Part shown: piece after piece, positions 1-64,000 of the stretch
Layout of the letters: each line of letters opens with the position of its first letter
How positions within the stretch are numbered: position 1 is the stretch's first letter
Source of the DNA: Actinomadura graeca
GTDB taxonomy: Bacteria; Actinomycetota; Actinomycetes; Streptosporangiales; Streptosporangiaceae
Assembly: GCF_019175365.1 (NCBI RefSeq)
Contig: NZ_CP059572.1
Coordinates: 5,456,001 to 5,520,000 of the forward strand
Direction of reading: 5' to 3'
DNA length: 64,000 nucleotides
Translations under genes and position numbers: made by a program
The notes under the pieces: generated by a model
Seen by the model: the letters and a program-made list of their open reading frames with translations, nothing else
What the model was told of the DNA's origin: nothing
Database searches by the model: none

Positions 1-285
1 GTCGCCGAGCGGCTCGGGCCGGACGCGGCGTTCCCCCGCTACCCCGAGTCCGGCGGGCGGGTCAAGACGTCCGCCGCCTGGCTGATCGACCGCGCCGGCT
101 TCGCCAAGGGCCACGCGCTGGGCCCGGCGCGGATCTCGACCAAGCACACCCTGGCGCTCACCAACCCGGGCGGTGCGAGGACGGCCGACCTGCTCGCCCT
201 CGCCCGCGAGGTCCGCGCCGGGGTGCGCGAGGCGTTCGGGGTCGAGCTGGTGAACGAGCCGGTCCTCATCGGCGTCGCCCTCTGA
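1..285 (+). CDS. murB: UDP-N-acetylenolpyruvoylglucosamine reductase, C-terminal part
   Basis: The frame is open from the window edge and ends in TGA at 283-285, leaving 94 residues of the C-terminus. The text matches the MurB C-terminal domain: a K-x-S-A-A-W-L-I helix, then G-F-x-K-G and the family motif ISTKHTLALTNPGG, closing with a short helix and V-L-I-G-V. MurB reduces enolpyruvyl-UDP-GlcNAc to UDP-MurNAc with NADPH and FAD in the cytosol, an early peptidoglycan step. The FAD domain lies upstream of the window. murB beside an adenosine deaminase, aspC and secE is the Streptomyces order. The cut is only the window edge. Confidence 0.9.
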   Translation, partial: VAERLGPDAAFPRYPESGGRVKTSAAWLIDRAGFAKGHALGPARISTKHTLALTNPGGARTADLLALAREVRAGVREAFGVELVNEPVLIGVAL

Positions 286-317
286 ACGGCGCATTCGCGC
301 CCGGTTGGTAGTGTGGG

Positions 318-470
318 CGTCGTCGAGGGGGAGTAGTCCCAATCGCGTGATCGACACGCTGGCGCCGCGTGAGGCGCCCGGTCGCGCGGGCCTCGGGCCA
401 GGGCGGCGCCCGGTCTTCGAGGCGGACGAGACCTTCGGCCCGGCAGTCGTGCCGGGCCGAGGTCGTGTGC
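318..470 (+). promoter_or_regulatory. yybP-ykoY manganese riboswitch
   Basis: The 5' leader of the GDT1-type gene carries the hallmarks of the yybP-ykoY family: GGGGGAGTAG at 327-336, then a GATCGACACGCTGG segment, and a distal arm in which ACGAGACCTTCGG pairs with CCGAGGTCGTG (about 426-467) around a CCGGC/GCCGG hairpin. The family is known to bind Mn2+ and to control exporters of the GDT1/MntP/MneA kind. It ends about 50 nt before the GTG start at 521. No U-run terminator is visible, so control may act on translation. The exact ends are approximate. Confidence 0.8.
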
Positions 471-520
471 CCGTATCCGGCGCTCCCGCCCTTCGCCCGG
501 CCTCCGAGCGAGAGGGACCC

Positions 521-1102
521 GTGTACGCCTTCATCATCAGCCTGGCCGTGATCTTCGTGGCCGAGCTCGGCGACAAGAGCCAGCTCATGGCCATGACCTT
601 CGCGACCCGCTTCCGCGCCCTGCCCGTCCTGATCGGGATCACGGCGGCGACGGCGCTCGTCCACCTGGCGAGCGTCGGCCTCGGCGCCGCGCTCGGCGCC
701 GCCATCCCCACCGGTCCGATCTCGATCCTCGCCGGGCTGGCGTTCCTCGGGTTCGCGCTGTGGACGCTGCGCGGGGACGAGCTAGACGAGAAGGACCGCG
801 ACAAGGCCAGGCGCGCCACGGGTTCGGCGATTTTGGCGGTCGGGGTGGCGTTCTTCCTGGCCGAGCTGGGCGACAAGACGATGCTCGCGACCGTCACGCT
901 GGCCGCCGACCACGGTGGTCTCGCCGCGCTGACCGGTGTCTGGGCGGGCTCGACCATCGGGATGGTCGCCGCGGACGGCCTCGCCATCATCGCCGGGCAG
1001 ATGCTCGGCAAGCGGCTCCCCGAACGGGTCATCACCTACGGCGCGGCGGCCGGTTTCGCGATCTTCGGCGTCCTGCTCCTCATCGAGGGCATCACCGCCT
1101 GA
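521..1102 (+). CDS. GDT1/TMEM165-family Mn2+ exporter
   Basis: This 193-residue, strongly hydrophobic protein has the two UPF0016/GDT1 signature copies E-L-G-D-K-S and E-L-G-D-K-T, about 95 residues apart, each at the start of a three-helix half: the usual inverted-repeat fold with roughly six membrane segments. The family transports Mn2+ (and in eukaryotes Ca2+). Export is inferred here from the yybP-ykoY leader. The GTG at 521 is chosen because GAGAGGGA lies just upstream and the riboswitch occupies the open frame before it. It starts YAFIISLAVIFVAELGDKS, typical of actinobacterial members. Confidence 0.88.
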   Translation: MYAFIISLAVIFVAELGDKSQLMAMTFATRFRALPVLIGITAATALVHLASVGLGAALGAAIPTGPISILAGLAFLGFALWTLRGDELDEKDRDKARRATGSAILAVGVAFFLAELGDKTMLATVTLAADHGGLAALTGVWAGSTIGMVAADGLAIIAGQMLGKRLPERVITYGAAAGFAIFGVLLLIEGITA

Positions 1103-1183
1103 CCGCCTCACAGCCGGGCCGTCCTGACCGCCTCACGCCTGACCGCCTGACCGCCTGGCCGCCTGGCCGCCGTCGGCGCGGCG
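1103..1183. repeat. Degenerate 10-bp CTGACCGCCT repeats between convergent genes
   Basis: The short gap between the convergent exporter and deaminase genes is built from imperfect copies of CTGACCGCCT and CTGGCCGCCT, several directly adjacent. There is no gene and no clear hairpin. Slippage in GC-rich DNA is the simplest explanation. Confidence 0.6.
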
Positions 1184-2305
1184 CTACGTGCCGACCCAGG
1201 CGTCGACGCCGGACAGGAGCCGGGCGCGGACGTCGCCGGGGGCGGCGGACGCGCGGATCGACTGGCGGGCGAGGTCGGCGAGCTCGGCGTCGCCGAAGCC
1301 GTGCTCGGTGCGGACGAGGTCGTACTGGCGGGCCAGCCGCGACCCGAACAGCAGCGGGTCGTCGGCGCCGAGCGCGATGGACGCGCCCGCCTCGTACAGG
1401 CGGCGGACCGGGACGTCCGCGGCCGTCGCCGCCACCCCGAGGCCCACGTTGGAGGTGGGGCAGACCTCCAGCGTCACGCCGCGGTCCACGATCATCTCGA
1501 TGAGGCGGGGATCCTCCACCGCGCGGACGCCGTGGCCGATGCGATCGGCGCCGAGGGCCTCCAGGCACTCCCGGACGCTCGCCGGGCCGAGCAGCTCACC
1601 GCCGTGCGGGTCCGACAGGAGCCCGCCGCGCCTGGCGATCCGGAACGCGCCCTCGAAGTCGTAGGCCCGTCCGCGCCGCTCGTCGTTCGACAGCCCGAAC
1701 CCCACCACGCCCTGGCCGGCGTACCGGACGGCCAGCCGCGCGAGCGTCTTGGCGTCCAGCGGGTGCCGCGTCCGGTTCGCCGCGACGATCAGCCCGATGC
1801 CGACGCCGGTCGCCTCCGACGCCTGGCGCGCCGCGTCCAGGATCAGCTCCACGGTCGGGGTGAGCCCGCCGAACCGCGCGGCGTACCCGCCGGGGTCCAC
1901 CTGGATCTCCAGCCAGCCCGATCCCTCGGCCGCCTCGTCCTCGGCGGTCTCGCGCAGCAGCCGCCGCAGGTCGTCCGGTTCCCGCAGGACGGACCGGGCG
2001 ATGTCGTACAGCCGCTGGAACCGGAACCACCCCCGCTCGTCGGTCGCGTGGAGCCGGGGCGGCCAGTCCTCCACAAGGGCGTCCGGCAGGTGCACGCCGT
2101 GCTGCGCGGCCAGTTCGACGAGCGTCGAATGCCGCATCGATCCGGTGAAGTGCAGGTGCAGGTGCGCCTTGGGGAGCAGGGCCACGTCCGGGCGGGTGGT
2201 GCGGGACGACGCGCGGGCGCCGTTCTGGCGGACCGGCGCGGAAGGTTCCTGGGCCGGGCGGGGTGACACGGTACGGGCCTCCATGGACGTATGTTGCCGG
2301 ATCAT
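1184..2305 (-). CDS. Adenosine deaminase-like amidohydrolase
   Basis: 373 residues, about the size of the adenosine/AMP deaminase family. The metal-binding start motif reads P-K-A-H-L-H-L-H-F-T-G (residues 45-55; zinc ligands probably H50 and H52). Later come S-D-P-H-G-G-E, D-R-I-G-H-G, E-V-C-P-T-S-N and L-G-A-D-D-P-L. These differ from textbook ADA (PKAELHVHLDG, HAGE, STDDP) but keep the catalytic His/Glu and Asp pair. The long N-terminal tail of about 40 residues looks disordered. The ATG is supported by AGGGGAG 4 nt upstream. The substrate could be adenosine or a related nucleoside such as aminodeoxyfutalosine; sequence alone does not decide. Confidence 0.82.
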   Translation of the reverse strand: MIRQHTSMEARTVSPRPAQEPSAPVRQNGARASSRTTRPDVALLPKAHLHLHFTGSMRHSTLVELAAQHGVHLPDALVEDWPPRLHATDERGWFRFQRLYDIARSVLREPDDLRRLLRETAEDEAAEGSGWLEIQVDPGGYAARFGGLTPTVELILDAARQASEATGVGIGLIVAANRTRHPLDAKTLARLAVRYAGQGVVGFGLSNDERRGRAYDFEGAFRIARRGGLLSDPHGGELLGPASVRECLEALGADRIGHGVRAVEDPRLIEMIVDRGVTLEVCPTSNVGLGVAATAADVPVRRLYEAGASIALGADDPLLFGSRLARQYDLVRTEHGFGDAELADLARQSIRASAAPGDVRARLLSGVDAWVGT

Positions 2306-2598
2306 GCTCTCCCCTGGACTCCCGCCCCACCAGGATCACCTGACCGGACTACCCGCCATGGCACACGACGACCATGGTTCCCATGGGCAGGACGGCCCCG
2401 GGGTCTAGGCGCAGGGCGGCCATGTGCCTATACGCACGACGGCCATGCCTATGCGCAGTGGGGCTGTGATGCCCCTGGGAGGGCGGACGTGGTGTCCATG
2501 GGCATGCCCGGAAAAACTTTGGAATCGCGTGCAACCCCTCTCCGTGGTCGTGCGTATACGAGGGGCGCAAGAGACATACGGGCAGAGAGGGATACACG
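2306..2598. other. Divergent regulatory gap between deaminase and ECF module
   Basis: No gene is seen in these 293 bases. They hold the start of the minus-strand deaminase, an ECF-type promoter for the rightward module, and a 12-bp inverted repeat: TATACGCACGAC at 2429-2440 and its exact complement GTCGTGCGTATA at 2547-2558, the second copy overlapping the -10 element. Confidence 0.6.
2531..2557 (+). promoter_or_regulatory. ECF-type (SigE-family) promoter
   Basis: GCAACC at 2531-2536 and CGTAT at 2553-2557 are separated by 16 nt. This fits promoters read by SigE-type ECF sigma factors (-35 near GCAACC/GGAAC, -10 near CGT). It lies 41 nt before the ATG of an exported protein whose gene is followed by a SigE-family sigma gene, so autoregulation is a reasonable inference. 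No start-site data are available. Confidence 0.6.
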
Positions 2599-3642
2599 AT
2601 GATCACGCTGAAGGCCGCCCTGATCGCGGCGTCCGCCGTCGGTACCGTGGCCGTGGGCGGCGGCGCGACGTGGGCGATGACCGGCTCCCACCAGGACGCG
2701 GGCCTCCAGTCTGAGAACTCCAAGACCGCGGCCGTCCGGCACCTGAAGGACGTCGCGCCCAGCGCCGCCCCGACCTGCCTCCCGGCGAAGCCCGCCCTGC
2801 CGGGCAAGCCCGGCCTGCCGAAGACGAAGCTGCCCGACATCAGGCCGCCCCACGGCGGGCTCCCGGACGCGGGGCTCCCGAAGACGCCCGGTTCCGGGGT
2901 CCCGGGCGCGAAGCTGCCCGAGGGCGGGCTGCCCGGCGGCGCCGCGAAGCCGGACCTGCCCAAGGGCGCGCCCACGGTCAAGGCGCCGAAGCCCGGCGTC
3001 CACGGGGACACCCCGGCGGTGCCGCCGTCGCTCCCGGGCGGGCAGCCGAACCTGCCCGGCGCACCGAACGTCCCCAACGTCCCCGCGAAGCCGGGCGTCC
3101 CGGGCAAGCCGGGCGTCCCCGCGAAGCTGCCCACCTGCCTGCCGGACATCAAGCACCTCCCGAAGGGCGCGCCGTCGAAGGCCCCGTCCGTGCCCGTCCC
3201 CGCCAAGCCCGGCCTGCCCGCGGTCCCCGCGCTCGACTGCTCCAAGCTCCCGCCCGCCGTCACGATCGGCGGCCCGGCGGAGAAGGCCGTCATCCTCACC
3301 CGGGGCCTCCACCACGTCTCCACCACCCGCGGCTCGAAGGCGCTGGAGAAGAAGCACATCTGCGCCGTCACGCAGAAGTGGACCGGCAAGGCCGGCCAGT
3401 GGCTCACCGTGGAACGCCTGAAGACCCCCGCCGGGCTGTCGCAGAATGAGCTGCGCAAGGCGCTGGCCCTGCCCGGGGGCGGCGCGCCCGTCACCGTGGC
3501 GGGGGTGGCCGGCTGGCAGGGGCCCGGCGGCAACGGCGTCCTGCTGTTCGACCCGAGCGGCTACTCCCTGTTCGTCAACGGCAGTCCCGTCCTCGCCGGT
3601 GGCCTCCAGGACGTGGCCGCCGCGCTTCGGCAGGCCCGGTAG
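2599..3642 (+). CDS. Exported Pro/Gly-rich protein of an ECF sigma module
   Basis: 347 residues, not a named family. Residues 1-27 look like a signal peptide or anchor (charged start, then an Ala/Gly/Val core). Residues about 58-215 are a Pro-Gly-Lys-Leu linker with many G-L-P-K and K-P-G-V-P-G units. The last 110 residues form a compact domain with two Cys outside the linker (in L-D-C-S and H-I-C-A), a W-L-T-V-E strand and a G-W-Q-G-P-G-G turn. That domain resembles the C-terminal domain of the protein encoded at 4233-4979. GAGAGGGA precedes the ATG. It is the first gene behind the ECF promoter, so it is a likely product of that regulon, perhaps a wall-spanning sensor or decoy. Confidence 0.75.
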   Translation: MITLKAALIAASAVGTVAVGGGATWAMTGSHQDAGLQSENSKTAAVRHLKDVAPSAAPTCLPAKPALPGKPGLPKTKLPDIRPPHGGLPDAGLPKTPGSGVPGAKLPEGGLPGGAAKPDLPKGAPTVKAPKPGVHGDTPAVPPSLPGGQPNLPGAPNVPNVPAKPGVPGKPGVPAKLPTCLPDIKHLPKGAPSKAPSVPVPAKPGLPAVPALDCSKLPPAVTIGGPAEKAVILTRGLHHVSTTRGSKALEKKHICAVTQKWTGKAGQWLTVERLKTPAGLSQNELRKALALPGGGAPVTVAGVAGWQGPGGNGVLLFDPSGYSLFVNGSPVLAGGLQDVAAALRQAR

Positions 3643-3719
3643 GACCGCGGACGGGCGGCTCCGGCGCGGGGGCCGCCCGTCCCCGGAAGGCGTATCCGAT
3701 CTCAGCCGGACGGAGCACA

Positions 3720-4229
3720 GTGGGCCGTCGAGACGACAGGTCGTTCGTGGAGTTCGTGACGGCGCGCGGCAACGCGCTGCTGCGCACGGCGTCGCTGCTC
3801 TGCGGCGCCCATCAGGACGCCGAGGACATGCTGCAGACCGCGCTGGAGAAGGCGTACCGGCACTGGGGCCGCCTGGACGCCGACACCGACCCCGAGCCCT
3901 ACGTCCGCCGGATCCTGGTCAACCTCGTGATCAGCCGGTCCCGGCGGTGGAAGGTGCTCAGGGAGATCCAGATGGCGAGGTTGCCCGAGACCCCGGCGGC
4001 CTCGTCCGACCATGCCGTGGAGCTACGGGGGACGCTCATGAACGAACTGCGCAAACTGGGACCGCGTCAGCGCGCCGTCCTCGTCCTGCGCTTCTGGGAG
4101 GACCTCTCGGAGGCGGAGACCGCGCAGGCTCTCGGCTGTTCCGTCGGAACGGTCAAGAGCCAGGCATCCCGGGGGCTCGCCAGGCTCCGGGAACGCCTCG
4201 ACAAGAGCCTGGCGCCACTGGGGAGCTGA
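3720..4229 (+). CDS. SigE-family ECF RNA polymerase sigma factor
   Basis: 169 residues with only regions sigma2 and sigma4, the ECF layout. Sigma2 holds the D-A-E-D-M-L-Q-T-A-L core-binding helix (about residues 32-42) and the A-Y-R-H-W segment. Sigma4 holds L-G-P-R-Q-R-A-V-L-V-L-R-F-W-E-D-L-S and the recognition helix C-S-V-G-T-V-K-S-Q-A-S-R-G-L-A-R-L. The R-F-W-E-D and A-S-R-G-L wording is typical of the actinobacterial SigE subfamily. The GTG at 3720 has GGACGGAG upstream. The stop lies 3 nt before the next ATG, so sigma factor and membrane partner are translationally coupled. Confidence 0.93.
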   Translation: MGRRDDRSFVEFVTARGNALLRTASLLCGAHQDAEDMLQTALEKAYRHWGRLDADTDPEPYVRRILVNLVISRSRRWKVLREIQMARLPETPAASSDHAVELRGTLMNELRKLGPRQRAVLVLRFWEDLSEAETAQALGCSVGTVKSQASRGLARLRERLDKSLAPLGS

Positions 4230-4232
4230 GCG

Positions 4233-4979
4233 ATGGACCTGGAGAGTGAACTGCGGAAGGCCATGGCGGAGCAGGTGGCCGGGGCCGCCGCGCCGCCGTC
4301 GCTCGCCGCCGACGTCCGGCGCCGCCACCGGCGCCGGGTGGCGCGGATCCGCACCACGATGGGCGCGGCCGGGGCGTCCGTCGTCGCCATCGCCCTGGTG
4401 CCCGCCTACCAGACGTTCCGGGCCGCACCCGCCGGGGCGCCCGAGAACGCGGCGCCGTCCAACAGCGTTTCCATGTACCGGCAGCCGGAGCCACCGCCCG
4501 CCCCGGAGGTCCCCGTCTCCCCACCGGCGGGGAGGCCCGGGGCGGGCAGGTCGCACGGCGCGGCGGGCGGCACCCCGCCCGGAGCGCCCGGCGGGCACCC
4601 GTCCAAGCCCGGTGTCCCCGGCCTTCCGAAGCCGCCCGGCTGGGTGACCTACCTGCCCGGTGGCCTCACGGCGCACGCCCCCTGCGCGATGAAGGGCGGC
4701 GCCGAGCGCAGGACGACCGTCTGCGAGTGGCGCGGCACCGGCGGCTGGGTGGAGATCACGCTCGTGCGGGGGACGGGGTTCGGCCTCGGCGACCTGCCGC
4801 CGGTGCGCGGCGTCCCCGGCCGCGCGTCCGTCCGGGGGACGCCCGCCATCATCGGGGACGGGCCCGGCTCGGGACGGCAGATCGCCTGGCTGGCGCGGCC
4901 CGGCGTCGGGGCGGTCGTCCGGGCCGGCGGGGGAGCCGAGGACCGGCTGATGCGTATCGCCGAGGGTGTCCGCCCTTAG
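4233..4979 (+). CDS. Putative membrane anti-sigma partner of the SigE-family factor
   Basis: 248 residues. The cytosolic N-terminus (about 1-42) starts M-D-L-E-S-E-L-R-K-A-M-A-E and has a V-R-R-R-H-R-R-R-V basic patch, followed by one membrane segment (about 43-62), a Pro-rich linker with K-P-G-V-P-G-L-P-K-P, and a C-terminal domain with two Cys (C-A-M-K and C-E-W-R). No zinc anti-sigma H-x3-C-x2-C motif is present, so it is not a ZAS-type anti-sigma. The role is inferred from coupling to the sigma gene and from topology. The linker and outer domain echo those of the exported protein at 2599-3642. Confidence 0.68.
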   Translation: MDLESELRKAMAEQVAGAAAPPSLAADVRRRHRRRVARIRTTMGAAGASVVAIALVPAYQTFRAAPAGAPENAAPSNSVSMYRQPEPPPAPEVPVSPPAGRPGAGRSHGAAGGTPPGAPGGHPSKPGVPGLPKPPGWVTYLPGGLTAHAPCAMKGGAERRTTVCEWRGTGGWVEITLVRGTGFGLGDLPPVRGVPGRASVRGTPAIIGDGPGSGRQIAWLARPGVGAVVRAGGGAEDRLMRIAEGVRP

Positions 4980-5003
4980 GGCGCCCGAGGCGACTCCCCG
5001 CTC

Positions 5004-5055
5004 CGGCGGGGGCGTCCCGCGGCGGAAGAGGGGCCGCGGCGGGACACCCCCGCCG
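5004..5055. terminator. Hairpin between convergent genes
   Basis: CGGCGGGGGCGTCCCGC (5004-5020) pairs with GCGGGACACCCCCGCCG (5039-5055) with one mismatch. It lies 25 nt after the anti-sigma gene. No U-run follows, as is common for terminators in high-GC actinobacteria. Confidence 0.65.
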
Positions 5056-5094
5056 AAGCAGAACCGGACGGGGTGCCAGGCTCGTCCGGACGCG

Positions 5095-5132
5095 GACCGG
5101 CCCCGGTGCACTGGGGTGCGCCGGGGCCGGTC
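5095..5132. terminator. Bidirectional terminator hairpin
   Basis: A 17-bp stem (5095-5111 with 5116-5132, one T-G wobble) is closed by a 4-nt TGGG loop. It sits midway between the convergent anti-sigma and aspC stops and can serve both strands. Confidence 0.7.
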
Positions 5133-5173
5133 GCCGCTTCCGCGGCACGTGGAACGGTGATCGTGCGGGACGT

Positions 5174-5233
5174 ACGGACGGTGATCGCACGGACGGTGAG
5201 CGCGCGGACGGCGGACGTCCGGACGGTGATCGC
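5174..5233. repeat. Four imperfect 15-bp tandem repeats
   Basis: Units of the type ACGGACGGTGATCGC start at 5174, 5189, 5204 and 5219; the third is the most diverged. They sit just past the aspC stop, outside any convincing gene, with weaker matches up to about 5150. Confidence 0.7.
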
Positions 5234-5241
5234 CCGGGTGG

Positions 5242-6453
5242 TCAGGTCGCCTCGCCCAGCAGCTTGCCGACGCGGGACACGCCCTCGACGAGGTCGTCGT
5301 CGCCCAGCGCGTACGAGAGGCGGAAGTAGCCGGGCGTGCCGAACGCCTCGCCCGGCACCAGCGCCACCTCGGCCTCCTCCAGGATCAGCGACGCCAGCTC
5401 CACCGACGTCTGCGGGCGCTTGCCGCGGATCTCCCGGCCGAGCAGCCCCTTGACCGACGGGTAGGCGTAGAACGCGCCCTGCGGCTCGGGGCACACGATG
5501 CCGGGGATCTCGTTCAGCATCCGGACCATCGTCTGCCGGCGCCGGTCGAACGCCGTGCGCATCTCCGCCACCGCCGACAGGTCGCCGGTCACCGCCGCGA
5601 GCGCCGCCGCCTGCGACACGTTCGCCACGTTGGACGTCGCGTGCGACTGGAGGTTCGCCGCGGCCTTCACCACGTCCGCCGGGCCGATCATCCAGCCCAC
5701 CCGCCAGCCGGTCATCGCGTACGTCTTGGCCACGCCGTTCAGGACGATCGTCCGGTCGGCCAGCTCCGGCACCACGACCGGCAGGGAGTGGAACCCGGCG
5801 TCCCCGTAGACCAGGTGCTCGTAGATCTCGTCCGTGATCACCCAGAGGCCGTGCCCGTCGGCCCAGCGGCCGATCGCCTCGATCTCGTCCCGGCCGTACA
5901 CCGCGCCCGTCGGGTTGGACGGCGAGACGAACAGCAGCACCTTCGTCCGGTCGGTGCGGGCGGCCTCCAGCTGCTCCACGCCCACCTTGTAGCCGGTCGT
6001 CTCGTCCGCGACGACGTCGACGGGCACGCCGCCCGCCAGCTTGATCGACTCGGGGTAGGTCGTCCAGTACGGCGTCGGGACGATCACCTCGTCGCCCGGG
6101 TCGAGCAGGGTCGCGAACGCCTCGTACACCGCCTGCTTGCCGCCGTTGGTCACCAGGACCCGCGACGCCTCCACCGTGTACCCGGAGTCGCGCTCGGTCT
6201 TCTCGGCGATGGCGGCGCGCAGCTCGGGCAGGCCCCCGGCGGGCGTGTACTTGTGGAACCGCGGCACGCGGCAGGCGGTCACCGCGGCCTCGACGATGTA
6301 GCCGGGCGTCGGGAAGTCGGGCTCGCCCGCGCCGAACCCGATGACCGGGCGGCCCGCCGCCTTCAGCGCCTTGGCCTTGGCGTCGACGGCCAGCGTGGCG
6401 GACTCGGAGATGGCGGCGATGCGCTGGGAGATGCGAGGACGGTCGATGCTCAT
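5242..6453 (-). CDS. aspC: Aspartate aminotransferase, PLP-dependent class I
   Basis: 403 residues, a full-length fold-type I aminotransferase. Visible motifs are G-F-G-A-G-E-P-D-F (substrate arm), T-N-G-G-K-Q-A-V-Y (phosphate cup), [15 protein letters not shown] and the PLP lysine K243 in [15 protein letters not shown]. It moves the amino group between aspartate and 2-oxoglutarate in the cytosol. AGGGAT stands before the ATG. The position next to tRNA-Trp and secE matches aspC in Streptomyces. Some class members also act on aromatic substrates or prephenate, which cannot be excluded. Confidence 0.92.
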
Positions 6454-6554
6454 ATCCCTATCGTTACAGACGCCGGTCCATGCCCCAGGCCATGGAGCGG
6501 ACCCGGCCGGACGGCGCGCCGCCTTCCGACGCGCGATGATCTACGGCGGTCTGG

Positions 6555-6584
6555 TTCGACGCGGGGGCCTCCGAGACGTAGACT
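6555..6584 (+). promoter_or_regulatory. Candidate sigma70-type promoter before tRNA-Trp
   Basis: TTCGAC (6555-6560) and TAGACT (6579-6584) are spaced by 18 nt, about 125 nt before the tRNA. A second -10-like TACGAT lies at 6664-6669 without a good -35. Inference from consensus only. Confidence 0.45.
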
Positions 6585-6710
6585 CACCGTCCTAGTAGCG
6601 CCCACCGGGATACGCGGCTGTCCGCGCATGGACGTCCGTGGCAGGCCGTAAGCTGGTGAGCGGTACGATCCTGGTCCCGTGGCCGGGCGTTCCCCGTAGC
6701 CGGGGAACGA

Positions 6711-6783
6711 AGGGCAGTGGCTCAATTGGTAGAGCTCCGGTCTCCAAAACCGGCGGTTGGGGGTTCGAGTCCCTCCTGCCCTG
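6711..6783 (+). tRNA. trnW: tRNA-Trp (anticodon CCA)
   Basis: A 73-nt cloverleaf. The acceptor AGGGCAG (6711-6717) pairs with CTGCCCT (6776-6782) and the discriminator is G6783. The anticodon stem CCGGT/ACCGG flanks the loop CTCCAAA with anticodon CCA at 6744-6746. The T-loop reads GTTCGAGTC. The CCA end is not encoded. tRNA-Trp directly before secE-nusG is the conserved actinobacterial order. Confidence 0.97.
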
Positions 6784-6858
6784 CGAGGTGCGGTGCTCGC
6801 ACCGTGCCGTCCGCGCCGCGGCGGTCGCCGTGGCACCCCGTGGCACGGGCACGCGCGA

Positions 6859-6875
6859 CAACCACAGAGTGGTTG
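6859..6875. promoter_or_regulatory. Perfect inverted repeat in the secE leader
   Basis: CAACCAC and GTGGTTG are separated by 3 nt, between tRNA-Trp and the secE ribosome site. It could be a small hairpin at the tRNA 3' trailer or an operator; nothing else distinguishes these. Confidence 0.5.
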
Positions 6876-6903
6876 GCACACGACCTATGAGGTGAACGGC
6901 GCA

Positions 6904-7152
6904 ATGGCGACTGAGACGCGCGGCGAGGCCGCGGAGAAGGACGAAGGCAAGGGCAAGCCGACGCGCAAGCGCACCGGCCCCGCACTCTTCGTGCGCCAGG
7001 TCGTCGCCGAGCTGCGCAAGGTCATCTGGCCCACGCGCCGCGAGCTCGTCACCTACACGACCGTGTCACTGGTGTTCGTGCTGGTGATGGTCGGGATCGT
7101 GTCCGGCGTCGACTGGGGGCTGCAGAAGGGCATCTACCAGATCTTCGGCTGA
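6904..7152 (+). CDS. secE: Protein translocase subunit SecE
   Basis: 82 residues: a charged N-terminus of about 30 residues, then the conserved amphipathic stretch [13 protein letters not shown] and one membrane helix (about 49-68), the short single-span SecE of Gram-positives. It clamps SecY in the translocon. The ATG at 6904 is chosen over an in-frame GTG at 6892 because GAGGTGA (6889-6895) sits 8 nt before it. nusG follows after 77 nt. Confidence 0.95.
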
Positions 7153-7229
7153 GCCCCGGCCCGCCGGAGCGGCCACCGCCGCCCCGGAGCACGTCCAACA
7201 CCGCAGACCGTACGAGAGAAAGAGTCATC

Positions 7230-8225
7230 GTGTCCGAGCCCTCACAGCCCTACGACGAGGCCGTTGAAGAGGCCCAGTCCGCTGCGGCTGCTGCGGCGGA
7301 TCCGGCGGCCGCGCCCGCCGACGAGACGGCCGAGGCGGCCGTCGCCGCCGGCGAGGCCGAGCCCGCGGACACGAAGACCGAGGGCGAGGACGAACCGCCC
7401 GCGGACGCCGCCGAGGGCGCCGCCGACCTCGCCCGCGCCGTCACGGCCGAGGACACCGCGGAGGACGGCGCCGACGCCGCGGACGCCGAGACCGCGGACG
7501 CCGAGACCGCGGACGCCGAGACCGCGGACATCGAGTCCGAGGACGTCGAGGCCGCAGAAGCCGAGGCCGGAGATGCCGAGGCCGGGGACGCCGACGAGGC
7601 GGAAGAGGCCGAGGACGTCCCCGAGCAGCCGCCGGTCGACCCGTACGCCGAGTTCAAGATGCAGCTCCGGCTCCAGCCGGGCGACTGGTACGTCGTGCAC
7701 TCCTACGCGGGGTACGAGAACCGGGTCAAGACCAACATCGAGACCCGCACCCAGACGCTCAACATGGAGGAGTACATCTTCCAGATCGAGGTCCCCCAGC
7801 ACGAGGTGACCGAGATCAAGGGCGGCAAGCGGCAGAAGGTCAACGAGAAGGTCCTGCCGGGCTACATCCTCGTCCGCATGGAGCTCACGGACGAATCGTG
7901 GGCCGCGGTCCGCAACACGCCGGGCGTGACCGGCTTCGTCGGCCTGCTGAACAAGCCGTCCCCGCTGAGCCTCGACGAGGTCGCCAACCTGCTGGCGCCC
8001 GAGCCGGAGGAGGGCGTGGTCAAGGCCAAGGAGCAGGCCAAGGTCGCCGCCACCGTCGACTTCGAGGTCGGCGAGTCCGTCACCGTCATGGACGGCCCGT
8101 TCGCCACCCTCCCGGCCACCGTCAACGAGATCAACGCCGAGCAGCAGAAGCTGAAGGTGCTGGTTTCGATCTTCGGCCGGGAGACCCCGGTCGAGCTGTC
8201 GTTCAACCAGGTCTCCAAGATCTGA
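7230..8225 (+). CDS. nusG: Transcription termination/antitermination factor NusG
   Basis: 331 residues, much longer than E. coli NusG (about 180) because of an acidic, Ala-rich N-terminal tail of about 145 residues. The NGN domain begins near residue 150 ([13 protein letters not shown]) and includes P-G-Y-I-L-V-R-M. The KOW domain is near 275-331 (V-M-D-G-P-F-A-T-L, ending F-N-Q-V-S-K-I). NusG binds the RNA polymerase clamp and links it to Rho or the ribosome. Acidic extensions are known in actinobacterial NusG. The GTG start follows a GAGAGAAAGAG stretch. Confidence 0.95.
7485..7529 (+). repeat. Three perfect 15-bp repeats inside nusG
   Basis: Three head-to-tail copies of GCCGAGACCGCGGAC encode repeated A-E-T-A-D in the disordered acidic tail. 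Weaker copies flank them. In-frame unit length means slippage would change tail length without a frameshift. Confidence 0.85.
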
Positions 8226-8229
8226 CCCC

Positions 8230-8251
8230 CCGTCCCGCGCCCGCGGGACGG
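8230..8251 (+). terminator. Hairpin between nusG and rplK
   Basis: CCGTCCCGC (8230-8238) pairs perfectly with GCGGGACGG (8243-8251) around GCCC, directly after nusG. It is either a weak terminator or part of the rplK leader, which also carries an ACGGCGG/CCGCCGT pair further on. Confidence 0.55.
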
Positions 8252-8354
8252 ACCGGGTCCACCAGTGATCCCTACACGGCGGACGAGTCCCGCCGCCGTG
8301 TTGCCCGCGAAGCGGGAGTCGGGATCGACATCAAACGGGACGAAGGGGTTCCTC

Positions 8355-8786
8355 ATGCCTCCGAAGAAGAAGAAGGTCGCCGCGCTCGTCAAGGTGCAGC
8401 TCCAGGCGGGCGCCGCGACCCCGGCCCCGCCGGTCGGCACCGCGCTCGGCCCGCACGGTGTCAACATCATGGACTTCTGCAAGCAGTACAACGCTGCCAC
8501 GGAGTCCCAGCGCGGCAACGTCATCCCCGTAGAGATCACCATCTACGAGGACCGGTCGTTCAGCTTCGTCACCAAGACCCCGCCGGCCGCGCAGCTCATC
8601 CTGAAGGCCGCCGGTGTCGAGAAGGGCAGCGGCGAGCCGCACAAGACCAAGGTCGGCTCGGTCACCCGCGACCAGGTCCGCGAGATCGCCACGACGAAAA
8701 TGCCCGACCTGAACGCCAAGGACCTCGACGCCGCCGAGAAGATCGTCGCCGGCACCGCCCGCTCGATGGGCATCGAGGTCAAGTAA
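8355..8786 (+). CDS. rplK: 50S ribosomal protein L11
   Basis: 143 residues, the normal length. It starts [16 protein letters not shown], with the P-A-P-P-V-G-x-A-L-G-P-x-G-V-N-I-M-x-F-C signature and the C-terminal rRNA-binding part [11 protein letters not shown]11 forms the GTPase-associated centre with 23S rRNA and is the site of thiostrepton action and of RelA sensing. Start at ATG 8355 by homology, with GAAGGGG upstream; the open frame runs further 5'. Confidence 0.96.
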
Positions 8787-8847
8787 GCAGCTCACCCGTG
8801 GAAGGGCCGGCGCTGGCCCATACCACAAGTTCCCGAGGAGGAACGGA

Positions 8848-9564
8848 ATGAAGCGCAGCAAGGGTTACCGCGCCGCGGCCGAGAAGATCGACCGCGAGCG
8901 GCTGTACAGCCCCGTCGAGGCCGTGAAGCTGGCCAAGGAGACCGCCGTCACCAAGTTCGACCCGACCGTCGAGGTGGCGCTGCGGCTGGGCGTCGACCCC
9001 CGCAAGGCCGACCAGATGGTGCGCGGCACCGTCAACCTGCCCCACGGCACGGGCAAGACCGCCCGCGTCCTGGTGTTCGCGGGCGGCGCCAAGGCCGAGG
9101 AGGCCCGCGAGGCCGGCGCCGACCTGGTCGGCTCGGACGACATGATCGAGCGGATCCAAGGCGGCTTCCTGGACTTCGACGCGGTCGTGGCGACGCCGGA
9201 CCAGATGGGCAAGGTCGGACGGCTGGGCCGGGTCCTCGGCCCGCGCGGTCTCATGCCGAACCCGAAGACCGGCACGGTCACGATGGACGTGGCGAAGGCC
9301 GTGACCGACATCAAGGGCGGCAAGATCGAGTTCCGGGTCGACCGGCACGCGAACCTGCACTTCATCATCGGCAAGGCGTCCTTCGAGGAGCGCCAGCTCG
9401 TGGAGAACTACGCCGCCGCCGTCGAGGAGATCCAGCGGCTCAAGCCGTCCGCCGCGAAGGGCCGGTACGTCAAGAAGGCCGCGCTGACGACCTCGATGGG
9501 CCCCAGCATCCCGGTGGACCCGAACGCGGTCCGCAACCTCACCGCGGAGTTCGACGAGTCCTGA
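8848..9564 (+). CDS. rplA: 50S ribosomal protein L1
   Basis: 238 residues, full length. It has the two-domain L1 layout with the signature block [21 protein letters not shown] near residues 120-140 and [15 protein letters not shown]1 forms the mobile stalk that guides E-site tRNA and in many bacteria represses its own L11-L1 mRNA. GAGGAGGAACGGA precedes the ATG. Cotranscription with rplK is likely (61 nt gap). Confidence 0.96.
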
Positions 9565-9644
9565 GTCAGAAGGGTCTGATCCACGAGATCCGATCCAGGA
9601 TCCGGTCCAGGCCGCGAGATTCCGCGCGCACCAGCAGCGCGAGA

Positions 9645-9680
9645 CGTCAGGGCGTCCCCGTTCACGGGGGCGCCCTGACG
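9645..9680 (+). terminator. Terminator after rplK-rplA
   Basis: A 16-bp stem (9645-9660 with 9665-9680, one T-G wobble) is closed by TTCA. It ends the L11 operon 80 nt past the rplA stop. Confidence 0.85.
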
Positions 9681-9850
9681 CCGTTCCCACGACCTCGCGG
9701 GTGGCCACTTGAACGTTTCCGGGCCGTCGCAGGGGTACGCCGATGGTCGTACCGAAGCGCCGTCCATTCGTACCACCGGGGGATGTAGCGCCAGGAGCGC
9801 CCCGCGAGACTGGGGACATCAACAGGGCGACAAAGGAGGCTCCAACCCCC

Positions 9851-10702
9851 ATGAACCGACGAATCGTGGTAGCGGCCGGTGGCGCCGCAGTCGGCGCAGC
9901 GCTCCTGCTGTCCGGGTGCAACGGGGACGGATCGGGCACCGGCGCGAACGGGAACATGAAGCTCAGCGCCAACGAGGCGCTGCTGAAGTCGTCGCAGAAG
10001 ACGGGGCAGGCCGACACGTTCAAGGCCGACCTGACCGTGACCGGCACCGGCGGCGACAAGATCCACGCGAACGGGCAGTTCCGGCTGCGGCCGGTGCTGA
10101 AGTTCAGCGCCAAGCTGGACGAGTTCAGCCACGGCGGGCAGTCCATCCCGGGGCTGAAGGGGCAGGCGGTCTACACCGACAACGTCCTGTACGCGAAGGT
10201 CCCGCAGCTCGCGCAGTTCGTCAGCGGCGGCAAGCCGTGGGTGAAGATCGACGCGAACCAGGCGGCGAAGGGCACCGGGCTGGACGTCCAGGACCTCGTC
10301 AAGCAGGTACAGAACGTGGACCCGGCCGGGCAGACGAAGATGTTCACCGGCTCCAAGGACGCCCGCAGGGTCGGCACCGAGACGATCGACGGCGTGAAGA
10401 CGACGCACTACACCGGCACGGTGACCGTCCAGGACGCGCTGAACCGCCTCGACGCGCAGGCGCGCGAGAAGGTCCGCGGGTGGCTGCCGAAGGACGACGC
10501 CAACGCGAAGATCAACTTCGATCTGTGGACGGACGGCGACAACCTGCCCCGCAAGCTGGTCTCCAAGGGGACGGGCCCGCAGGGCGAGAGCGGCTCGGTG
10601 ACGGTCCTCTACAGCGACTACGGCAAGTCGTTCGGCGTGAACCCGCCGCCGTCGGACCAGGTGGGGCAGCTCTCGCTCGGATCGTTCCTCGGCGGCAACT
10701 GA
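9851..10702 (+). CDS. LppX/LprG-like lipoprotein (first copy)
   Basis: 283 residues. The signal sequence ends in a lipobox L-L-L-S-G-C with C23 as the lipidated residue. The mature part opens L-S-A-N-E-A-L-L-K-S-S-Q-K-T, then a strand-rich body with V-Y-T-D-N-V-L-Y-A-K-V-P, S-K-D-A-R, K-T-T-H-Y-T-G-T and F-D-L-W-T-D. This resembles actinobacterial lipoproteins of the LppX/LprAFG half-barrel kind, which bind lipids at the membrane; a ligand here is unknown. AAAGGAGG lies upstream of the ATG. A paralogue follows, and two lipoproteins at this spot are also found in Streptomyces. Confidence 0.85.
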   Translation: MNRRIVVAAGGAAVGAALLLSGCNGDGSGTGANGNMKLSANEALLKSSQKTGQADTFKADLTVTGTGGDKIHANGQFRLRPVLKFSAKLDEFSHGGQSIPGLKGQAVYTDNVLYAKVPQLAQFVSGGKPWVKIDANQAAKGTGLDVQDLVKQVQNVDPAGQTKMFTGSKDARRVGTETIDGVKTTHYTGTVTVQDALNRLDAQAREKVRGWLPKDDANAKINFDLWTDGDNLPRKLVSKGTGPQGESGSVTVLYSDYGKSFGVNPPPSDQVGQLSLGSFLGGN

Positions 10703-10820
10703 TCACTTCTGGATGACCGGCATCACGGGACAAAGCGAACCCCGCTAGTCTCCCCTGCGTCCAATCGAACGTCCGGCCGGAGCGCTCGGGCACTCAGACC
10801 AGACGAAGGAGACTCCCAGA

Positions 10821-11714
10821 ATGATCCGTCGCTTCACCGCGGGCACGGCAGTGGCCACCGGCCTCGCCCTCTCCCTCACCGGCTGCCTCGGGGACGCCGG
10901 CGGCAAGGTGGACGAGGCCGGCGAGAACATCAAGCTCACCGCCGCGCAGGTGCTCGGCAGGACGGCCGAGAAGACCGGCCGGACCGACTCGTTCAAGGCC
11001 GACCTGTCGATGCGGATGACCGGCGGCAGGGCCGAGGTCGGCAACGTGTCGATGTCGGGCACCATGCAGTACCGCACGAAGCCCGACCTCGCCTACAGCA
11101 TGGACTTCGGCCAGATGTCGGTGGGCGGCCGGTCCATGCCGGGCATGAAGCAGGTGCTGGTCGGCCGCACCATGTACATGAAGATCCCCGCGCTGTCGCA
11201 GTTCGGCGGCGGCGCGACCGCCAAGCCCTGGCTCAAGATCTCCCTGGACGAGCTGGGCAAGAAGTCGGGGATGAACATCGACCAGCTGCTCCAGCAGTCC
11301 CGGCAGATGGACCCGGTGCAGAACACGAAGATGCTGACCGCGTCCAAGGACGCCCGCGAGGTCGGCAAGGAGACGGTGGACGGCGTGAAGACGACGCACT
11401 ACACCGGCACCTACCGGCTGGAGGACGCCCTGGCCAAGCTCCCGGCCGACCAGCGGGAGCAGCTCCGCAAGAACTCGGCCACGCTCGGCGCGGACGCCAT
11501 GTCGTTCGACCTGTGGGTGGACGACCAGCAGCTCCCCCGGAAGATGTCCATGAAGTCGGGCCGGACGTCCGAGGGCACCATGGACCTCACCATGAGTTAC
11601 CACGACTTCGGGCAGCCGGTGCAGATCAGCGCTCCGCCCGCCGACCAGGTCTCCGACTTCGGCGCGCTGATGACGAACCTAGGCGGTGCACTGAAGCCGC
11701 CGAGCGGAACCTGA
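10821..11714 (+). CDS. LppX/LprG-like lipoprotein (second copy)
   Basis: 297 residues, paralogous to the preceding gene. The lipobox is L-S-L-T-G-C with C22. Shared blocks include L-T-A-A-Q-V-L-x-x-T-A-E-K-T, D-S-F-K-A-D-L, S-K-D-A-R-E-V-G, K-T-T-H-Y-T-G-T, F-D-L-W-V-D-D and L-P-R-K. The 118-nt gap suggests a separate or internal promoter rather than tight coupling. The role is likely the same as the first copy: an envelope lipoprotein with a lipid-binding fold. A link to the nearby mce lipid importer is tempting but unproven. Confidence 0.85.
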   Translation: MIRRFTAGTAVATGLALSLTGCLGDAGGKVDEAGENIKLTAAQVLGRTAEKTGRTDSFKADLSMRMTGGRAEVGNVSMSGTMQYRTKPDLAYSMDFGQMSVGGRSMPGMKQVLVGRTMYMKIPALSQFGGGATAKPWLKISLDELGKKSGMNIDQLLQQSRQMDPVQNTKMLTASKDAREVGKETVDGVKTTHYTGTYRLEDALAKLPADQREQLRKNSATLGADAMSFDLWVDDQQLPRKMSMKSGRTSEGTMDLTMSYHDFGQPVQISAPPADQVSDFGALMTNLGGALKPPSGT

Positions 11715-11732
11715 CGGGCGGCGGACACGCCG

Positions 11733-11764
11733 GGAGGACCGCGCCGCGGACGGCGCGGTCCTCC
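11733..11764 (+). terminator. Terminator after second lipoprotein gene
   Basis: GGAGGACCGCGCCG (11733-11746) pairs perfectly over 14 bp with CGGCGCGGTCCTCC (11751-11764) around CGGA, 18 nt after the stop codon. Confidence 0.88.
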
Positions 11765-11782
11765 GCTTCGCCCGCCGCCGAT

Positions 11783-11811
11783 TTGGATTGGCGGCGGCGA
11801 GCACGTACGCT
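11783..11811 (+). promoter_or_regulatory. rplJ-rplL promoter
   Basis: TTGGAT (11783-11788) and TACGCT (11806-11811) are 17 nt apart, a good housekeeping-sigma match, lying between the upstream terminator and the L10 leader. Confidence 0.65.
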
Positions 11812-11928
11812 GTTCCCTGCCGAAGACCGCCGGTCGTCGCCTCCCGCGAGGTGACCGAAGGACCCGAAGAGATTCGGGCGGCCCGCGTAGGTGAGACGAG
11901 AGCTTCCGCATGACCTCCGTGTCGTGTC

Positions 11929-11965
11929 ACGCCCCGTGCGCCTGCGCCGGGGCGTTCCTGTTTTT
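11929..11965 (+). promoter_or_regulatory. Attenuator-like hairpin with U-run in the L10 leader
   Basis: ACGCCCCG (11929-11936) pairs with CGGGGCGT (11948-11955), followed by TCCTG and TTTTT at 11961-11965. A GC stem plus T-run is rare in this window and fits an intrinsic terminator 50 nt before rplJ, presumably toggled by L10 binding upstream. Confidence 0.6.
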
Positions 11966-12015
11966 CTGGAGCTTTCCGCCCCGGCGGCTTCCCCAGGTAA
12001 TCGGAAGGAGGCCCC

Positions 12016-12639
12016 ATGGCCAAGGCCGAGAAGGCCGCGGCGATCGCCGAGCTCAAGAACGAGTTCGAAAGCTCCAGCGGCGCCGTGCTGACCGAATACC
12101 GCGGGCTCACGGTGGCGCAGCTCAAGGAGCTGCGCACCAACCTCGGCGAGAACGCGAGGTTCGCCGTGGTGAAGAACACGCTGACCAAGCGCGCCGCGGG
12201 CGAGGCCGGTGTCGACGAGCGGTTCAGCGAGCTGCTCGAAGGCCCGTCGGCCATCGCGTTCGTCAAGGGCGACGTGGTCGAGGCCGCCAAGGGCCTGCGT
12301 GACTTCGCCAAGGCCAACCCGCTGCTGGTGATCAAGGGCGGCTTCATCGACGGCCAGCCGATGGACGCCTCCGAGGTCACCAGGCTCGCGGACCTCGAGT
12401 CTCGCGAGGTCCTCCTCGCGAAGCTGGCGGGGGCGATGAAGGGCTCCATGGCCAACGCGGCCGCCCTGTTCAACGCCCTGCCGACGCAGGCCGCGCAGCT
12501 GGCCGAGGCCCTGCGCGCCAAGCGCGAGGCCGCCGGCGAGACCGCCGAGGCCCCGGCGGACGACGCGCCGGCCGCCGAGGCTCCGGCCGACGACGCGCCG
12601 GCCGCCGAGGCCGGCACCGCCGAGGCACCCGCCGAGTAG
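12016..12639 (+). CDS. rplJ: 50S ribosomal protein L10
   Basis: 207 residues, about 35 longer than usual because of a C-terminal Ala/Asp/Pro tail with two copies of [10 protein letters not shown]. The core is standard: M-A-K-A-E-K, the rRNA-binding [14 protein letters not shown] and V-V-K-N-T-L. The helix before the tail holds the L7/L12 dimers of the stalk that recruits EF-Tu and EF-G. AAGGAGG lies 7 nt before the ATG. Regulation by the upstream leader is likely. Confidence 0.96.
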
Positions 12640-12693
12640 GCACCCGCGGTTCCCCTGACACCCCAGATTCGAAGCCATAGCGGAGGAAAGATC

Positions 12694-13086
12694 ATGGCGA
12701 AGCTCAGCACCGAAGAGCTGCTCGACGCGTTCAAGGAGATGACCCTTCTCGAACTGTCCGGGTTCGTGAAGGAGTTCGAGGAGGTCTTCGACGTCAAGGC
12801 CGCCGCCCCGGTCGCGGCCGTGGCCGCCGCCCCCGCGGCGGGCGGCGCCGGCGGTGGCGAGGAGGCCGCCGTCCAGGACGAGTTCGACGTCATCCTCGAG
12901 GGCGCCGGCGACAAGAAGATCCAGGTCATCAAGGAGGTTCGCGCGCTGACGAGCCTCGGCCTCAAGGAGGCCAAGGACCTGGTGGACGGCGCGCCGAAGC
13001 CGCTGCTGGAGAAGGTCAACAAGGAGACGGCCGACAAGGCCAAGGAGGCCCTGGAGAAGGCCGGCGCGTCGGTCACCGTCAAGTAG
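12694..13086 (+). CDS. rplL: 50S ribosomal protein L7/L12
   Basis: 130 residues: an N-terminal dimerisation helix ([14 protein letters not shown]), an Ala/Gly hinge, and the C-terminal factor-binding domain with [20 protein letters not shown] and G-A-S-V-T-V-K at the end. It is the flexible stalk that stimulates translational GTPases. Cotranscribed with rplJ (54-nt gap), GGAGGAAAG before the ATG. Confidence 0.97.
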
Positions 13087-13580
13087 GACGGCTCCGGAGC
13101 GCCCGCGTCCACGCGGACTCCATCGCTCTTCGGAGAGGCGGCCGCCCCCATCGGGGGGTGGCCGCCTCTTCGCCTTCCCGGAGCTGTGCCGGTCTCTGTG
13201 GGGGGACGACCCCCCACGTCCCCCGGAACTGCCCGTCCTCCTGTGCCGGAGTGACAAAGTGCGGCGGAAAAGCGTGCCCCGGAACGGGTTGTGCGGATCT
13301 CGACGCGCGGCGTAGCGTCCCCTGGTGGCGCTGTGACCACACCCGGACGTGCAGTCCCGTAAGTAACGATTGTCTTACAACGTCGGCTTTCGTCGTTGAT
13401 CTGGGGGCGAACCTCTTCCATTCGGGCGAAGGGCCGCTACGGTAGTGGAACCCGTCACAGCTACCCGGCGGTAGCAAGTGGGCGGACACGTGGTGTGACG
13501 ACGCGTGCGGCGACGGCACAGAGCCTGGGCTACTCGCCCATCGGTTCGGGAGTCCCCCCGGCCTGGACGAAAGGTGACGA
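13087..13580 (+). other. Intergenic region between rplL and the mce operon
   Basis: 494 nt without a gene. It starts with the rplL terminator. A promoter-like pair TTGTGC-N18-TAGCGT lies near 13290-13320, and a second -10-like TACGGT is at about 13438. Between them GTAAG and CTTAC flank 10 nt, nested with TTGT-CTT-ACAA (about 13361-13381), a possible repressor site. Which promoter drives the mce operon cannot be told from sequence. Confidence 0.45.
13134..13169 (+). terminator. Terminator after rplL
   Basis: GAGGCGGCC (13135-13143) pairs with GGCCGCCTC (13160-13168), extended inside by CCCCC/GGGGG with one bulge, and followed by TTCGCCTTCC. Confidence 0.88.
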
Positions 13581-14633
13581 GTGGGCGTCGAGATCAGGGT
13601 CGAGGGCCTGACGAAGTCCTTCGGACGCCAGACCATCTGGCAGGACGTGTCGCTGACCGTGCCCGCGGGAGAGATCTCCGTCCTTCTCGGCCCCTCCGGC
13701 ACCGGCAAGTCGGTGTTCCTGAAGTCCCTGGTCGGACTGCTCAGGCCGGACCGCGGTCACATCTGGATCGGCGACCGCGACCTGCCGAACCTGCCGGAGT
13801 CCAAGCTCTACGAGACCCGCAAGCTGTTCGGCGTGCTGTTCCAGGACGGCGCCCTGTTCGGCTCGATGAACCTGTTCGACAACGTCGCGTTCCCGCTGCG
13901 CGAGCACACCCGCAAGTCCGAGTCCGAGGTCAAGCGGATCGTCATGGAGAAGCTCGAACTCGTCGGGCTCGTGGGCGCGGAGAAGAAGCTGCCCGGTGAG
14001 ATCTCCGGTGGGATGAAGAAGCGCGCGGGACTGGCCCGCGCCCTCGTCCTGGACCCCGAGATCCTGCTGGTGGACGAGCCGGACTCCGGCCTGGACCCCG
14101 TCCGCACGGCCCTGCTGAACCAGACGATGGTCGATCTCAACGCGGAGATCGGCGCGACGTTCCTGATCGTCACCCACGACATCAACACCGCCCGGACCGT
14201 TCCGGACAACATCGGCCTGCTGTTCCTGCGCGAGCTGGTGATGTTCGGGCCGCGCGAGATGCTGCTGTCCAGCGAGGAGCCGGTCGTCCGGCAGTTCCTC
14301 AACGCCCGCACGGTCGGCCCGATCGGCATGTCGGAGGAGAAGGACCTCTCGGAGCTGGAGGCCGAGGCCAAGCTGGGCCACGACCCCGGCAGGCTCCCCC
14401 CGATCCCACCGCAGCTCATGACCAGCGACGGAAGGGTCCGCGCGGGGCAGCACGCCCCCGGCGCCTGGTGCGCGGCGCACGGCGTCACCCCGCCGCCCGG
14501 CTCGTTCATCGACGACCTGGGCCGCGACTGGGTGCAGGAGTGGCCGCGGTACGTGGCGTCCATGGCGCCCGTCGGCGGTACCGTCCCGCGGGGCCCCGGC
14601 GCGCCGCCGCCCGGGGCGGGTGCAGGGCGCTGA
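13581..14633 (+). CDS. mceG: Mce transporter ATPase (Mkl/MceG, MlaF-like)
   Basis: 350 residues. Walker A is G-P-S-G-T-G-K-S (37-44), then Q-D-G-A-L-F, the variant signature I-S-G-G-M-K-K-R typical of MlaF/Mkl, Walker B I-L-L-V-D-E-P-D-S-G-L-D and switch T-H-D. The C-terminal extension from about residue 250 is also present in mycobacterial MceG; it is Pro-rich with a conserved-looking D-D-L-G-R-D-W-V-Q-E-W-P. It powers the YrbE permeases for lipid uptake. The GTG follows AAAGGTGA. Its stop overlaps the next start by one base. In M. tuberculosis the lone mkl also lies between rplL and rpoB. Confidence 0.93.
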   Translation: MGVEIRVEGLTKSFGRQTIWQDVSLTVPAGEISVLLGPSGTGKSVFLKSLVGLLRPDRGHIWIGDRDLPNLPESKLYETRKLFGVLFQDGALFGSMNLFDNVAFPLREHTRKSESEVKRIVMEKLELVGLVGAEKKLPGEISGGMKKRAGLARALVLDPEILLVDEPDSGLDPVRTALLNQTMVDLNAEIGATFLIVTHDINTARTVPDNIGLLFLRELVMFGPREMLLSSEEPVVRQFLNARTVGPIGMSEEKDLSELEAEAKLGHDPGRLPPIPPQLMTSDGRVRAGQHAPGAWCAAHGVTPPPGSFIDDLGRDWVQEWPRYVASMAPVGGTVPRGPGAPPPGAGAGR

Positions 14634-15478
14634 TGTCCACTCCGGGTGCCGGTGCGGACGGGCGAGGCGGCGGGACGGGCCCCTCCGGCGCGCTCCGCAG
14701 GATCGGGGACGGCGCGGTGAACGTCGCGATCAAGGAGCCGGGCCGGTTCTTCGCGCTGTGCCTGGACACGTTCCGCGCGATGTTCCGGTGGCCGTTCCAG
14801 TGGCGCGAGTTCATCGAGCAGGCGTGGTTCATCGTCGGCGTGACCGTCGTCCCGACGATGCTGGTCGCGATCCCGTTCGGCGGCGTGCTGTCGTTGCAGG
14901 TCGGCGGGCTGATCCGGCAGCTCGGCGCGCAGTCCTACACCGGCGCGACCGCGGTGGTGGCGATCGTCCGCGAGGCGAGCCCGCTGGTCACCTCGCTGCT
15001 GGTCGCCGGGGCCGCGGGCTCGGCCATGTGCGCCGACATCGGCTCGCGGAAGATCCGCGAGGAGATCGACGCCATGGAGGTCCTCGGCATCAACCCGCTG
15101 CACCGCCTGGTGGTGCCGCGGATGCTGGCGTGCGCGTTCGTCGCGGTCTTCCTCAACGGGCTGGTGTCGGTCGTCGGCCTGATGGGCGGCTACTTCTTCA
15201 ACGTGATGCTCCAGGACGGGACGCCCGGCGCCTACCTCGCCTCGTTCAACGCCATCGCGCAGCTGCCCGACCTGCTCCAGGCCGAGTTCAAGGCGTTCGT
15301 GTTCGGCATCACCGCCGGCCTCGTCGCGGCCTACAAGGGCCTGAACGCCAAGGGCGGCCCCAAGGGCGTGGGCGACGCGGTGAACCAGACCGTCGTCATC
15401 ACCTTCATGCTGCTCTTCCTGGAGAACTTCCTGATCTCCACGCTGTACTTCCAGTTCGTCCCGTCGAAGGGCATGTGA
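14633..15478 (+). CDS. yrbEA: YrbE/MlaE-family permease A
   Basis: 281 residues with five or six membrane segments. Family marks are F-G-G-V-L-S-L-Q-V, the glycine-rich A-G-A-A-G-S-A-M-C-A-D-I-G and R-K-I-R-E-E-I-D-A-M-E-V-L-G-I-N-P, which contains the EExDAxE coupling motif for the ATPase. It pairs with the next gene as a permease heterodimer. ATG 14633 overlaps the ATPase stop, so translation is coupled. Confidence 0.94.
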   Translation: MSTPGAGADGRGGGTGPSGALRRIGDGAVNVAIKEPGRFFALCLDTFRAMFRWPFQWREFIEQAWFIVGVTVVPTMLVAIPFGGVLSLQVGGLIRQLGAQSYTGATAVVAIVREASPLVTSLLVAGAAGSAMCADIGSRKIREEIDAMEVLGINPLHRLVVPRMLACAFVAVFLNGLVSVVGLMGGYFFNVMLQDGTPGAYLASFNAIAQLPDLLQAEFKAFVFGITAGLVAAYKGLNAKGGPKGVGDAVNQTVVITFMLLFLENFLISTLYFQFVPSKGM

Positions 15479-16302
15479 TGGGGGGCAGGCGCGTCTTCAC
15501 CGCCCCCCTCCAGCGGCTGGACGACTTCGGGCACCAGCTGTCGTTCTACCTGCGCGCGTTCGCGTGGGTGTTCCGGGTGCTGCGCCGCTACCGGACCGAG
15601 GTGCTGCGGCTGCTCGCCGAGGTCAGCCTCGGCACCGGCGGGCTCGCGGTGATCGGCGGCTCGGTGGTGATCGTCGGGTTCATGACGTTCTTCACCGGCA
15701 GCCAGGTCGGCCTCCAGGGGTATGAGTCCCTGAACCAGATCGGCACGGCCGCGTTCACGGGGTTCGTCGCGTCCTACTTCAACACGCGCGAGATCGCGCC
15801 GCTGGTGTCGGCGCTGGCGCTGTCGGCGACGGTCGGCTGCGGGTTCACCGCGCAGCTCGGCGCGATGCGGATCTCCGACGAGATCGACGCGCTGGAGGTC
15901 ATGGCGGTCCCCTCGATGCCGTTCCTCGTCACCACCCGCATGATCGCCGGGATGATCGCGGTCGTGCCGCTCTACATCGTGGGCCTGCTCGCCTCCTACG
16001 GCGCGACCCGGCTGATCGTGACGGTGTTCTACGGGCAGTCCACCGGCACCTACGACCACTACTTCCATCTGTTCCTGCCGCCGGACGACATCCTCTGGTC
16101 GTTCGGCAAGGTGATCGTCTTCTCGGTGCTGGTGATGCTGATCCACTGCTACTACGGCTACCACGCGAGCGGCGGCCCGGCGGGTGTCGGCGTCGCGGTC
16201 GGCCGCGCCGTCCGCACCAGCATCGTCGTGATCAACGTGGCGGACCTGCTGCTCGGCATGGCGATCTGGGGAGCCACGACGTCCGTCCGGATCGCGGGGT
16301 GA
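15478..16302 (+). CDS. yrbEB: YrbE/MlaE-family permease B
   Basis: 274 residues, second permease half. It has the same fold as the preceding gene, with A-L-S-A-T-V-G-C-G-F-T-A-Q-L-G and the coupling motif M-R-I-S-D-E-I-D-A-L-E-V-M-A-V. The start ATG overlaps the previous stop by one base. Two unequal permeases are the rule in actinobacterial mce operons. Confidence 0.94.
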   Translation: MGGRRVFTAPLQRLDDFGHQLSFYLRAFAWVFRVLRRYRTEVLRLLAEVSLGTGGLAVIGGSVVIVGFMTFFTGSQVGLQGYESLNQIGTAAFTGFVASYFNTREIAPLVSALALSATVGCGFTAQLGAMRISDEIDALEVMAVPSMPFLVTTRMIAGMIAVVPLYIVGLLASYGATRLIVTVFYGQSTGTYDHYFHLFLPPDDILWSFGKVIVFSVLVMLIHCYYGYHASGGPAGVGVAVGRAVRTSIVVINVADLLLGMAIWGATTSVRIAG

Positions 16303-16309
16303 GCGCGCG

Positions 16310-17614
16310 GTGAGGGAGCACATCCGGTACCGGCTGCTCGGGCTGTCGATGCTCGTGGTGATCGCGCTGCTGCTGGCGCTCACGGCCGCCCTGTTCAACA
16401 AGGCGTTCACGCCGGTCGTCAGGGTGGACGTCGCGGCGGAGCGGGCCGGGCTCCAGCTGCTGCCGCGCTCGGACGTGAAGGTCCGCGGCCTGATCGTCGG
16501 GGAGGTGCGCGGCACGAAGGCGACCGCGGACGGGGCGACGCTGCACCTGGCGCTCGACCCGGACAAGGCCAAGCTGATCCCGAACAACGTGCAGGCCAGG
16601 CTGCTGCCGAAGACGCTGTTCGGTGAGAAGTACGTCGATCTGGAGATCCCGGAGCGGCCGGGCCCGGCGGGCCTGCGCAAGGGCCAGGTGATCCAGCAGG
16701 ACCGCTCGCAGGCCGCCGTCGAGATCGGCAAGGTGCTGGACGACCTGCTGCCGCTGCTCCAGGCGGTGAAGCCGGCGCAGCTGAACACGACGCTGAACGC
16801 CCTGGCCACCGCGTTGCAGGGCCGGGGCGACCAGCTCGGGCGGAACCTGGAGCAGGCCGACGCCCTGCTCAGGAAGATCAACCCCGAGCTCGGCACGCTG
16901 GTGCACGACCTGCACGCGCTGTCGGACGTGTCGGACATCTACGCCGCGGCGGCGCCGGACCTGCTCCAGACGCTGCGCAACCTCAACGTGACCAGTACGA
17001 CGATCACCGACAGGCGGGCGACGATCGAGCGGCTGATCCCCGCGGTGACCGGGCTGGCGGTCGACGGGACCACGTTCATGCGCCAGAACGGCCCGAAGAT
17101 CATCGGCTTCAACATCGCGAACCGGGACGGGCTGGCGCTGATCGCCCGCTACTCGCCGTCCCTGCCGTGCGTGTTCGCGGGGATGACGAAGCTGACGCCC
17201 GAGGCGGAGCGGGTGGCCGGCGGGAACGGGTCCAAGACGTTCAACCTGACGATCGAGATCGTCAAGCCGCGTCCGGCGTACAAGTACCCGCTGGACCTCC
17301 CGGAGGCCAAGGACCATCGCAATCCCCGTTGCTACGGCCTGCCGAATCCGAAGGTGCCCTTCCCCGACTACCTGGCGCTCGACGGCACCCAGGACGACCT
17401 GTGGTGGAAGAACCCCGACGACCCCAACGGCGGGAGCGGTGACCGAGGGCGCGCCTTGTCGAACGTGTTCGTCGACCCGGGCTCGATGAGCGAGAACGAG
17501 CGGATCAAGAGCGTCGTGGGCCCGATGACGCGGACCCCCGCGGACGAGGTCTCCGACGTGGCGCAGCTGATGTTCGCGCCCGTCATGCGGGGATCGGTGG
17601 TGACGGTCCGATGA
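16310..17614 (+). CDS. mceA: Mce family protein MceA
   Basis: 434 residues: N-terminal anchor (about 9-30), MCE domain (about 35-120, with G-L-Q-L-L-P-R-S-D-V-K-V-R-G-L-I-V-G), then a long helical part, and a C-terminal region with Cys-containing C-Y-G-L-P-N-P-K and many W/P residues. The MCE domains of the six proteins are thought to form a hetero-hexamer tube carrying lipids across the envelope. GTG start 7 nt after the permease stop. The stop overlaps mceB by 4 nt. Confidence 0.92.
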   Translation: MREHIRYRLLGLSMLVVIALLLALTAALFNKAFTPVVRVDVAAERAGLQLLPRSDVKVRGLIVGEVRGTKATADGATLHLALDPDKAKLIPNNVQARLLPKTLFGEKYVDLEIPERPGPAGLRKGQVIQQDRSQAAVEIGKVLDDLLPLLQAVKPAQLNTTLNALATALQGRGDQLGRNLEQADALLRKINPELGTLVHDLHALSDVSDIYAAAAPDLLQTLRNLNVTSTTITDRRATIERLIPAVTGLAVDGTTFMRQNGPKIIGFNIANRDGLALIARYSPSLPCVFAGMTKLTPEAERVAGGNGSKTFNLTIEIVKPRPAYKYPLDLPEAKDHRNPRCYGLPNPKVPFPDYLALDGTQDDLWWKNPDDPNGGSGDRGRALSNVFVDPGSMSENERIKSVVGPMTRTPADEVSDVAQLMFAPVMRGSVVTVR

Positions 17615-18642
17615 GGACGACGAGCGCGGCGATCAAGCTGGGGATCTTCGTGGTCCTGACGTCCCTGGTCACCGGCGTGCTGGCGATGACGATCTCGAAC
17701 GTGCACTTCGGGGCGACGCGCAGCTACAAGGCGATCTTCACCGACGTGGCCGGGCTGCTGGACAAGGACGACGTGCGGGTCGCGGGCGTCCGCGTCGGGC
17801 AGGTCGAGAAGATCCGGCTGTACCACGGGACCCAGGCGGAGGTGACGTTCAGCGTCCGGAAGGGCGGGGTCTTCCAGGCCGGGCTCCCCGCGTCCACGCA
17901 GGTGCAGATCCGGTACCGCAACCTCATGGGGCAGCGGTACCTCGCGCTGACCGACGGGCCGGGCGGCGCCAACGACTACCTGCGGCCGGGCGGCACCATC
18001 CCGGTCGGCCAGACCAGGCCCGCGCTGGACCTGACCGTCCTGTTCAACGGGTTCCGGCCGCTGTTCCGGGCGCTGGAGCCCGACGACGTGAACAAGCTGG
18101 CGTTCCAGATCGTCCAGACCCTCCAGGGCGAGGGCGGGACGGTCAACAGCCTCCTCGCGCACGTGGCGTCCCTCACCAGCACCCTCGCCGACCGCGACAA
18201 GGTCATCGGACGGGTGATCGACAACCTGAACGCCGTCCTCGGCACGATCGACGAGCGGCACGACGAGGTGAACCGGCTGATCACCGACCTGCGCGGGTTC
18301 GTCGGCGGGGTCTCCCGGGACCGGCAGGCGATCTTCGACTCGGTCGCGGCGATCAACGACCTGACCGGCACCACGCAGGGCCTGCTCAAGGACGTCCGGC
18401 CCGGCCTCAAGGACGACATCGCCGGGCTCCGGCGGCTCACCGGGACGCTGGACGCCAACAGCGGGATCCTCGACTCGGGGCTGAAGCGGACCCCGGACAG
18501 GCTTCAGAAGCTCGTCGGCATCTCCTCCTACGGCTCCTGGTTCAACATGTACATCTGCGGCCTCGACGCGAAGGTGCGGCTGCCGGGCGGACCGGTCTAC
18601 CAGACCCCGGCGATCGTGAACGAGAACGCGAGGTGCAAGTAG
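17611..18642 (+). CDS. mceB: Mce family protein MceB
   Basis: 343 residues: one N-terminal membrane segment (about 8-29), MCE domain (about 35-110, D-D-V-R-V-A-G-V-R-V-G-Q-V), a helical needle region of about 150 residues rich in L-T-x-T-L and I-x-x-L, and a C-terminal domain with S-S-Y-G-S-W-F-N-M-Y-I-C, which recurs in related form in MceC. ATGA overlap with mceA; mceC starts directly after the TAG. Confidence 0.92.
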   Translation: MRTTSAAIKLGIFVVLTSLVTGVLAMTISNVHFGATRSYKAIFTDVAGLLDKDDVRVAGVRVGQVEKIRLYHGTQAEVTFSVRKGGVFQAGLPASTQVQIRYRNLMGQRYLALTDGPGGANDYLRPGGTIPVGQTRPALDLTVLFNGFRPLFRALEPDDVNKLAFQIVQTLQGEGGTVNSLLAHVASLTSTLADRDKVIGRVIDNLNAVLGTIDERHDEVNRLITDLRGFVGGVSRDRQAIFDSVAAINDLTGTTQGLLKDVRPGLKDDIAGLRRLTGTLDANSGILDSGLKRTPDRLQKLVGISSYGSWFNMYICGLDAKVRLPGGPVYQTPAIVNENARCK

Positions 18643-19692
18643 ATGAGGGTCCCCTTCCGGGAGCGCAACCCGGTCCCCATCGGCCTCGGCGGCTTCGCGG
18701 TCATCATCGTGGCGCTGGTGGTGGCGCTGAACCTCGACAGCATCCCGTTCGTGTCCGGCGGCAGGACGCACACCGCCTCGTTCAAGGAGGCGGCCGGGCT
18801 CAAGGCCGGCGAGGAGGTCCGCGTCGCGGGCGTCAAGGTCGGCAAGGTCACCGGCCTCGACCTGGACGGCGACCACGTCAAAGTCACGTTCCGGGTGGAC
18901 GACGGGGTGCGGCTCGGCGACCGCACCGAGGCCGACATCAAGATCAAGACGGTGCTCGGCGCGCACTACCTGGCGCTCACCCCGCGCGGGACGGGGCGGC
19001 TCGGCCGCACGATCCCGATCGAGCGTACGCACACGCCGTTCGAGGTCGTCCCGGCGATCAGCGAGCTGAGCCGGCGGGTCAGCAAGATCGACTACAAGCA
19101 GCTCGCGACGTCCTTCGACGTGCTGTCACGGACCTTCGAGAACTCGCCGGACGAGATCCGGGCGTCGCTCCAGGGACTGCGCCGGCTGTCGGACACCGTC
19201 GCCTCCCGCGACGACCAGCTGCACGAGCTGGCGGGCAAGGCCAAGGACGTCTCGCAGCTGCTCGCCTCCCGCAACCAGGACTTCGCCAGGCTCATCGCCG
19301 ACGGCGACAAGGTGCTCCAGGCCGTCCAGGCCCGGCGCGCCGTCATCCACCAGCTCCTGATCAACACGGTGACGCTCTCCCAGCAGGTGAACGCCCTGAT
19401 CAAGGAGAACGAGGGGCAGCTGCGGCCCATGCTGGACAACCTCCAGAAGGTCAACGGGGTGCTGCTGAGGAACCAGGGCAACCTCGACCGGATCCTCCGG
19501 CTGTTCGCGCCGTTCGCCCGCCAGTTCGCCGACGTCACCGGCACGGGACGCTGGTTCGACTCCTACATCCAGAACCTCCTCCCGATCCCCGCGTCCATCC
19601 AGAACCCGCCCCGGGGCGGCGGCCAGAAGAACGGCCAGAACGACGGCCGGACCGGCGACCAGAGCGGCAACCCGTTGCCGTTCCTCCCGTGA
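18643..19692 (+). CDS. mceC: Mce family protein MceC
   Basis: 349 residues. Membrane anchor (about 12-32), MCE domain with G-E-E-V-R-V-A-G-V-K-V-G-K-V, helical region, then G-R-W-F-D-S-Y-I-Q-N-L and a Gly/Gln/Asn-rich tail. Same build as MceB. GTGA overlap with mceD. Confidence 0.92.
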   Translation: MRVPFRERNPVPIGLGGFAVIIVALVVALNLDSIPFVSGGRTHTASFKEAAGLKAGEEVRVAGVKVGKVTGLDLDGDHVKVTFRVDDGVRLGDRTEADIKIKTVLGAHYLALTPRGTGRLGRTIPIERTHTPFEVVPAISELSRRVSKIDYKQLATSFDVLSRTFENSPDEIRASLQGLRRLSDTVASRDDQLHELAGKAKDVSQLLASRNQDFARLIADGDKVLQAVQARRAVIHQLLINTVTLSQQVNALIKENEGQLRPMLDNLQKVNGVLLRNQGNLDRILRLFAPFARQFADVTGTGRWFDSYIQNLLPIPASIQNPPRGGGQKNGQNDGRTGDQSGNPLPFLP

Positions 19693-20990
19693 GCAGCAGG
19701 CAGGTCACCGTGCGCAACCCCGCAACCATCCTCCGCCTCGCCGTCGCGGTGCTGGCCGTCGCGGTGCTGGCCGCCGCGCTCATGCTGGTGTTCCAGAAAC
19801 CCGAGCGGCGGCACATGACGGCGTACTTCACCCGGGCCGTCGGCCTGTACAAGGGCGCCGACGTACGCATCCTCGGCATCCCGGTCGGAACCGTCACGAA
19901 GGTGACCCCCGTCGGCGACGCGGTCAAGGTCGAGCTGGAGTACGAAGCCACGTACAAGGTCCCCGCCGGCGCGCAGGCTGTGATCGTCAACCAGACGCTC
20001 GTCGCCGACCGCTACGTCCAGCTCACCCCCGTCTACAAGGGCGGGCCGGTGCTGGCCGACGGCGCGACGCTGACCGTCGGCCGCACCGCGGTCCCGGTCG
20101 AGGTGGACGAGGTCGGCGGCAGCTTGAACGACCTCACCAAGGCACTCGGGCCGCAGGGCGCCAACGCCCCCGGGACCGACGGCACGGGCTCGCTGTCGCG
20201 GCTGCTCAAGGTCGGCGCCGACAACCTGGAGGGCCAGGGCGAGAGCATCCGGCAGACGATCGGCGACACGTCCAGGATGCTCGGCACGCTCAGCACCGAC
20301 CGCGAGGACGTCGCCGGCACGATCCGGAACCTGCGGATCATCACCGACGCGATGAAGGCCAGTGACCGGCAGATCGCGTCGTTCACCGGGCACCTGAACG
20401 GCGTGTCGGGGCAGCTCGCGGGGGAGAAGGAGGAGCTGAGCGCGGCGCTGAACACGCTGGCTCCGACGCTGCGGAACGTGCAGCGGTTCATCAAGGACAA
20501 CCGCGGTGGGCTGTCGGCGTCCGTCCGGCAGCTCGCGCAGATCACCGGTGTGCTCGTCAAGGAGAAGGACGCCCTCGCCGAGCTGCTCACCGTCGGGCCG
20601 CTCGCCATCAACAACCTGGCGCGCGCCTACGACCCGATCAGCGGGACCATCCACAACCGCGCCGACCTGCGCCAGTTCCACGACCTCGCCGACTGGATCT
20701 GCTCGCTGGCCTACTCGGTGGGCACGCCCGCGAAGCAGTGCCTCGACTTCGTCCGCCCCTACAACGGGATCGGCAAGGCGCTCACCGGCTTCAGCCTGGA
20801 CCTGTCCTGGATCACGGCGCTGACCACGCATTACGACCCGGTGCCGATCCCGCCGGACGCCTACGGGCCCGGCGGCCGGGGCGGGTCGTCCACGACGGCC
20901 GCCCCGCGCGGCGGCGCCGGATCGCGCCAGACCCCGAACCAGCACAAACCCCAAGACATCACCTCGCTGCTCCCCGGAGGCGGCCGATGA
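19689..20990 (+). CDS. mceD: Mce family protein MceD
   Basis: 433 residues from GTG 19689, which overlaps the mceC stop; the same frame stays open far upstream, but that part is an mceC shadow. Anchor about 15-35, MCE domain with G-A-D-V-R-I-L-G-I-P-V-G-T-V, a long helical region, and a C-terminal part with W-I-C-S-L-A-Y-S-V-G and a disordered Pro/Gly tail ending L-L-P-G-G-G-R. ATGA overlap with mceE. Confidence 0.91.
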   Translation: MSSRQVTVRNPATILRLAVAVLAVAVLAAALMLVFQKPERRHMTAYFTRAVGLYKGADVRILGIPVGTVTKVTPVGDAVKVELEYEATYKVPAGAQAVIVNQTLVADRYVQLTPVYKGGPVLADGATLTVGRTAVPVEVDEVGGSLNDLTKALGPQGANAPGTDGTGSLSRLLKVGADNLEGQGESIRQTIGDTSRMLGTLSTDREDVAGTIRNLRIITDAMKASDRQIASFTGHLNGVSGQLAGEKEELSAALNTLAPTLRNVQRFIKDNRGGLSASVRQLAQITGVLVKEKDALAELLTVGPLAINNLARAYDPISGTIHNRADLRQFHDLADWICSLAYSVGTPAKQCLDFVRPYNGIGKALTGFSLDLSWITALTTHYDPVPIPPDAYGPGGRGGSSTTAAPRGGAGSRQTPNQHKPQDITSLLPGGGR

Positions 20991-22312
20991 CGAGGACACC
21001 GGCGACGAGCCGGACGCGGCGCGGCACCGGGCGCCGGGCGCGGCTGCTCGGCGCCGCGGCGGCCGCGGTGGCGGCGGCGCTGTCGGGTTGCTCGTTCGGC
21101 GGCGTGGACACCCTCCCGCTGCCCGGCGGCCCCGACCTCGGCTCCGACCCCCGCACCGTCCGGATCGAGTTCGCGAACGTGCTGGACCTCGTCCCGCAGT
21201 CGGTCGTCAAGGTCAACGACGTCTCCGTCGGCAAGGTCGAGAAGATCGACCTCGCGGGCGGGACGGGCGGCTGGCACGCCGTCGTCACCGTCAAGCTGCG
21301 CCGCGACGTCAGGCTCCCCGACAACGCCACCGCGACGATCGGCCAGACCAGCCTCCTCGGCGAGAAGTACGTGGCGCTGGCGCCGCCCGCGAACCGGCCC
21401 GCCACCGGCGAGCTCGGCTCGGGCGACCTCATCCCGCTCGCGCGCACCACCCGCACCACCGAGATCGAGGAGGTGCTGTCGGCGATGTCGCTGCTGCTCA
21501 ACGGCGGCGGCATCGAGCAGGTCGCCACGATCAGCCACGAACTCCAGGCCGCGATGGGCGGACGGGAGGCCACGATCAGGTCGGTCCTGCACCGGCTCGA
21601 CACCTTCACCGGCACCCTCGACCGCAACCGCGCCGCGATCACCCGCGCGCTCGACGGCATCGACCGGCTGACCGGCAAGCTCGCCGCGGAACGCAAGACG
21701 ATCACCGACACGATCGACAGGACGGGACCGGCGATCACCGTCCTCGACCGCAACCGCGCCGACCTCACCAGGATGCTCGTGGCTCTGGACAGGCTCAGCC
21801 GCACCACCACCGGCGTCATCGACCGCTCGCACGCCGACATGGTGGCGAACCTGCGCGACCTCGACACGATCCTGCGCAACCTCAACAAGGCGGGCTCGGA
21901 CCTGCCGAAGTCGCTGGAGACACTGATCACCTTCCCGTTCCCCGCGACGTTCGGGAACGTCATCGCCGGCGACTACGGCAACGTCCGGCTCACCCTCGAC
22001 CTGGACTTCGAGTCCATCGCCCGGAACCTGCTCGGCGGGACCGACCTGGAGGGCCTGCTCGGCAGCGGCCGGCAGATGCGCGACATGCTCCAGGTCCCGA
22101 ACGTGACGCTGCCGCAGCCGCCGCTCGGGGTGCTGCCGCAGTCGCCGGGCGGCTCGTCCGGCACCGGAACGCCCGGCGCGGGCCCGGGCGGCGGCCTGCC
22201 CGGGCTCCCCGAGATCCCCGCCCTGCCCGGAGGCGGCGCCACGCAGGGCCGTCCCGGGGCGATGGCACCGGGCGGCGGTCTCCAGACCCTGATGACGGGG
22301 GGCCTCTCGTGA
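20987..22312 (+). CDS. mceE: Mce family lipoprotein MceE (LprK-like)
   Basis: 441 residues. Arg-rich start, hydrophobic core, and lipobox A-A-L-S-G-C with C35 as lipidation site; MceE is the lipoprotein member in mycobacterial operons too. MCE domain about 55-140 (S-V-V-K-V-N-D-V-S-V-G-K-V), helical region with repeated L-D-R-x-R/N segments, and a Pro/Gly-rich tail. GTGA overlap with mceF. Confidence 0.93.
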   Translation: MTRTPATSRTRRGTGRRARLLGAAAAAVAAALSGCSFGGVDTLPLPGGPDLGSDPRTVRIEFANVLDLVPQSVVKVNDVSVGKVEKIDLAGGTGGWHAVVTVKLRRDVRLPDNATATIGQTSLLGEKYVALAPPANRPATGELGSGDLIPLARTTRTTEIEEVLSAMSLLLNGGGIEQVATISHELQAAMGGREATIRSVLHRLDTFTGTLDRNRAAITRALDGIDRLTGKLAAERKTITDTIDRTGPAITVLDRNRADLTRMLVALDRLSRTTTGVIDRSHADMVANLRDLDTILRNLNKAGSDLPKSLETLITFPFPATFGNVIAGDYGNVRLTLDLDFESIARNLLGGTDLEGLLGSGRQMRDMLQVPNVTLPQPPLGVLPQSPGGSSGTGTPGAGPGGGLPGLPEIPALPGGGATQGRPGAMAPGGGLQTLMTGGLS

Positions 22313-23805
22313 TCCTCAAGCGCGGCGTGAAGCTGCAGCTCATCGCCTTCGCGCTCATCACCGTCATCGGCGTGACGATCGTGTCGGTGAACTACATCGG
22401 GATCGGGCGCGGGGTCCTCGGCAAGGAGTACACCGCCTACGTCGACCTCACCGACTCCGGCGGCGTGTTCACCAACGCCGAGGTCACCTACCGCGGCGTG
22501 CCCGTCGGACGGGTCGGCCCCATCGAGCTGACCAAGGACGGCATCCGCGTCAAGCTGCTGCTGGAGCGCGGGAGGCGGATCCCGCGCGAGGGCACGTCCG
22601 CCATCGTGGCCAACCGGTCCGCGGTCGGCGAGCAGTACATCGACCTCCAGCCCACCAAGGGCAGCGGCCCCTACATGGACCAGGGCCCCGCCTACACGAT
22701 CCCGAGGCGGCTCACCAGGCTGCCGGTGTCCACCGCCGAGCTGCTGCGCAACGTCGACGCGCTCGTCGGGTCGGTGGACACCCGGGACCTCGGCACGATC
22801 GTGGACGAGCTGGACAAGGCGTTCTCCGGCTCGTCCTCGGACCTGCAATCCATCCTCGACGACACCGACCGGCTGCTGAAGACCGCCGACCGGGCCTACC
22901 CGGACACCAAGGGGCTGCTCGACAACAGCGTGACCGTCCTCGGCACGCAGCGCTCGCTGGGCGCGGACATCCGGGGCTTCGCCCGCAACCTCAACGAGCT
23001 GACCACCTCGATCCGCAAGGACGACCCGGCGCTGCGCCAGACCCTCACCAACGCCCCCGGGGCCGTGGACGAGACCCACAGGGCCATCGACCAGCTCTCG
23101 CCGACCCTGCCCGTCCTGCTGGCGAACCTCACCACGACCGGCCAGATCATCTCGTCCCGCCAGGCCGGGCTGCGCTCGTTGTTCATCCTGTACCCGGTGA
23201 CGGTCGCGGGGGCGTTCACCGTCACACCCGGGGACGGCACCCAGCACCTGGGTCTCGCGCTGAACATCGACTCGCCGCCCCCCTGCACGAAGGGCTATGA
23301 GAAGACCAAGCCCCGCTGGCCCCAGGACACCCGCGAACGGAACCCGGCGTTGAATGTCGGCTGCAAGGACGCCCACAACTCGCCCAGCGCGGTACGCGGC
23401 GCCCGCAACTTCCCGCGTGACGCCATCTCGCCCTACCCGCAGGTCCCCCCGGGCGCCACCAGCGGCGCCGGTTTCCCACGAGGCGGCGCCTACGGGACGA
23501 AGGGCAAGGGCGGCGCCGAGGCCGCGGGCGGCTCCGGCGGCACGAAGCGGCAGAACCCGGACCAGCAGAACCCAGGCCAGCAGGACCCGGAGCAGGCCGC
23601 CGCGCCGACCGGGCAGCTCGCGGACGGCCGGCTCTACCTCTCCTACCCGGCCGATTCGGTGGAATTCGCTGGATACGATCCATCGACGGGCGCCGTCTAC
23701 GGCCCCGACGGCAAGCGATACGTCATGCCCCGCAGTGCCGGGACGCGCCAGCTGGGAGAGGAAGCGTCGTGGAAGTGGCTCCTGCTCGGACCGTTGAGCC
23801 AGTGA
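22309..23805 (+). CDS. mceF: Mce family protein MceF
   Basis: 498 residues from GTG 22309; the longer open frame upstream is a shadow of mceE. Anchor about 8-30, MCE domain with N-A-E-V-T-Y-R-G-V-P-V-G-R-V, helical region, S-R-Q-A-G-L-R-S-L-F-I-L-Y-P, then a Gly/Gln/Pro low-complexity stretch (about 385-445) and a short final segment Y-D-P-S-T-G-x-V-Y-G-P-D-G-K seen at the end of other MceF proteins. Confidence 0.92.
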   Translation: MILKRGVKLQLIAFALITVIGVTIVSVNYIGIGRGVLGKEYTAYVDLTDSGGVFTNAEVTYRGVPVGRVGPIELTKDGIRVKLLLERGRRIPREGTSAIVANRSAVGEQYIDLQPTKGSGPYMDQGPAYTIPRRLTRLPVSTAELLRNVDALVGSVDTRDLGTIVDELDKAFSGSSSDLQSILDDTDRLLKTADRAYPDTKGLLDNSVTVLGTQRSLGADIRGFARNLNELTTSIRKDDPALRQTLTNAPGAVDETHRAIDQLSPTLPVLLANLTTTGQIISSRQAGLRSLFILYPVTVAGAFTVTPGDGTQHLGLALNIDSPPPCTKGYEKTKPRWPQDTRERNPALNVGCKDAHNSPSAVRGARNFPRDAISPYPQVPPGATSGAGFPRGGAYGTKGKGGAEAAGGSGGTKRQNPDQQNPGQQDPEQAAAPTGQLADGRLYLSYPADSVEFAGYDPSTGAVYGPDGKRYVMPRSAGTRQLGEEASWKWLLLGPLSQ

Positions 23806-23815
23806 GGCCGGGCCT

Positions 23816-24307
23816 ATGAGACGCCTCCCCTGGACCCCGGTCGCCACGGTCGTGCTGAGCGTCCTCGTGGTCGGGCTCATCGTCGCCTCCTCCTGGCTCG
23901 GCTTCGTCACCCTGCACAAGAAGGACGACGCCGACCAGAGGGCGAAGGCCCTCCAGTCGGCGCGGCAGATGGGCGTGAACCTGCTGACCCTCGACAACAA
24001 GACCGCGCAGCACGACATCGACCGGATCGTCGCGGGCACCACCGGCGACCTGAAGAACACCCTGGGCTCCCAGACCAAGTCGCTGCTGGACCAGCTCGCC
24101 AAGACCGGCGCCAAGTCCACCGTCAGCGAGGTGGACGCCGCGGTGGTGTCCATCGACGGCGACTCCGCCGAGGTGATGGTCTCCCTGAACGGCACCGTCA
24201 CCAACGCCAAGGTGAAGGAAGGCGCCCCGCGCGCGTACAGATACCTGATGGACCTGACCCGGGTCGGCGACCGGTGGCTGGTGTCCAACCTGGAGGTGGT
24301 CCCGTGA
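23816..24307 (+). CDS. Mce-associated membrane protein (first)
   Basis: 163 residues. One N-terminal membrane segment (about 9-30), a helical spacer, and a small strand-rich outer domain ending V-G-D-R-W-L-V-S-N-L-E-V-V, an NTF2-like fold usual for Mas proteins. Mas proteins lie downstream of mceF in actinobacteria and are thought to stabilise the complex. Ten nt after mceF; overlaps the next gene by 4 nt. Confidence 0.85.
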   Translation: MRRLPWTPVATVVLSVLVVGLIVASSWLGFVTLHKKDDADQRAKALQSARQMGVNLLTLDNKTAQHDIDRIVAGTTGDLKNTLGSQTKSLLDQLAKTGAKSTVSEVDAAVVSIDGDSAEVMVSLNGTVTNAKVKEGAPRAYRYLMDLTRVGDRWLVSNLEVVP

Positions 24308-25182
24308 CGGCGCGCAAGACCGCCAAGCAGCCGTCGAAGGCCGAGGAGGCCGCCCGGCTCGCCGAGGAGGCCGCCGAGCGTGCCCGGGAGGCCGCCCGGC
24401 TGGCCGAGATCGCCGCCGCCGAAGCAGCCGCCGAGGCCGCCGCGGAAGCCGACACGGACCCCGAGCCCGACGCCGAGATCGACCCTGAGCCCGACGCCGA
24501 GATCGACTCCTCTTCGGATCCCGGGATCAAGCCGGAAGCCGAGGCCGTCACATCCACGGAGAAGCGCGAACGCGACTCGGACGTTCCCGAAACCGCCTCT
24601 GAGGGCGAAGAGGGCGCAGAGGGCGGCTCAGACGCTTCGGAGGCCGCCTCCGCTCCTGCGGAGGACGACGAACGGGAGCGGCGGACGTGGCCCGGCGCGC
24701 TGCGGAGTGGGACGCTGATCGCCGTTCTGGTCGTGCTCGTCCTGGCGCTCGGGGGCGCGACGACGGCACTGGCGATGAAGATGCGCGACCAGAAGGCGAC
24801 CGAGGCGGCGTCCAGGGAGGGCGTGTTCGCGGCGTCGCGTGCCGCGCAGGCGCTGTCGTCCTACGACTACCGGAGCCTCGACGGCGATCTGAAGGCCGCC
24901 TCGGCGATGACCACGGGCAAGCTGCGCGAGCAGTTCGACAAGCTCGCCGAGACCCTCAAGACCCTCGCGCCGCGCCAGCAGGCCGTCTCCACCACGACCG
25001 TGATGAAGGCGGGGGCCGTGAGCGCCTCCCCGGACCGGGTCGTGGCCCTGGTGTACGCCAACCGGTCGGCGGCCACGAACACCGACAAGCAACAGCGGCT
25101 GCCCGAGCCGCTGCGGATCAAGATGACCATGATCAAGGTGGACGGGACGTGGCTCGCCTCCGAGCTCACGGTGATCTCCTAG
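24304..25182 (+). CDS. Mce-associated membrane protein (second), acidic N-terminus
   Basis: 292 residues. The first 125 residues are a charged Ala/Glu tail, coiled-coil-like at first (E-E-A-A-R-L-A-E-E-A-A-E-R-A-R) with a tandem P-D-A-E-I-D unit. One membrane segment follows (about 138-160), then an outer Mas domain ending G-T-W-L-A-S-E-L-T-V-I-S, closely parallel to the end of the first Mas protein. GTG start within the preceding stop, GGAGGTGG upstream. Last gene of the operon. Confidence 0.85.
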   Translation: MTARKTAKQPSKAEEAARLAEEAAERAREAARLAEIAAAEAAAEAAAEADTDPEPDAEIDPEPDAEIDSSSDPGIKPEAEAVTSTEKRERDSDVPETASEGEEGAEGGSDASEAASAPAEDDERERRTWPGALRSGTLIAVLVVLVLALGGATTALAMKMRDQKATEAASREGVFAASRAAQALSSYDYRSLDGDLKAASAMTTGKLREQFDKLAETLKTLAPRQQAVSTTTVMKAGAVSASPDRVVALVYANRSAATNTDKQQRLPEPLRIKMTMIKVDGTWLASELTVIS

Positions 25183-25194
25183 GGCCCGCGTCGG

Positions 25195-25214
25195 CCCCGG
25201 GCATCCGCCCGGGG
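25195..25214 (+). terminator. Hairpin after the mce operon
   Basis: CCCCGGGC (25195-25202) and GCCCGGGG (25207-25214) pair perfectly around ATCC, 12 nt past the last mce-operon stop. Confidence 0.65.
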
Positions 25215-25431
25215 ACCTGCCCGGACACTCCCGCCCAGAGTGGGACGATCACCCCTCTGGAGTGGGCGTTCTGCCCGTTTCCAGGGCATACCAACGGGTA
25301 GGCGACGGGATCCTAAACTATGGCGTTCCTCACTGCAGGTCAGAGCCCGAAAAGTCCAAGTCCGCTCTTGACTAGAAGGCCCTGAGGGGCGATGCTCCAA
25401 GGCAACTGTGATGCATACTGCGGCGCTAGAG

Positions 25432-25460
25432 TTGCGAGCGGTGTGGTGGTCGGCTACACT
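25432..25460 (+). promoter_or_regulatory. Main rpoBC promoter
   Basis: TTGCGA (25432-25437) and TACACT (25455-25460) with a 17-nt spacer form the best housekeeping promoter in the gap. This would give rpoBC its own transcription separate from rplJL and mce. Confidence 0.7.
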
Positions 25461-25605
25461 GCCCCTTTGCGCTGCCCTCTGACTATCCACGTGTGAGAGC
25501 TCCCCCGCGAGGGGTCTGTTCTGGACCCTGAAGTGCGGGTCTTGGGCGTGGATCGTCTGGCGTGCGTGTCGTCAGTTACGCCGCGAGCCCTCGGAAGGAC
25601 CACTC

Positions 25606-29073
<3,468 letters not shown>

Positions 29074-29093
29074 TCAACTCAAGGGGAAAACAG

Positions 29094-32000
29094 TTGCTTG
29101 ACGTCAACTTCTTCGACGAGCTACGCATCGGCCTGGCGACCGCTGACGACATCCGCCAGTGGTCCCACGGCGAGGTCAAGAAGCCGGAGACGATCAACTA
29201 CCGCACCCTCAAGCCGGAGAAGGACGGGCTCTTCTGCGAGAAGATCTTCGGTCCGACCCGCGACTGGGAGTGCTACTGCGGGAAGTACAAGCGCGTCCGG
29301 TTCAAGGGCATCATCTGTGAGCGCTGCGGCGTCGAGGTGACCCGTGCCAAGGTGCGCCGTGAGCGGATGGGCCACATCGAGCTGGCCGCGCCCGTCACGC
29401 ACATCTGGTACTTCAAGGGCGTCCCGTCCCGCCTCGGCTACCTGCTGGACCTGGCCCCGAAGGATCTCGAAAAGATCATCTACTTCGCGGCCTACATGAT
29501 CACCAGCGTGGACGCCGAGCGCCGCGACCGCGACCTGCCGACGCTGGAGGCCCACATCTCCGTGGAGCGCCAGCAGATCGAGCAGGCCCGCGACGCGCAG
29601 GTCGAGGCCCGCCAGCAGAAGCTGGAGGGCGACCTGGCGGAGCTGGAGGAGGCCGGCGCGAAGGCCGACCAGAAGCGCAAGGTGCGCGACGGCGCCGAGC
29701 GGGAGATGAAGCAGCTGCGCGACCGCGCGCAGCGCGAGATCGACCGCCTCGACGAGGTCTGGAGCCGCTTCAAGAACCTCAAGGTCCAGGACCTGGAGGG
29801 CGACGAGCTGCTCTACCGCGAGATGCGCGACCGGTTCGGCAAGTACTTCGAGGGCGGCATGGGCGCCGCGGCCATCCAGGCCCGGCTCCAGAACTTCGAC
29901 CTCGACGCCGAGGCCGAGAAGCTGCGCGACATCATCCGCACCGGCAAGGGCCAGAAGAAGGCCCGCGCCCTCAAGCGGCTGAAGGTCGTCTCGGCGTTCC
30001 TCAACACCCGCAACAGCCCGCTCGGCATGGTGCTGGACTGCATCCCGGTGATCCCGCCGGACCTGCGCCCGATGGTGCAGCTGGACGGCGGGCGGTTCGC
30101 CACGTCCGACCTGAACGACCTGTACCGCCGCGTCATCAACCGCAACAACCGGCTCAAGCGCCTGCTCGACCTGGGCGCCCCCGAGATCATCGTCAACAAC
30201 GAGAAGCGGATGCTGCAGGAGGCCGTCGACGCGCTGTTCGACAACGGCCGCCGCGGCCGCCCGGTCACCGGGCCGGGCAACCGCCCGCTGAAGTCGCTCT
30301 CGGACATGCTCAAGGGCAAGCAGGGCCGGTTCCGGCAGAACCTGCTGGGCAAGCGCGTCGACTACTCCGGCCGTTCGGTCATCGTCGTCGGCCCGCAGCT
30401 GAAGCTGCACCAGTGCGGCCTGCCCAAGCAGATGGCGCTGGAGCTGTTCAAGCCGTTCGTCATGAAGCGGCTGGTCGACCTCAACCACGCGCAGAACATC
30501 AAGTCCGCCAAGCGGATGGTGGAGCGCGCCCGTCCGGTCGTGTGGGACGTGCTGGAAGAGGTCATCACCGAGCACCCGGTGCTGCTCAACCGCGCGCCGA
30601 CCCTGCACCGTCTCGGCATCCAGGCGTTCGAGCCGCAGCTGGTCGAGGGCAAGGCCATCCAGATCCACCCGCTCGTCTGCACCGCGTTCAACGCGGACTT
30701 CGACGGCGACCAGATGGCGGTGCACCTGCCGCTGTCCGCCGAGGCGCAGGCCGAGGCGCGGATCCTGATGCTGTCGACCAACAACATCCTGAAGCCGTCG
30801 GACGGCAAGCCCGTCACCATGCCCACCCAGGACATGGTGATCGGCCTGTACTGGCTGACCACGCAGAAGGACGGCGCCGAGGGCGAGGGCCGGGCGTTCG
30901 GCGGCATCGCCGAGGCGATCATGGCCTACGACCGGGGCGAGCTGGACCTCCAGGCGAAGATCCACATTCGGCTGAAGGACGTCCCGCCGCCGCGCGGCTG
31001 GATGGCGCCCGAGGGCTACGAGCCCGGCCAGCCGTACCGGCTGGAGACGACGCTCGGCCGCGCGATGTTCAACGAGACGCTGCCGGACGACTTCCCGTTC
31101 GTCGACGACGAGATCGGCAAGAAGCAGCTCTCGGCGATCGTCAACGAGCTGGCGGAGACCTACCCGAAGGTGGCCGTCGCCAACGCGCTGGACGCGCTGA
31201 AGAGCACCGGGTTCCACTGGGCGACCCGGTCCGGCGTGACCATCGCGATCGACGACGTCATCACCCCGCCCAACAAGCAGGACATCCTGGGCGGGTACGA
31301 GCAGCGCGCCGACAAGGTCCAGCGCGAGTTCAACCGCGGTCTGATCACCGATGACGAGCGCAAGCAGGAGCTCATCGAGATCTGGAACCACGCGACCGCG
31401 GACGTCGCCAAGGACATGGAGCAGGCGTTCCCGAAGGCCAACCCGATCTGGATGATGATCCAGTCGGGCGCCCGCGGCAACCCGCTCCAGCTGCGGCAGA
31501 TCGCCGGGATGCGCGGCCTGGTCTCCAACCCCAAGGGCGAGACCATCCCGCGTCCGATCAAGTCGTCGTTCCGCGAGGGGCTGTCGGTCGTCGAGTACTT
31601 CATCTCGACGCACGGCGCCCGCAAGGGCCTCGCCGACACCGCGCTGCGCACCGCCGACTCGGGCTACCTGACCCGGCGCCTGGTGGACGTCGCGCAGGAC
31701 GTCATCGTCCGCGAGGAGGACTGCGGCACCGACCGCACGATCCCCTTCGAGGTCGCCGAGCGCGCCGCCGACGGGTCGCTGGTCAAGCTGGCCACCACGG
31801 AGACCAGCCTGGTCGGCCGGACCATCGCCGAGGACGTCGAGGTCGACGGGACGATCATCTTCCCGGCCGACACCGACCTGTCCGACGCGGTCGTGACGCG
31901 CCTGGTCGAGGCCGGTGTGGACCGTGTCCGCACCCGCAGCGCCCTGGTCTGCGAGGCCAAGATCGGCGTCTGCGCCGCCTGCTACGGCCGTTCCCTGGCC

Positions 32001-32966
32001 ACCGGCAAGCGGGTGGACGTCGGCGAGGCCGTCGGCATCATCGCCGCGCAGTCCATCGGCGAGCCCGGCACGCAGCTGACCATGCGCACCTTCCACACCG
32101 GCGGTGTCGCCGGCGGTGACATCACGCACGGCCTGCCGCGCGTCCAGGAGCTGTTCGAGGCCCGCATCCCCAAGGGTGTGGCCCCGATCAGCGAGGTCGC
32201 CGGACGCGTCAAGATCGACGAGACGGAGAAGGCGCGCAAGGTCGTCGTCGTCCCCGACGACGGCTCCGACGAGATCGCCTACCCGGTGCCGATGCGCTCC
32301 CGCCTCCTGGTCAAGGAGGGCGAGCACGTCGACGTGGGCCAGCAGCTCATCGCGGGTGCCATCAACCCGCACGAGGTGCTGCGCATCCTCGGCCCCCGCG
32401 CCGTGCAGCTCCACCTGGTCCACGAGGTCCAGGAGGTCTACCGGTCGCAGGGCGTGTCGATCCACGACAAGCACATCGAGATCATCGTCCGCCAGATGCT
32501 GAAGCGGGTGAACATCCTGGAGTCGGGCGACACCGACCTGCTCCCGGGTGACCTCGTCGAGCGTCCGATCTTCGAGGAGACGAACCGGAACGTCGTGGCC
32601 GAGGGCGGGGTCCCCGCCGCCGGCCGCCCCGTCCTGATGGGCATCACCAAGGCCTCGCTCGCGACCGAGTCGTGGCTGTCGGCGGCGTCCTTCCAGGAGA
32701 CGACCCGGGTCCTCACCGAGGCCGCGATGCACGCCAAGAGCGACCCGCTGCTCGGCCTCAAGGAGAACGTCATCATCGGCAAGCTCATCCCGGCCGGTAC
32801 CGGCATGCCGCAGTACCGCAACGTCCGGGTGGAGCCCACCGAGGAGGCGAAGGCGGCGGTGTACTCCGTCGGCTCCTACGACGACGGCGCCGAGTACGCG
32901 TTCGGCCAGGGTTCCGGCGAAGCCGTCCCCCTGGAGGAGTACGACTTCGGCCAGTACAACCGGTAG
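29094..32966 (+). CDS. rpoC: DNA-directed RNA polymerase subunit beta'
   Basis: 1290 residues, full length. TTG start giving [10 protein letters not shown], with AAGGGG upstream. The N-terminal zinc site is C-Y-C-G-K-Y-K-R...C-E-R-C-G. The catalytic Mg2+ loop N-A-D-F-D-G-D is residues 533-539. The second zinc region includes C-G-T-D-R and [15 protein letters not shown]. The bridge and trigger helix text is standard ([10 protein letters not shown]). No intein or insertion is seen. Cotranscribed with rpoB. Confidence 0.98.
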
Positions 32967-32975
32967 TCACCAGGT

Positions 32976-33013
32976 CCGAAGGCCCCTTCCGAACCCTCGG
33001 AAGGGGCCTTCGG
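32976..33013 (+). terminator. Terminator after rpoBC
   Basis: CCGAAGGCCCCTTCCG (32976-32991) pairs perfectly over 16 bp with CGGAAGGGGCCTTCGG (32998-33013), 10 nt after the rpoC stop. Confidence 0.93.
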
Positions 33014-33167
33014 CCTCCCTCCGGCCCAAACGGCACAGAGCGCGGTCAACACCACCCTCACCCAGTCCGCGGAGCCGTGCGAGGCCCTGAGCCGTCCGCG
33101 CAGGAAGGGCGTCCCACCGAGCGCGCCTGGAAGGTGGTGACTTCGTTGGGGTGCGGGATCGGCGTGA

Positions 33168-33398
33168 CTACTGGTAGCGGTTCGGGCGGCGTTCGGTTGC
33201 CGGGGGGATGCCGCGGCCTTCGATGCCGATGACGCCTGCGTCCCGCAGCTCGTCAAGCCGCCTCTGGAACCCCGTCTCGGATTTCCCGTCCAAGGGCGCA
33301 CCGGCCGCGTGCGGGGCCGTCAGGGACAGCAGGAGCGCTCCTGAGGTCAGGGTGGCGCCTCGGCGGAGGCGTTCGGTCACCGGCGTCATGGGTTCCAT
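33168..33398 (-). pseudogene. Truncated exported protein, possible serine-hydrolase remnant
   Basis: A 76-residue frame from ATG 33398. It has a signal peptide (R-L-R-R-G-A-T-L-T-S-G-A-L-L-L-S-L then A-A-G-A-P) and a short mature start Q-R-R-L-D-E-L-R-D-A-G-V-I-G-I-E-G-R, then a basic unrelated end and stop. The Q-x-x-L-D-E-L-R-D-A-G-V-x-G wording resembles the N-terminus of actinobacterial secreted beta-lactamase-fold serine hydrolases, which are over 300 residues long; no S-x-x-K or Y-x-N motif follows. So this may be a decayed gene or a genuine small exported peptide. No strong ribosome site is seen. Confidence 0.45.
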
Positions 33399-33593
33399 GG
33401 TCACGGCCCGCCCTCGGGTGGCACATCTGCCGATCGTCGATTCCGGTGCCCGCCTCACGGTGGAGGCGCGTCACCGGTGCACCGGCTTTACCTGCGCGTT
33501 CGCTGGTTTTCTTGACCTTTTGCCACGTTTTGTCACCACGTGCCCGGGGATGACGGGAGCGGCAGATAATCTTCACCTCGGGGGAGGACGCAT

Positions 33594-33836
33594 ATGAAGA
33601 AGGTCATGACCGGAGCGATGATCGCCGCAGCCGTCGCCTTGGGGGGAGCGGGCAGCGCCGCCGCGGCGCAGCAGTCCCCGGAGCAGGGCGCACGCCAGGA
33701 CTGCCGCACCTACTCCAGCGTCACCGAGTGCGGCAAGGTCCAGCTCAACGAGAAGCAGCGGGCGTGCGTGACGTCGTCGGTGCAGCTGGGCATGACCGAG
33801 CGTCGCGCCGAGGTGGAGTGCTCCGCGTTCGGCTGA
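33594..33836 (+). CDS. Small secreted four-cysteine protein
   Basis: 80 residues. Signal peptide with cleavage likely after A-A-A-A (about residue 25), leaving a mature part of about 55 residues with C37, C46, C58 and C76, enough for two disulfides. It is not a family I can name. GGGGGAGGA lies just before the ATG. GATAAT at about 33565 could be its -10. It stands alone between the remnant and the reductase. Confidence 0.72.
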   Translation: MKKVMTGAMIAAAVALGGAGSAAAAQQSPEQGARQDCRTYSSVTECGKVQLNEKQRACVTSSVQLGMTERRAEVECSAFG

Positions 33837-33963
33837 CCTCACGGCTTGGGTTCGCAGGCGCGGCCCGGCCGGTTCCTTCGGTTCGCCATTCCACCACGTT
33901 ACGGATCGGCCGAGAATACGGCCATATGCGGCATGGTGGGCGGTAAGAGCAGAGGGAGAAGAT

Positions 33964-34944
33964 ATGGACCAGGTGCGGCTCGGGACGACCGGGACGAAGG
34001 TCTCGCGGATCTGCCTCGGGATGATGAGCTACGGCGACCCCGGGCAGCGGGAGTGGTTCCTCGGCGAGGACGCCGCGGAGCCGATCGTCCGGCGGGCCGT
34101 GGAGGCGGGGGTGACGTTCTTCGACACCGCCGACATGTACTCCAGGGGCGCCAGCGAGGAGATCACAGGACGGCTGCTGTCCCGCATGTTCGAGCACCGC
34201 GACGACTACGTCCTCGCGACGAAGGTGTACTTCCCCATGGGTCCGGGGGCGAACGACGCGGGCCTGTCGCGCAAGCACATCACGGCCTCGATCGACGCGT
34301 CCCTGCGCCGTCTCGGCACTGACCACGTGGACCTCTACCAGATCCACCGGTGGGACTACGAGACGCCCATCGAGGAGACGATGGAGGCCCTGCACGACGT
34401 CGTGAAGTCCGGCAAGGCCCGCTACATCGGCGCGTCCAGCATGTACGCCTGGCAGTTCGCCAAGGCGCAGCACGTCGCAGAGACCCGGGGCTGGACGAAG
34501 TTCGTCACGATGCAGAACCACTACAACCTCGTCTACAGGGAGGAGGAGCGGGAGATGATCCCGCTCTGCCTCGACCAGGGGGTCGGGTGCATCCCCTGGA
34601 GCCCGCTCGCCCGGGGACTCCTTGCGGGCAACCGCGGGCGGGGTGGCGAACGCAACACCGTCCGCGCCAACAGCGACGCCTACGCCGACGACCTGTACGA
34701 GGAGTCCGACTTCGACGTGGTCGACGTCGTCCGGGAGGTCGCGGCCGAAAGGGGCGTCCCGGCCGCCCAGGTCGCGCTGGCCTGGCTGCTCGGCAAGCCG
34801 GGCGTCACCGCGCCCATAATCGGCGCGACGAAGCTCACGCACATGGAGGACGCGATCGCCGCCGCGGACCTCCGGCTGGACGAGAAGGAGGTCGCGCGGC
34901 TGGAGGCCCCCTACCGGCCCCACCCGGTCAACGGGCATTCCTGA
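33964..34944 (+). CDS. Aldo/keto reductase
   Basis: 326 residues with the AKR barrel tetrad D54, Y59, K87 and H128 (F-F-D-T-A-D-M-Y-S, A-T-K, Y-Q-I-H-R-W-D). The NADPH phosphate-binding region is near P-I-I-G-A-T-K-L-T-H-M-E-D-A. The text T-P-I-E-E-T-M-E-A-L-H-D-V-V-K-S-G-K-A-R-Y-I-G-A-S-S-M is typical of YghZ/potassium-channel-beta-like AKRs. The substrate is unknown. AGAGGGAGAAG precedes the ATG. Single gene with its own terminator. Confidence 0.92.
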   Translation: MDQVRLGTTGTKVSRICLGMMSYGDPGQREWFLGEDAAEPIVRRAVEAGVTFFDTADMYSRGASEEITGRLLSRMFEHRDDYVLATKVYFPMGPGANDAGLSRKHITASIDASLRRLGTDHVDLYQIHRWDYETPIEETMEALHDVVKSGKARYIGASSMYAWQFAKAQHVAETRGWTKFVTMQNHYNLVYREEEREMIPLCLDQGVGCIPWSPLARGLLAGNRGRGGERNTVRANSDAYADDLYEESDFDVVDVVREVAAERGVPAAQVALAWLLGKPGVTAPIIGATKLTHMEDAIAAADLRLDEKEVARLEAPYRPHPVNGHS

Positions 34945-34960
34945 CCTGCCGCCGTAGATC

Positions 34961-34993
34961 GGCACCCTCGGACGCGAACAGTCCGGGGGTGCC
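34961..34993 (+). terminator. Terminator after aldo/keto reductase
   Basis: GGCACCCTCGGAC (34961-34973) pairs with GTCCGGGGGTGCC (34981-34993), 13 bp with one T-G wobble. Confidence 0.85.
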
Positions 34994-35006
34994 GGGCGTC
35001 TACCAG

Positions 35007-35028
35007 GGTGGTGATTTGCGATACCACC
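35007..35028. promoter_or_regulatory. Inverted repeat upstream of the tail-anchored protein gene
   Basis: GGTGGT (35007-35012) and ACCACC (35023-35028) flank 10 nt. The size and spacing suit a dimeric regulator, but no regulator gene is adjacent. Confidence 0.35.
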
Positions 35029-35117
35029 GGCTATCGGGGCAGGCTGGGGACGAGAACGCCCACGGGCGGCAAGACCGCCACGTGGGGACATCGGTGACAA
35101 GGCTTGGAGGCCGCGTT

Positions 35118-35174
35118 ATGCGCCGCGCGTTTCCGAGCTGCCGGGTGCCGAGGAACCCGGGACGACGGCGCTGA
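35118..35174 (+). CDS. Possible 18-residue leader peptide
   Basis: ATG 35118 has GGAGG (35106-35110) at an ideal 7-nt spacing and runs 18 codons (Arg-rich, ending P-G-R-R-R) to TGA 35172-35174. The main gene starts 12 nt later in the same frame with its own AAGGAG. It may be a translated leader that couples to the next start, or chance. Confidence 0.4.
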   Translation: MRRAFPSCRVPRNPGRRR

Positions 35175-35186
35175 AGGAGCCCGACG

Positions 35187-36617
35187 ATGACCGACAATGA
35201 CGGCACGCAGGGACCGCAGTGGCCGTTGCCGGAGGACGAGGGGCAGCCGAGGCCCCCCGAGGACCAGCAGAACGAGCCTCCGGCCCGCCCGCTCGGTGAC
35301 CGCACCGTGGTGTTCGGGGCACCGCAGCTCGGCGGCACCCCGGGCCAGCAGCCGCCCGCACCCCAGCAGCCCCGCGAGGGCGAGCGCCCCGCGCCGCCTC
35401 CGCCCACGATGGTCGAGCAGCCGGTGCAGCAGTTCGGCGAGCAGCAGCCACCGCCGCCCCCGCAGTACGGGGCCCCGGGGCAGTACGGGCAGCAGGCGCC
35501 CTACGGCGCCCCTCCCGGACCGGGCGGTTTCCCGCCCCCGCAGGAGCCGCAGCAGTACAGTCCGCCGCCGGCCTACGGCCAGCAGCCCGAGGACCCGTAC
35601 GCGCCGCCTCCGCAGCAGCAACAGCAGCAGTACCCGCAGCAGCCCATGCACGGCGCGCCGCAGGAGCCGTACGGGCAGCAGCCCTTCGCAGGACCGGGCG
35701 GCTACGCACCCCCGGCGGAACCGCGCGCGCCCGAGGCCGCGCCGCCCGCCAGGCAGGAGCCGCCGCAGGAGGGCTCCAACGACCGCACGCTCATCGTGCC
35801 CGGCCCGGGAGCCACCGCGCCCGAGCCCGAGGCCCAGCGCCCGGTGATCGACGACCAGGCGACGCTGCACTGGTCGCCGGGCACCGACATCCCCGTGGCC
35901 ACCGGCCCCGAGCGCAAGCACGAGGCCCCGGCCGAGCCGTGGCAGGCGCCGACCCCGCCGCCCACGCCGGAGCCGTGGTCCCCGGAGGGCGGCCAGGCCG
36001 ACCACGACCGCACGCTGATGGTCCCGCCGCCCGAGCAGGGCTTCGGCGCGCCTCCCGCGCCCCCGGCGGAGGAGCCGCCGCCGTTCGGCCGCCACGCCGA
36101 GAGCGGCGAGGACGCGAAGCCGACGCAGACGTTCGACCCGCAGGCCCAGACCCGTCCGGCGGAGCCGCAGGGCATGGCCGAGCCCACGCGGATGGACATC
36201 GGCCAGCAGCAGTGGGGCGCCCAGCAGCAGTACGGCCAGCAGCAGCCCTACGCGGGCCAGCAGCAGTACGGCCAGCAGGAGCAGCAGCAGTTCGGCGGTC
36301 AGCAGCAGAACCAGCAGTACGGCGGCCAGCCGGACCAGCAGTATGGCCAGCAACAGCCCCAGTACGGCCAGCAGCAGTACGGCCAGCAGGGACAGCAAGG
36401 ACAAGGACAACAGGGGCAGCAGGGACAGTTCGGGCAGCAGGGACAGCAGGGACAGTTCGGGCAGCAGCAGTACGGGCAGCCCACCCAGTACGGCGGCCAG
36501 CAGCAGTCCGGCCACGACGAGGGCAAGGGCGGCGGCAAGAACACGCTGCTCCTCATCGCCGGCGCGGTCGCCATCGTGGTGATCATCGTCGTGCTGGTGG
36601 TCGCCTTCGTCCTCTAG
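35187..36617 (+). CDS. Pro/Gln/Tyr-rich tail-anchored membrane protein
   Basis: 476 residues, no named family. Nearly all of it is low complexity: Pro-rich first, then from about residue 330 dense Q-Q-Q-Y-G-Q and G-Q-Q-G-Q units. The last 25 residues are one membrane segment (L-L-L-I-A-G-A-V-A-I-V-V) ending at the C-terminus, so the body should face the cytosol. Short motifs recur: D-R-T-V-V-F, D-R-T-L-I-V, A-T-L-H-W, D-R-T-L-M-V, T-Q-T-F-D and P-T-R-M-D, which look like phospho-threonine/FHA-type sites. AAGGAG is 7 nt before the ATG. The composition suggests a scaffold or condensate-forming protein; this is inference. Confidence 0.7.
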   Translation: MTDNDGTQGPQWPLPEDEGQPRPPEDQQNEPPARPLGDRTVVFGAPQLGGTPGQQPPAPQQPREGERPAPPPPTMVEQPVQQFGEQQPPPPPQYGAPGQYGQQAPYGAPPGPGGFPPPQEPQQYSPPPAYGQQPEDPYAPPPQQQQQQYPQQPMHGAPQEPYGQQPFAGPGGYAPPAEPRAPEAAPPARQEPPQEGSNDRTLIVPGPGATAPEPEAQRPVIDDQATLHWSPGTDIPVATGPERKHEAPAEPWQAPTPPPTPEPWSPEGGQADHDRTLMVPPPEQGFGAPPAPPAEEPPPFGRHAESGEDAKPTQTFDPQAQTRPAEPQGMAEPTRMDIGQQQWGAQQQYGQQQPYAGQQQYGQQEQQQFGGQQQNQQYGGQPDQQYGQQQPQYGQQQYGQQGQQGQGQQGQQGQFGQQGQQGQFGQQQYGQPTQYGGQQQSGHDEGKGGGKNTLLLIAGAVAIVVIIVVLVVAFVL

Positions 36618-36821
36618 GACGCCCGGAGGGCCGGGGACGGCGTAAAAGCTCGTCCACATCTTCCCCAACAGCGAGGATGTGAGACAGAATGCGACAACCG
36701 CCGCCTCCGGCCCCGTCCGAGCGCAACGGCCTCCGCCGCAGAAGCGCGCAGCAAATCAAAGGGCCGGACCGACCGGTCACACAACACCAGCCACCACCCC
36801 AGCCACCGACGACCTGAAACG

Positions 36822-36965
36822 TTGCGATCGCGTGCGAAGCCAGGTGCGAGCGAAGCGAGAACCTGATCGCGCAGCGAGCCCTCCAGGGCGAGTCGAAGCG
36901 ATGCAGCGATCGCCGTAGTGCCCGCCGAAGGAAGGCGCGCCAGCGCCTGACGCCAAGGGCACTAC
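36822..36965 (-). repeat. Dispersed structured intergenic element, copy A
   Basis: Read on the minus strand from 36965, GTAGTGCCC (36965-36957) pairs with GGGCACTAC (36923-36915). Inside lies a hairpin AGGCGC-TGGC-GCGCCT (36948-36933), joined by the linkers TTGGCGTC and TCCTTCGGC. About 90 nt of GCGATCGC-rich sequence follow. Copy B at 55822-55963 aligns over the whole length with compensatory stem changes. Confidence 0.85.
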
Positions 36966-36982
36966 AGTCGACACAGTTCGCT

Positions 36983-37011
36983 TTGCACTTTGGCGTGGGG
37001 GTCGGTAACCT
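36983..37011 (+). promoter_or_regulatory. str operon (rpsL) promoter
   Basis: TTGCAC (36983-36988) and TAACCT (37006-37011) are 17 nt apart, a good housekeeping match, 278 nt before rpsL and 18 nt beyond the end of repeat copy A. Confidence 0.7.
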
Positions 37012-37288
37012 CTTCACTTGTGCCCGCTGTGTGCGGGCCGCTATGCGTGCGCGTAGGCGAGGCCGGTGAGGCCGGGCTCAGCGCCGCATCTACTCCCCGG
37101 CTTGATCTGGCCCTGATATGGGCCGGGCGGTCTGTGTCGGTTCTTGGCGGCGCGATGCTCCGTGAGGTGGCGACACGCCCGACCGCGTGGGTCGGAGAGG
37201 TCGGGAAACCGGCAGGTCACAGCCTCGCCTGAGGTGGTGATTGCAGCATAAGGACTTACCGGCTCGGTACGAGGAAGACGGAGACGCG

Positions 37289-37663
37289 GTGCCCACGATC
37301 CAGCAGCTGGTCCGCAAGGGCCGCCAGGACAAGGTGACCAAGAACAAGACGCCCGCGCTGAAGGAGAGCCCCCAGCGGCGGGGTGTCTGCACGCGCGTCT
37401 ACACGACGACGCCCAAGAAGCCGAACTCCGCGCTTCGCAAGGTCGCCCGTGTCCGGCTGACCAGCGGGATCGAGGTCACGGCCTACATCCCCGGCGTCGG
37501 TCACAACCTGCAGGAGCACTCGATCGTGCTCGTGCGAGGCGGACGTGTGAAGGACCTCCCGGGTGTGCGGTACAAGATCATCCGCGGGTCCCTCGACACC
37601 CAGGGCGTCCGCAACCGCAAGCAGGCGCGTAGCAAGTACGGCGCCAAGAAGGAGAAGAGCTGA
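37289..37663 (+). CDS. rpsL: 30S ribosomal protein S12
   Basis: 124 residues. Start at GTG 37289 ([12 protein letters not shown]) by family fit and ACGGAGA upstream; the frame is open further 5'. The streptomycin sites are wild type: T-T-P-K-K-P-N-S-A and G-G-R-V-K-D-L-P-G, predicting sensitivity. S12 monitors codon-anticodon pairing in the decoding centre. The stop overlaps rpsG by one base. Confidence 0.97.
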
Positions 37664-38133
37664 TGCCGCGCAAGGGCCCTGCTGGCAAGCGCCAGCTGAT
37701 CGCTGACCCGGTGTACAACTCGCCGCTGGTCACCGCGCTCATCAACAAGATTCTCCTGGACGGCAAGCGTTCGATCGCGCAGAGCATCGTGTACGACGCT
37801 CTGGAGGGCGCTCGCGAGAAGACCGGCAACGACCCGGTCGTCACGCTGAAGCGCGCGCTCGACAACGTGAAGCCGACCCTGGAGGTCCGCAGCCGCCGTG
37901 TCGGTGGCGCGACCTACCAGGTCCCGGTCGAGGTGCGGCCCGCGCGCAGCACCACGCTCGCGCTGCGCTGGCTGGTGGTGTACGCCCGGCAGCGCCGCGA
38001 GAAGACCATGACCGAGCGGCTGATGAACGAGCTGCTCGACGCGAGCAACGGCCTCGGCGCGTCTGTCAAGAAGCGCGAGGACACGCACAAGATGGCGGAG
38101 TCCAACAAGGCCTTCGCCCACTACCGCTGGTAA
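37663..38133 (+). CDS. rpsG: 30S ribosomal protein S7
   Basis: 156 residues, the usual length. M-P-R-K-G-P-A, signature [21 protein letters not shown], and C-terminal [14 protein letters not shown]7 nucleates the 30S head and in E. coli represses the str operon. Translationally coupled to rpsL by TGATG. Confidence 0.97.
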
Positions 38134-38173
38134 GCCGGCGGGCACCGCAACGACGAGACGACGCGAGGACACA

Positions 38174-40285
38174 GTGGCTACCAAAACCGGTGTAGACCTG
38201 GCCAAGGTCCGCAACATCGGGATCATGGCCCATATCGACGCGGGCAAGACCACGACGACCGAGCGGATCCTGTACTACACGGGCATCAGCTACAAGATCG
38301 GCGAGGTCCACGACGGCGCCGCCACCATGGACTGGATGGAGCAGGAGCAGGAGCGGGGGATCACCATCACCTCCGCCGCCACCACCTGCGAGTGGCCCGT
38401 GGACGACGTCAAGCACACCATCAACATCATCGACACCCCGGGTCACGTCGACTTCACCGTCGAGGTGGAGCGCAACCTGCGGGTGCTCGACGGCGCCGTC
38501 GCGGTGTTCGACGGTGTCGCCGGTGTCGAGCCCCAGTCCGAGACCGTGTGGCGCCAGGCCGACCGGTACGGCGTGCCGCGCATGTGCTTCGTGAACAAGC
38601 TCGACCGGGTCGGCGCCGAGTTCCACCGCTGCGTCGACATGATCGAGAATCGTCTCAACGCGACCCCGCTCGTGCTGCAGCTGCCGGTCGGCGCCGAGGC
38701 CGACTTCAAGGGCGTCATCGACCTGGTGACGATGAAGGCCCTGCTGTGGAACGAGGAGGCCAAGCTCGGCGAGATGTACGACACGGTCGACATCCCCGAG
38801 ACGCACGCCGAGTCGGCGCGCGAGTGGCACGACAAGCTGGTCGAGACCCTCGCCGAGAACGACGACGAGATCATGGAGCTGTACCTGGAGGGCGACGAGC
38901 CCACCGTGGAGCAGCTCTACGCGGGCATCCGCCGCGCGACCGTCGCCGCGAAGCTGACGCCGGTGACCTGCGGGACGGCCTTCAAGAACAAGGGCGTGCA
39001 GCCGCTCCTGGACGCGATCGTCCGCTACCTGCCCTCCCCGCTGGACGTGGACGCCATCGAGGGCCACTCCGTCCGCGACGAGGAGAAGGTGCTCGCGCGC
39101 AAGCCGAGCGAGGAGGAGCCGTTCTCCGCGCTCGCGTTCAAGATCATGAGCGACCCGCACCTCGGCAAGCTGACGTTCGTCCGCGTCTACTCGGGCGTCA
39201 TGGAGTCCGGCGCGAACGTGATGAACTCCGTCAAGGAGCGCAAGGAGCGCATCGGCAAGATCTACCGGATGCACGCCAACAAGCGCACCGAGATCGAGCG
39301 CGCGGGCGCGGGCGACATCGTCGCGGTGATGGGCCTGAAGCAGACCACCACCGGTGAGACGCTGTGCGACGACAAGGACCCGATCGTCCTGGAGTCGATG
39401 AACTTCCCGGCGCCCGTCATCCACCTCGCGATCGAGCCCAAGACCAAGGGCGACCAGCAGAAGCTGAGCACCGCCATCCAGCGGCTCGCCGAGGAGGACC
39501 CGTCCTTCCAGGTGAAGACCGACGAGGACACCGGGCAGACGATCATCTACGGGATGGGCGAGCTCCACCTGGAGATCCTCGTCGACCGGATGAAGCGCGA
39601 GTTCAAGGTCGACGCGAACGTGGGCCGGCCGCAGGTCGCCTACCGCGAGACGATCAGCAAGAAGATCGAGAAGGTCGAGTACACCCACAAGAAGCAGACG
39701 GGTGGCTCCGGCCAGTTCGGCCGCGTGATCATCGACCTGGAGCCGCTGGGCGGAGGGTCTGACGGCTACGAATTCGAGAACAAGGTCACCGGTGGCCGCA
39801 TCCCGCGGGAGTACATCCCGTCGGTGGACGCCGGCTGCCAGGAGGCCGCCGAGTTCGGCGTCCTCGCCGGGTACCCGATGGTGGGCGTCAAGGTCACCCT
39901 GAGGGACGGCGCCTACCACGAGGTCGACTCCTCGGAGATGGCGTTCAAGGTCGCCGGTTCCATGGCGTTCAAGGAGGCCGCCCGCAAGGCGTCCCCCACG
40001 CTGCTGGAGCCGATGATGGCCGTCGAGGTCACCACGCCCGAGGACAACATGGGCGATGTGATCGGCGACCTCAACAGCCGCCGCGGCCAGGTCCAGTCCA
40101 TGGACGAGCGGCACGGCATGCGCGTCATCAAGGCGCTCGTGCCCCTGTCCGAGATGTTCGGCTACGTGGGTGATCTGCGCAGCAAGACCCAGGGCCGGGC
40201 CGTCTTCACCATGCAGTTCGACTCCTACGCCGAGGTTCCCGCGAACGTCGCACAGGAGATCATCGCGAAGGCGCGGGGCGAGTAG
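38174..40285 (+). CDS. fusA: Elongation factor G
   Basis: 703 residues, full length. GTP motifs [17 protein letters not shown] and N-K-L-D, switch G-I-T-I-T-S-A-A. Domains II-V are intact, including R-A-V-F-T-M-Q-F near the end. EF-G drives translocation and ribosome recycling. GTG start after GAGGAC. Confidence 0.97.
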
Positions 40286-40369
40286 AGCGCCGGGCCTGCC
40301 CACAGATCACACCAGACGTACATCGAAGCGGTCGTCTAGACGGCCGAGGATCGCAACAAGGAGCAACCA

Positions 40370-41563
40370 GTGGCGAAGGCCAAGTTCGAGCGGACGAAGC
40401 CGCACGTGAACATCGGCACCATTGGACATATCGACCACGGTAAGACCACGCTTACCGCGGCGATCACCAAGGTGCTCCACGACAAGTACCCGGACCTCAA
40501 CCCCTTCACGCCGTTCGAGGACATCGACAAGGCGCCGGAGGAGCGCGAGCGCGGCATCACGATCTCGATCGCGCACGTCGAGTACCAGACCGAGGCCCGG
40601 CACTACGCGCACGTGGACTGCCCCGGTCACGCGGACTACATCAAGAACATGATCACCGGTGCGGCGCAGATGGACGGCGCCATCCTGGTGGTGGCCGCCA
40701 CCGACGGCCCGATGCCGCAGACCAAGGAGCACGTGCTCCTCGCCCGCCAGGTCGGCGTGCCCTACATCGTCGTCGCGCTGAACAAGTGCGACATGGTCGA
40801 CGACGAGGAGATCCTGGAGCTCGTCGAGCTCGAGGTCCGCGAGCTGCTGTCGGAGTACGAGTTCCCGGGCGACGACGTCCCGGTCGTGCGCGTCTCCGCG
40901 TTCCAGGCCCTGCAGGGCGACGAGAAGTGGGGCGCCTCCGTCGCCGAGCTGATGGACGCCGTCGACCAGAACGTGCCGGAGCCGGTGCGCGACATCGACA
41001 AGCCGTTCCTGATGCCGATCGAGGACGTCTTCTCGATCACCGGCCGCGGCACGGTCGTGACCGGCCGCATCGAGCGCGGTGTCGTCAACGTCAACGAGAC
41101 CGTCGACATCATCGGCATCAAGAACGAGACCACCTCGACCACCGTCACCGGCGTCGAGATGTTCCGCAAGCTGCTCGACCAGGGCCAGGCGGGCGACAAC
41201 GTCGGCCTGCTCCTGCGCGGCATCAAGCGCGAGGACGTCGAGCGCGGCCAGTGCGTCATCAAGCCGGGCACCACGACCCCGCACACCGAGTTCGAGGCGC
41301 AGGTCTACATCCTGTCCAAGGACGAGGGCGGCCGTCACACGCCGTTCTTCAACAACTACCGTCCGCAGTTCTACTTCCGGACCACGGACGTCACCGGCGT
41401 GGTGAACCTCCCCGAGGGCACCGAGATGGTCATGCCGAGCGACAACACCGAGATGCGCGTCGAGCTGATCCAGCCCGTCGCCATGGAGGAGGGCCTGAAG
41501 TTCGCCATCCGCGAGGGTGGCCGGACCGTCGGCTCGGGTCGCGTCACCAAGGTCATCAAGTAA
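40370..41563 (+). CDS. tuf: Elongation factor Tu
   Basis: 397 residues. [21 protein letters not shown], and domain II/III text through [11 protein letters not shown]. It delivers aminoacyl-tRNA to the ribosome. GTG start with AAGGAG upstream. Last gene of the str operon, ended by the hairpin at 41577-41615. Confidence 0.97.
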
Positions 41564-41576
41564 CACCTCTCGCGCG

Positions 41577-41615
41577 GCGGCGGTCCGGCCGCTCTCAGCA
41601 CAGCCGGGCCGCCGC
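41577..41615 (+). terminator. Terminator after tuf
   Basis: GCGGCGGTCCGGC (41577-41589) pairs with GCCGGGCCGCCGC (41603-41615), 13 bp with one T-G wobble, separating the str and S10 operons. No clear S10 promoter is seen in the 54 nt left before rpsJ. Confidence 0.82.
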
Positions 41616-41669
41616 ATCGCGATCAGTGAAGTAAACAGCGGCACTACAGCAAAGGACACCGAGGCCACC

Positions 41670-41978
41670 ATGGCGGGACAGAAGATCCGCATCCGGCTCA
41701 AGGCCTACGACCACGAGGTCATCGACACCTCCGCGAAGAAGATCGTAGAGACGGTGACGCGGACGGGCGCCAAGGTCGCGGGCCCGGTGCCGCTGCCGAC
41801 CGAGAAGAACGTGTACTGCGTCATCCGCTCGCCGCACAAGTACAAGGACAGCCGCGAGCACTTCGAGATGCGCACGCACAAGCGGTTGATCGACATCATC
41901 GACCCGACGCCCAAGACGGTCGACTCGCTGATGCGGCTCGACCTTCCGGCCGGCGTTGACATCGAGATCAAGCTCTAA
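41670..41978 (+). CDS. rpsJ: 30S ribosomal protein S10
   Basis: 102 residues, exact family size: [15 protein letters not shown] and [20 protein letters not shown]10 is also NusE, the NusB partner in rRNA antitermination. ATG 41670 chosen by family fit. First gene of the S10 operon. Confidence 0.97.
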
Positions 41979-41992
41979 GGGACGCACCGACA

Positions 41993-42643
41993 ATGAGTAC
42001 GCAGAGGAAGGGCGTCCTGGGCGAGAAGCTCGGCATGACCCAGGTCTTCGACGATGAGGGCCGGATCGTCCCGGTGACCGTCGTCCAGGCCGGGCCGTGT
42101 GTCGTCACGCAGCTCCGCAGCCAGGAGAAGGACGGCTACACCGCCGTCCAGATCGGCTACGGGCAGATCGACCCGCGCAAGGTGAACAAGCCGCGCACGG
42201 GTCACTTCGAGAAGGCCGGCGTCACGCCGCGCCGCTACCTCGTCGAGCTGCGCACCGACGACACCACCGAGTTCGAACTCGGCCAGGAGATCACCGCCAG
42301 CGTCTTCGAGGCCGGCCAGAGGATCGACGTCACCGGCACGAGCAAGGGCAAGGGCACCGCGGGTGTCATGAAGCGCCACGGCTTCAAGGGCCTCGGCGCC
42401 TCGCACGGCACCCAGCGCAAGCACCGCTCCCCGGGCTCGATCGGCGGCTGCGCGACCCCCGGTCGCGTCTTCAAGGGCCTCCGCATGGCGGGACGGCACG
42501 GCAACGCCCGCACCACCGTGCAGAACCTGACCGTCCACGCCATCGACGCGGAGAAGAACCTGCTGCTCATCAAGGGCGCGGTTCCCGGTCCCAACGGCGG
42601 CGTGGTGCTGGTCCGCGACGCAGTGAAGGGGACGGGCAAGTGA
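41993..42643 (+). CDS. rplC: 50S ribosomal protein L3
   Basis: 216 residues. [13 protein letters not shown] at the start, [15 protein letters not shown] loop and the [16 protein letters not shown] tryptophan-finger region reaching toward the peptidyl transferase centre. Overlaps rplD by 4 nt (GTGA). Confidence 0.96.
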
Positions 42644-43242
42644 CCTCCAAGCTCGACATCGACCTGCCCGCCGACGTCTTCGACGCGAAGACCAGCGTGC
42701 CGCTGATCCACCAGGTCGTGGTGGGGCAGCTGGCCGCGGCGCGCCAGGGCACGCACTCGACCAAGACCCGCGGCGACGTCCGCGGCGGCGGCAAGAAGCC
42801 GTACCGGCAGAAGGGCACCGGCCGCGCCCGCCAGGGCTCGACCCGCGCGCCCCAGTTCGCCGGCGGCGGCACGGTGCACGGCCCGCAGCCGCGGGACTAC
42901 TCGCAGAAGACGCCCAAGAAGATGAAGGCCGCCGCGCTGCGCGGCGCCCTGTCCGACCGCGCCCGGTACGGCCGGGTGCACGTGGTCGACAACCTCATCG
43001 AGGGCGACACCCCGAAGACGAAGACGGCGCTGACGGCGCTGCGCTCGGTCACCGAGGCCAAGCGCGTCCTGCTGGTCCTGGACCGCGAGGACGAGCTGAC
43101 CTGGAAGAGCCTGCGCAACGAGCCGAGCGTGCACGTGATCGTCTCCGACCAGCTCAACACCTACGACGTGCTGGTGAACGACGACGTCGTCTTCACGCAG
43201 AAGGCGTACGACGAGTTCATCTCGCGCGCGGCGAAGAAGTAA
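42640..43242 (+). CDS. rplD: 50S ribosomal protein L4
   Basis: 200 residues from GTG 42640; the frame upstream is an rplC shadow. The exit-tunnel loop [19 protein letters not shown] is intact with no macrolide-type change evident. In E. coli L4 autoregulates the S10 operon; no matching leader is recognised here. Confidence 0.96.
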
Positions 43243-43254
43243 GGAGGGTCGCAC

Positions 43255-43554
43255 ATGAACAAGATCGCCGACCCCCGCGACGTCATCATCGCGCCGGTCG
43301 TCTCGGAGAAGAGCTACGGGCTGCTGGACGAGAACAAGTACACGTTCGTGGTCCGCCCGGACGCCAACAAGACGCAGATCAAGCAGGCCGTCGAGGCCGT
43401 GTTCGGCGTCAAGGTGACCAGCGTGAACACGCTCAACCGGCAGGGCAAGCGCAAGCGCACCCGGTTCGGCTACGGCAAGCGCAAGGACACCAAGCGCGCC
43501 ATCGTCAGCCTCGCCGAGGGCGAGCGGATCGACATCTTCGGCGGCCCGGCCTAA
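43255..43554 (+). CDS. rplW: 50S ribosomal protein L23
   Basis: 99 residues: [15 protein letters not shown] and [13 protein letters not shown]23 lines the tunnel exit and docks trigger factor and [10 protein letters not shown] lies 8 nt before the ATG. Confidence 0.96.
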
Positions 43555-43598
43555 CCAGCCGGCCGTCCCGGAGATAGACCAAGGGATGAACGAAAAAG

Positions 43599-44432
43599 AT
43601 GGGCATCCGTAACTACAAGCCGACGACCCCGGGTCGTCGCGGCTCCAGCGTGGCCGACTTCGTCGAGGTCACGCGCCGCGAGCCGGAGAAGTCGCTGCTG
43701 CGTCCGCTCCCCAAGAAGGGCGGCCGCAACAACCACGGCCGCATCACCACCCGGCACCAGGGCGGCGGGCACAAGCGCGCCTACCGCCTGATCGACTTCC
43801 GCCGGCACGACAAGGACGGCGTCCCGGCCAAGGTCGCGCACATCGAGTACGACCCGAACCGCACCGCGCGGATCGCGCTGCTGCACTACGTGGACGGCGA
43901 GAAGCGCTACATCCTCGCCCCGCGCGGCCTGCGGCAGGGCGACCGGGTGGAGAACGGGCCGGGCGCGGACATCAAGCCGGGCAACTGCCTGCCGCTGCGC
44001 AACATCCCGACGGGTACCGTCATCCACGCCATCGAGCTGCGGCCCGGCGGCGGCGCCAAGATCGCCCGCAGCGCGGGCGCGGGCGTCCAGCTGCTGGCCA
44101 AGGAGGGCAAGTACGCCACGCTGCGCATGCCCTCGGGCGAGATGCGGATGGTGGACGTGCGGTGCCGCGCGACGGTCGGCGAGGTCGGGAACGCCGAGCA
44201 GTCGAACATCAACTGGGGCAAGGCCGGCCGCATGCGGTGGAAGGGCAAGCGCCCGACCGTCCGCGGCGTGGCCATGAACCCGATCGACCACCCGCACGGT
44301 GGTGGTGAGGGCAAGACCTCCGGTGGCCGGCACCCGGTGAACCCGAACGGTAAGAAGGAAGGCCGCACTCGCCAGGCGAACAAGTCGAGCGACCGGCTGA
44401 TCGTCCGTCGTCGCAGCAAGAAGAAGCGGTAG
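43599..44432 (+). CDS. rplB: 50S ribosomal protein L2
   Basis: 277 residues: [15 protein letters not shown], and the C-terminal signature [12 protein letters not shown] with the His near the peptidyl transferase centre. Essential for subunit joining. Confidence 0.97.
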
Positions 44433-44444
44433 GAGTCGCTCGTC

Positions 44445-44726
44445 ATGCCACGTAGCCTTAAGAAGGGCCCATTCGTGGACGACCACCTCATGAAGAAGGT
44501 GGACGTGCAGAACGAGAAGGGCACCAAGAACGTCATCAAGACGTGGTCGCGGCGCTCCATGATCGTGCCGGACATGATCGGTCACACGATCGCCGTGCAC
44601 GACGGCCGCAAGCACGTCCCGGTGTTCGTCACCGACGCCATGGTGGGGCACAAGCTCGGCGAGTTCGCGCCGACGCGGACGTTCCGCAGCCATGTCAAGG
44701 AAGACCGCCGCAGCCGTCGCGGCTGA
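44445..44726 (+). CDS. rpsS: 30S ribosomal protein S19
   Basis: 93 residues: [34 protein letters not shown]. Binds with S13 in the 30S head. GGAG lies 12 nt after the rplB stop. Confidence 0.97.
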
Positions 44727-44763
44727 GCAGGCAGAGCACGCACGTAGGAGAGAGGGATCAGCG

Positions 44764-45155
44764 ATGGAAGCCAGGGCCCAGGCGCGGTTCATCCGCGTCA
44801 CGCCCAGGAAGGCCCGCCGCGTGGTGGACCTCATCCGCGGCCTGCCTGCCGCGGAGGCTCAGGCGGTGCTGCGGTTCGCCCCCCAGGCTGCGAGTGAGCC
44901 GGTGGGCAAGGTGCTGGCGAGTGCCATCGCCAACGCCGAGCACAACTTCAAGCTCGACTCGGACACGCTCGTCGTGAGCCGTGCGTGGGTGGACGAGGGG
45001 CCGACGCTCAAGCGTTTCCGCCCCCGCGCCCAGGGCCGGGCCTACCGCATCAACAAGCGCACGAGCCACATCACCGTGGTCGTGGAGTCGCGGGACGAGG
45101 CGTCCGCCGGCAGCGGGGCCGCGCCCGGCGGTAAGAAGACGAGGAGGGCCCGGTA

Positions 45156-45156
<1 letters not shown>
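44764..45156 (+). CDS. rplV: 50S ribosomal protein L22
   Basis: 130 residues from ATG 44764 ([20 protein letters not shown]). The tunnel hairpin [15 protein letters not shown] is standard. A short basic C-terminal tail extends the usual length by about 15. The stop overlaps rpsC by one base. Confidence 0.96.
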
Positions 45157-46019
<863 letters not shown>

Positions 46020-46026
46020 GTAACCC

Positions 46027-46446
46027 ATGCTGATCCCTCGCAAGGTCAAGCACCGCAAGCAGCACCACCCGAAGCGCCGGGGCATGGCCAAGGGCGGCAC
46101 CAAGGTGACGTTCGGCGAGTACGGCATCCAGGCGGTCGAGCCCGCGTACGTGACCAACCGGCAGATCGAGGCCGCGCGTATCGCCATGACCCGCCACATC
46201 AAGCGCGGCGGCAAGGTCTGGATCAACATCTTCCCGGACCGTCCGCTGACCAAGAAGCCCGCCGAGACTCGCATGGGCTCCGGCAAGGGCTCGGTCGAGT
46301 GGTGGGTGGCCAACGTCAAGCCGGGACGGGTGATGTTCGAGATCTCCTACCCGAACGAGCAGGTGGCCCGCGAGGCGCTCACGCGCGCGATCCACAAGCT
46401 GCCGATGAAGTGCAAGATCGTCAAGCGAGAGGTGGGTGAGTCCTGA
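46027..46446 (+). CDS. rplP: 50S ribosomal protein L16
   Basis: 139 residues: [29 protein letters not shown]. Contacts tRNA near the A site. TGATG overlap with rpmC. Confidence 0.97.
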
Positions 46447-46700
46447 TGGCCAAGGGTCTTGCCGCCGACGACCTGCGGACCGAGCCCGAGGACGTCCTGG
46501 TCACCAAGCTCAAGGAGGCGAAGGAGGAGCTGTTCAACCTCCGCTTCCAGGCCGCGACCGGCCAGCTTGAGAGCCACGGGCGCCTGCGCACCGTGAAGCG
46601 CGAGATCGCCCGCATCTACACCGTGATGCGGGAGCGGGAGCTCGGCATCGTCACGGTCGCCGCAGACGCCACCGGGGACGCCGGGGAGGACGACGAATGA
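46446..46700 (+). CDS. rpmC: 50S ribosomal protein L29
   Basis: 84 residues: [16 protein letters not shown] core helices and a short acidic tail (G-D-A-G-E-D-D-E). ATGA overlap with rpsQ. Confidence 0.95.
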
Positions 46701-46966
46701 CCGAGCAGACGCAGCAGCGGAGCAGCCGCAAGATCCTTGAGGGTCTGGTGGTCAGCGACAAGATGGACAAGACCGTGGTCGTGTCCGTCGAGGACCGCGT
46801 GAAGCACGCCAAGTACCACAAGGTGATCCGCCGCACGAAGAACTACAAGGCGCACGACGAGGCCAACGAGTGTGGCGTCGGCGACCGCGTCCGTCTCATG
46901 GAGACCCGCCCGCTGTCGGCCACCAAGCGGTGGCGCGTGGTCGAGATCCTTGAGAAGGCCAAGTAA
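46697..46966 (+). CDS. rpsQ: 30S ribosomal protein S17
   Basis: 89 residues: [32 protein letters not shown] and [10 protein letters not shown]. Last gene of the S10 set; a 70-nt gap leads to rplN. Confidence 0.96.
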
Positions 46967-47036
46967 TTACTGGTTCCACCAGGCTGCCCGCCGGACGGTG
47001 TCCCGGGCAGAACCGGTGTGACGAACAGGAGTTGAC

Positions 47037-47405
47037 GTGATCCAGCAGGAGTCGCGACTCAAGGTCGCCGACAACACGGGTGCGAAGGAGATCCTTTGCA
47101 TCCGGGTTCTCGGCGGCTCGGGTCGGCGCTACGCGGGAGTCGGCGACATCATCGTCGCGACGGTGAAGGACGCCCTTCCCGGCGCGGGCGTGAAGAAGGG
47201 TGACGTCGTCAAGGCGGTCGTCGTGCGCACCCGCAAGGAGCGCCGGCGCCCGGACGGCTCCTACATCCGCTTCGACGAGAACGCGGCCGTCCTGATCAAG
47301 GACGGCGGCGACCCCCGTGGTACCCGCATCTTCGGCCCGGTGGGCCGCGAACTGCGCGAGAAGAAGTTCATGCGCATCATCTCGCTCGCGCCGGAGGTGC
47401 TGTGA
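47037..47405 (+). CDS. rplN: 50S ribosomal protein L14
   Basis: 122 residues from GTG 47037: [17 protein letters not shown] and [25 protein letters not shown] before the start. Opens the spc group. Confidence 0.97.
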
Positions 47406-47713
47406 TGAAGATCCGTAAGGGCGACGAGGTCATCGTCATCGCCGGCAAGGACAAGGGCGCGACGGGCAAGGTCCTGCGCGTCGACCCGCGCGCCGAGCGC
47501 GTCGTCGTCGAGGGCGTCAACCTCATCACCAAGAACATCAAGGCCGACCAGCAGCGTGCGGGCAAGGAGAGCGGGCGCGTGACGGTCGAGGCGCCGCTGC
47601 ACGTGAGCAACGTCGCGCTCGTCGAGGACGGCAAGCCGGTCCGCGCCGGTTACCGGATCAACGACGACGGCACGAAGGTCCGGATCTCGCGGCGCAGCGG
47701 TAAGGAGATCTGA
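47405..47713 (+). CDS. rplX: 50S ribosomal protein L24
   Basis: 102 residues: KOW-type start [21 protein letters not shown] 47405 overlaps the rplN stop; a GTG three bases earlier is possible but less likely. L24 starts 50S assembly. Confidence 0.96.
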
Positions 47714-47718
47714 GACCG

Positions 47719-48294
47719 ATGACCGAGACCGTGACCGAGCGCCCCGTCCCGCAGCCGAGGCTCAAGCTCCGCTACCGCGAGGAGATCGCGGGCGCGATGC
47801 GCGAGCAGTTCGGCTACGCCAACGTCATGCAGATCCCCGGGCTGACCAAGATCGTGGTCAACATGGGGGTCGGCGAGGCGGCCAAGGACGCCAAGGTGAT
47901 CGAGGGCGCCATCCGCGACCTGTCGGCGATCACCGGCCAGAAGCCGGCCGTGAACCGGGCCCGCAAGTCCATCGCGCAGTTCAAGCTGCGCGAGGGCATG
48001 CCGATCGGCGCGCACACCACGCTGCGCGGCGACCGGATGTGGGAGTTCCTGGACCGGCTGCTGGCCACCGCCCTGCCCCGTATCCGCGACTTCCGCGGCC
48101 TGTCGCCGAAGCAGTTCGACGGCAACGGCAACTACACCTTCGGGCTGACCGAGCAGGTCATGTTCCACGAGGTGGACCCGGACAAGGTCGACCGGCAGCG
48201 GGGCATGGACATCACGATCGTGACGTCCGCGAAGACCGACGACGAGGGCCGGGCGCTGCTCAAGCTCCTGGGCTTCCCCTTCAAGGACAACTAG
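47719..48294 (+). CDS. rplE: 50S ribosomal protein L5
   Basis: 191 residues: [30 protein letters not shown] and L-L-K-L-L-G-F-P-F. Binds 5S rRNA and the P-site tRNA. Confidence 0.97.
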
Positions 48295-48348
48295 GGGTCC
48301 TGTGGCGGCCGGGTCACCGGCCGGGGATCGCATCAAGGAGAACTGAGC

Positions 48349-48534
48349 ATGGCGAAGAAGTCGCTGATCGCCAAGGCGGCGCGCAAGCCCAAGTTCGGCG
48401 TCCGCGCGTACACTCGGTGCTCGCGCTGCGGACGTCCGCGCTCCGTCTACCGGAAGTTCGGCCTGTGCCGCGTGTGCTTCCGGGAGATGGCCCACCGCGG
48501 CGAGCTGCCCGGCATCACGAAGTCCAGCTGGTAG
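48349..48534 (+). CDS. rpsN: 30S ribosomal protein S14, zinc-binding type Z
   Basis: 61 residues, the short zinc form, with C24-x2-C27 and C40-x2-C43 (T-R-C-S-R-C and G-L-C-R-V-C-F-R). AAGGAG before the ATG. Actinobacteria often carry a zinc-free S14 paralogue elsewhere under Zur control; none is in this window. Confidence 0.97.
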
Positions 48535-48670
48535 CCGCCCGCCCCTCCGGGGGCGGCGCACCGGCATGTAATAACCACCGGGCACCCGGCGAGGGTGCCC
48601 ACGACCGCGCCACAGGTCCACGGGACCACATCAGCCCGAGGAAACCGTGGCGAGGGAGGGCCAGCAGGCC

Positions 48671-49069
48671 ATGACGATGACCGACCCGATCGCAGACATG
48701 CTGACGCGTCTGCGGAACGCGAATTCGGCGTACCACGACCAGGTGGCGATGCCGTACTCGAAGATCAAGGCGCACATCGCCGAGATCCTCCAGCAGGAGG
48801 GCTACATCTCGGGCTGGAGCGTGGAGGACGCCGAGGTCGGAAAGAAGCTCAACATCGAGCTCAAGTTCGGCCCGACCCGCGAGCGTTCGATCGCCGGGAT
48901 CAAGCGCGTCTCCAAGCCGGGTCTGCGCGTGTACGCGAAGAAGGACAACCTGCCCAAGGTCCTCGGCGGACTGGGCGTCGCGATCATCTCGACGTCCTCC
49001 GGCCTGATGACGGACCGGCAGGCGGGCAAGCGCGGCGTGGGCGGGGAAGTCCTCGCCTACGTCTGGTGA
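48671..49069 (+). CDS. rpsH: 30S ribosomal protein S8
   Basis: 132 residues from ATG 48671 ([17 protein letters not shown]), preferred over an in-frame GTG at 48647 by family fit and the GAGGG upstream. C-terminal [12 protein letters not shown]. In E. coli S8 represses the spc operon. Confidence 0.96.
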
Positions 49070-49085
49070 GGGGAGGGCTCTAACC

Positions 49086-49622
49086 ATGTCTCGAATCGGA
49101 CGTCTCCCCATCGCCGTGCCCGGTGGCGTCGAGGTGAAGCTCGACGGCCGGGAGGTCACCGTCAAGGGGCCGAAGGGCACGCTGTCGCACACCGTCGCCG
49201 ACCCCATCGAGGTCCGGCTGGAGGACGGCCAGGTGACCGTGTCCCGGCCGAGCGACGTGAGCACGGTGCGCGCCCTGCACGGGCTCACCCGGTCGCTGAT
49301 CAACAACATGGTCGTCGGTGTGACCGAGGGCTACAAGAAGACCCTGGTCATCCAGGGCGTCGGTTACCGCGTGGCGGCCAAGGGCAAGAACCTGGAGTTC
49401 TCGCTCGGGTACAGCCACCCGATCACCGTGGAGCCCCCGGAGGGGATCTCCTTCACGGTGGAGCGGCCGACCCAGCTGATCGTCGAGGGCATCGACAAGC
49501 AGAAGGTCGGCGAGGTCGCCGCGAACATCCGCAAGCTGCGCAAGCCCGACCCGTACAAGGGCAAGGGCGTGCGGTACGAGGGTGAGCAGATCCGCCGCAA
49601 GGTCGGAAAGGCTGGTAAGTAG
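49086..49622 (+). CDS. rplF: 50S ribosomal protein L6
   Basis: 178 residues, two-fold repeat structure: [18 protein letters not shown] and the C-terminal [11 protein letters not shown]. Near the sarcin-ricin loop. Two nt before rplR. Confidence 0.97.
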
Positions 49623-49624
49623 GC

Positions 49625-50011
49625 ATGGCAGGCACCAAGACCCTGGCCGGAAAGGCCACGAGCCGACGCGCGCTGTCCCGCAAGCGCCGGCACCTGCGGG
49701 TCCGGAAGAAGGTCGTCGGCAGCGCCGCGCGTCCCCGCCTGGTCGTGACCCGCTCCAGCCGGCACGTGTTCGTCCAGGTCATCGACGACGACAAGGGCCA
49801 CACGCTGGCCTCCGCGTCGACGATGGAGGCGGACCTGCGCGCCGAGTCCGGCGACAAGACGGCCAAGTCCCGCAAGGTCGGCGAGCTCGTCGCCCGCCGC
49901 GCCCAGGACGCCGGTGTGTCCGCGGTCGTGTTCGACCGCGGCGGCAACAAGTACCACGGCCGCATCGCCGCAGTGGCGGACGGTGCGCGCGAGGGGGGCC
50001 TGGAGCTGTGA
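49625..50011 (+). CDS. rplR: 50S ribosomal protein L18
   Basis: 128 residues: [22 protein letters not shown] and [12 protein letters not shown]. Binds 5S rRNA. Confidence 0.96.
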
Positions 50012-50060
50012 TGACCGTCCTCCAGTCCCCACCCACCACCTTTACTGGAAGGAACCACTG

Positions 50061-50684
50061 ATGGCAGCGCAGAGGCGTGGCGGCGGTCAGGGTGGCGACC
50101 GTCGCGACGGCCGCCGCGACGACCGCCGCGGTGGCGCCGACAAGGGCCAGTCGTACATCGAGAAGGTCGTGGCGATCAACCGTGTCGCCAAGGTCGTCAA
50201 GGGCGGCCGTCGCTTCAGCTTCACCGCCCTGGTGATCGTCGGTGACGGCAACGGCACCGTCGGCGTCGGCTACGGCAAGGCCAAGGAGGTGCCCGCGGCC
50301 ATCGCCAAGGGCGTCGAGGAGGCCAAGAAGCACTTCTTCAAGGTCCCGCGGATCCAGGGCACCATCCCGCACCTGGTGCAGGCGCGCGACGCGGCGGGCG
50401 AGGTCCTGCTGCGTCCGGCCAGCCCCGGTACCGGCGTCATCGCCGGTGGCCCGGTGCGCGCGGTGCTGGAGTGCGCGGGCATCCACGACGTGCTGAGCAA
50501 GTCGCTGGGCAGCGACAACGCGATCAACATCGTGCACGCGACGATCGCGGGCCTCAAGGCGCTCAAGCGCCCGGAGGAGATCGCCGCCAAGCGCGGGCTG
50601 CCGATCGAGGACGTCGCGCCCGCCGCCATGCTGCGGGCCCGCGCCGCGGGCAGCGAGCCGAGGGCGGAGGCCGCGAGCTCATGA
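50061..50684 (+). CDS. rpsE: 30S ribosomal protein S5
   Basis: 207 residues from ATG 50061 (GGAAGGAAC upstream). The first 28 residues are an Arg/Gly/Asp-rich extension. Core: [17 protein letters not shown] and the C-terminal D-V-L-S-K-S-L-G-S. Takes part in decoding fidelity. Overlaps rpmD by 4 nt. Confidence 0.96.
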
Positions 50685-50863
50685 GCAACTTGAAGATCAC
50701 GCAGACGAAGTCCGTGATCAGCGAGAAGCAGAACCAGCGTGACACGCTGCGCACCCTCGGCCTGAAGAAGATCGGGCAGAGCGTCGTCCGCGAGGACCGC
50801 CCCGAGGTGCTCGGCATGATCCGGACGGTGGCGCACCTGGTCATCGTCGAGGAGGTCGACTGA
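50681..50863 (+). CDS. rpmD: 50S ribosomal protein L30
   Basis: 60 residues: [22 protein letters not shown] and [12 protein letters not shown] overlap with rpsE; one base before rplO. Confidence 0.96.
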
Positions 50864-50864
50864 C

Positions 50865-51347
50865 ATGGCGGCTGATCTCGAGAAGGAGACCCCGGCCACC
50901 GAGGGCACGCCCCTCAAGGTGCACGACCTGCGTCCGGCCCCCGGCGCCAGGAAGGCCAAGGTCCGCAAGGGCCGCGGCGAGGCGTCCAAGGGCAAGACCG
51001 CGGGCCGCGGCACCAAGGGCACCAAGGCCCGCTCGACCGTCCCCGTCGGTTTCGAGGGCGGCCAGATGCCGCTGATCCGCCGGGTTCCGAAGCTCAAGGG
51101 CTTCAAGAACCCGAACCGGGTCGAGTTCCAGGTCGTGAACCTGGACAAGCTCGCCGCCCTCTACCCCGACGGGGGCGAGGTCACCGCGGAGGACCTGGCG
51201 GCCAGGGGCGCGGTGCGCCGCGGACGCCCGGTGAAGATCCTCGGTACCGGCGAGATCTCCGTCGCGGTCCAGGTGAAGGTCCACGCCTTTTCCTCCGCCG
51301 CGAAGGAGAAGATCGCCGCAGCCGGTGGAACCACCGACGAGCTGTAG
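50865..51347 (+). CDS. rplO: 50S ribosomal protein L15
   Basis: 160 residues: [35 protein letters not shown]. Last ribosomal gene of the spc group before a 214-nt gap with a hairpin. Confidence 0.96.
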
Positions 51348-51364
51348 AAAGAACACCGTCGATG

Positions 51365-51428
51365 CCGGGGCCGTGTTCACCAAGTGCCGGGGGCCGAGAG
51401 GTCCGCGCGCTCGGTGGGACGGCCCCGG
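51365..51428 (+). terminator. Long hairpin between rplO and secY
   Basis: CCGGGGCCGT (51365-51374) and ACGGCCCCGG (51419-51428) pair perfectly around a 44-nt GC-rich loop with internal pairing. TAGAGT (about 51442) downstream could be a -10 for secY-adk-map. Partial termination here would separate secY from the ribosomal genes. Confidence 0.6.
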
Positions 51429-51561
51429 TGTCATCTGCTGTTAGAGTCACACCGGCGGACACGCCCGGAGTGAGATATCACACGGTCGTTTCCGCCGTAC
51501 CTCATGGACCTGTAACCGGCCCCTCGGCGGCCATGAACTCGTCACCCGCGCAGGAGGAATG

Positions 51562-52857
51562 GTGCTGACCGCGTTCGCTCGGGCTTTCCGTACGCCTGAC
51601 CTGCGTAAAAAGCTGTTGTTCACGTTGCTGATGATCGTGGTGTTCCGGATCGGATCGATCCTGCCGACACCCAACGTGAACGTGAAGGTGCTCAAGGACA
51701 CCGCCGACGCGGCCAAGGACCAGAACCAGCTCTACGGCCTTGTTGACCTGTTCAGTGGCGGTGCGTTGCTGAAGCTGTCGGTGTTCGCGCTGGGGATCAT
51801 GCCCTACATCACCGCGAGCATCATCCTGCAGTTGCTGACCGTCGTGATCCCCCGTCTGGAGGCCCTCAAGAAGGAGGGCCAGGCCGGCACGACGAAGATC
51901 ACCCAGTACACGCGTTACCTGACGATCGGGCTGGCGATCCTCCAGGCCACCGGCATCGTGGCGATGGCGAGCACCGGGCAGCTGTTCCAGGGCGTCTCCG
52001 GCGGCGGCGACGTGCTGTACGACACCGGCGTCTTCCCGATCATCACGATGGTGATCTGCATGGTGGCGGGCACCTCGGTCATCATGTGGCTGGGCGAGCT
52101 GGTCACCGACCGCGGCGTCGGCAACGGCATGTCCATCCTGATCTTCACGCAGGTGGTCGCGGTCTTCCCGGCGCAGTTCTGGAGCATCTACCAGACCAAG
52201 AACGGCTTCGTCTTCGCGATCGTCGTCCTCGTGGGCCTGGCCATCATGGCCGGGGTCGTGTTCGTCGAGCAGGCGCAGCGCCGCATTCCCGTCCAGTACG
52301 CCAAGCGGATGGTCGGACGCCGCATGTACGGCGGCACGTCCACCTACATCCCGCTGAAGGTGAACCAGGCCGGCATCATCCCGGTGATCTTCGCCTCGTC
52401 GCTGCTGTACCTGCCGGTCCTCGCCACGCAGCTGTGGCCGAACACCAAGTGGCTGCAGAAGATCCAGCCCTACCTGCAGCCCAGCAACGCCTGGCACATG
52501 GCGGTGTTCTTCGTCTTCATCATCTTCTTCACCTACTTCTACGTGGCGATCACGTTCAACCCCACTGAAGTGGCCGACAACATGAAGAAGTATGGTGGAT
52601 TCATCCCAGGTATCCGTCCGGGCCGGCCGACCGCCGAGTACCTCGACTACGTGCTGACCCGGATCACCACACCCGGTGCGCTCTACCTGGGGCTCGTGGC
52701 ACTGATCCCCATGGTGGCCTTCTCGCTCCTGAAGGCGAGCCAGGACTTCCCGTTCGGCGGCACGAGCATCCTCATCGTCGTCGGCGTCGGACTGGATACC
52801 GTGAAGCAGATCGAGAGTCAGCTACAGCAGCGCAACTACGAGGGCTTCCTCCGGTAG
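51562..52857 (+). CDS. secY: Protein translocase subunit SecY
   Basis: 431 residues with ten membrane segments, the Sec channel. It begins [18 protein letters not shown]. An ATG at 51559 is in frame, but AGGAGG (51552-51557) leaves only one base before it, while GTG 51562 has four and matches Streptomyces SecY. The plug and C5 region text ([11 protein letters not shown]) is intact. The stop overlaps adk by one base. Confidence 0.95.
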
Positions 52858-53507
52858 TGCGTATCGTGCTGGTGGGCCCCCCGGGTGCGGGCAAGGGGAC
52901 GCAGGCCCAGTTCATCGCATCTCATCTGTCCATCCCGAAGATCTCGACAGGTGACATCTTCCGCGCCAACGTGAGCGGCGGCACCGAACTCGGCCGGCAG
53001 GCCAAGCAGTTCATGGACCGCGGCGACCTCGTCCCGGACGAGGTGACGATCGCGATGGTGCGCGACCGGCTCGGCGAGGACGACGCGAGCGACGGGTTCC
53101 TGCTGGACGGCTTCCCGCGCAACGTGCCGCAGGCGGAGACCCTCAAGAAGATCCTCGCCGAGTGGGACAACCGGCTGGACATCGTCCTGGAGCTGGTGGT
53201 CGACGAGGACGAGGTCGTCCGGCGGCTGTCGGGCCGGCGCACCTGCGACAAGTGCGGGCGCATCTGGCACGTCGACTTCGACGACAAGCAGGACGACATC
53301 TGCGACGACTGCGGCGGGCACCTGTTCCAGCGGGACGACGACAAGGAAGAGGTCGTCATGCACCGGCTGGAGGTGTACCGGCACGACACGGCCCCGCTGG
53401 TGCAGTTCTATGCCGACGAGGACATCCTCGTCGGCATAGACGCGACGGGCCCGGTCGAAGAGGTCACCAAGCGCGCGCTCACCGCCCTCCGCCCGTTCGA
53501 GAGGTGA
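52857..53507 (+). CDS. adk: Adenylate kinase
   Basis: 216 residues. P-loop G-P-P-G-A-G-K-G-T (7-15), D-G-F-P-R-N, and a LID with zinc-type C-D-K-C-G and C-D-D-C-G pairs about 20 residues apart. It balances ATP + AMP with 2 ADP. GTG start overlapping secY. Confidence 0.96.
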
Positions 53508-53532
53508 GCGGGGCCGCCGGGGAAGTGACAGC

Positions 53533-53553
53533 GGACGCGGGGTCTCCGCGTCC
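53533..53553 (+). terminator. Small hairpin between adk and map
   Basis: GGACGCGG (53533-53540) and CCGCGTCC (53546-53553) pair perfectly around GGTCT, 26 nt after adk. No U-run; partial terminator or mRNA stabiliser. Confidence 0.5.
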
Positions 53554-53606
53554 TCACGCCGGGGTCGCCCGCATGGCGATCCCGGCGGACCGTTCCAGGG
53601 GGGTTC

Positions 53607-54431
53607 ATGTTCAGAGGCCGTAGACCGGCGATCCAGGTGAAGTCGCCGGAGCAGGTCGAGCTGATGCGCGCCGCGGGGCTGCTCGTGGGGAAGACCCTCC
53701 AGCTGCTGCGCGAGGCGGTCAAGCCGGGCATCACCACCTTGGAGCTGGACGAGCTCGCCGAGCGGAACATCCGCGACAACGGCGGCATCCCGTCCTTCAA
53801 GGGCTACCACGGGTTCACCGGAACGATCTGCGCGTCCGTCAACGAGGAGATCGTGCACGGCATCCCCAGCGCCGGGAAGACGCTGCGGGACGGCGACGTG
53901 ATCTCCATTGACTGCGGGGCGATCGTCGAGGGGTGGCACGGCGACGCGGCCGTCACCGTCCCCGTCGGGGAGATCACCGCGGAGCTGCGGCGGCTGCTGG
54001 AGGTGACCGAGACGGCCCTGTGGCACGGCCTGGCGGCCGGACGCGCCGGGGCCAGGCTCACGGACATGTCGCACGCGATCGAGGCTCACATCCGCTCTCA
54101 GGGCCCCTACGGCATCGTCGAGGGCTACGGGGGGCACGGCATCGGCACCGAGATGCACATGGACCCGCTCATCCCCAACCACGGCGCCCCGGGGCAGGGT
54201 CCGGTCCTGAAGCCCGGCATGTGCTTCGCGGTCGAGCCGATGGTCAACCTCGGCACCAAGGAGACCCTGGAACTGGACGACGGCTGGACGGTCGTCACCG
54301 CCGACGGCCGCTTCTCGGCGCACTTCGAGCACTCGTTCGCCGTCACCCCGGACGGGCCCCGTGTGCTGACGGCACTTGACGAGGGCCGGGAGTGGTTCGC
54401 CAAGCTGGAGGCGGGCACTCCGTCCCGTTAG
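53607..54431 (+). CDS. map: Methionine aminopeptidase type I
   Basis: 274 residues. Metal ligands lie in I-D-C-G-A and the G-D-A-A-V-T-V block, G-H-G-I-G, F-A-V-E-P-M and H-S-F. No N-terminal zinc-finger extension. Removes initiator Met from nascent proteins. GGGGGG-type ribosome site before the ATG. Confidence 0.95.
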   Translation: MFRGRRPAIQVKSPEQVELMRAAGLLVGKTLQLLREAVKPGITTLELDELAERNIRDNGGIPSFKGYHGFTGTICASVNEEIVHGIPSAGKTLRDGDVISIDCGAIVEGWHGDAAVTVPVGEITAELRRLLEVTETALWHGLAAGRAGARLTDMSHAIEAHIRSQGPYGIVEGYGGHGIGTEMHMDPLIPNHGAPGQGPVLKPGMCFAVEPMVNLGTKETLELDDGWTVVTADGRFSAHFEHSFAVTPDGPRVLTALDEGREWFAKLEAGTPSR

Positions 54432-54458
54432 GCGGAGGGTCCGCCGGACCGGGCCCCC

Positions 54459-54526
54459 GTCAGGCGGAGGGGCCCGTCAGGCGGAGGGGCCCGTCAGGCG
54501 GAGGGGCCCGTCGGGCAGAGGGGGCG
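54459..54526 (+). repeat. 17-bp tandem repeat
   Basis: GTCAGGCGGAGGGGCCC occurs three times in exact tandem (54459, 54476, 54493), with a degenerate fourth copy from 54510 and another over the map stop at about 54428. It ends 13 nt before the next ATG, so copy number would change the leader of that gene. Confidence 0.88.
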
Positions 54527-54538
54527 GAAGGAGTCGAG

Positions 54539-54982
54539 ATGGCGCCGAATCCTGACATGCGGGCGTCGGACGCCGACCGTGACCGCGTCGCCGAGAGCCT
54601 GCGCGAGCACTGCGGCGTCGGCCGGATCAGCATGGACGAGATGAACGAACGGCTCGACCTCGTCTACCAGGCCAAGACGCTCGGCCAGCTCCAGGAGATC
54701 ACCTCGGACCTCCCCGAGGAGGACCTGTACCAGCTGCCCGTCCCCGCGTCCCAGGCCAAGAGCACCGCCTCCGTCGCGCCCCGTCCGAAGGGCGAGCTGT
54801 ACGGGCGTGGCATGCGGGCGATGTGGGGCACCTGGGCCCTCGTGAGCGGCATCAACGTCGCGGTCTGGCTGGCCATCGCCCTCGCGGGCGAGGTCGTCTA
54901 CCCCTGGTGGATCTGGGTGGCGGGCCCCTGGGGCGCGGTGATCCTGCTCAGTTCGCTGCTGGGACCGAAACGCCACGGCTGA
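54539..54982 (+). CDS. DUF1707 (SHOCT-like) membrane protein
   Basis: 147 residues. The N-terminal DUF1707 box is M-R-A-S-D-A-D-R-D-R-V-A-E-S-L-R-E-H, then G-R-I-S-M-D-E-M-N-E-R-L-D and A-K-T-L-G-Q-L; two membrane segments follow (about 101-122 and 124-142). Function unknown; the domain is frequent in actinobacteria. GGAAGGAG lies before the ATG. Confidence 0.88.
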   Translation: MAPNPDMRASDADRDRVAESLREHCGVGRISMDEMNERLDLVYQAKTLGQLQEITSDLPEEDLYQLPVPASQAKSTASVAPRPKGELYGRGMRAMWGTWALVSGINVAVWLAIALAGEVVYPWWIWVAGPWGAVILLSSLLGPKRHG

Positions 54983-54994
54983 CCTCCGGCCGGC

Positions 54995-55810
54995 CTACTC
55001 GACGTCCATCAGCGGGCGGTAGTTGCCCGTGGGCACGAAATGGGTGGTGGCCGTGCCGTCGTCGCCCACGAGGTGGACGGCGAACCCGGCGGGCTCCCCG
55101 GTCACCGCGGCGCGGCCGGGACGGGTGAGGTCGAGGAACAACTGGCGGTAGGTGCTGGGGCACGTCGTGCTGACCCTGCCCGCCACCTGCCCGACCGCCC
55201 CGCGGTGCACGTGCCCGCTGATGATCCGGACGACCTGCTCGTGCCGGGCGATGACCGCGGCGAACCCGGCGGGGTCGACGAAGCGCATGTCGTCGATGAA
55301 GCGGATGCCGATGGGGAACGGCGGATGGTGGGTGGCGACGACCGTGGGGACCCCCGGCGCGGCGCCGAGCGTCCTGTCCAGCCAGGCGAGCCGGTCCTCG
55401 CTCATGTGGCCGTGCGGATGGCCGTCCACGGTCGTGTCGCAGCAGACGAGCCGTATCCCGGCGACGTCCGCCGCGTACTGGATGGGCGCCTGGGGGCCGC
55501 TGCCGGTGCCCGCGAGCGACGGGTGGCCGGCGAACGCCTCGCGGAGGGCGTCGCGGTCGTCGTGGTTGCCGGGCATGGGGAACACGGTCATCGGCAGGGG
55601 CGACAGCAGCGCGTGCAGCCGGGCGTACTCGGCGGGCCGGCCGCCGTCGGCGAGATCGCCGGTGAGCACCACGGCGTCCGGCCGCGCGGGCAGCGTCAGC
55701 AGGCTCGACACGGCCGCCCGGAGGGCCCGCACCGGCCCCGAGCCGTCGTCGACCTCGCCGTCGCGTCCGGCCGCCAGATGGATGTCGCTCAACTGGGCGA
55801 TGATCGGCAT
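54995..55810 (-). CDS. Calcineurin-like phosphodiesterase, CpdA-like
   Basis: 271 residues. Metallophosphoesterase motifs in order: L-S-D-I-H, L-T-G-D-L-A-D, P-G-N-H-D, T-H-H-P-P-F and S-G-H-V-H-R. The D-G-H-P-H-G-H-M segment is typical of class III cyclic-nucleotide phosphodiesterases (CpdA/Rv0805 group). It probably hydrolyses cyclic nucleotides or other phosphodiesters with two metals. AAGGAG lies 5 nt before the ATG. Copy B of the structured element begins 12 nt upstream of the start on the other strand. Confidence 0.9.
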   Translation of the reverse strand: MPIIAQLSDIHLAAGRDGEVDDGSGPVRALRAAVSSLLTLPARPDAVVLTGDLADGGRPAEYARLHALLSPLPMTVFPMPGNHDDRDALREAFAGHPSLAGTGSGPQAPIQYAADVAGIRLVCCDTTVDGHPHGHMSEDRLAWLDRTLGAAPGVPTVVATHHPPFPIGIRFIDDMRFVDPAGFAAVIARHEQVVRIISGHVHRGAVGQVAGRVSTTCPSTYRQLFLDLTRPGRAAVTGEPAGFAVHLVGDDGTATTHFVPTGNYRPLMDVE

Positions 55811-55821
55811 GCGTGCTCCTT

Positions 55822-55963
55822 GCGGTGCCCTTGGCGTCGGGCGCTGGGGCGCCCTCCTTCGGCGGACACCGCGTGCGGTCGCCGCATCGCCCCGACCCGC
55901 CCTGGGGCTCGCTGCGCGATCGGGGCCCCGCTAGCTCGGACCCGCCTTCGGACGCGATCGCGA
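55822..55963 (+). repeat. Dispersed structured intergenic element, copy B
   Basis: GCGGTGCCC (55822-55830) pairs with GGACACCGC (55864-55872, one mismatch). Inside is GGGCGC-TGGG-GCGCCC (55839-55854), joined by TTGGCGTC and TCCTTCGGC linkers identical to copy A. The GCGATCGC-rich remainder aligns with copy A to 55963, with a one-base gap here and there. Confidence 0.85.
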
Positions 55964-56019
55964 GGCTGAGGACGGCGATGGTTCGGGAATGGGTGCCCCA
56001 GCTAGATGATCACTGGGTC

Positions 56020-56577
56020 CTACGCTACATGGGGGATCACGAGGGACAGGGCGGAAGTGACGTCTTCGGGGGCCGGGGCGACGTCGGGGACGACGTCGCG
56101 CAGGGCCAGCCAGCCGTTGATCGCCTGGACGGTCGGCTTGGCCTCGATGAGCTGGGGGTCCTCCAGGCCGTACCAGGCGGCGACCTTGGACCAGCGCCAC
56201 AGCCGGTGCCCGGCCGTGGAGATCTCCGAGGCGGGGAAGCCGCCCTGGCCGCGGGCGCCGGTGATCGCCAGCCGGACGGAGTCGAACGAGCGGCCCACGC
56301 GCTCGGCGATGTCGCGGATCGTCAGCAGCGGGTCGGCCTCGACCCGCAGGACGTGCACGCCCGGCGCGCTCGCCTCGACGTGCTGGACGATCTCCATGAT
56401 CGCGGCGGCGAGGGTGGCGCCCTGCCAGGAGCAGGAGGCGTTGCCGGGACGGTCGGCGTGCTGCGGCTCGCTGATGATCGAGACCGTGACGGCGCCGTCC
56501 GTCCGGTCGAACAGCGGGTCGAGCTCGTCCTCGTAGAGGGGGCGGCTGAGGATCAGCGCGAAGTCGTAGCTCGGCAT
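56020..56577 (-). CDS. HTH-domain putative DNA-binding protein
   Basis: 185 residues from ATG 56577, chosen because GAAGGAGGG stands just upstream; the frame continues another 51 codons 5' without a better start. The first 80 residues form a small alpha/beta domain (S-Y-D-F-A-L-I-L-S-R). A helix-turn-helix follows, L-T-I-R-D-I-A-E-R-V-G-R-S-x-D-S-V-R, with G-A-R-G-Q-G-G-F-P and W-R-W-S, like the AlpA/MerR-type winged helices of actinobacterial regulators. Target unknown. Divergent from infA. Confidence 0.78.
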   Translation of the reverse strand: MPSYDFALILSRPLYEDELDPLFDRTDGAVTVSIISEPQHADRPGNASCSWQGATLAAAIMEIVQHVEASAPGVHVLRVEADPLLTIRDIAERVGRSFDSVRLAITGARGQGGFPASEISTAGHRLWRWSKVAAWYGLEDPQLIEAKPTVQAINGWLALRDVVPDVAPAPEDVTSALSLVIPHVA

Positions 56578-56889
56578 GCTGACCCTCCTTCGGACGTCTC
56601 GACGCCCTGTCATCACGGGGAACGGCCCCCTGCCCGCCTCACGGGCTCTAGTGGAAAGGTACAACGCGGACGCGAGGTATGCTTGTGTCGGGAGCGGTCT
56701 CCGGAGCTGTATCGTGCGACAATTTCGCATTCGGCGGCCCGGTACCGTAGACTCCTATGCCGGTCCGCTGTCGGCCGCCTGATTCCCCTGTTCTCGATGC
56801 CCCTGGTGTCGTGGCACGGGTGTGGCCGTGTCCCCTGGGGGGGACGCCCGGGCCGGGTCCAATGAGCCGATCAGTGAAGCGCGGAGGAC
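56578..56889. other. Divergent promoter region between HTH gene and infA
   Basis: 312 nt without a gene. The best rightward promoter is TTCGCA-N18-TAGACT at 56724-56753, leaving a 130-nt infA leader. No clear leftward promoter for the HTH gene is recognised. Confidence 0.55.
56724..56753 (+). promoter_or_regulatory. infA promoter
   Basis: TTCGCA (56724-56729) and TAGACT (56748-56753), 18-nt spacer. The -10 is good, the -35 moderate. It would drive infA-rpmJ-rpsM-rpsK-rpsD-rpoA-rplQ. Confidence 0.6.
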
Positions 56890-57111
56890 ATGCCCAAGAA
56901 AGAAGGGGCCATCGAGATCGAGGGCACCGTCATCGAGTCCCTCCCGAACGCGATGTTCAGGGTGGAGCTCGACAACGGGCACAAGGTGCTCGCCCACATC
57001 AGCGGCAAGATGCGGATGCACTACATCCGGATCCTGCCGGACGACCGTGTTGTTGTGGAGCTGAGCCCCTACGACCTCACGCGCGGTCGGATCGTCTACC
57101 GCTACAAGTAG
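56890..57111 (+). CDS. infA: Translation initiation factor IF-1
   Basis: 73 residues, exact family size: [23 protein letters not shown] in the OB fold and [12 protein letters not shown] at the end. Blocks the A site during initiation. GGAGGA is very close to the ATG. Confidence 0.97.
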
Positions 57112-57129
57112 TCGCACTGGGGTTGCCTT

Positions 57130-57151
57130 CCCCGCGCGTGGCGGCGCGGGG
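57130..57151 (+). terminator. Hairpin between infA and rpmJ
   Basis: CCCCGCGC (57130-57137) pairs perfectly with GCGCGGGG (57144-57151) around GTGGCG. May trim or partly stop transcription after infA. Confidence 0.45.
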
Positions 57152-57175
57152 GTGACCCTGATCCTAGGAGACCCA

Positions 57176-57289
57176 GTGAAGGTCAAGCCGAGCGTCAAGA
57201 AGATCTGCAACAAGTGCCGCGTCATCCGCCGGCACGGCCGGGTCATGGTCATCTGTTCGGACCCGCGCCACAAGCAGCGCCAGGGCTGA
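57176..57289 (+). CDS. rpmJ: 50S ribosomal protein L36, zinc-binding form
   Basis: 37 residues from GTG 57176 with CTAGGAGA upstream: [15 protein letters not shown] and [11 protein letters not shown]. Zinc ligands C11, C14, C27 and H32 are all present, so this is the C+ form. Standard place between infA and rpsM. Confidence 0.97.
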
Positions 57290-57485
57290 CCGGCCGCACG
57301 GCCGGACCATCCCACGACAAGCGCGTCGCAGCCTTCGCACAGTGAGCCGTGCGACCTTGATCGGTCGCACGGCGCCGGTGTGCGAGGGACACCCCCGGAC
57401 CGACGGAGGCCGGGGCCGCCACCCGGGCAGGGTGTGTGCGGGGGCGGCGCGTCCATACCTCCGCGATATGAAGGGAACTGCCCAG

Positions 57486-57866
57486 ATGGCACGCCTCCTC
57501 GGCGTCGACCTCCCGCGCGAAAAGCGCCTGGAGGTCGCTCTCACCTACATCTTCGGCATCGGCCGGACGCGCGCCCTCGAGACCCTCGCGGGTACCGAGA
57601 TCAGCGGCGACCTGCGGGTGCACCAGCTCGGCGACGACGAGCTGGTGAAGCTCCGCGACTGGATCGAGGCGAACTACAAGATCGAGGGTGATCTTCGCCG
57701 CGAGGTCCAGGCGGACATCCGCCGCAAGATCGAGATCGGGTGCTACCAGGGCATCCGGCACCGCCGCGGTCTTCCCGTCCACGGCCAGCGCACCCAGACC
57801 AACGCGCGCACCCGCAAGGGCAAGAAGAAGACCGTCGCCGGCAAGAAGAAGGCCGGCAAGAAGTAG
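57486..57866 (+). CDS. rpsM: 30S ribosomal protein S13
   Basis: 126 residues from ATG 57486 ([14 protein letters not shown]); an in-frame ATG six codons earlier is less typical. [25 protein letters not shown] and a Lys-rich tail that reaches the P-site tRNA. Confidence 0.96.
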
Positions 57867-57914
57867 TCCGGAGTCGGTCCTCCGGATCGATGACCTCAAG
57901 AGTAGAGAGAGCAG

Positions 57915-58316
57915 ATGCCTCCTAAGAGCCGTGTCGGCGCCAAGAAGGTGCGCCGCAAGGAGAAGAAGAACGTCGCTCACGGGCACGCCCACATCAAGAG
58001 CACGTTCAACAACACGATCGTCTCGATCACCGACCCCAACGGCAACGTGATCTCCTGGGCCTCCTCGGGCCACGTCGGGTTCAAGGGCTCGCGCAAGTCG
58101 ACCCCGTTCGCCGCGCAGCAGGCCGCCGAGGCCGCCGCCCGGCGCGCGATGGAGCACGGCATGCGCAAGGTCGACGTCTTCGTGAAGGGCCCGGGCTCGG
58201 GCCGCGAGACCGCCATCCGGTCGCTGCAGGCGACCGGACTCGAAGTGGGCTCGATCCAAGACGTCACGCCCGTTCCGCACAACGGCTGCCGTCCGCCGAA
58301 GCGCCGGCGCGTCTGA
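57915..58316 (+). CDS. rpsK: 30S ribosomal protein S11
   Basis: 133 residues: [30 protein letters not shown] and [18 protein letters not shown]. Lines the mRNA exit path. Confidence 0.97.
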
Positions 58317-58336
58317 GGCAGGGGAGATCTAGAACA

Positions 58337-58963
58337 ATGGCTCGTTACACCGGTGCGGACTGCAAGCTCTGCCGCCGCGAGAAGATGAAGCTGTTCCTCA
58401 AGGGCAGCAAGTGCGAGGGCCCCAAGTGCCCGATCGAGATCCGTCCTTACCCGCCGGGTGAGCACGGTCGCGGCCGGCCCAAGGAGACCGAGTACCTGCT
58501 CCAGCTTCGCGAGAAGCAGAAGGCCCGCCGCATCTACGGCGTGCTGGAGCGCCAGTTCCACAACTACTACGTCGAGGCCAACCGCCAGGGCGGCAAGACG
58601 GGTGAGAACCTCCTCACCCTCCTGGAGCGCCGCCTCGACAACGTCGTGTACCGCGCGGGCTTCGCCAAGTCGCGCGACATGGCCCGCCAGCTCATCCGCC
58701 ACGGCCACATCCGGGTCAACGGCAGGAAGGTCGACATCCCGTCCTTCCAGGTGGGCGAGGCCGACATCGTCGACGTCAAGGGCAAGTCCCTGGAGATGAC
58801 GCCGTTCCAGGTCGCCAAGGCCGAGGCCGGCGAGCGGCCCGTCCCGGCGTGGCTCGGCGTCGACGCCGACAAGATGCGGATCCTCGTGCACTCGCTGCCC
58901 GTCCGGCAGCAGATCGACGCTCCCGTCCAGGAGCAGCTGATCGTCGAGCTCTACTCCAAGTAA
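58337..58963 (+). CDS. rpsD: 30S ribosomal protein S4, zinc-binding form
   Basis: 208 residues. N-terminal zinc site C9, C12, C26, C31 (D-C-K-L-C and K-C-E-G-P-K-C), as in Thermus S4. S4 domain [12 protein letters not shown]. Starts 30S assembly; in E. coli represses the alpha operon. Confidence 0.97.
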
Positions 58964-58977
58964 GGGCTCGACGTCCG

Positions 58978-59011
58978 CCAGGATCCCGCGGCGGGATCCG
59001 TGGGATCCTGG
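58978..59011 (+). terminator. Hairpin between rpsD and rpoA
   Basis: CCAGGATCCC (58978-58987) pairs perfectly with GGGATCCTGG (59002-59011); a third GGATCC lies in the loop and allows an alternative fold. It sits 15 nt after rpsD inside the operon, so it could tune rpoA relative to the ribosomal genes. Confidence 0.6.
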
Positions 59012-59077
59012 TGGATACGGGGAACACTCAGGAACGCGGTAGTCAAATAGCGGGCACCGCGGGAAGAAGGCACAACC

Positions 59078-60091
59078 ATGCTCATCGCACAGCGTCCCAC
59101 TCTCACCGAAGAGCAGGTCGACGAGTACCGGTCGCGGTTCACCATCGAGCCGCTGGAGCCGGGCTTCGGCTACACGATCGGCAACTCGCTCCGCCGTACG
59201 CTGCTCTCCTCGATCCCCGGTGCGGCCGTCACCAGCATCCGGATCGAGGGCGTCCTCCACGAGTTCTCCACCGTCCCCGGGGTCAAGGAGGATGTCACCG
59301 ACATCATCCTGAACCTCAAGGAGCTCGTCGTCTCCTCCGAGCACGACGAGCCGGTGGTCATGTACCTGCGCAAGCAGGGCCCGGGCGAGGTGACCGCGGC
59401 CGACATCGCGCCGCCCGCGGGCGTCGAGGTCCACAACCCCGACCTGCACATCGCCACGCTCAACAACAAGGCCAAGCTGGAGATGGAGCTGACGGTCGAG
59501 CGCGGCCGCGGCTACGTCTCCGCCGCCCAGAACAAGCAGCCGGGCCAGGAGATCGGCCGGATCCCGATCGACTCCATCTACTCGCCCGTGCTCAAGGTCA
59601 CCTACAAGGTCGAGGCGACCCGCGTCGAGCAGCGCACCGACTTCGACCGGCTCATCCTGGACGTGGAGACCAAGCAGGCGATGCTGCCGCGCGACGCGGT
59701 GGCCTCCGCCGGCAAGACCCTCGTCGAGCTGTTCGGGCTGGCCCGGGAGCTCAACGTCGAGGCCGAGGGCATCGACATGGGCCCGTCCCCCACGGACGCC
59801 GCGCTCGCCGCGGACCTGGCCCTGCCGATCGAGGAGCTGAACCTGACGGTCCGCTCCTACAACTGCCTCAAGCGCGAGGGCATCCACTCCGTGGGCGAGC
59901 TGGTGGCCCGCAGCGAGCAGGACCTTCTCGACATAAGGAATTTCGGCGCCAAGTCGATCGAAGAGGTCAAGCAGAAGCTCAACGACATGGGCCTCTCGCT
60001 GAAGGACTCCCCGCCCGGGTTCGACCCGAGCGCGGCGGCGGACAACTACGGCGACGACGACCAGGGCTACGCCGAGACCGAGCAGTATTGA
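59078..60091 (+). CDS. rpoA: DNA-directed RNA polymerase subunit alpha
   Basis: 337 residues. NTD with [24 protein letters not shown] dimer region, linker, and CTD with helix-hairpin-helix [17 protein letters not shown] and [10 protein letters not shown] for UP-element and activator contact. Acidic C-terminal tail. Confidence 0.97.
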
Positions 60092-60146
60092 TTGTGATCC
60101 CGGCCCAGGATCCTCGCCTGGCGGCTCGGAACCTGACCGTGATCGT

Positions 60147-60227
60147 GCGAGCGCGTCATCGCTTCGCGATCTGCCCGCGTGGGGCTCGCCTTCGGCTTTG
60201 CCCCTCGCGGGCAGCCTTCGCGCTCGC
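60147..60227. repeat. Large palindromic element after rpoA
   Basis: Outer arms GCGAGCGCG (60147-60155) and CGCGCTCGC (60219-60227), middle arms CTGCCCGCG (60171-60179) and CGCGGGCAG (60206-60214), and inner GGGGC/GCCCC are each perfect. It forms a long interrupted stem between rpoA and rplQ. It may act as terminator or REP-like element; it is not a third copy of the 143-bp repeat. Confidence 0.7.
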
Positions 60228-60349
60228 GTGACGGCTGAGGCCCGTTGACGGTCCTCGGCGGTCACACGACACCCAGCGCGGTGGGGAACGTCCCCGCCGC
60301 GACCGGCTGACATCGGTACCTGATACGGCCGATGCAGGAAGGAAGCACC

Positions 60350-60886
60350 ATGCCCCAGCCCACCAAGGGCCCCCGCCTCGGCGGCAGCGCCGCGCACCAG
60401 CGGCTGATCCTGGCGAACCTGGCCACGGCGCTGTTCGAGCACGGCCGCATCACCACCACCGAGGCCAAGGCCCGGCGGGTGCGCCCGCTGGCGGAGAAGC
60501 TGATCACCAAGGCGAAGCGGGGCGACCTGCACAACCGCCGCCAGGTCGCCAAGGTCATCCGCGACAAGGGCGTCGTGCACGAGCTCTTCACCGAGATCGC
60601 GCCGCGCTTCGAGAACCGTCCCGGCGGCTACACCCGCATCACCAAGATCGGGCCGCGCAAGGGCGACAACGCCCCCATGGCCGTGATCGAGCTGGTGCAG
60701 GAGCAGCTGGCCGCCTCCACCGCCGCCACCGCCACGGCCGCTCCGGCGACCGCGGCGCCCGAGCCGGAGGCGCCCGCCGAGGACGAGGTCGCCCTCACCA
60801 AGGACGAGGCCGAGACCGGCGAGGCCGAGACCGGCGAGACCGGCGAGGCCGAGGACGCCAAGGGCGGGGAAAAGGACGACAAGTAA
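60350..60886 (+). CDS. rplQ: 50S ribosomal protein L17
   Basis: 178 residues, about 55 longer than E. coli L17 owing to an Ala/Glu-rich acidic tail with E-T-G-E-A-E-T-G-E repeats. Core: [18 protein letters not shown] and [12 protein letters not shown]. Start ATG 60350 with AGGAAGGA upstream. Confidence 0.96.
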
Positions 60887-60930
60887 CCGGCAGCTCGCGG
60901 TTCTCCGGACGCCATCTCGCCAAGGCTCAC

Positions 60931-60966
60931 CAGGCCCACCGTCGTCGGTACGAGACGGTGGGCCTG
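60931..60966 (+). terminator. Terminator after rplQ
   Basis: CAGGCCCACCGTC (60931-60943) pairs perfectly over 13 bp with GACGGTGGGCCTG (60954-60966), followed by ATCTTT. Confidence 0.9.
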
Positions 60967-61100
60967 ATCTTTGCCAGACTTGATCTCATGGTCAGGTCAG
61001 GGGGGCGACGATTCGCTGGGGAGCGTGTCAGGGGAGTGCCCGATGAACGCGGCTCGTCGGGAGGAACGGACAGACGTTGGAGAAGGACAGCCCAGCCGAC

Positions 61101-61970
61101 ATGACCGCATTGGTACGACTCCGGCTCGACATCGGCTACGACGGGTCGGACTTCGCGGGCTGGGCGCGCCAGCCGAACCAGCGGACCGTCCAGGGCGTGA
61201 TCGAGGACGCGCTGGCCCGGATGCTGCGGCTCGACCCGCCGCCCATGCTCACCGTCGCCGGACGCACCGACGCCGGCGTCCACGCGAGCGCGCAGGTCGC
61301 GCACCTCGTGGTGCCCGTCGCGGCGTACTCGGCGATCAACGGCACGATGCCGCGCCGTCTCGCGGGGCTGCTGCCCCCCGACGTGCGGGTGTGGCGGGTG
61401 TCGATCGCGCCCGAGGGCTTCGACGCGCGCTTCTCCGCCCTGTCCCGCCGCTACGTGTACCGCGTCTGCGACAACCCGGTGGGCGTGGACCCGCTGCGCC
61501 GCCACGACGTCCTGTGGCATCCCCGTCCGCTCAACCTGGAGCGGATGAACCAGGCCGCGCGGCTGCTCGTGGGCGAGAACGACTTCGCCGCGTACTGCCG
61601 CAAGCGGGAGGGCGCGACGACCATCCGCGAGCTGCTGCGGTACGAGTGGGCGCGCGACGACCGCGACCCGCATCTCGCGCTCGCCACGGTCGAGGCCGAC
61701 GCGTTCTGCCATTCCATGGTCCGCGCGCTCGTCGGCGCGCTGCTCATGGTCGGCGACGGGCGCCGTGAACCCGAGTGGCCGGCGCAGGTGCTGGCCGCGC
61801 GCGTCCGCGACTCGGGCGTGAACGTGGCGCCCGCGCACGGGCTGTCGCTGGAGGAGATCCGCTACCCGGGGGCCGAGAGCCTCGCGAGACGCGCGCAGGA
61901 GACCCGCCGGGTCCGGACCCTCAACGCCGCCGCCGCGGCCGCGGCGGACGGCGCCGAGGAGCGGCCCTGA
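61101..61970 (+). CDS. truA: tRNA pseudouridine synthase A
   Basis: 289 residues from ATG 61101. Catalytic D57 in [20 protein letters not shown] at the start; Y-V-Y-R-V-C and H-S-M-V-R-A-L-V-G later. Makes pseudouridine 38-40 in tRNA anticodon stems. TTG 61077, with GGGAGGA upstream, is a possible longer start; GAGAAGGA lies between the two. The stop is 6 nt from the convergent gene; a palindrome (61930-61947) near the end may terminate both. Confidence 0.93.
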
Positions 61971-61976
61971 CCGGTC

Positions 61977-63662
61977 TCAGCCGCGGGCCCGGGCCTCGAT
62001 CGGCCGGGCGTCGTAGTCCAGGAACTGCTGCGCGACCTGCTTGATCATGGGGTCGCCGGGGCGGGCGCTGCGGCCGTCGGCCCACTGCACGTAGGCGTAG
62101 ACGACGTACCGGCCGCGGACGGTGGCCGCCGCGTACCCGCCGGCCCTGTCGATGTCGGTGGCGCGCTTGCCGGGCATCCCGCGGAACCACTCGTACTTCG
62201 CGGGGTTCCCGGCCTTGCCGACCTTCAGCGCGGCGGCCTTGGTCGGCATCACCGCGATCCCGGAGGTGACGGCGAGCTTACGGTCACGGTCCAGGTAGGT
62301 GGCCCGGACGACCTTCCGGCAGTTTTCCCGCCTGAGCACCGCGAGCATCGCGCCGTTCGCCGCGTACGCCGGGTCCTTGTTGATCGACCAGCGGTCCCGG
62401 ACGTAGGTGCGCCCGCCGAGGCGGATCGTCCCTTCCGGGAACACCTCGGTGAACTCCAGGCCCTTGGTGTCGTTCTTCTCGTCGGTGATGTCCACCGGGG
62501 CGGGCGCCGGGGGCGCGGGGACCGGTGCGCTGCTCTTCACGGGAGGTTGCGCGGACCCGCCCTTCGCGTCGTCGCCCGCGCCCGTCCCGCCGAGGGTGAA
62601 CAGCGCGACGACCGCCGCGAGTACCGCCGCGGCGCCCCCGCCGATCATCATCGGCCTCCGCTTCCCGGAGGGGGCCGCCTTCGGCGCGGGCTTCTTCGCC
62701 GACGGCGCGGACGGCGCATCGAGCGAGATGCCCTCGGCGTGGTACACCGGCGTGATCACGGCGGCCATGGCGGGCTGCTGCGCGCCGTTCTGCCCGGTCT
62801 TCGGATGCGGCCCGCTGCCGGTGGGCGGCACCACGCCGGGTGGCAGGATCGCGTCGGGCACGAGCACCGGCGCGAGCGGAGCCTTGATCTTCTCCGCCTC
62901 CTTGGCCTTCTCGAAGGCCGAGGGACGCTCGCTCACCCAGGTCGCGGCGGGACGTACGGGCCTGTGGGGGGTCGTCGTCCCCTCACCAGGGACCGGCCTC
63001 TCGGCCGGAGGCGGGGGCGGCTTGGGGCCGTCCGCCTCGGCGACCCTCTCGAAGGCGGGCGGGCGCTTGTCCGCGGGGGAGGGCCGGGCGGGCGGCTCCG
63101 GCTCGTCCGGGTCCGGGACGGCGGCGGCCGGTGCCTCCGGTTCGGGCTGCGGCTCGGGTCCGGGCACCGGCGGGATCTCGTCCTGGACGGCGGGGATGCC
63201 CTCCGGGTCGGTGTCGGTGAGATCGGTGGCCGCGCCTTTGACGATCGGCTCGGCGGGGACGGCCCGGCGCGAGTCCACCTTCGGGACGCCGATCCCGGCG
63301 ACGAGGGTGCCGGGCGAGGCGTCGGGCGCGGGCTCCGCGGCTACGGCGGCCTCGGCGGCCGGTTCGCCGACCTCGGGCGCCGGCTCCACGGCCTCGGGTT
63401 CCGCGGTTTCGGCGGCGGGGGCGGGCTCCGGTGCCGCTTCCTGCGACTCGGCGGCCCACCAGGGGGTCTGGAGGCCGAACGGAGGCAGTGTGAGGGCGGC
63501 GGGGGACGCGGGCTCCGCCCCGGCCGCGGCGGGCGCCGCGTCCTCGGGGGGTGCCTCGGCCGGGGGGCCCGAGCCGCCGAAGCTGGGCGGCGCCGGGGTG
63601 GAGGGGACGGCCTGCGCCCCCGCCTCCGCGGCGGACTCCCGGGTGTCTTCAGGTCCAGACAT
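61977..63662 (-). CDS. Membrane-anchored protein with disordered Pro/Ala/Glu region
   Basis: 561 residues, no named family. Residues 1-330 are low complexity (Pro, Ala, Glu), with two related segments R-P-P-A-F-E-R-V-A-E-A and R-P-S-A-F-E-K-A-K-E-A. One membrane segment at about 334-355 (G-G-G-A-A-A-V-L-A-A-V-V-A-L-F). An outer domain of about 165 residues follows with L-G-G-R-T-Y-V-R-D-R-W, one Cys, and V-V-Y-A-Y-V-Q-W-A-D-G. The outer domain resembles the partial protein encoded just upstream. No strong ribosome site is seen before the ATG. Confidence 0.75.
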   Translation of the reverse strand: MSGPEDTRESAAEAGAQAVPSTPAPPSFGGSGPPAEAPPEDAAPAAAGAEPASPAALTLPPFGLQTPWWAAESQEAAPEPAPAAETAEPEAVEPAPEVGEPAAEAAVAAEPAPDASPGTLVAGIGVPKVDSRRAVPAEPIVKGAATDLTDTDPEGIPAVQDEIPPVPGPEPQPEPEAPAAAVPDPDEPEPPARPSPADKRPPAFERVAEADGPKPPPPPAERPVPGEGTTTPHRPVRPAATWVSERPSAFEKAKEAEKIKAPLAPVLVPDAILPPGVVPPTGSGPHPKTGQNGAQQPAMAAVITPVYHAEGISLDAPSAPSAKKPAPKAAPSGKRRPMMIGGGAAAVLAAVVALFTLGGTGAGDDAKGGSAQPPVKSSAPVPAPPAPAPVDITDEKNDTKGLEFTEVFPEGTIRLGGRTYVRDRWSINKDPAYAANGAMLAVLRRENCRKVVRATYLDRDRKLAVTSGIAVMPTKAAALKVGKAGNPAKYEWFRGMPGKRATDIDRAGGYAAATVRGRYVVYAYVQWADGRSARPGDPMIKQVAQQFLDYDARPIEARARG

Positions 63663-63686
63663 AAGCAGTCAGCGTATTCAAAGCGG

Positions 63687-64000
63687 TCACTTCTGGAGGG
63701 GCTTGCCTTCGGTTTCCCTGTAGTGCAGGGCCAGTGACAGGCCGCTGCCCTTGACGAGCTGGGTGCCGAAGACGCGGACGACGGAGTGGTACCGGCTGGC
63801 GATCCTCTTGCCGTCCGGCCGCTGCACCCACGTCATGATGACGTAGTGGCCGAACGCCTCGGACGTGCCGAGCGCCTCACCCTTGCCGTTGGTCTTGGAG
63901 ACGCCTGTGCCCGGCAGGGCCTGGAGGAAGGCGTCCTTGTTCCCGGCGGCCTTCACGGCCTGCTTGGCGGCGGCCTCGGTCCTGAGGTTCAGGACGCCGA
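63687..64000 (-). CDS. Exported-domain protein, C-terminal part
   Basis: The frame is open to the window edge, giving 103 residues and a stop at 63687-63689. The 5' end lies outside. T-E-A-A-A-K-Q-A-V-K-A-A-G-N and H-Y-V-I-M-T-W-V-Q-R-P-D-G-K parallel T-K-A-A-A-L-K-V-G-K-A-G-N and Y-V-V-Y-A-Y-V-Q-W-A-D-G in the next gene, so both likely arose by duplication. The 24-nt gap suggests one operon. Function unknown. Confidence 0.65.
   Translation of the reverse strand, partial: GVLNLRTEAAAKQAVKAAGNKDAFLQALPGTGVSKTNGKGEALGTSEAFGHYVIMTWVQRPDGKRIASRYHSVVRVFGTQLVKGSGLSLALHYRETEGKPLQK

Follow-up and report, generated by a model that had tools for sequence, protein, structure and literature searches.

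The 64,000-nucleotide stretch of Actinomadura graeca DNA analysed here (the window) carries two copies of a repeat that is probably a genus-restricted, non-autonomous mobile DNA element of about 190 bp, resembling REP and CIR repeats and served by a trans-acting enzyme that recognises its folded single strand. This reading draws on the dispersal of the copies, their presence or absence at orthologous sites, ends that are not inverted repeats, pairing maintained while the sequence changes, and a preference for gene 3′ ends.

Two copies of a folded repeat in the window

The copies were found at 36822-36965 on the minus strand (copy A) and 55822-55963 on the plus strand (copy B), where a preliminary description had placed them. 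Both begin with the common 51-nt layout proposed there, which was followed base by base: copy A reads GTAGTGCCC-TTGGCGTC-AGGCGC-TGGC-GCGCCT-TCCTTCGGC-GGGCACTAC and copy B reads GCGGTGCCC-TTGGCGTC-GGGCGC-TGGG-GCGCCC-TCCTTCGGC-GGACACCGC, the linkers TTGGCGTC and TCCTTCGGC being identical. Three stem pairs are altered on both sides between the copies, exactly as had been noted, and the single pair reported lost in copy B is a C.A at outer pair 7. The remainder of the element also proved alignable, as had been judged by eye (83% between copies A and B over positions 4-142). A 33-nt pattern of linkers and inner hairpin, searched with up to 3 mismatches, matched twice in the window and not once in any of 100 shuffles, and chance is therefore excluded for this core. 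The original picture of a pair of elements of about 143 bp was right in that the copies are real, and understated in that the unit measures about 190 bp, contains a second folded module and is present in dozens of genome copies. The parts of the two copies and their neighbouring genes are as follows.

36796..36821, minus strand: 3′ tail of copy A, terminal GGCTGGGGT (downstream profile and sequence)
36822..36914, minus strand: module B of copy A, a four-armed fold with closing stem GCGATCGC/GCGATCGC (alignment, fold and covariation)
36915..36965, minus strand: module A of copy A, a 51-nt hairpin with a 9-bp outer stem, internal loop TTGGCGTC/TCCTTCGGC and 6-bp inner stem (sequence, and covariation in 40 distinct own-genome copies)
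36966..36976, minus strand: AT-rich lead of copy A (CTGTGTCGACT; family consensus CTGTGTTTATT) (flank profile)
37289..37663, plus strand: ribosomal protein S12 gene (PF00164), 324 nt from the 5′ side of copy A
54995..55810, minus strand: calcineurin-like phosphoesterase gene (PF00149), neighbour of copy B
55811..55821, plus strand: lead position of copy B, degenerate, abutting the start codon of the minus-strand phosphoesterase gene (sequence and gene calls)
55822..55872, plus strand: module A of copy B (sequence)
55873..55963, plus strand: module B of copy B (sequence and fold)
55964..55972, plus strand: probable shortened tail of copy B (GGCTGAGGA), from comparison by eye with the tail profile

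Folding-energy z scores of copy A were -2.2 for the element strand and -4.5 for its complement, and those of copy B were +0.7 and 0.0 for the two strands. Since the energy of a single copy is not uniformly striking, the case for a fold rests on covariation instead.

Anatomy of the repeat and its copies in the genome of the window

A BLAST search with copy A returned at least 55 matches with E <= 1 in the genome of the window (G000; 8.98 Mb in three contigs), a lower bound, as scoring covered 40 of the 77 first-look candidates. At least 43 near-full copies were recovered, and 41 of these 43 make up alignment A1, from which L034 (a perfect palindrome) and L020 (a partial hairpin A) were left out. 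The 48 matches of 75 nt or longer occupy 34 sites on the 8.94-Mb contig, none of them outside 1.33-7.88 Mb; the G000 repeats are confined to the central part of the contig. The outer 27% of this contig, with limits chosen post hoc, holds none of the 34 sites, for which a uniform distribution would give a probability of about 2.5e-5.

Flank profiles gave the order of the repeat as an 11-nt AT-rich lead CTGTGTTTATT, hairpin A of about 51 nt (module A), module B of about 92 nt and a tail AACGTTGAGGTCGT...GGCTGAGGT, for a total of about 190 bp. The lead boundary was set where information reached background, beyond position -11, in the profile of 174 non-tandem copies, and the downstream profile placed the tail length at about 26-38 nt. 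The stem of hairpin A is interrupted by an internal loop, and module B consists of the closing stem GCGATCGC/GCGATCGC plus three further arms. Tandem arrays repeat the lead-A-B unit. By inspection, some copies are hairpin A alone, as though two GCGATCGC had recombined, and module B stands alone at one G019 site. Because near-identical copies at distant sites are few (best pair 98.6%), no burst of transposition was seen.

The lead was also considered as a target sequence and rejected, as the inverted copy at the purH site of G066 has its own lead and the sister genome G028 has other sequence there.

Covariation in both modules and at an orthologous site

Pairing was kept in both modules to an extent that shuffled alignments did not reproduce. 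For the 30 pairs of module B (alignment A2, 44 non-redundant sequences), 98.1% of cells were paired versus 92.8% in shuffles (sd 0.4), cells changed on both sides numbered 67 versus 20.7, and the covariation score was 0.153 versus 0.061; slid controls reached at most 36.5% paired. One measure showed the opposite trend, with 17 further standard pair types versus 19.1 in shuffles. For module A, the 40 distinct own-genome copies were 95.6% paired versus 84.2% shuffled, with 63 both-sided cells versus 17.7 and a covariation score of 0.376 versus 0.162.

The same behaviour was found at a single orthologous site, beside a gene identified by Pfam as purH. The stems at the purH end in five species are TGAGTTTCC/GGAAACTCG, TGAGTTCCC/GGGAACTCG, TGAGCGCCC/GGGCGCTCG, GAGTTTTCC/GGAAAACTC and TAGGCACCC/GGGCGCTTG. 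The last of these is imperfect, its pairing being incomplete, and the other four show compensation in place. The five species form one clade in the purH gene tree (support 0.99).

Stem changes were mostly compensated, not random, and the preliminary view that selection acts on a folded form holds insofar as many copies preserve pairing in both modules while sequence changes, to a degree beyond the shuffle and slide controls. It went too far in treating selection as the sole source of such covariation, since template switching between hairpin arms can make or mend a stem in a single mutation, a process documented for RNA genes in the relevant passages of PMC8794818.

Two further regularities were seen in the folds. 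The halves of the hairpin A internal loop co-vary without Watson-Crick pairing, TTGG occurring mostly with CGGC, and TCGG with CAAC or CCAC. Module B arm P5 mostly retains C-TTC-G, which is C-GAA-G on the other strand; C-GAA-G is a very stable DNA mini-hairpin motif.

Hairpin A is exchangeable

One and the same module B follows versions of hairpin A that are unrelated in sequence. For 205 of the 218 distinct B copies with flanks, a hairpin finder placed the end of a hairpin no more than 4 nt from B; 170 of these hairpins were 47-56 nt long, the others being of odd length and possibly misplaced. By motif, the 218 divide into T(T/C)GGCG (111), TCCATCGTC (52), GAGCTGCGCT or CGCTTGT (13), TGCGGCGTC (7), perfect arms of at least 20 bp (7), other (15) and none found (13), although several of these last 13 contain an imperfect hairpin by eye. 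The kinds of hairpin A look species-specific. A wider scan found eight perfect palindromes, with arms of 21-24 bp and unrelated sequence, that replace hairpin A directly before B. Three cases could be traced by eye (a perfect one in L221, and near-perfect ones in G011 and G077 at the site of copy 6523928), and in these the arms match the 5′ linker and not the 3′ linker.

The palindromes that replace hairpin A are plausibly explained by template switching, and template switching may contribute to all the covariation. Carried to its limit, this would make the repeats self-maintaining palindromes whose stems are rewritten by DNA-polymerase template switching (quasipalindrome correction), with no selection needed. 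The eight palindromes, the one-sided match of the arms in the three traceable cases and the documentation of the process for RNA genes (in passages of PMC8794818) speak for such an account. We nevertheless consider it distinctly unlikely as a full explanation: most copies keep a non-complementary internal loop (the T(T/C)GGCG and TCCATCGTC classes above), a feature that correction without selection would remove; short stems and conserved unpaired stretches persist in module B; and dispersal is left unexplained.

Placement at gene 3′ ends

Among the loci of the matches listed, 77 single-copy sites comprised 26 convergent, 43 codirectional and 8 divergent spacers, whereas element-free spacers of positive length from the same loci (n = 519) comprised 72, 325 and 122, respectively. 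Where the element 5′ end faced a gene 3′ end (52 sites), a stop codon lay no more than 20 nt away at 30, versus 7 of 43 for the element 3′ end; gene calls in these counts came from a crude codon model, element ends were fixed offsets and orthologous sites were unmerged. The associated P values, near 5e-5, are optimistic because orthologous sites were not merged. The copies show a preference for convergent spacers, and their lead abuts stop codons. By eye, genes at several loci share their last codons with the lead or hairpin or take their stop from it, and some terminate early inside the lead. At purH, the last codons at the overlap are TTC TTC CAC TGA versus TTT TTT CAT TGA. Passages of PMC3733652 describe the same placement for REPs, which lie close behind stop codons, at gene 3′ ends and in convergent spacers.

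Three loci showed other relations to genes, each judged by eye. At L018 (G000:C1:3204970-3205108), an antisense copy lies inside one open frame joining a polymerase-like and a flippase-like protein, where translation through the repeat may yield a protein linker. At L025 (G000:C1:7594859-7595064), a protease-like gene seems to enter the repeat, gaining a repeat-coded C-terminus. A small gene is present in three relatives (L121-L123) at the 6808483 site, where G000 (L008) has the repeat without such a gene.

Alternatively, the 5′ end could point towards stop codons because the element has a function at mRNA 3′ ends. The element would then be a structured RNA whose pairing is kept by selection on the RNA itself, either a small RNA or the 3′ part of the upstream mRNA, where it would serve as a terminator, stabiliser or processing site. 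Strong covariation with conserved internal-loop sequences fits this account, as do the abutment on stop codons, the overlaps with last codons and, for all pairs of module B on the element strand, an excess of G.T over A.C (109 versus 33) that suits a sense RNA, although 64 of the 109 come from one badly aligned pair. Without that doubtful pair, module B gives 45 G.T versus 32 A.C (P 0.17), no clear bias, and hairpin A shows A.C 60 versus G.T 20 on the element strand, the opposite of what sense-RNA folding predicts; in all these mismatch counts related copies are not independent. The two orientations in codirectional spacers are balanced (26 versus 17 at single-copy sites, 34 versus 35 with array members included, 12 versus 11 in the genome of the window), as expected for DNA and not for part of a sense-strand RNA. 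Terminator-like hairpins persist beyond the element at purH in several genomes by eye, and the repeat is patchily present within one genus. The balanced orientation and the A.C excess of hairpin A, which module B lacks, weaken an RNA function, and we regard it as rather unlikely, though the most serious of the alternatives weighed here.

The mismatches were also tried as a guide to the strand of action and set aside: module A points to the other strand, and module B favours the element strand if the one doubtful pair is counted and neither strand if it is not.

Apparent restriction to one genus and polymorphic sites

A consensus search found the repeat in 25 of 36 genus genomes, including that of the window, and not in the remaining 11; outside the genus, the same search gave one weak match (E 6e-4) among 23 genomes. 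With the module-B model, strict filters and 21 candidates scored each, at least 7 of 200 family genomes and at least 1 of 68 genera were positive. Among the matches listed from a pattern scan of species genomes, all 117 stretches were from Actinomadura (116) or Spirillospora albida (1). As far as seen, the repeat is restricted to one genus. Carriage by phages, plasmids or viruses was considered and rejected, as none of the plasmids, phages or viral contigs searched gave a match.

Within the genus, site occupancy varied. Of 30 phosphoesterase spacers corresponding to the copy B site, 5 were filled (G000, G015, G019, G077 and G011), 1 had a degenerate match (G062), 21 were empty and 3 were unreadable. 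When the upstream gene ends of 11 own-genome sites were followed by eye into G019, G077 and G011, the element was absent from at least one relative at 7. At the purH 3′ end, a module-B match was present in 8 of 60 genus genomes, and the filled genomes fall in four separate places of the purH gene tree. Losses may also have occurred, since the G001 purH site seems by eye to keep a tail remnant. The filled and empty sites compared were too diverged to yield an exact junction or a target duplication.

Search for a mover and for described families

No Rfam family matched the repeat at gathering score; an insignificant sub-threshold match (E 0.69) overlaps the tail of copy A. Elsewhere in the window, Rfam matched only tRNA and the L17 ribosomal protein leader (RF03132, 60277-60337, plus strand), the latter in the ribosomal gene cluster. 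The open-access literature searched gave no description of this repeat. The earlier remark that the element was not recognised as a described family stands at the level of Rfam gathering scores; to call it not a described kind would be too strong, since it behaves like known REP repeats in its placement. Within the searches made it is unreported, and it is an unusually modular member of the REP/CIR/RPE-like repeats.

For loci among the matches listed, the 455 ORFs lying no more than 2.5 kb from a copy were clustered, and the 22 largest clusters, examined by eye, showed neither an autonomous copy nor a linked transposase. This result, together with the empty plasmid, phage and viral searches, left no recognised match to a transposon end or MITE family, which the preliminary description had named as evidence against its proposal. 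A classical MITE, made of DDE insertion-sequence ends and marked by terminal inverted repeats and a target duplication, would suit the size and intergenic dispersal of the repeat. We hold it to be highly improbable, because the ends CTGTGTTTATT and GGCTGAGGT are not mutual inverted repeats by inspection and no transposase was found among the neighbouring proteins inspected.

Mobilisation by a RAYT/IS200 enzyme was rejected. PF01797 (Y1; E <= 1e-5) was absent from G000 (96.9% complete) and not associated with carriage: 5 of the 25 carriers, 4 of the 11 non-carriers and 5 of 14 control genomes were positive. Mobilisation by a reverse transcriptase was rejected likewise: PF00078 was absent from G000, and 8 of the 25 carriers and 3 of the 11 non-carriers (one of these below the cut-off) gave a match. 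That neither family tracks the carriers counts against the mobile reading. A Y2 transposase search gave no matches anywhere, its controls included.

The relevant passages of PMC3733652 and PMC8266576 distinguish two kinds of REP, one GTAG-tagged and associated with RAYT/TnpA-REP, the other CGTC-tagged and without a known transposase. The Actinomadura repeat shares with REPs a dispersed location at gene 3′ ends. No GTAG lies next to its hairpin, the lead consensus being CTGTGTTTATT and the stem starting with GC; no more than 4 of the 41 aligned copies have GTAG at the start of the paired stem itself. With no GTAG tag and no Y1 gene in G000, filing the element as a RAYT-type REP fails on the two defining features tested. 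The ends of CGTC-tagged REPs (unpaired CGTC, an 8-9 bp stem and a CCA tail) are not in the element either. Inside hairpin A, GGCGTC and TCC flank the inner stem only, an apparent resemblance to the CGTC REP tags.

Proposed mechanism and comparison with known systems

In the mobile-element reading that we favour, an enzyme supplied in trans would recognise the folded single strand, through hairpin A with its internal loop, module B or both, and the same enzyme would copy or move that strand into gene ends. Pairing would be retained because copies unable to fold are not propagated, and insertions elsewhere would be removed through harm to promoters. As no Y1 (RAYT/IS200) transposase was found in G000, the mover may have disappeared, may belong to another type of enzyme or may be supplied by the host. 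E. coli TnpA-REP, as described in passages of PMC8266576, acts on single-stranded folded REP and requires a bulge in the stem, to which the internal loop of hairpin A is a parallel. A more specific version, which we advance as speculative and think unlikely as it stands, is a shape-coded element in which module B would be a fixed mobility core and hairpin A a rewritable cassette. Its 3′ arm would be re-copied from the 5′ arm, possibly at insertion, and target bases (even a host stop codon) could in this way be taken up into a paired stem. An enzyme not belonging to the known Y1 class would move the whole as folded single-stranded DNA.

The 218 distinct module-B copies with flanks make this a well-sampled family in which structure outlives sequence, also at an orthologous site. 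It makes testable whether covariation in bacterial repeats comes from recognition of a fold or from polymerase template switching, and the covariation of such repeats could be mistaken for a new class of non-coding RNA.

Compared with REPs, as treated in the relevant passages of PMC3733652 and PMC8266576, the likeness lies in dispersed palindromic repeats at gene 3′ ends and in convergent spacers, ends that can supply stop codons, stems with or without a bulge, and dimers or tandems. The Actinomadura repeat differs in its length of about 190 bp (REPs, 20-50 nt), its two modules, its lack of a GTAG or CGTC terminal tag and the absence of a Y1 match in the genome of the window. With CGTC REPs it shares one puzzle, that of dispersed hairpin repeats with no visible transposase. 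In IS200/IS605-type single-strand transposons, hairpin ends are likewise recognised as folded single strands (passages of PMC8266576), but no Y1 gene was found in G000. Rickettsia palindromic elements (RPE; 100-150 bp), from what PMC2229807 and PMC3733652 say of them in part, are also palindromic, genus-restricted and sometimes read through in proteins, yet they have terminal inverted repeats and a single long stem-loop where the Actinomadura repeat has two modules. The Caulobacter/Brucella intergenic repeat (CIR), as portrayed in passages of PMC2229807, is similarly intergenic and without terminal inverted repeats, and has two folded arms with a linker and a palindromic methylation-type motif. 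Compared by description only, CIR belongs to another taxon and carries its GANTC in a loop, whereas GCGATCGC here forms the closing stem.
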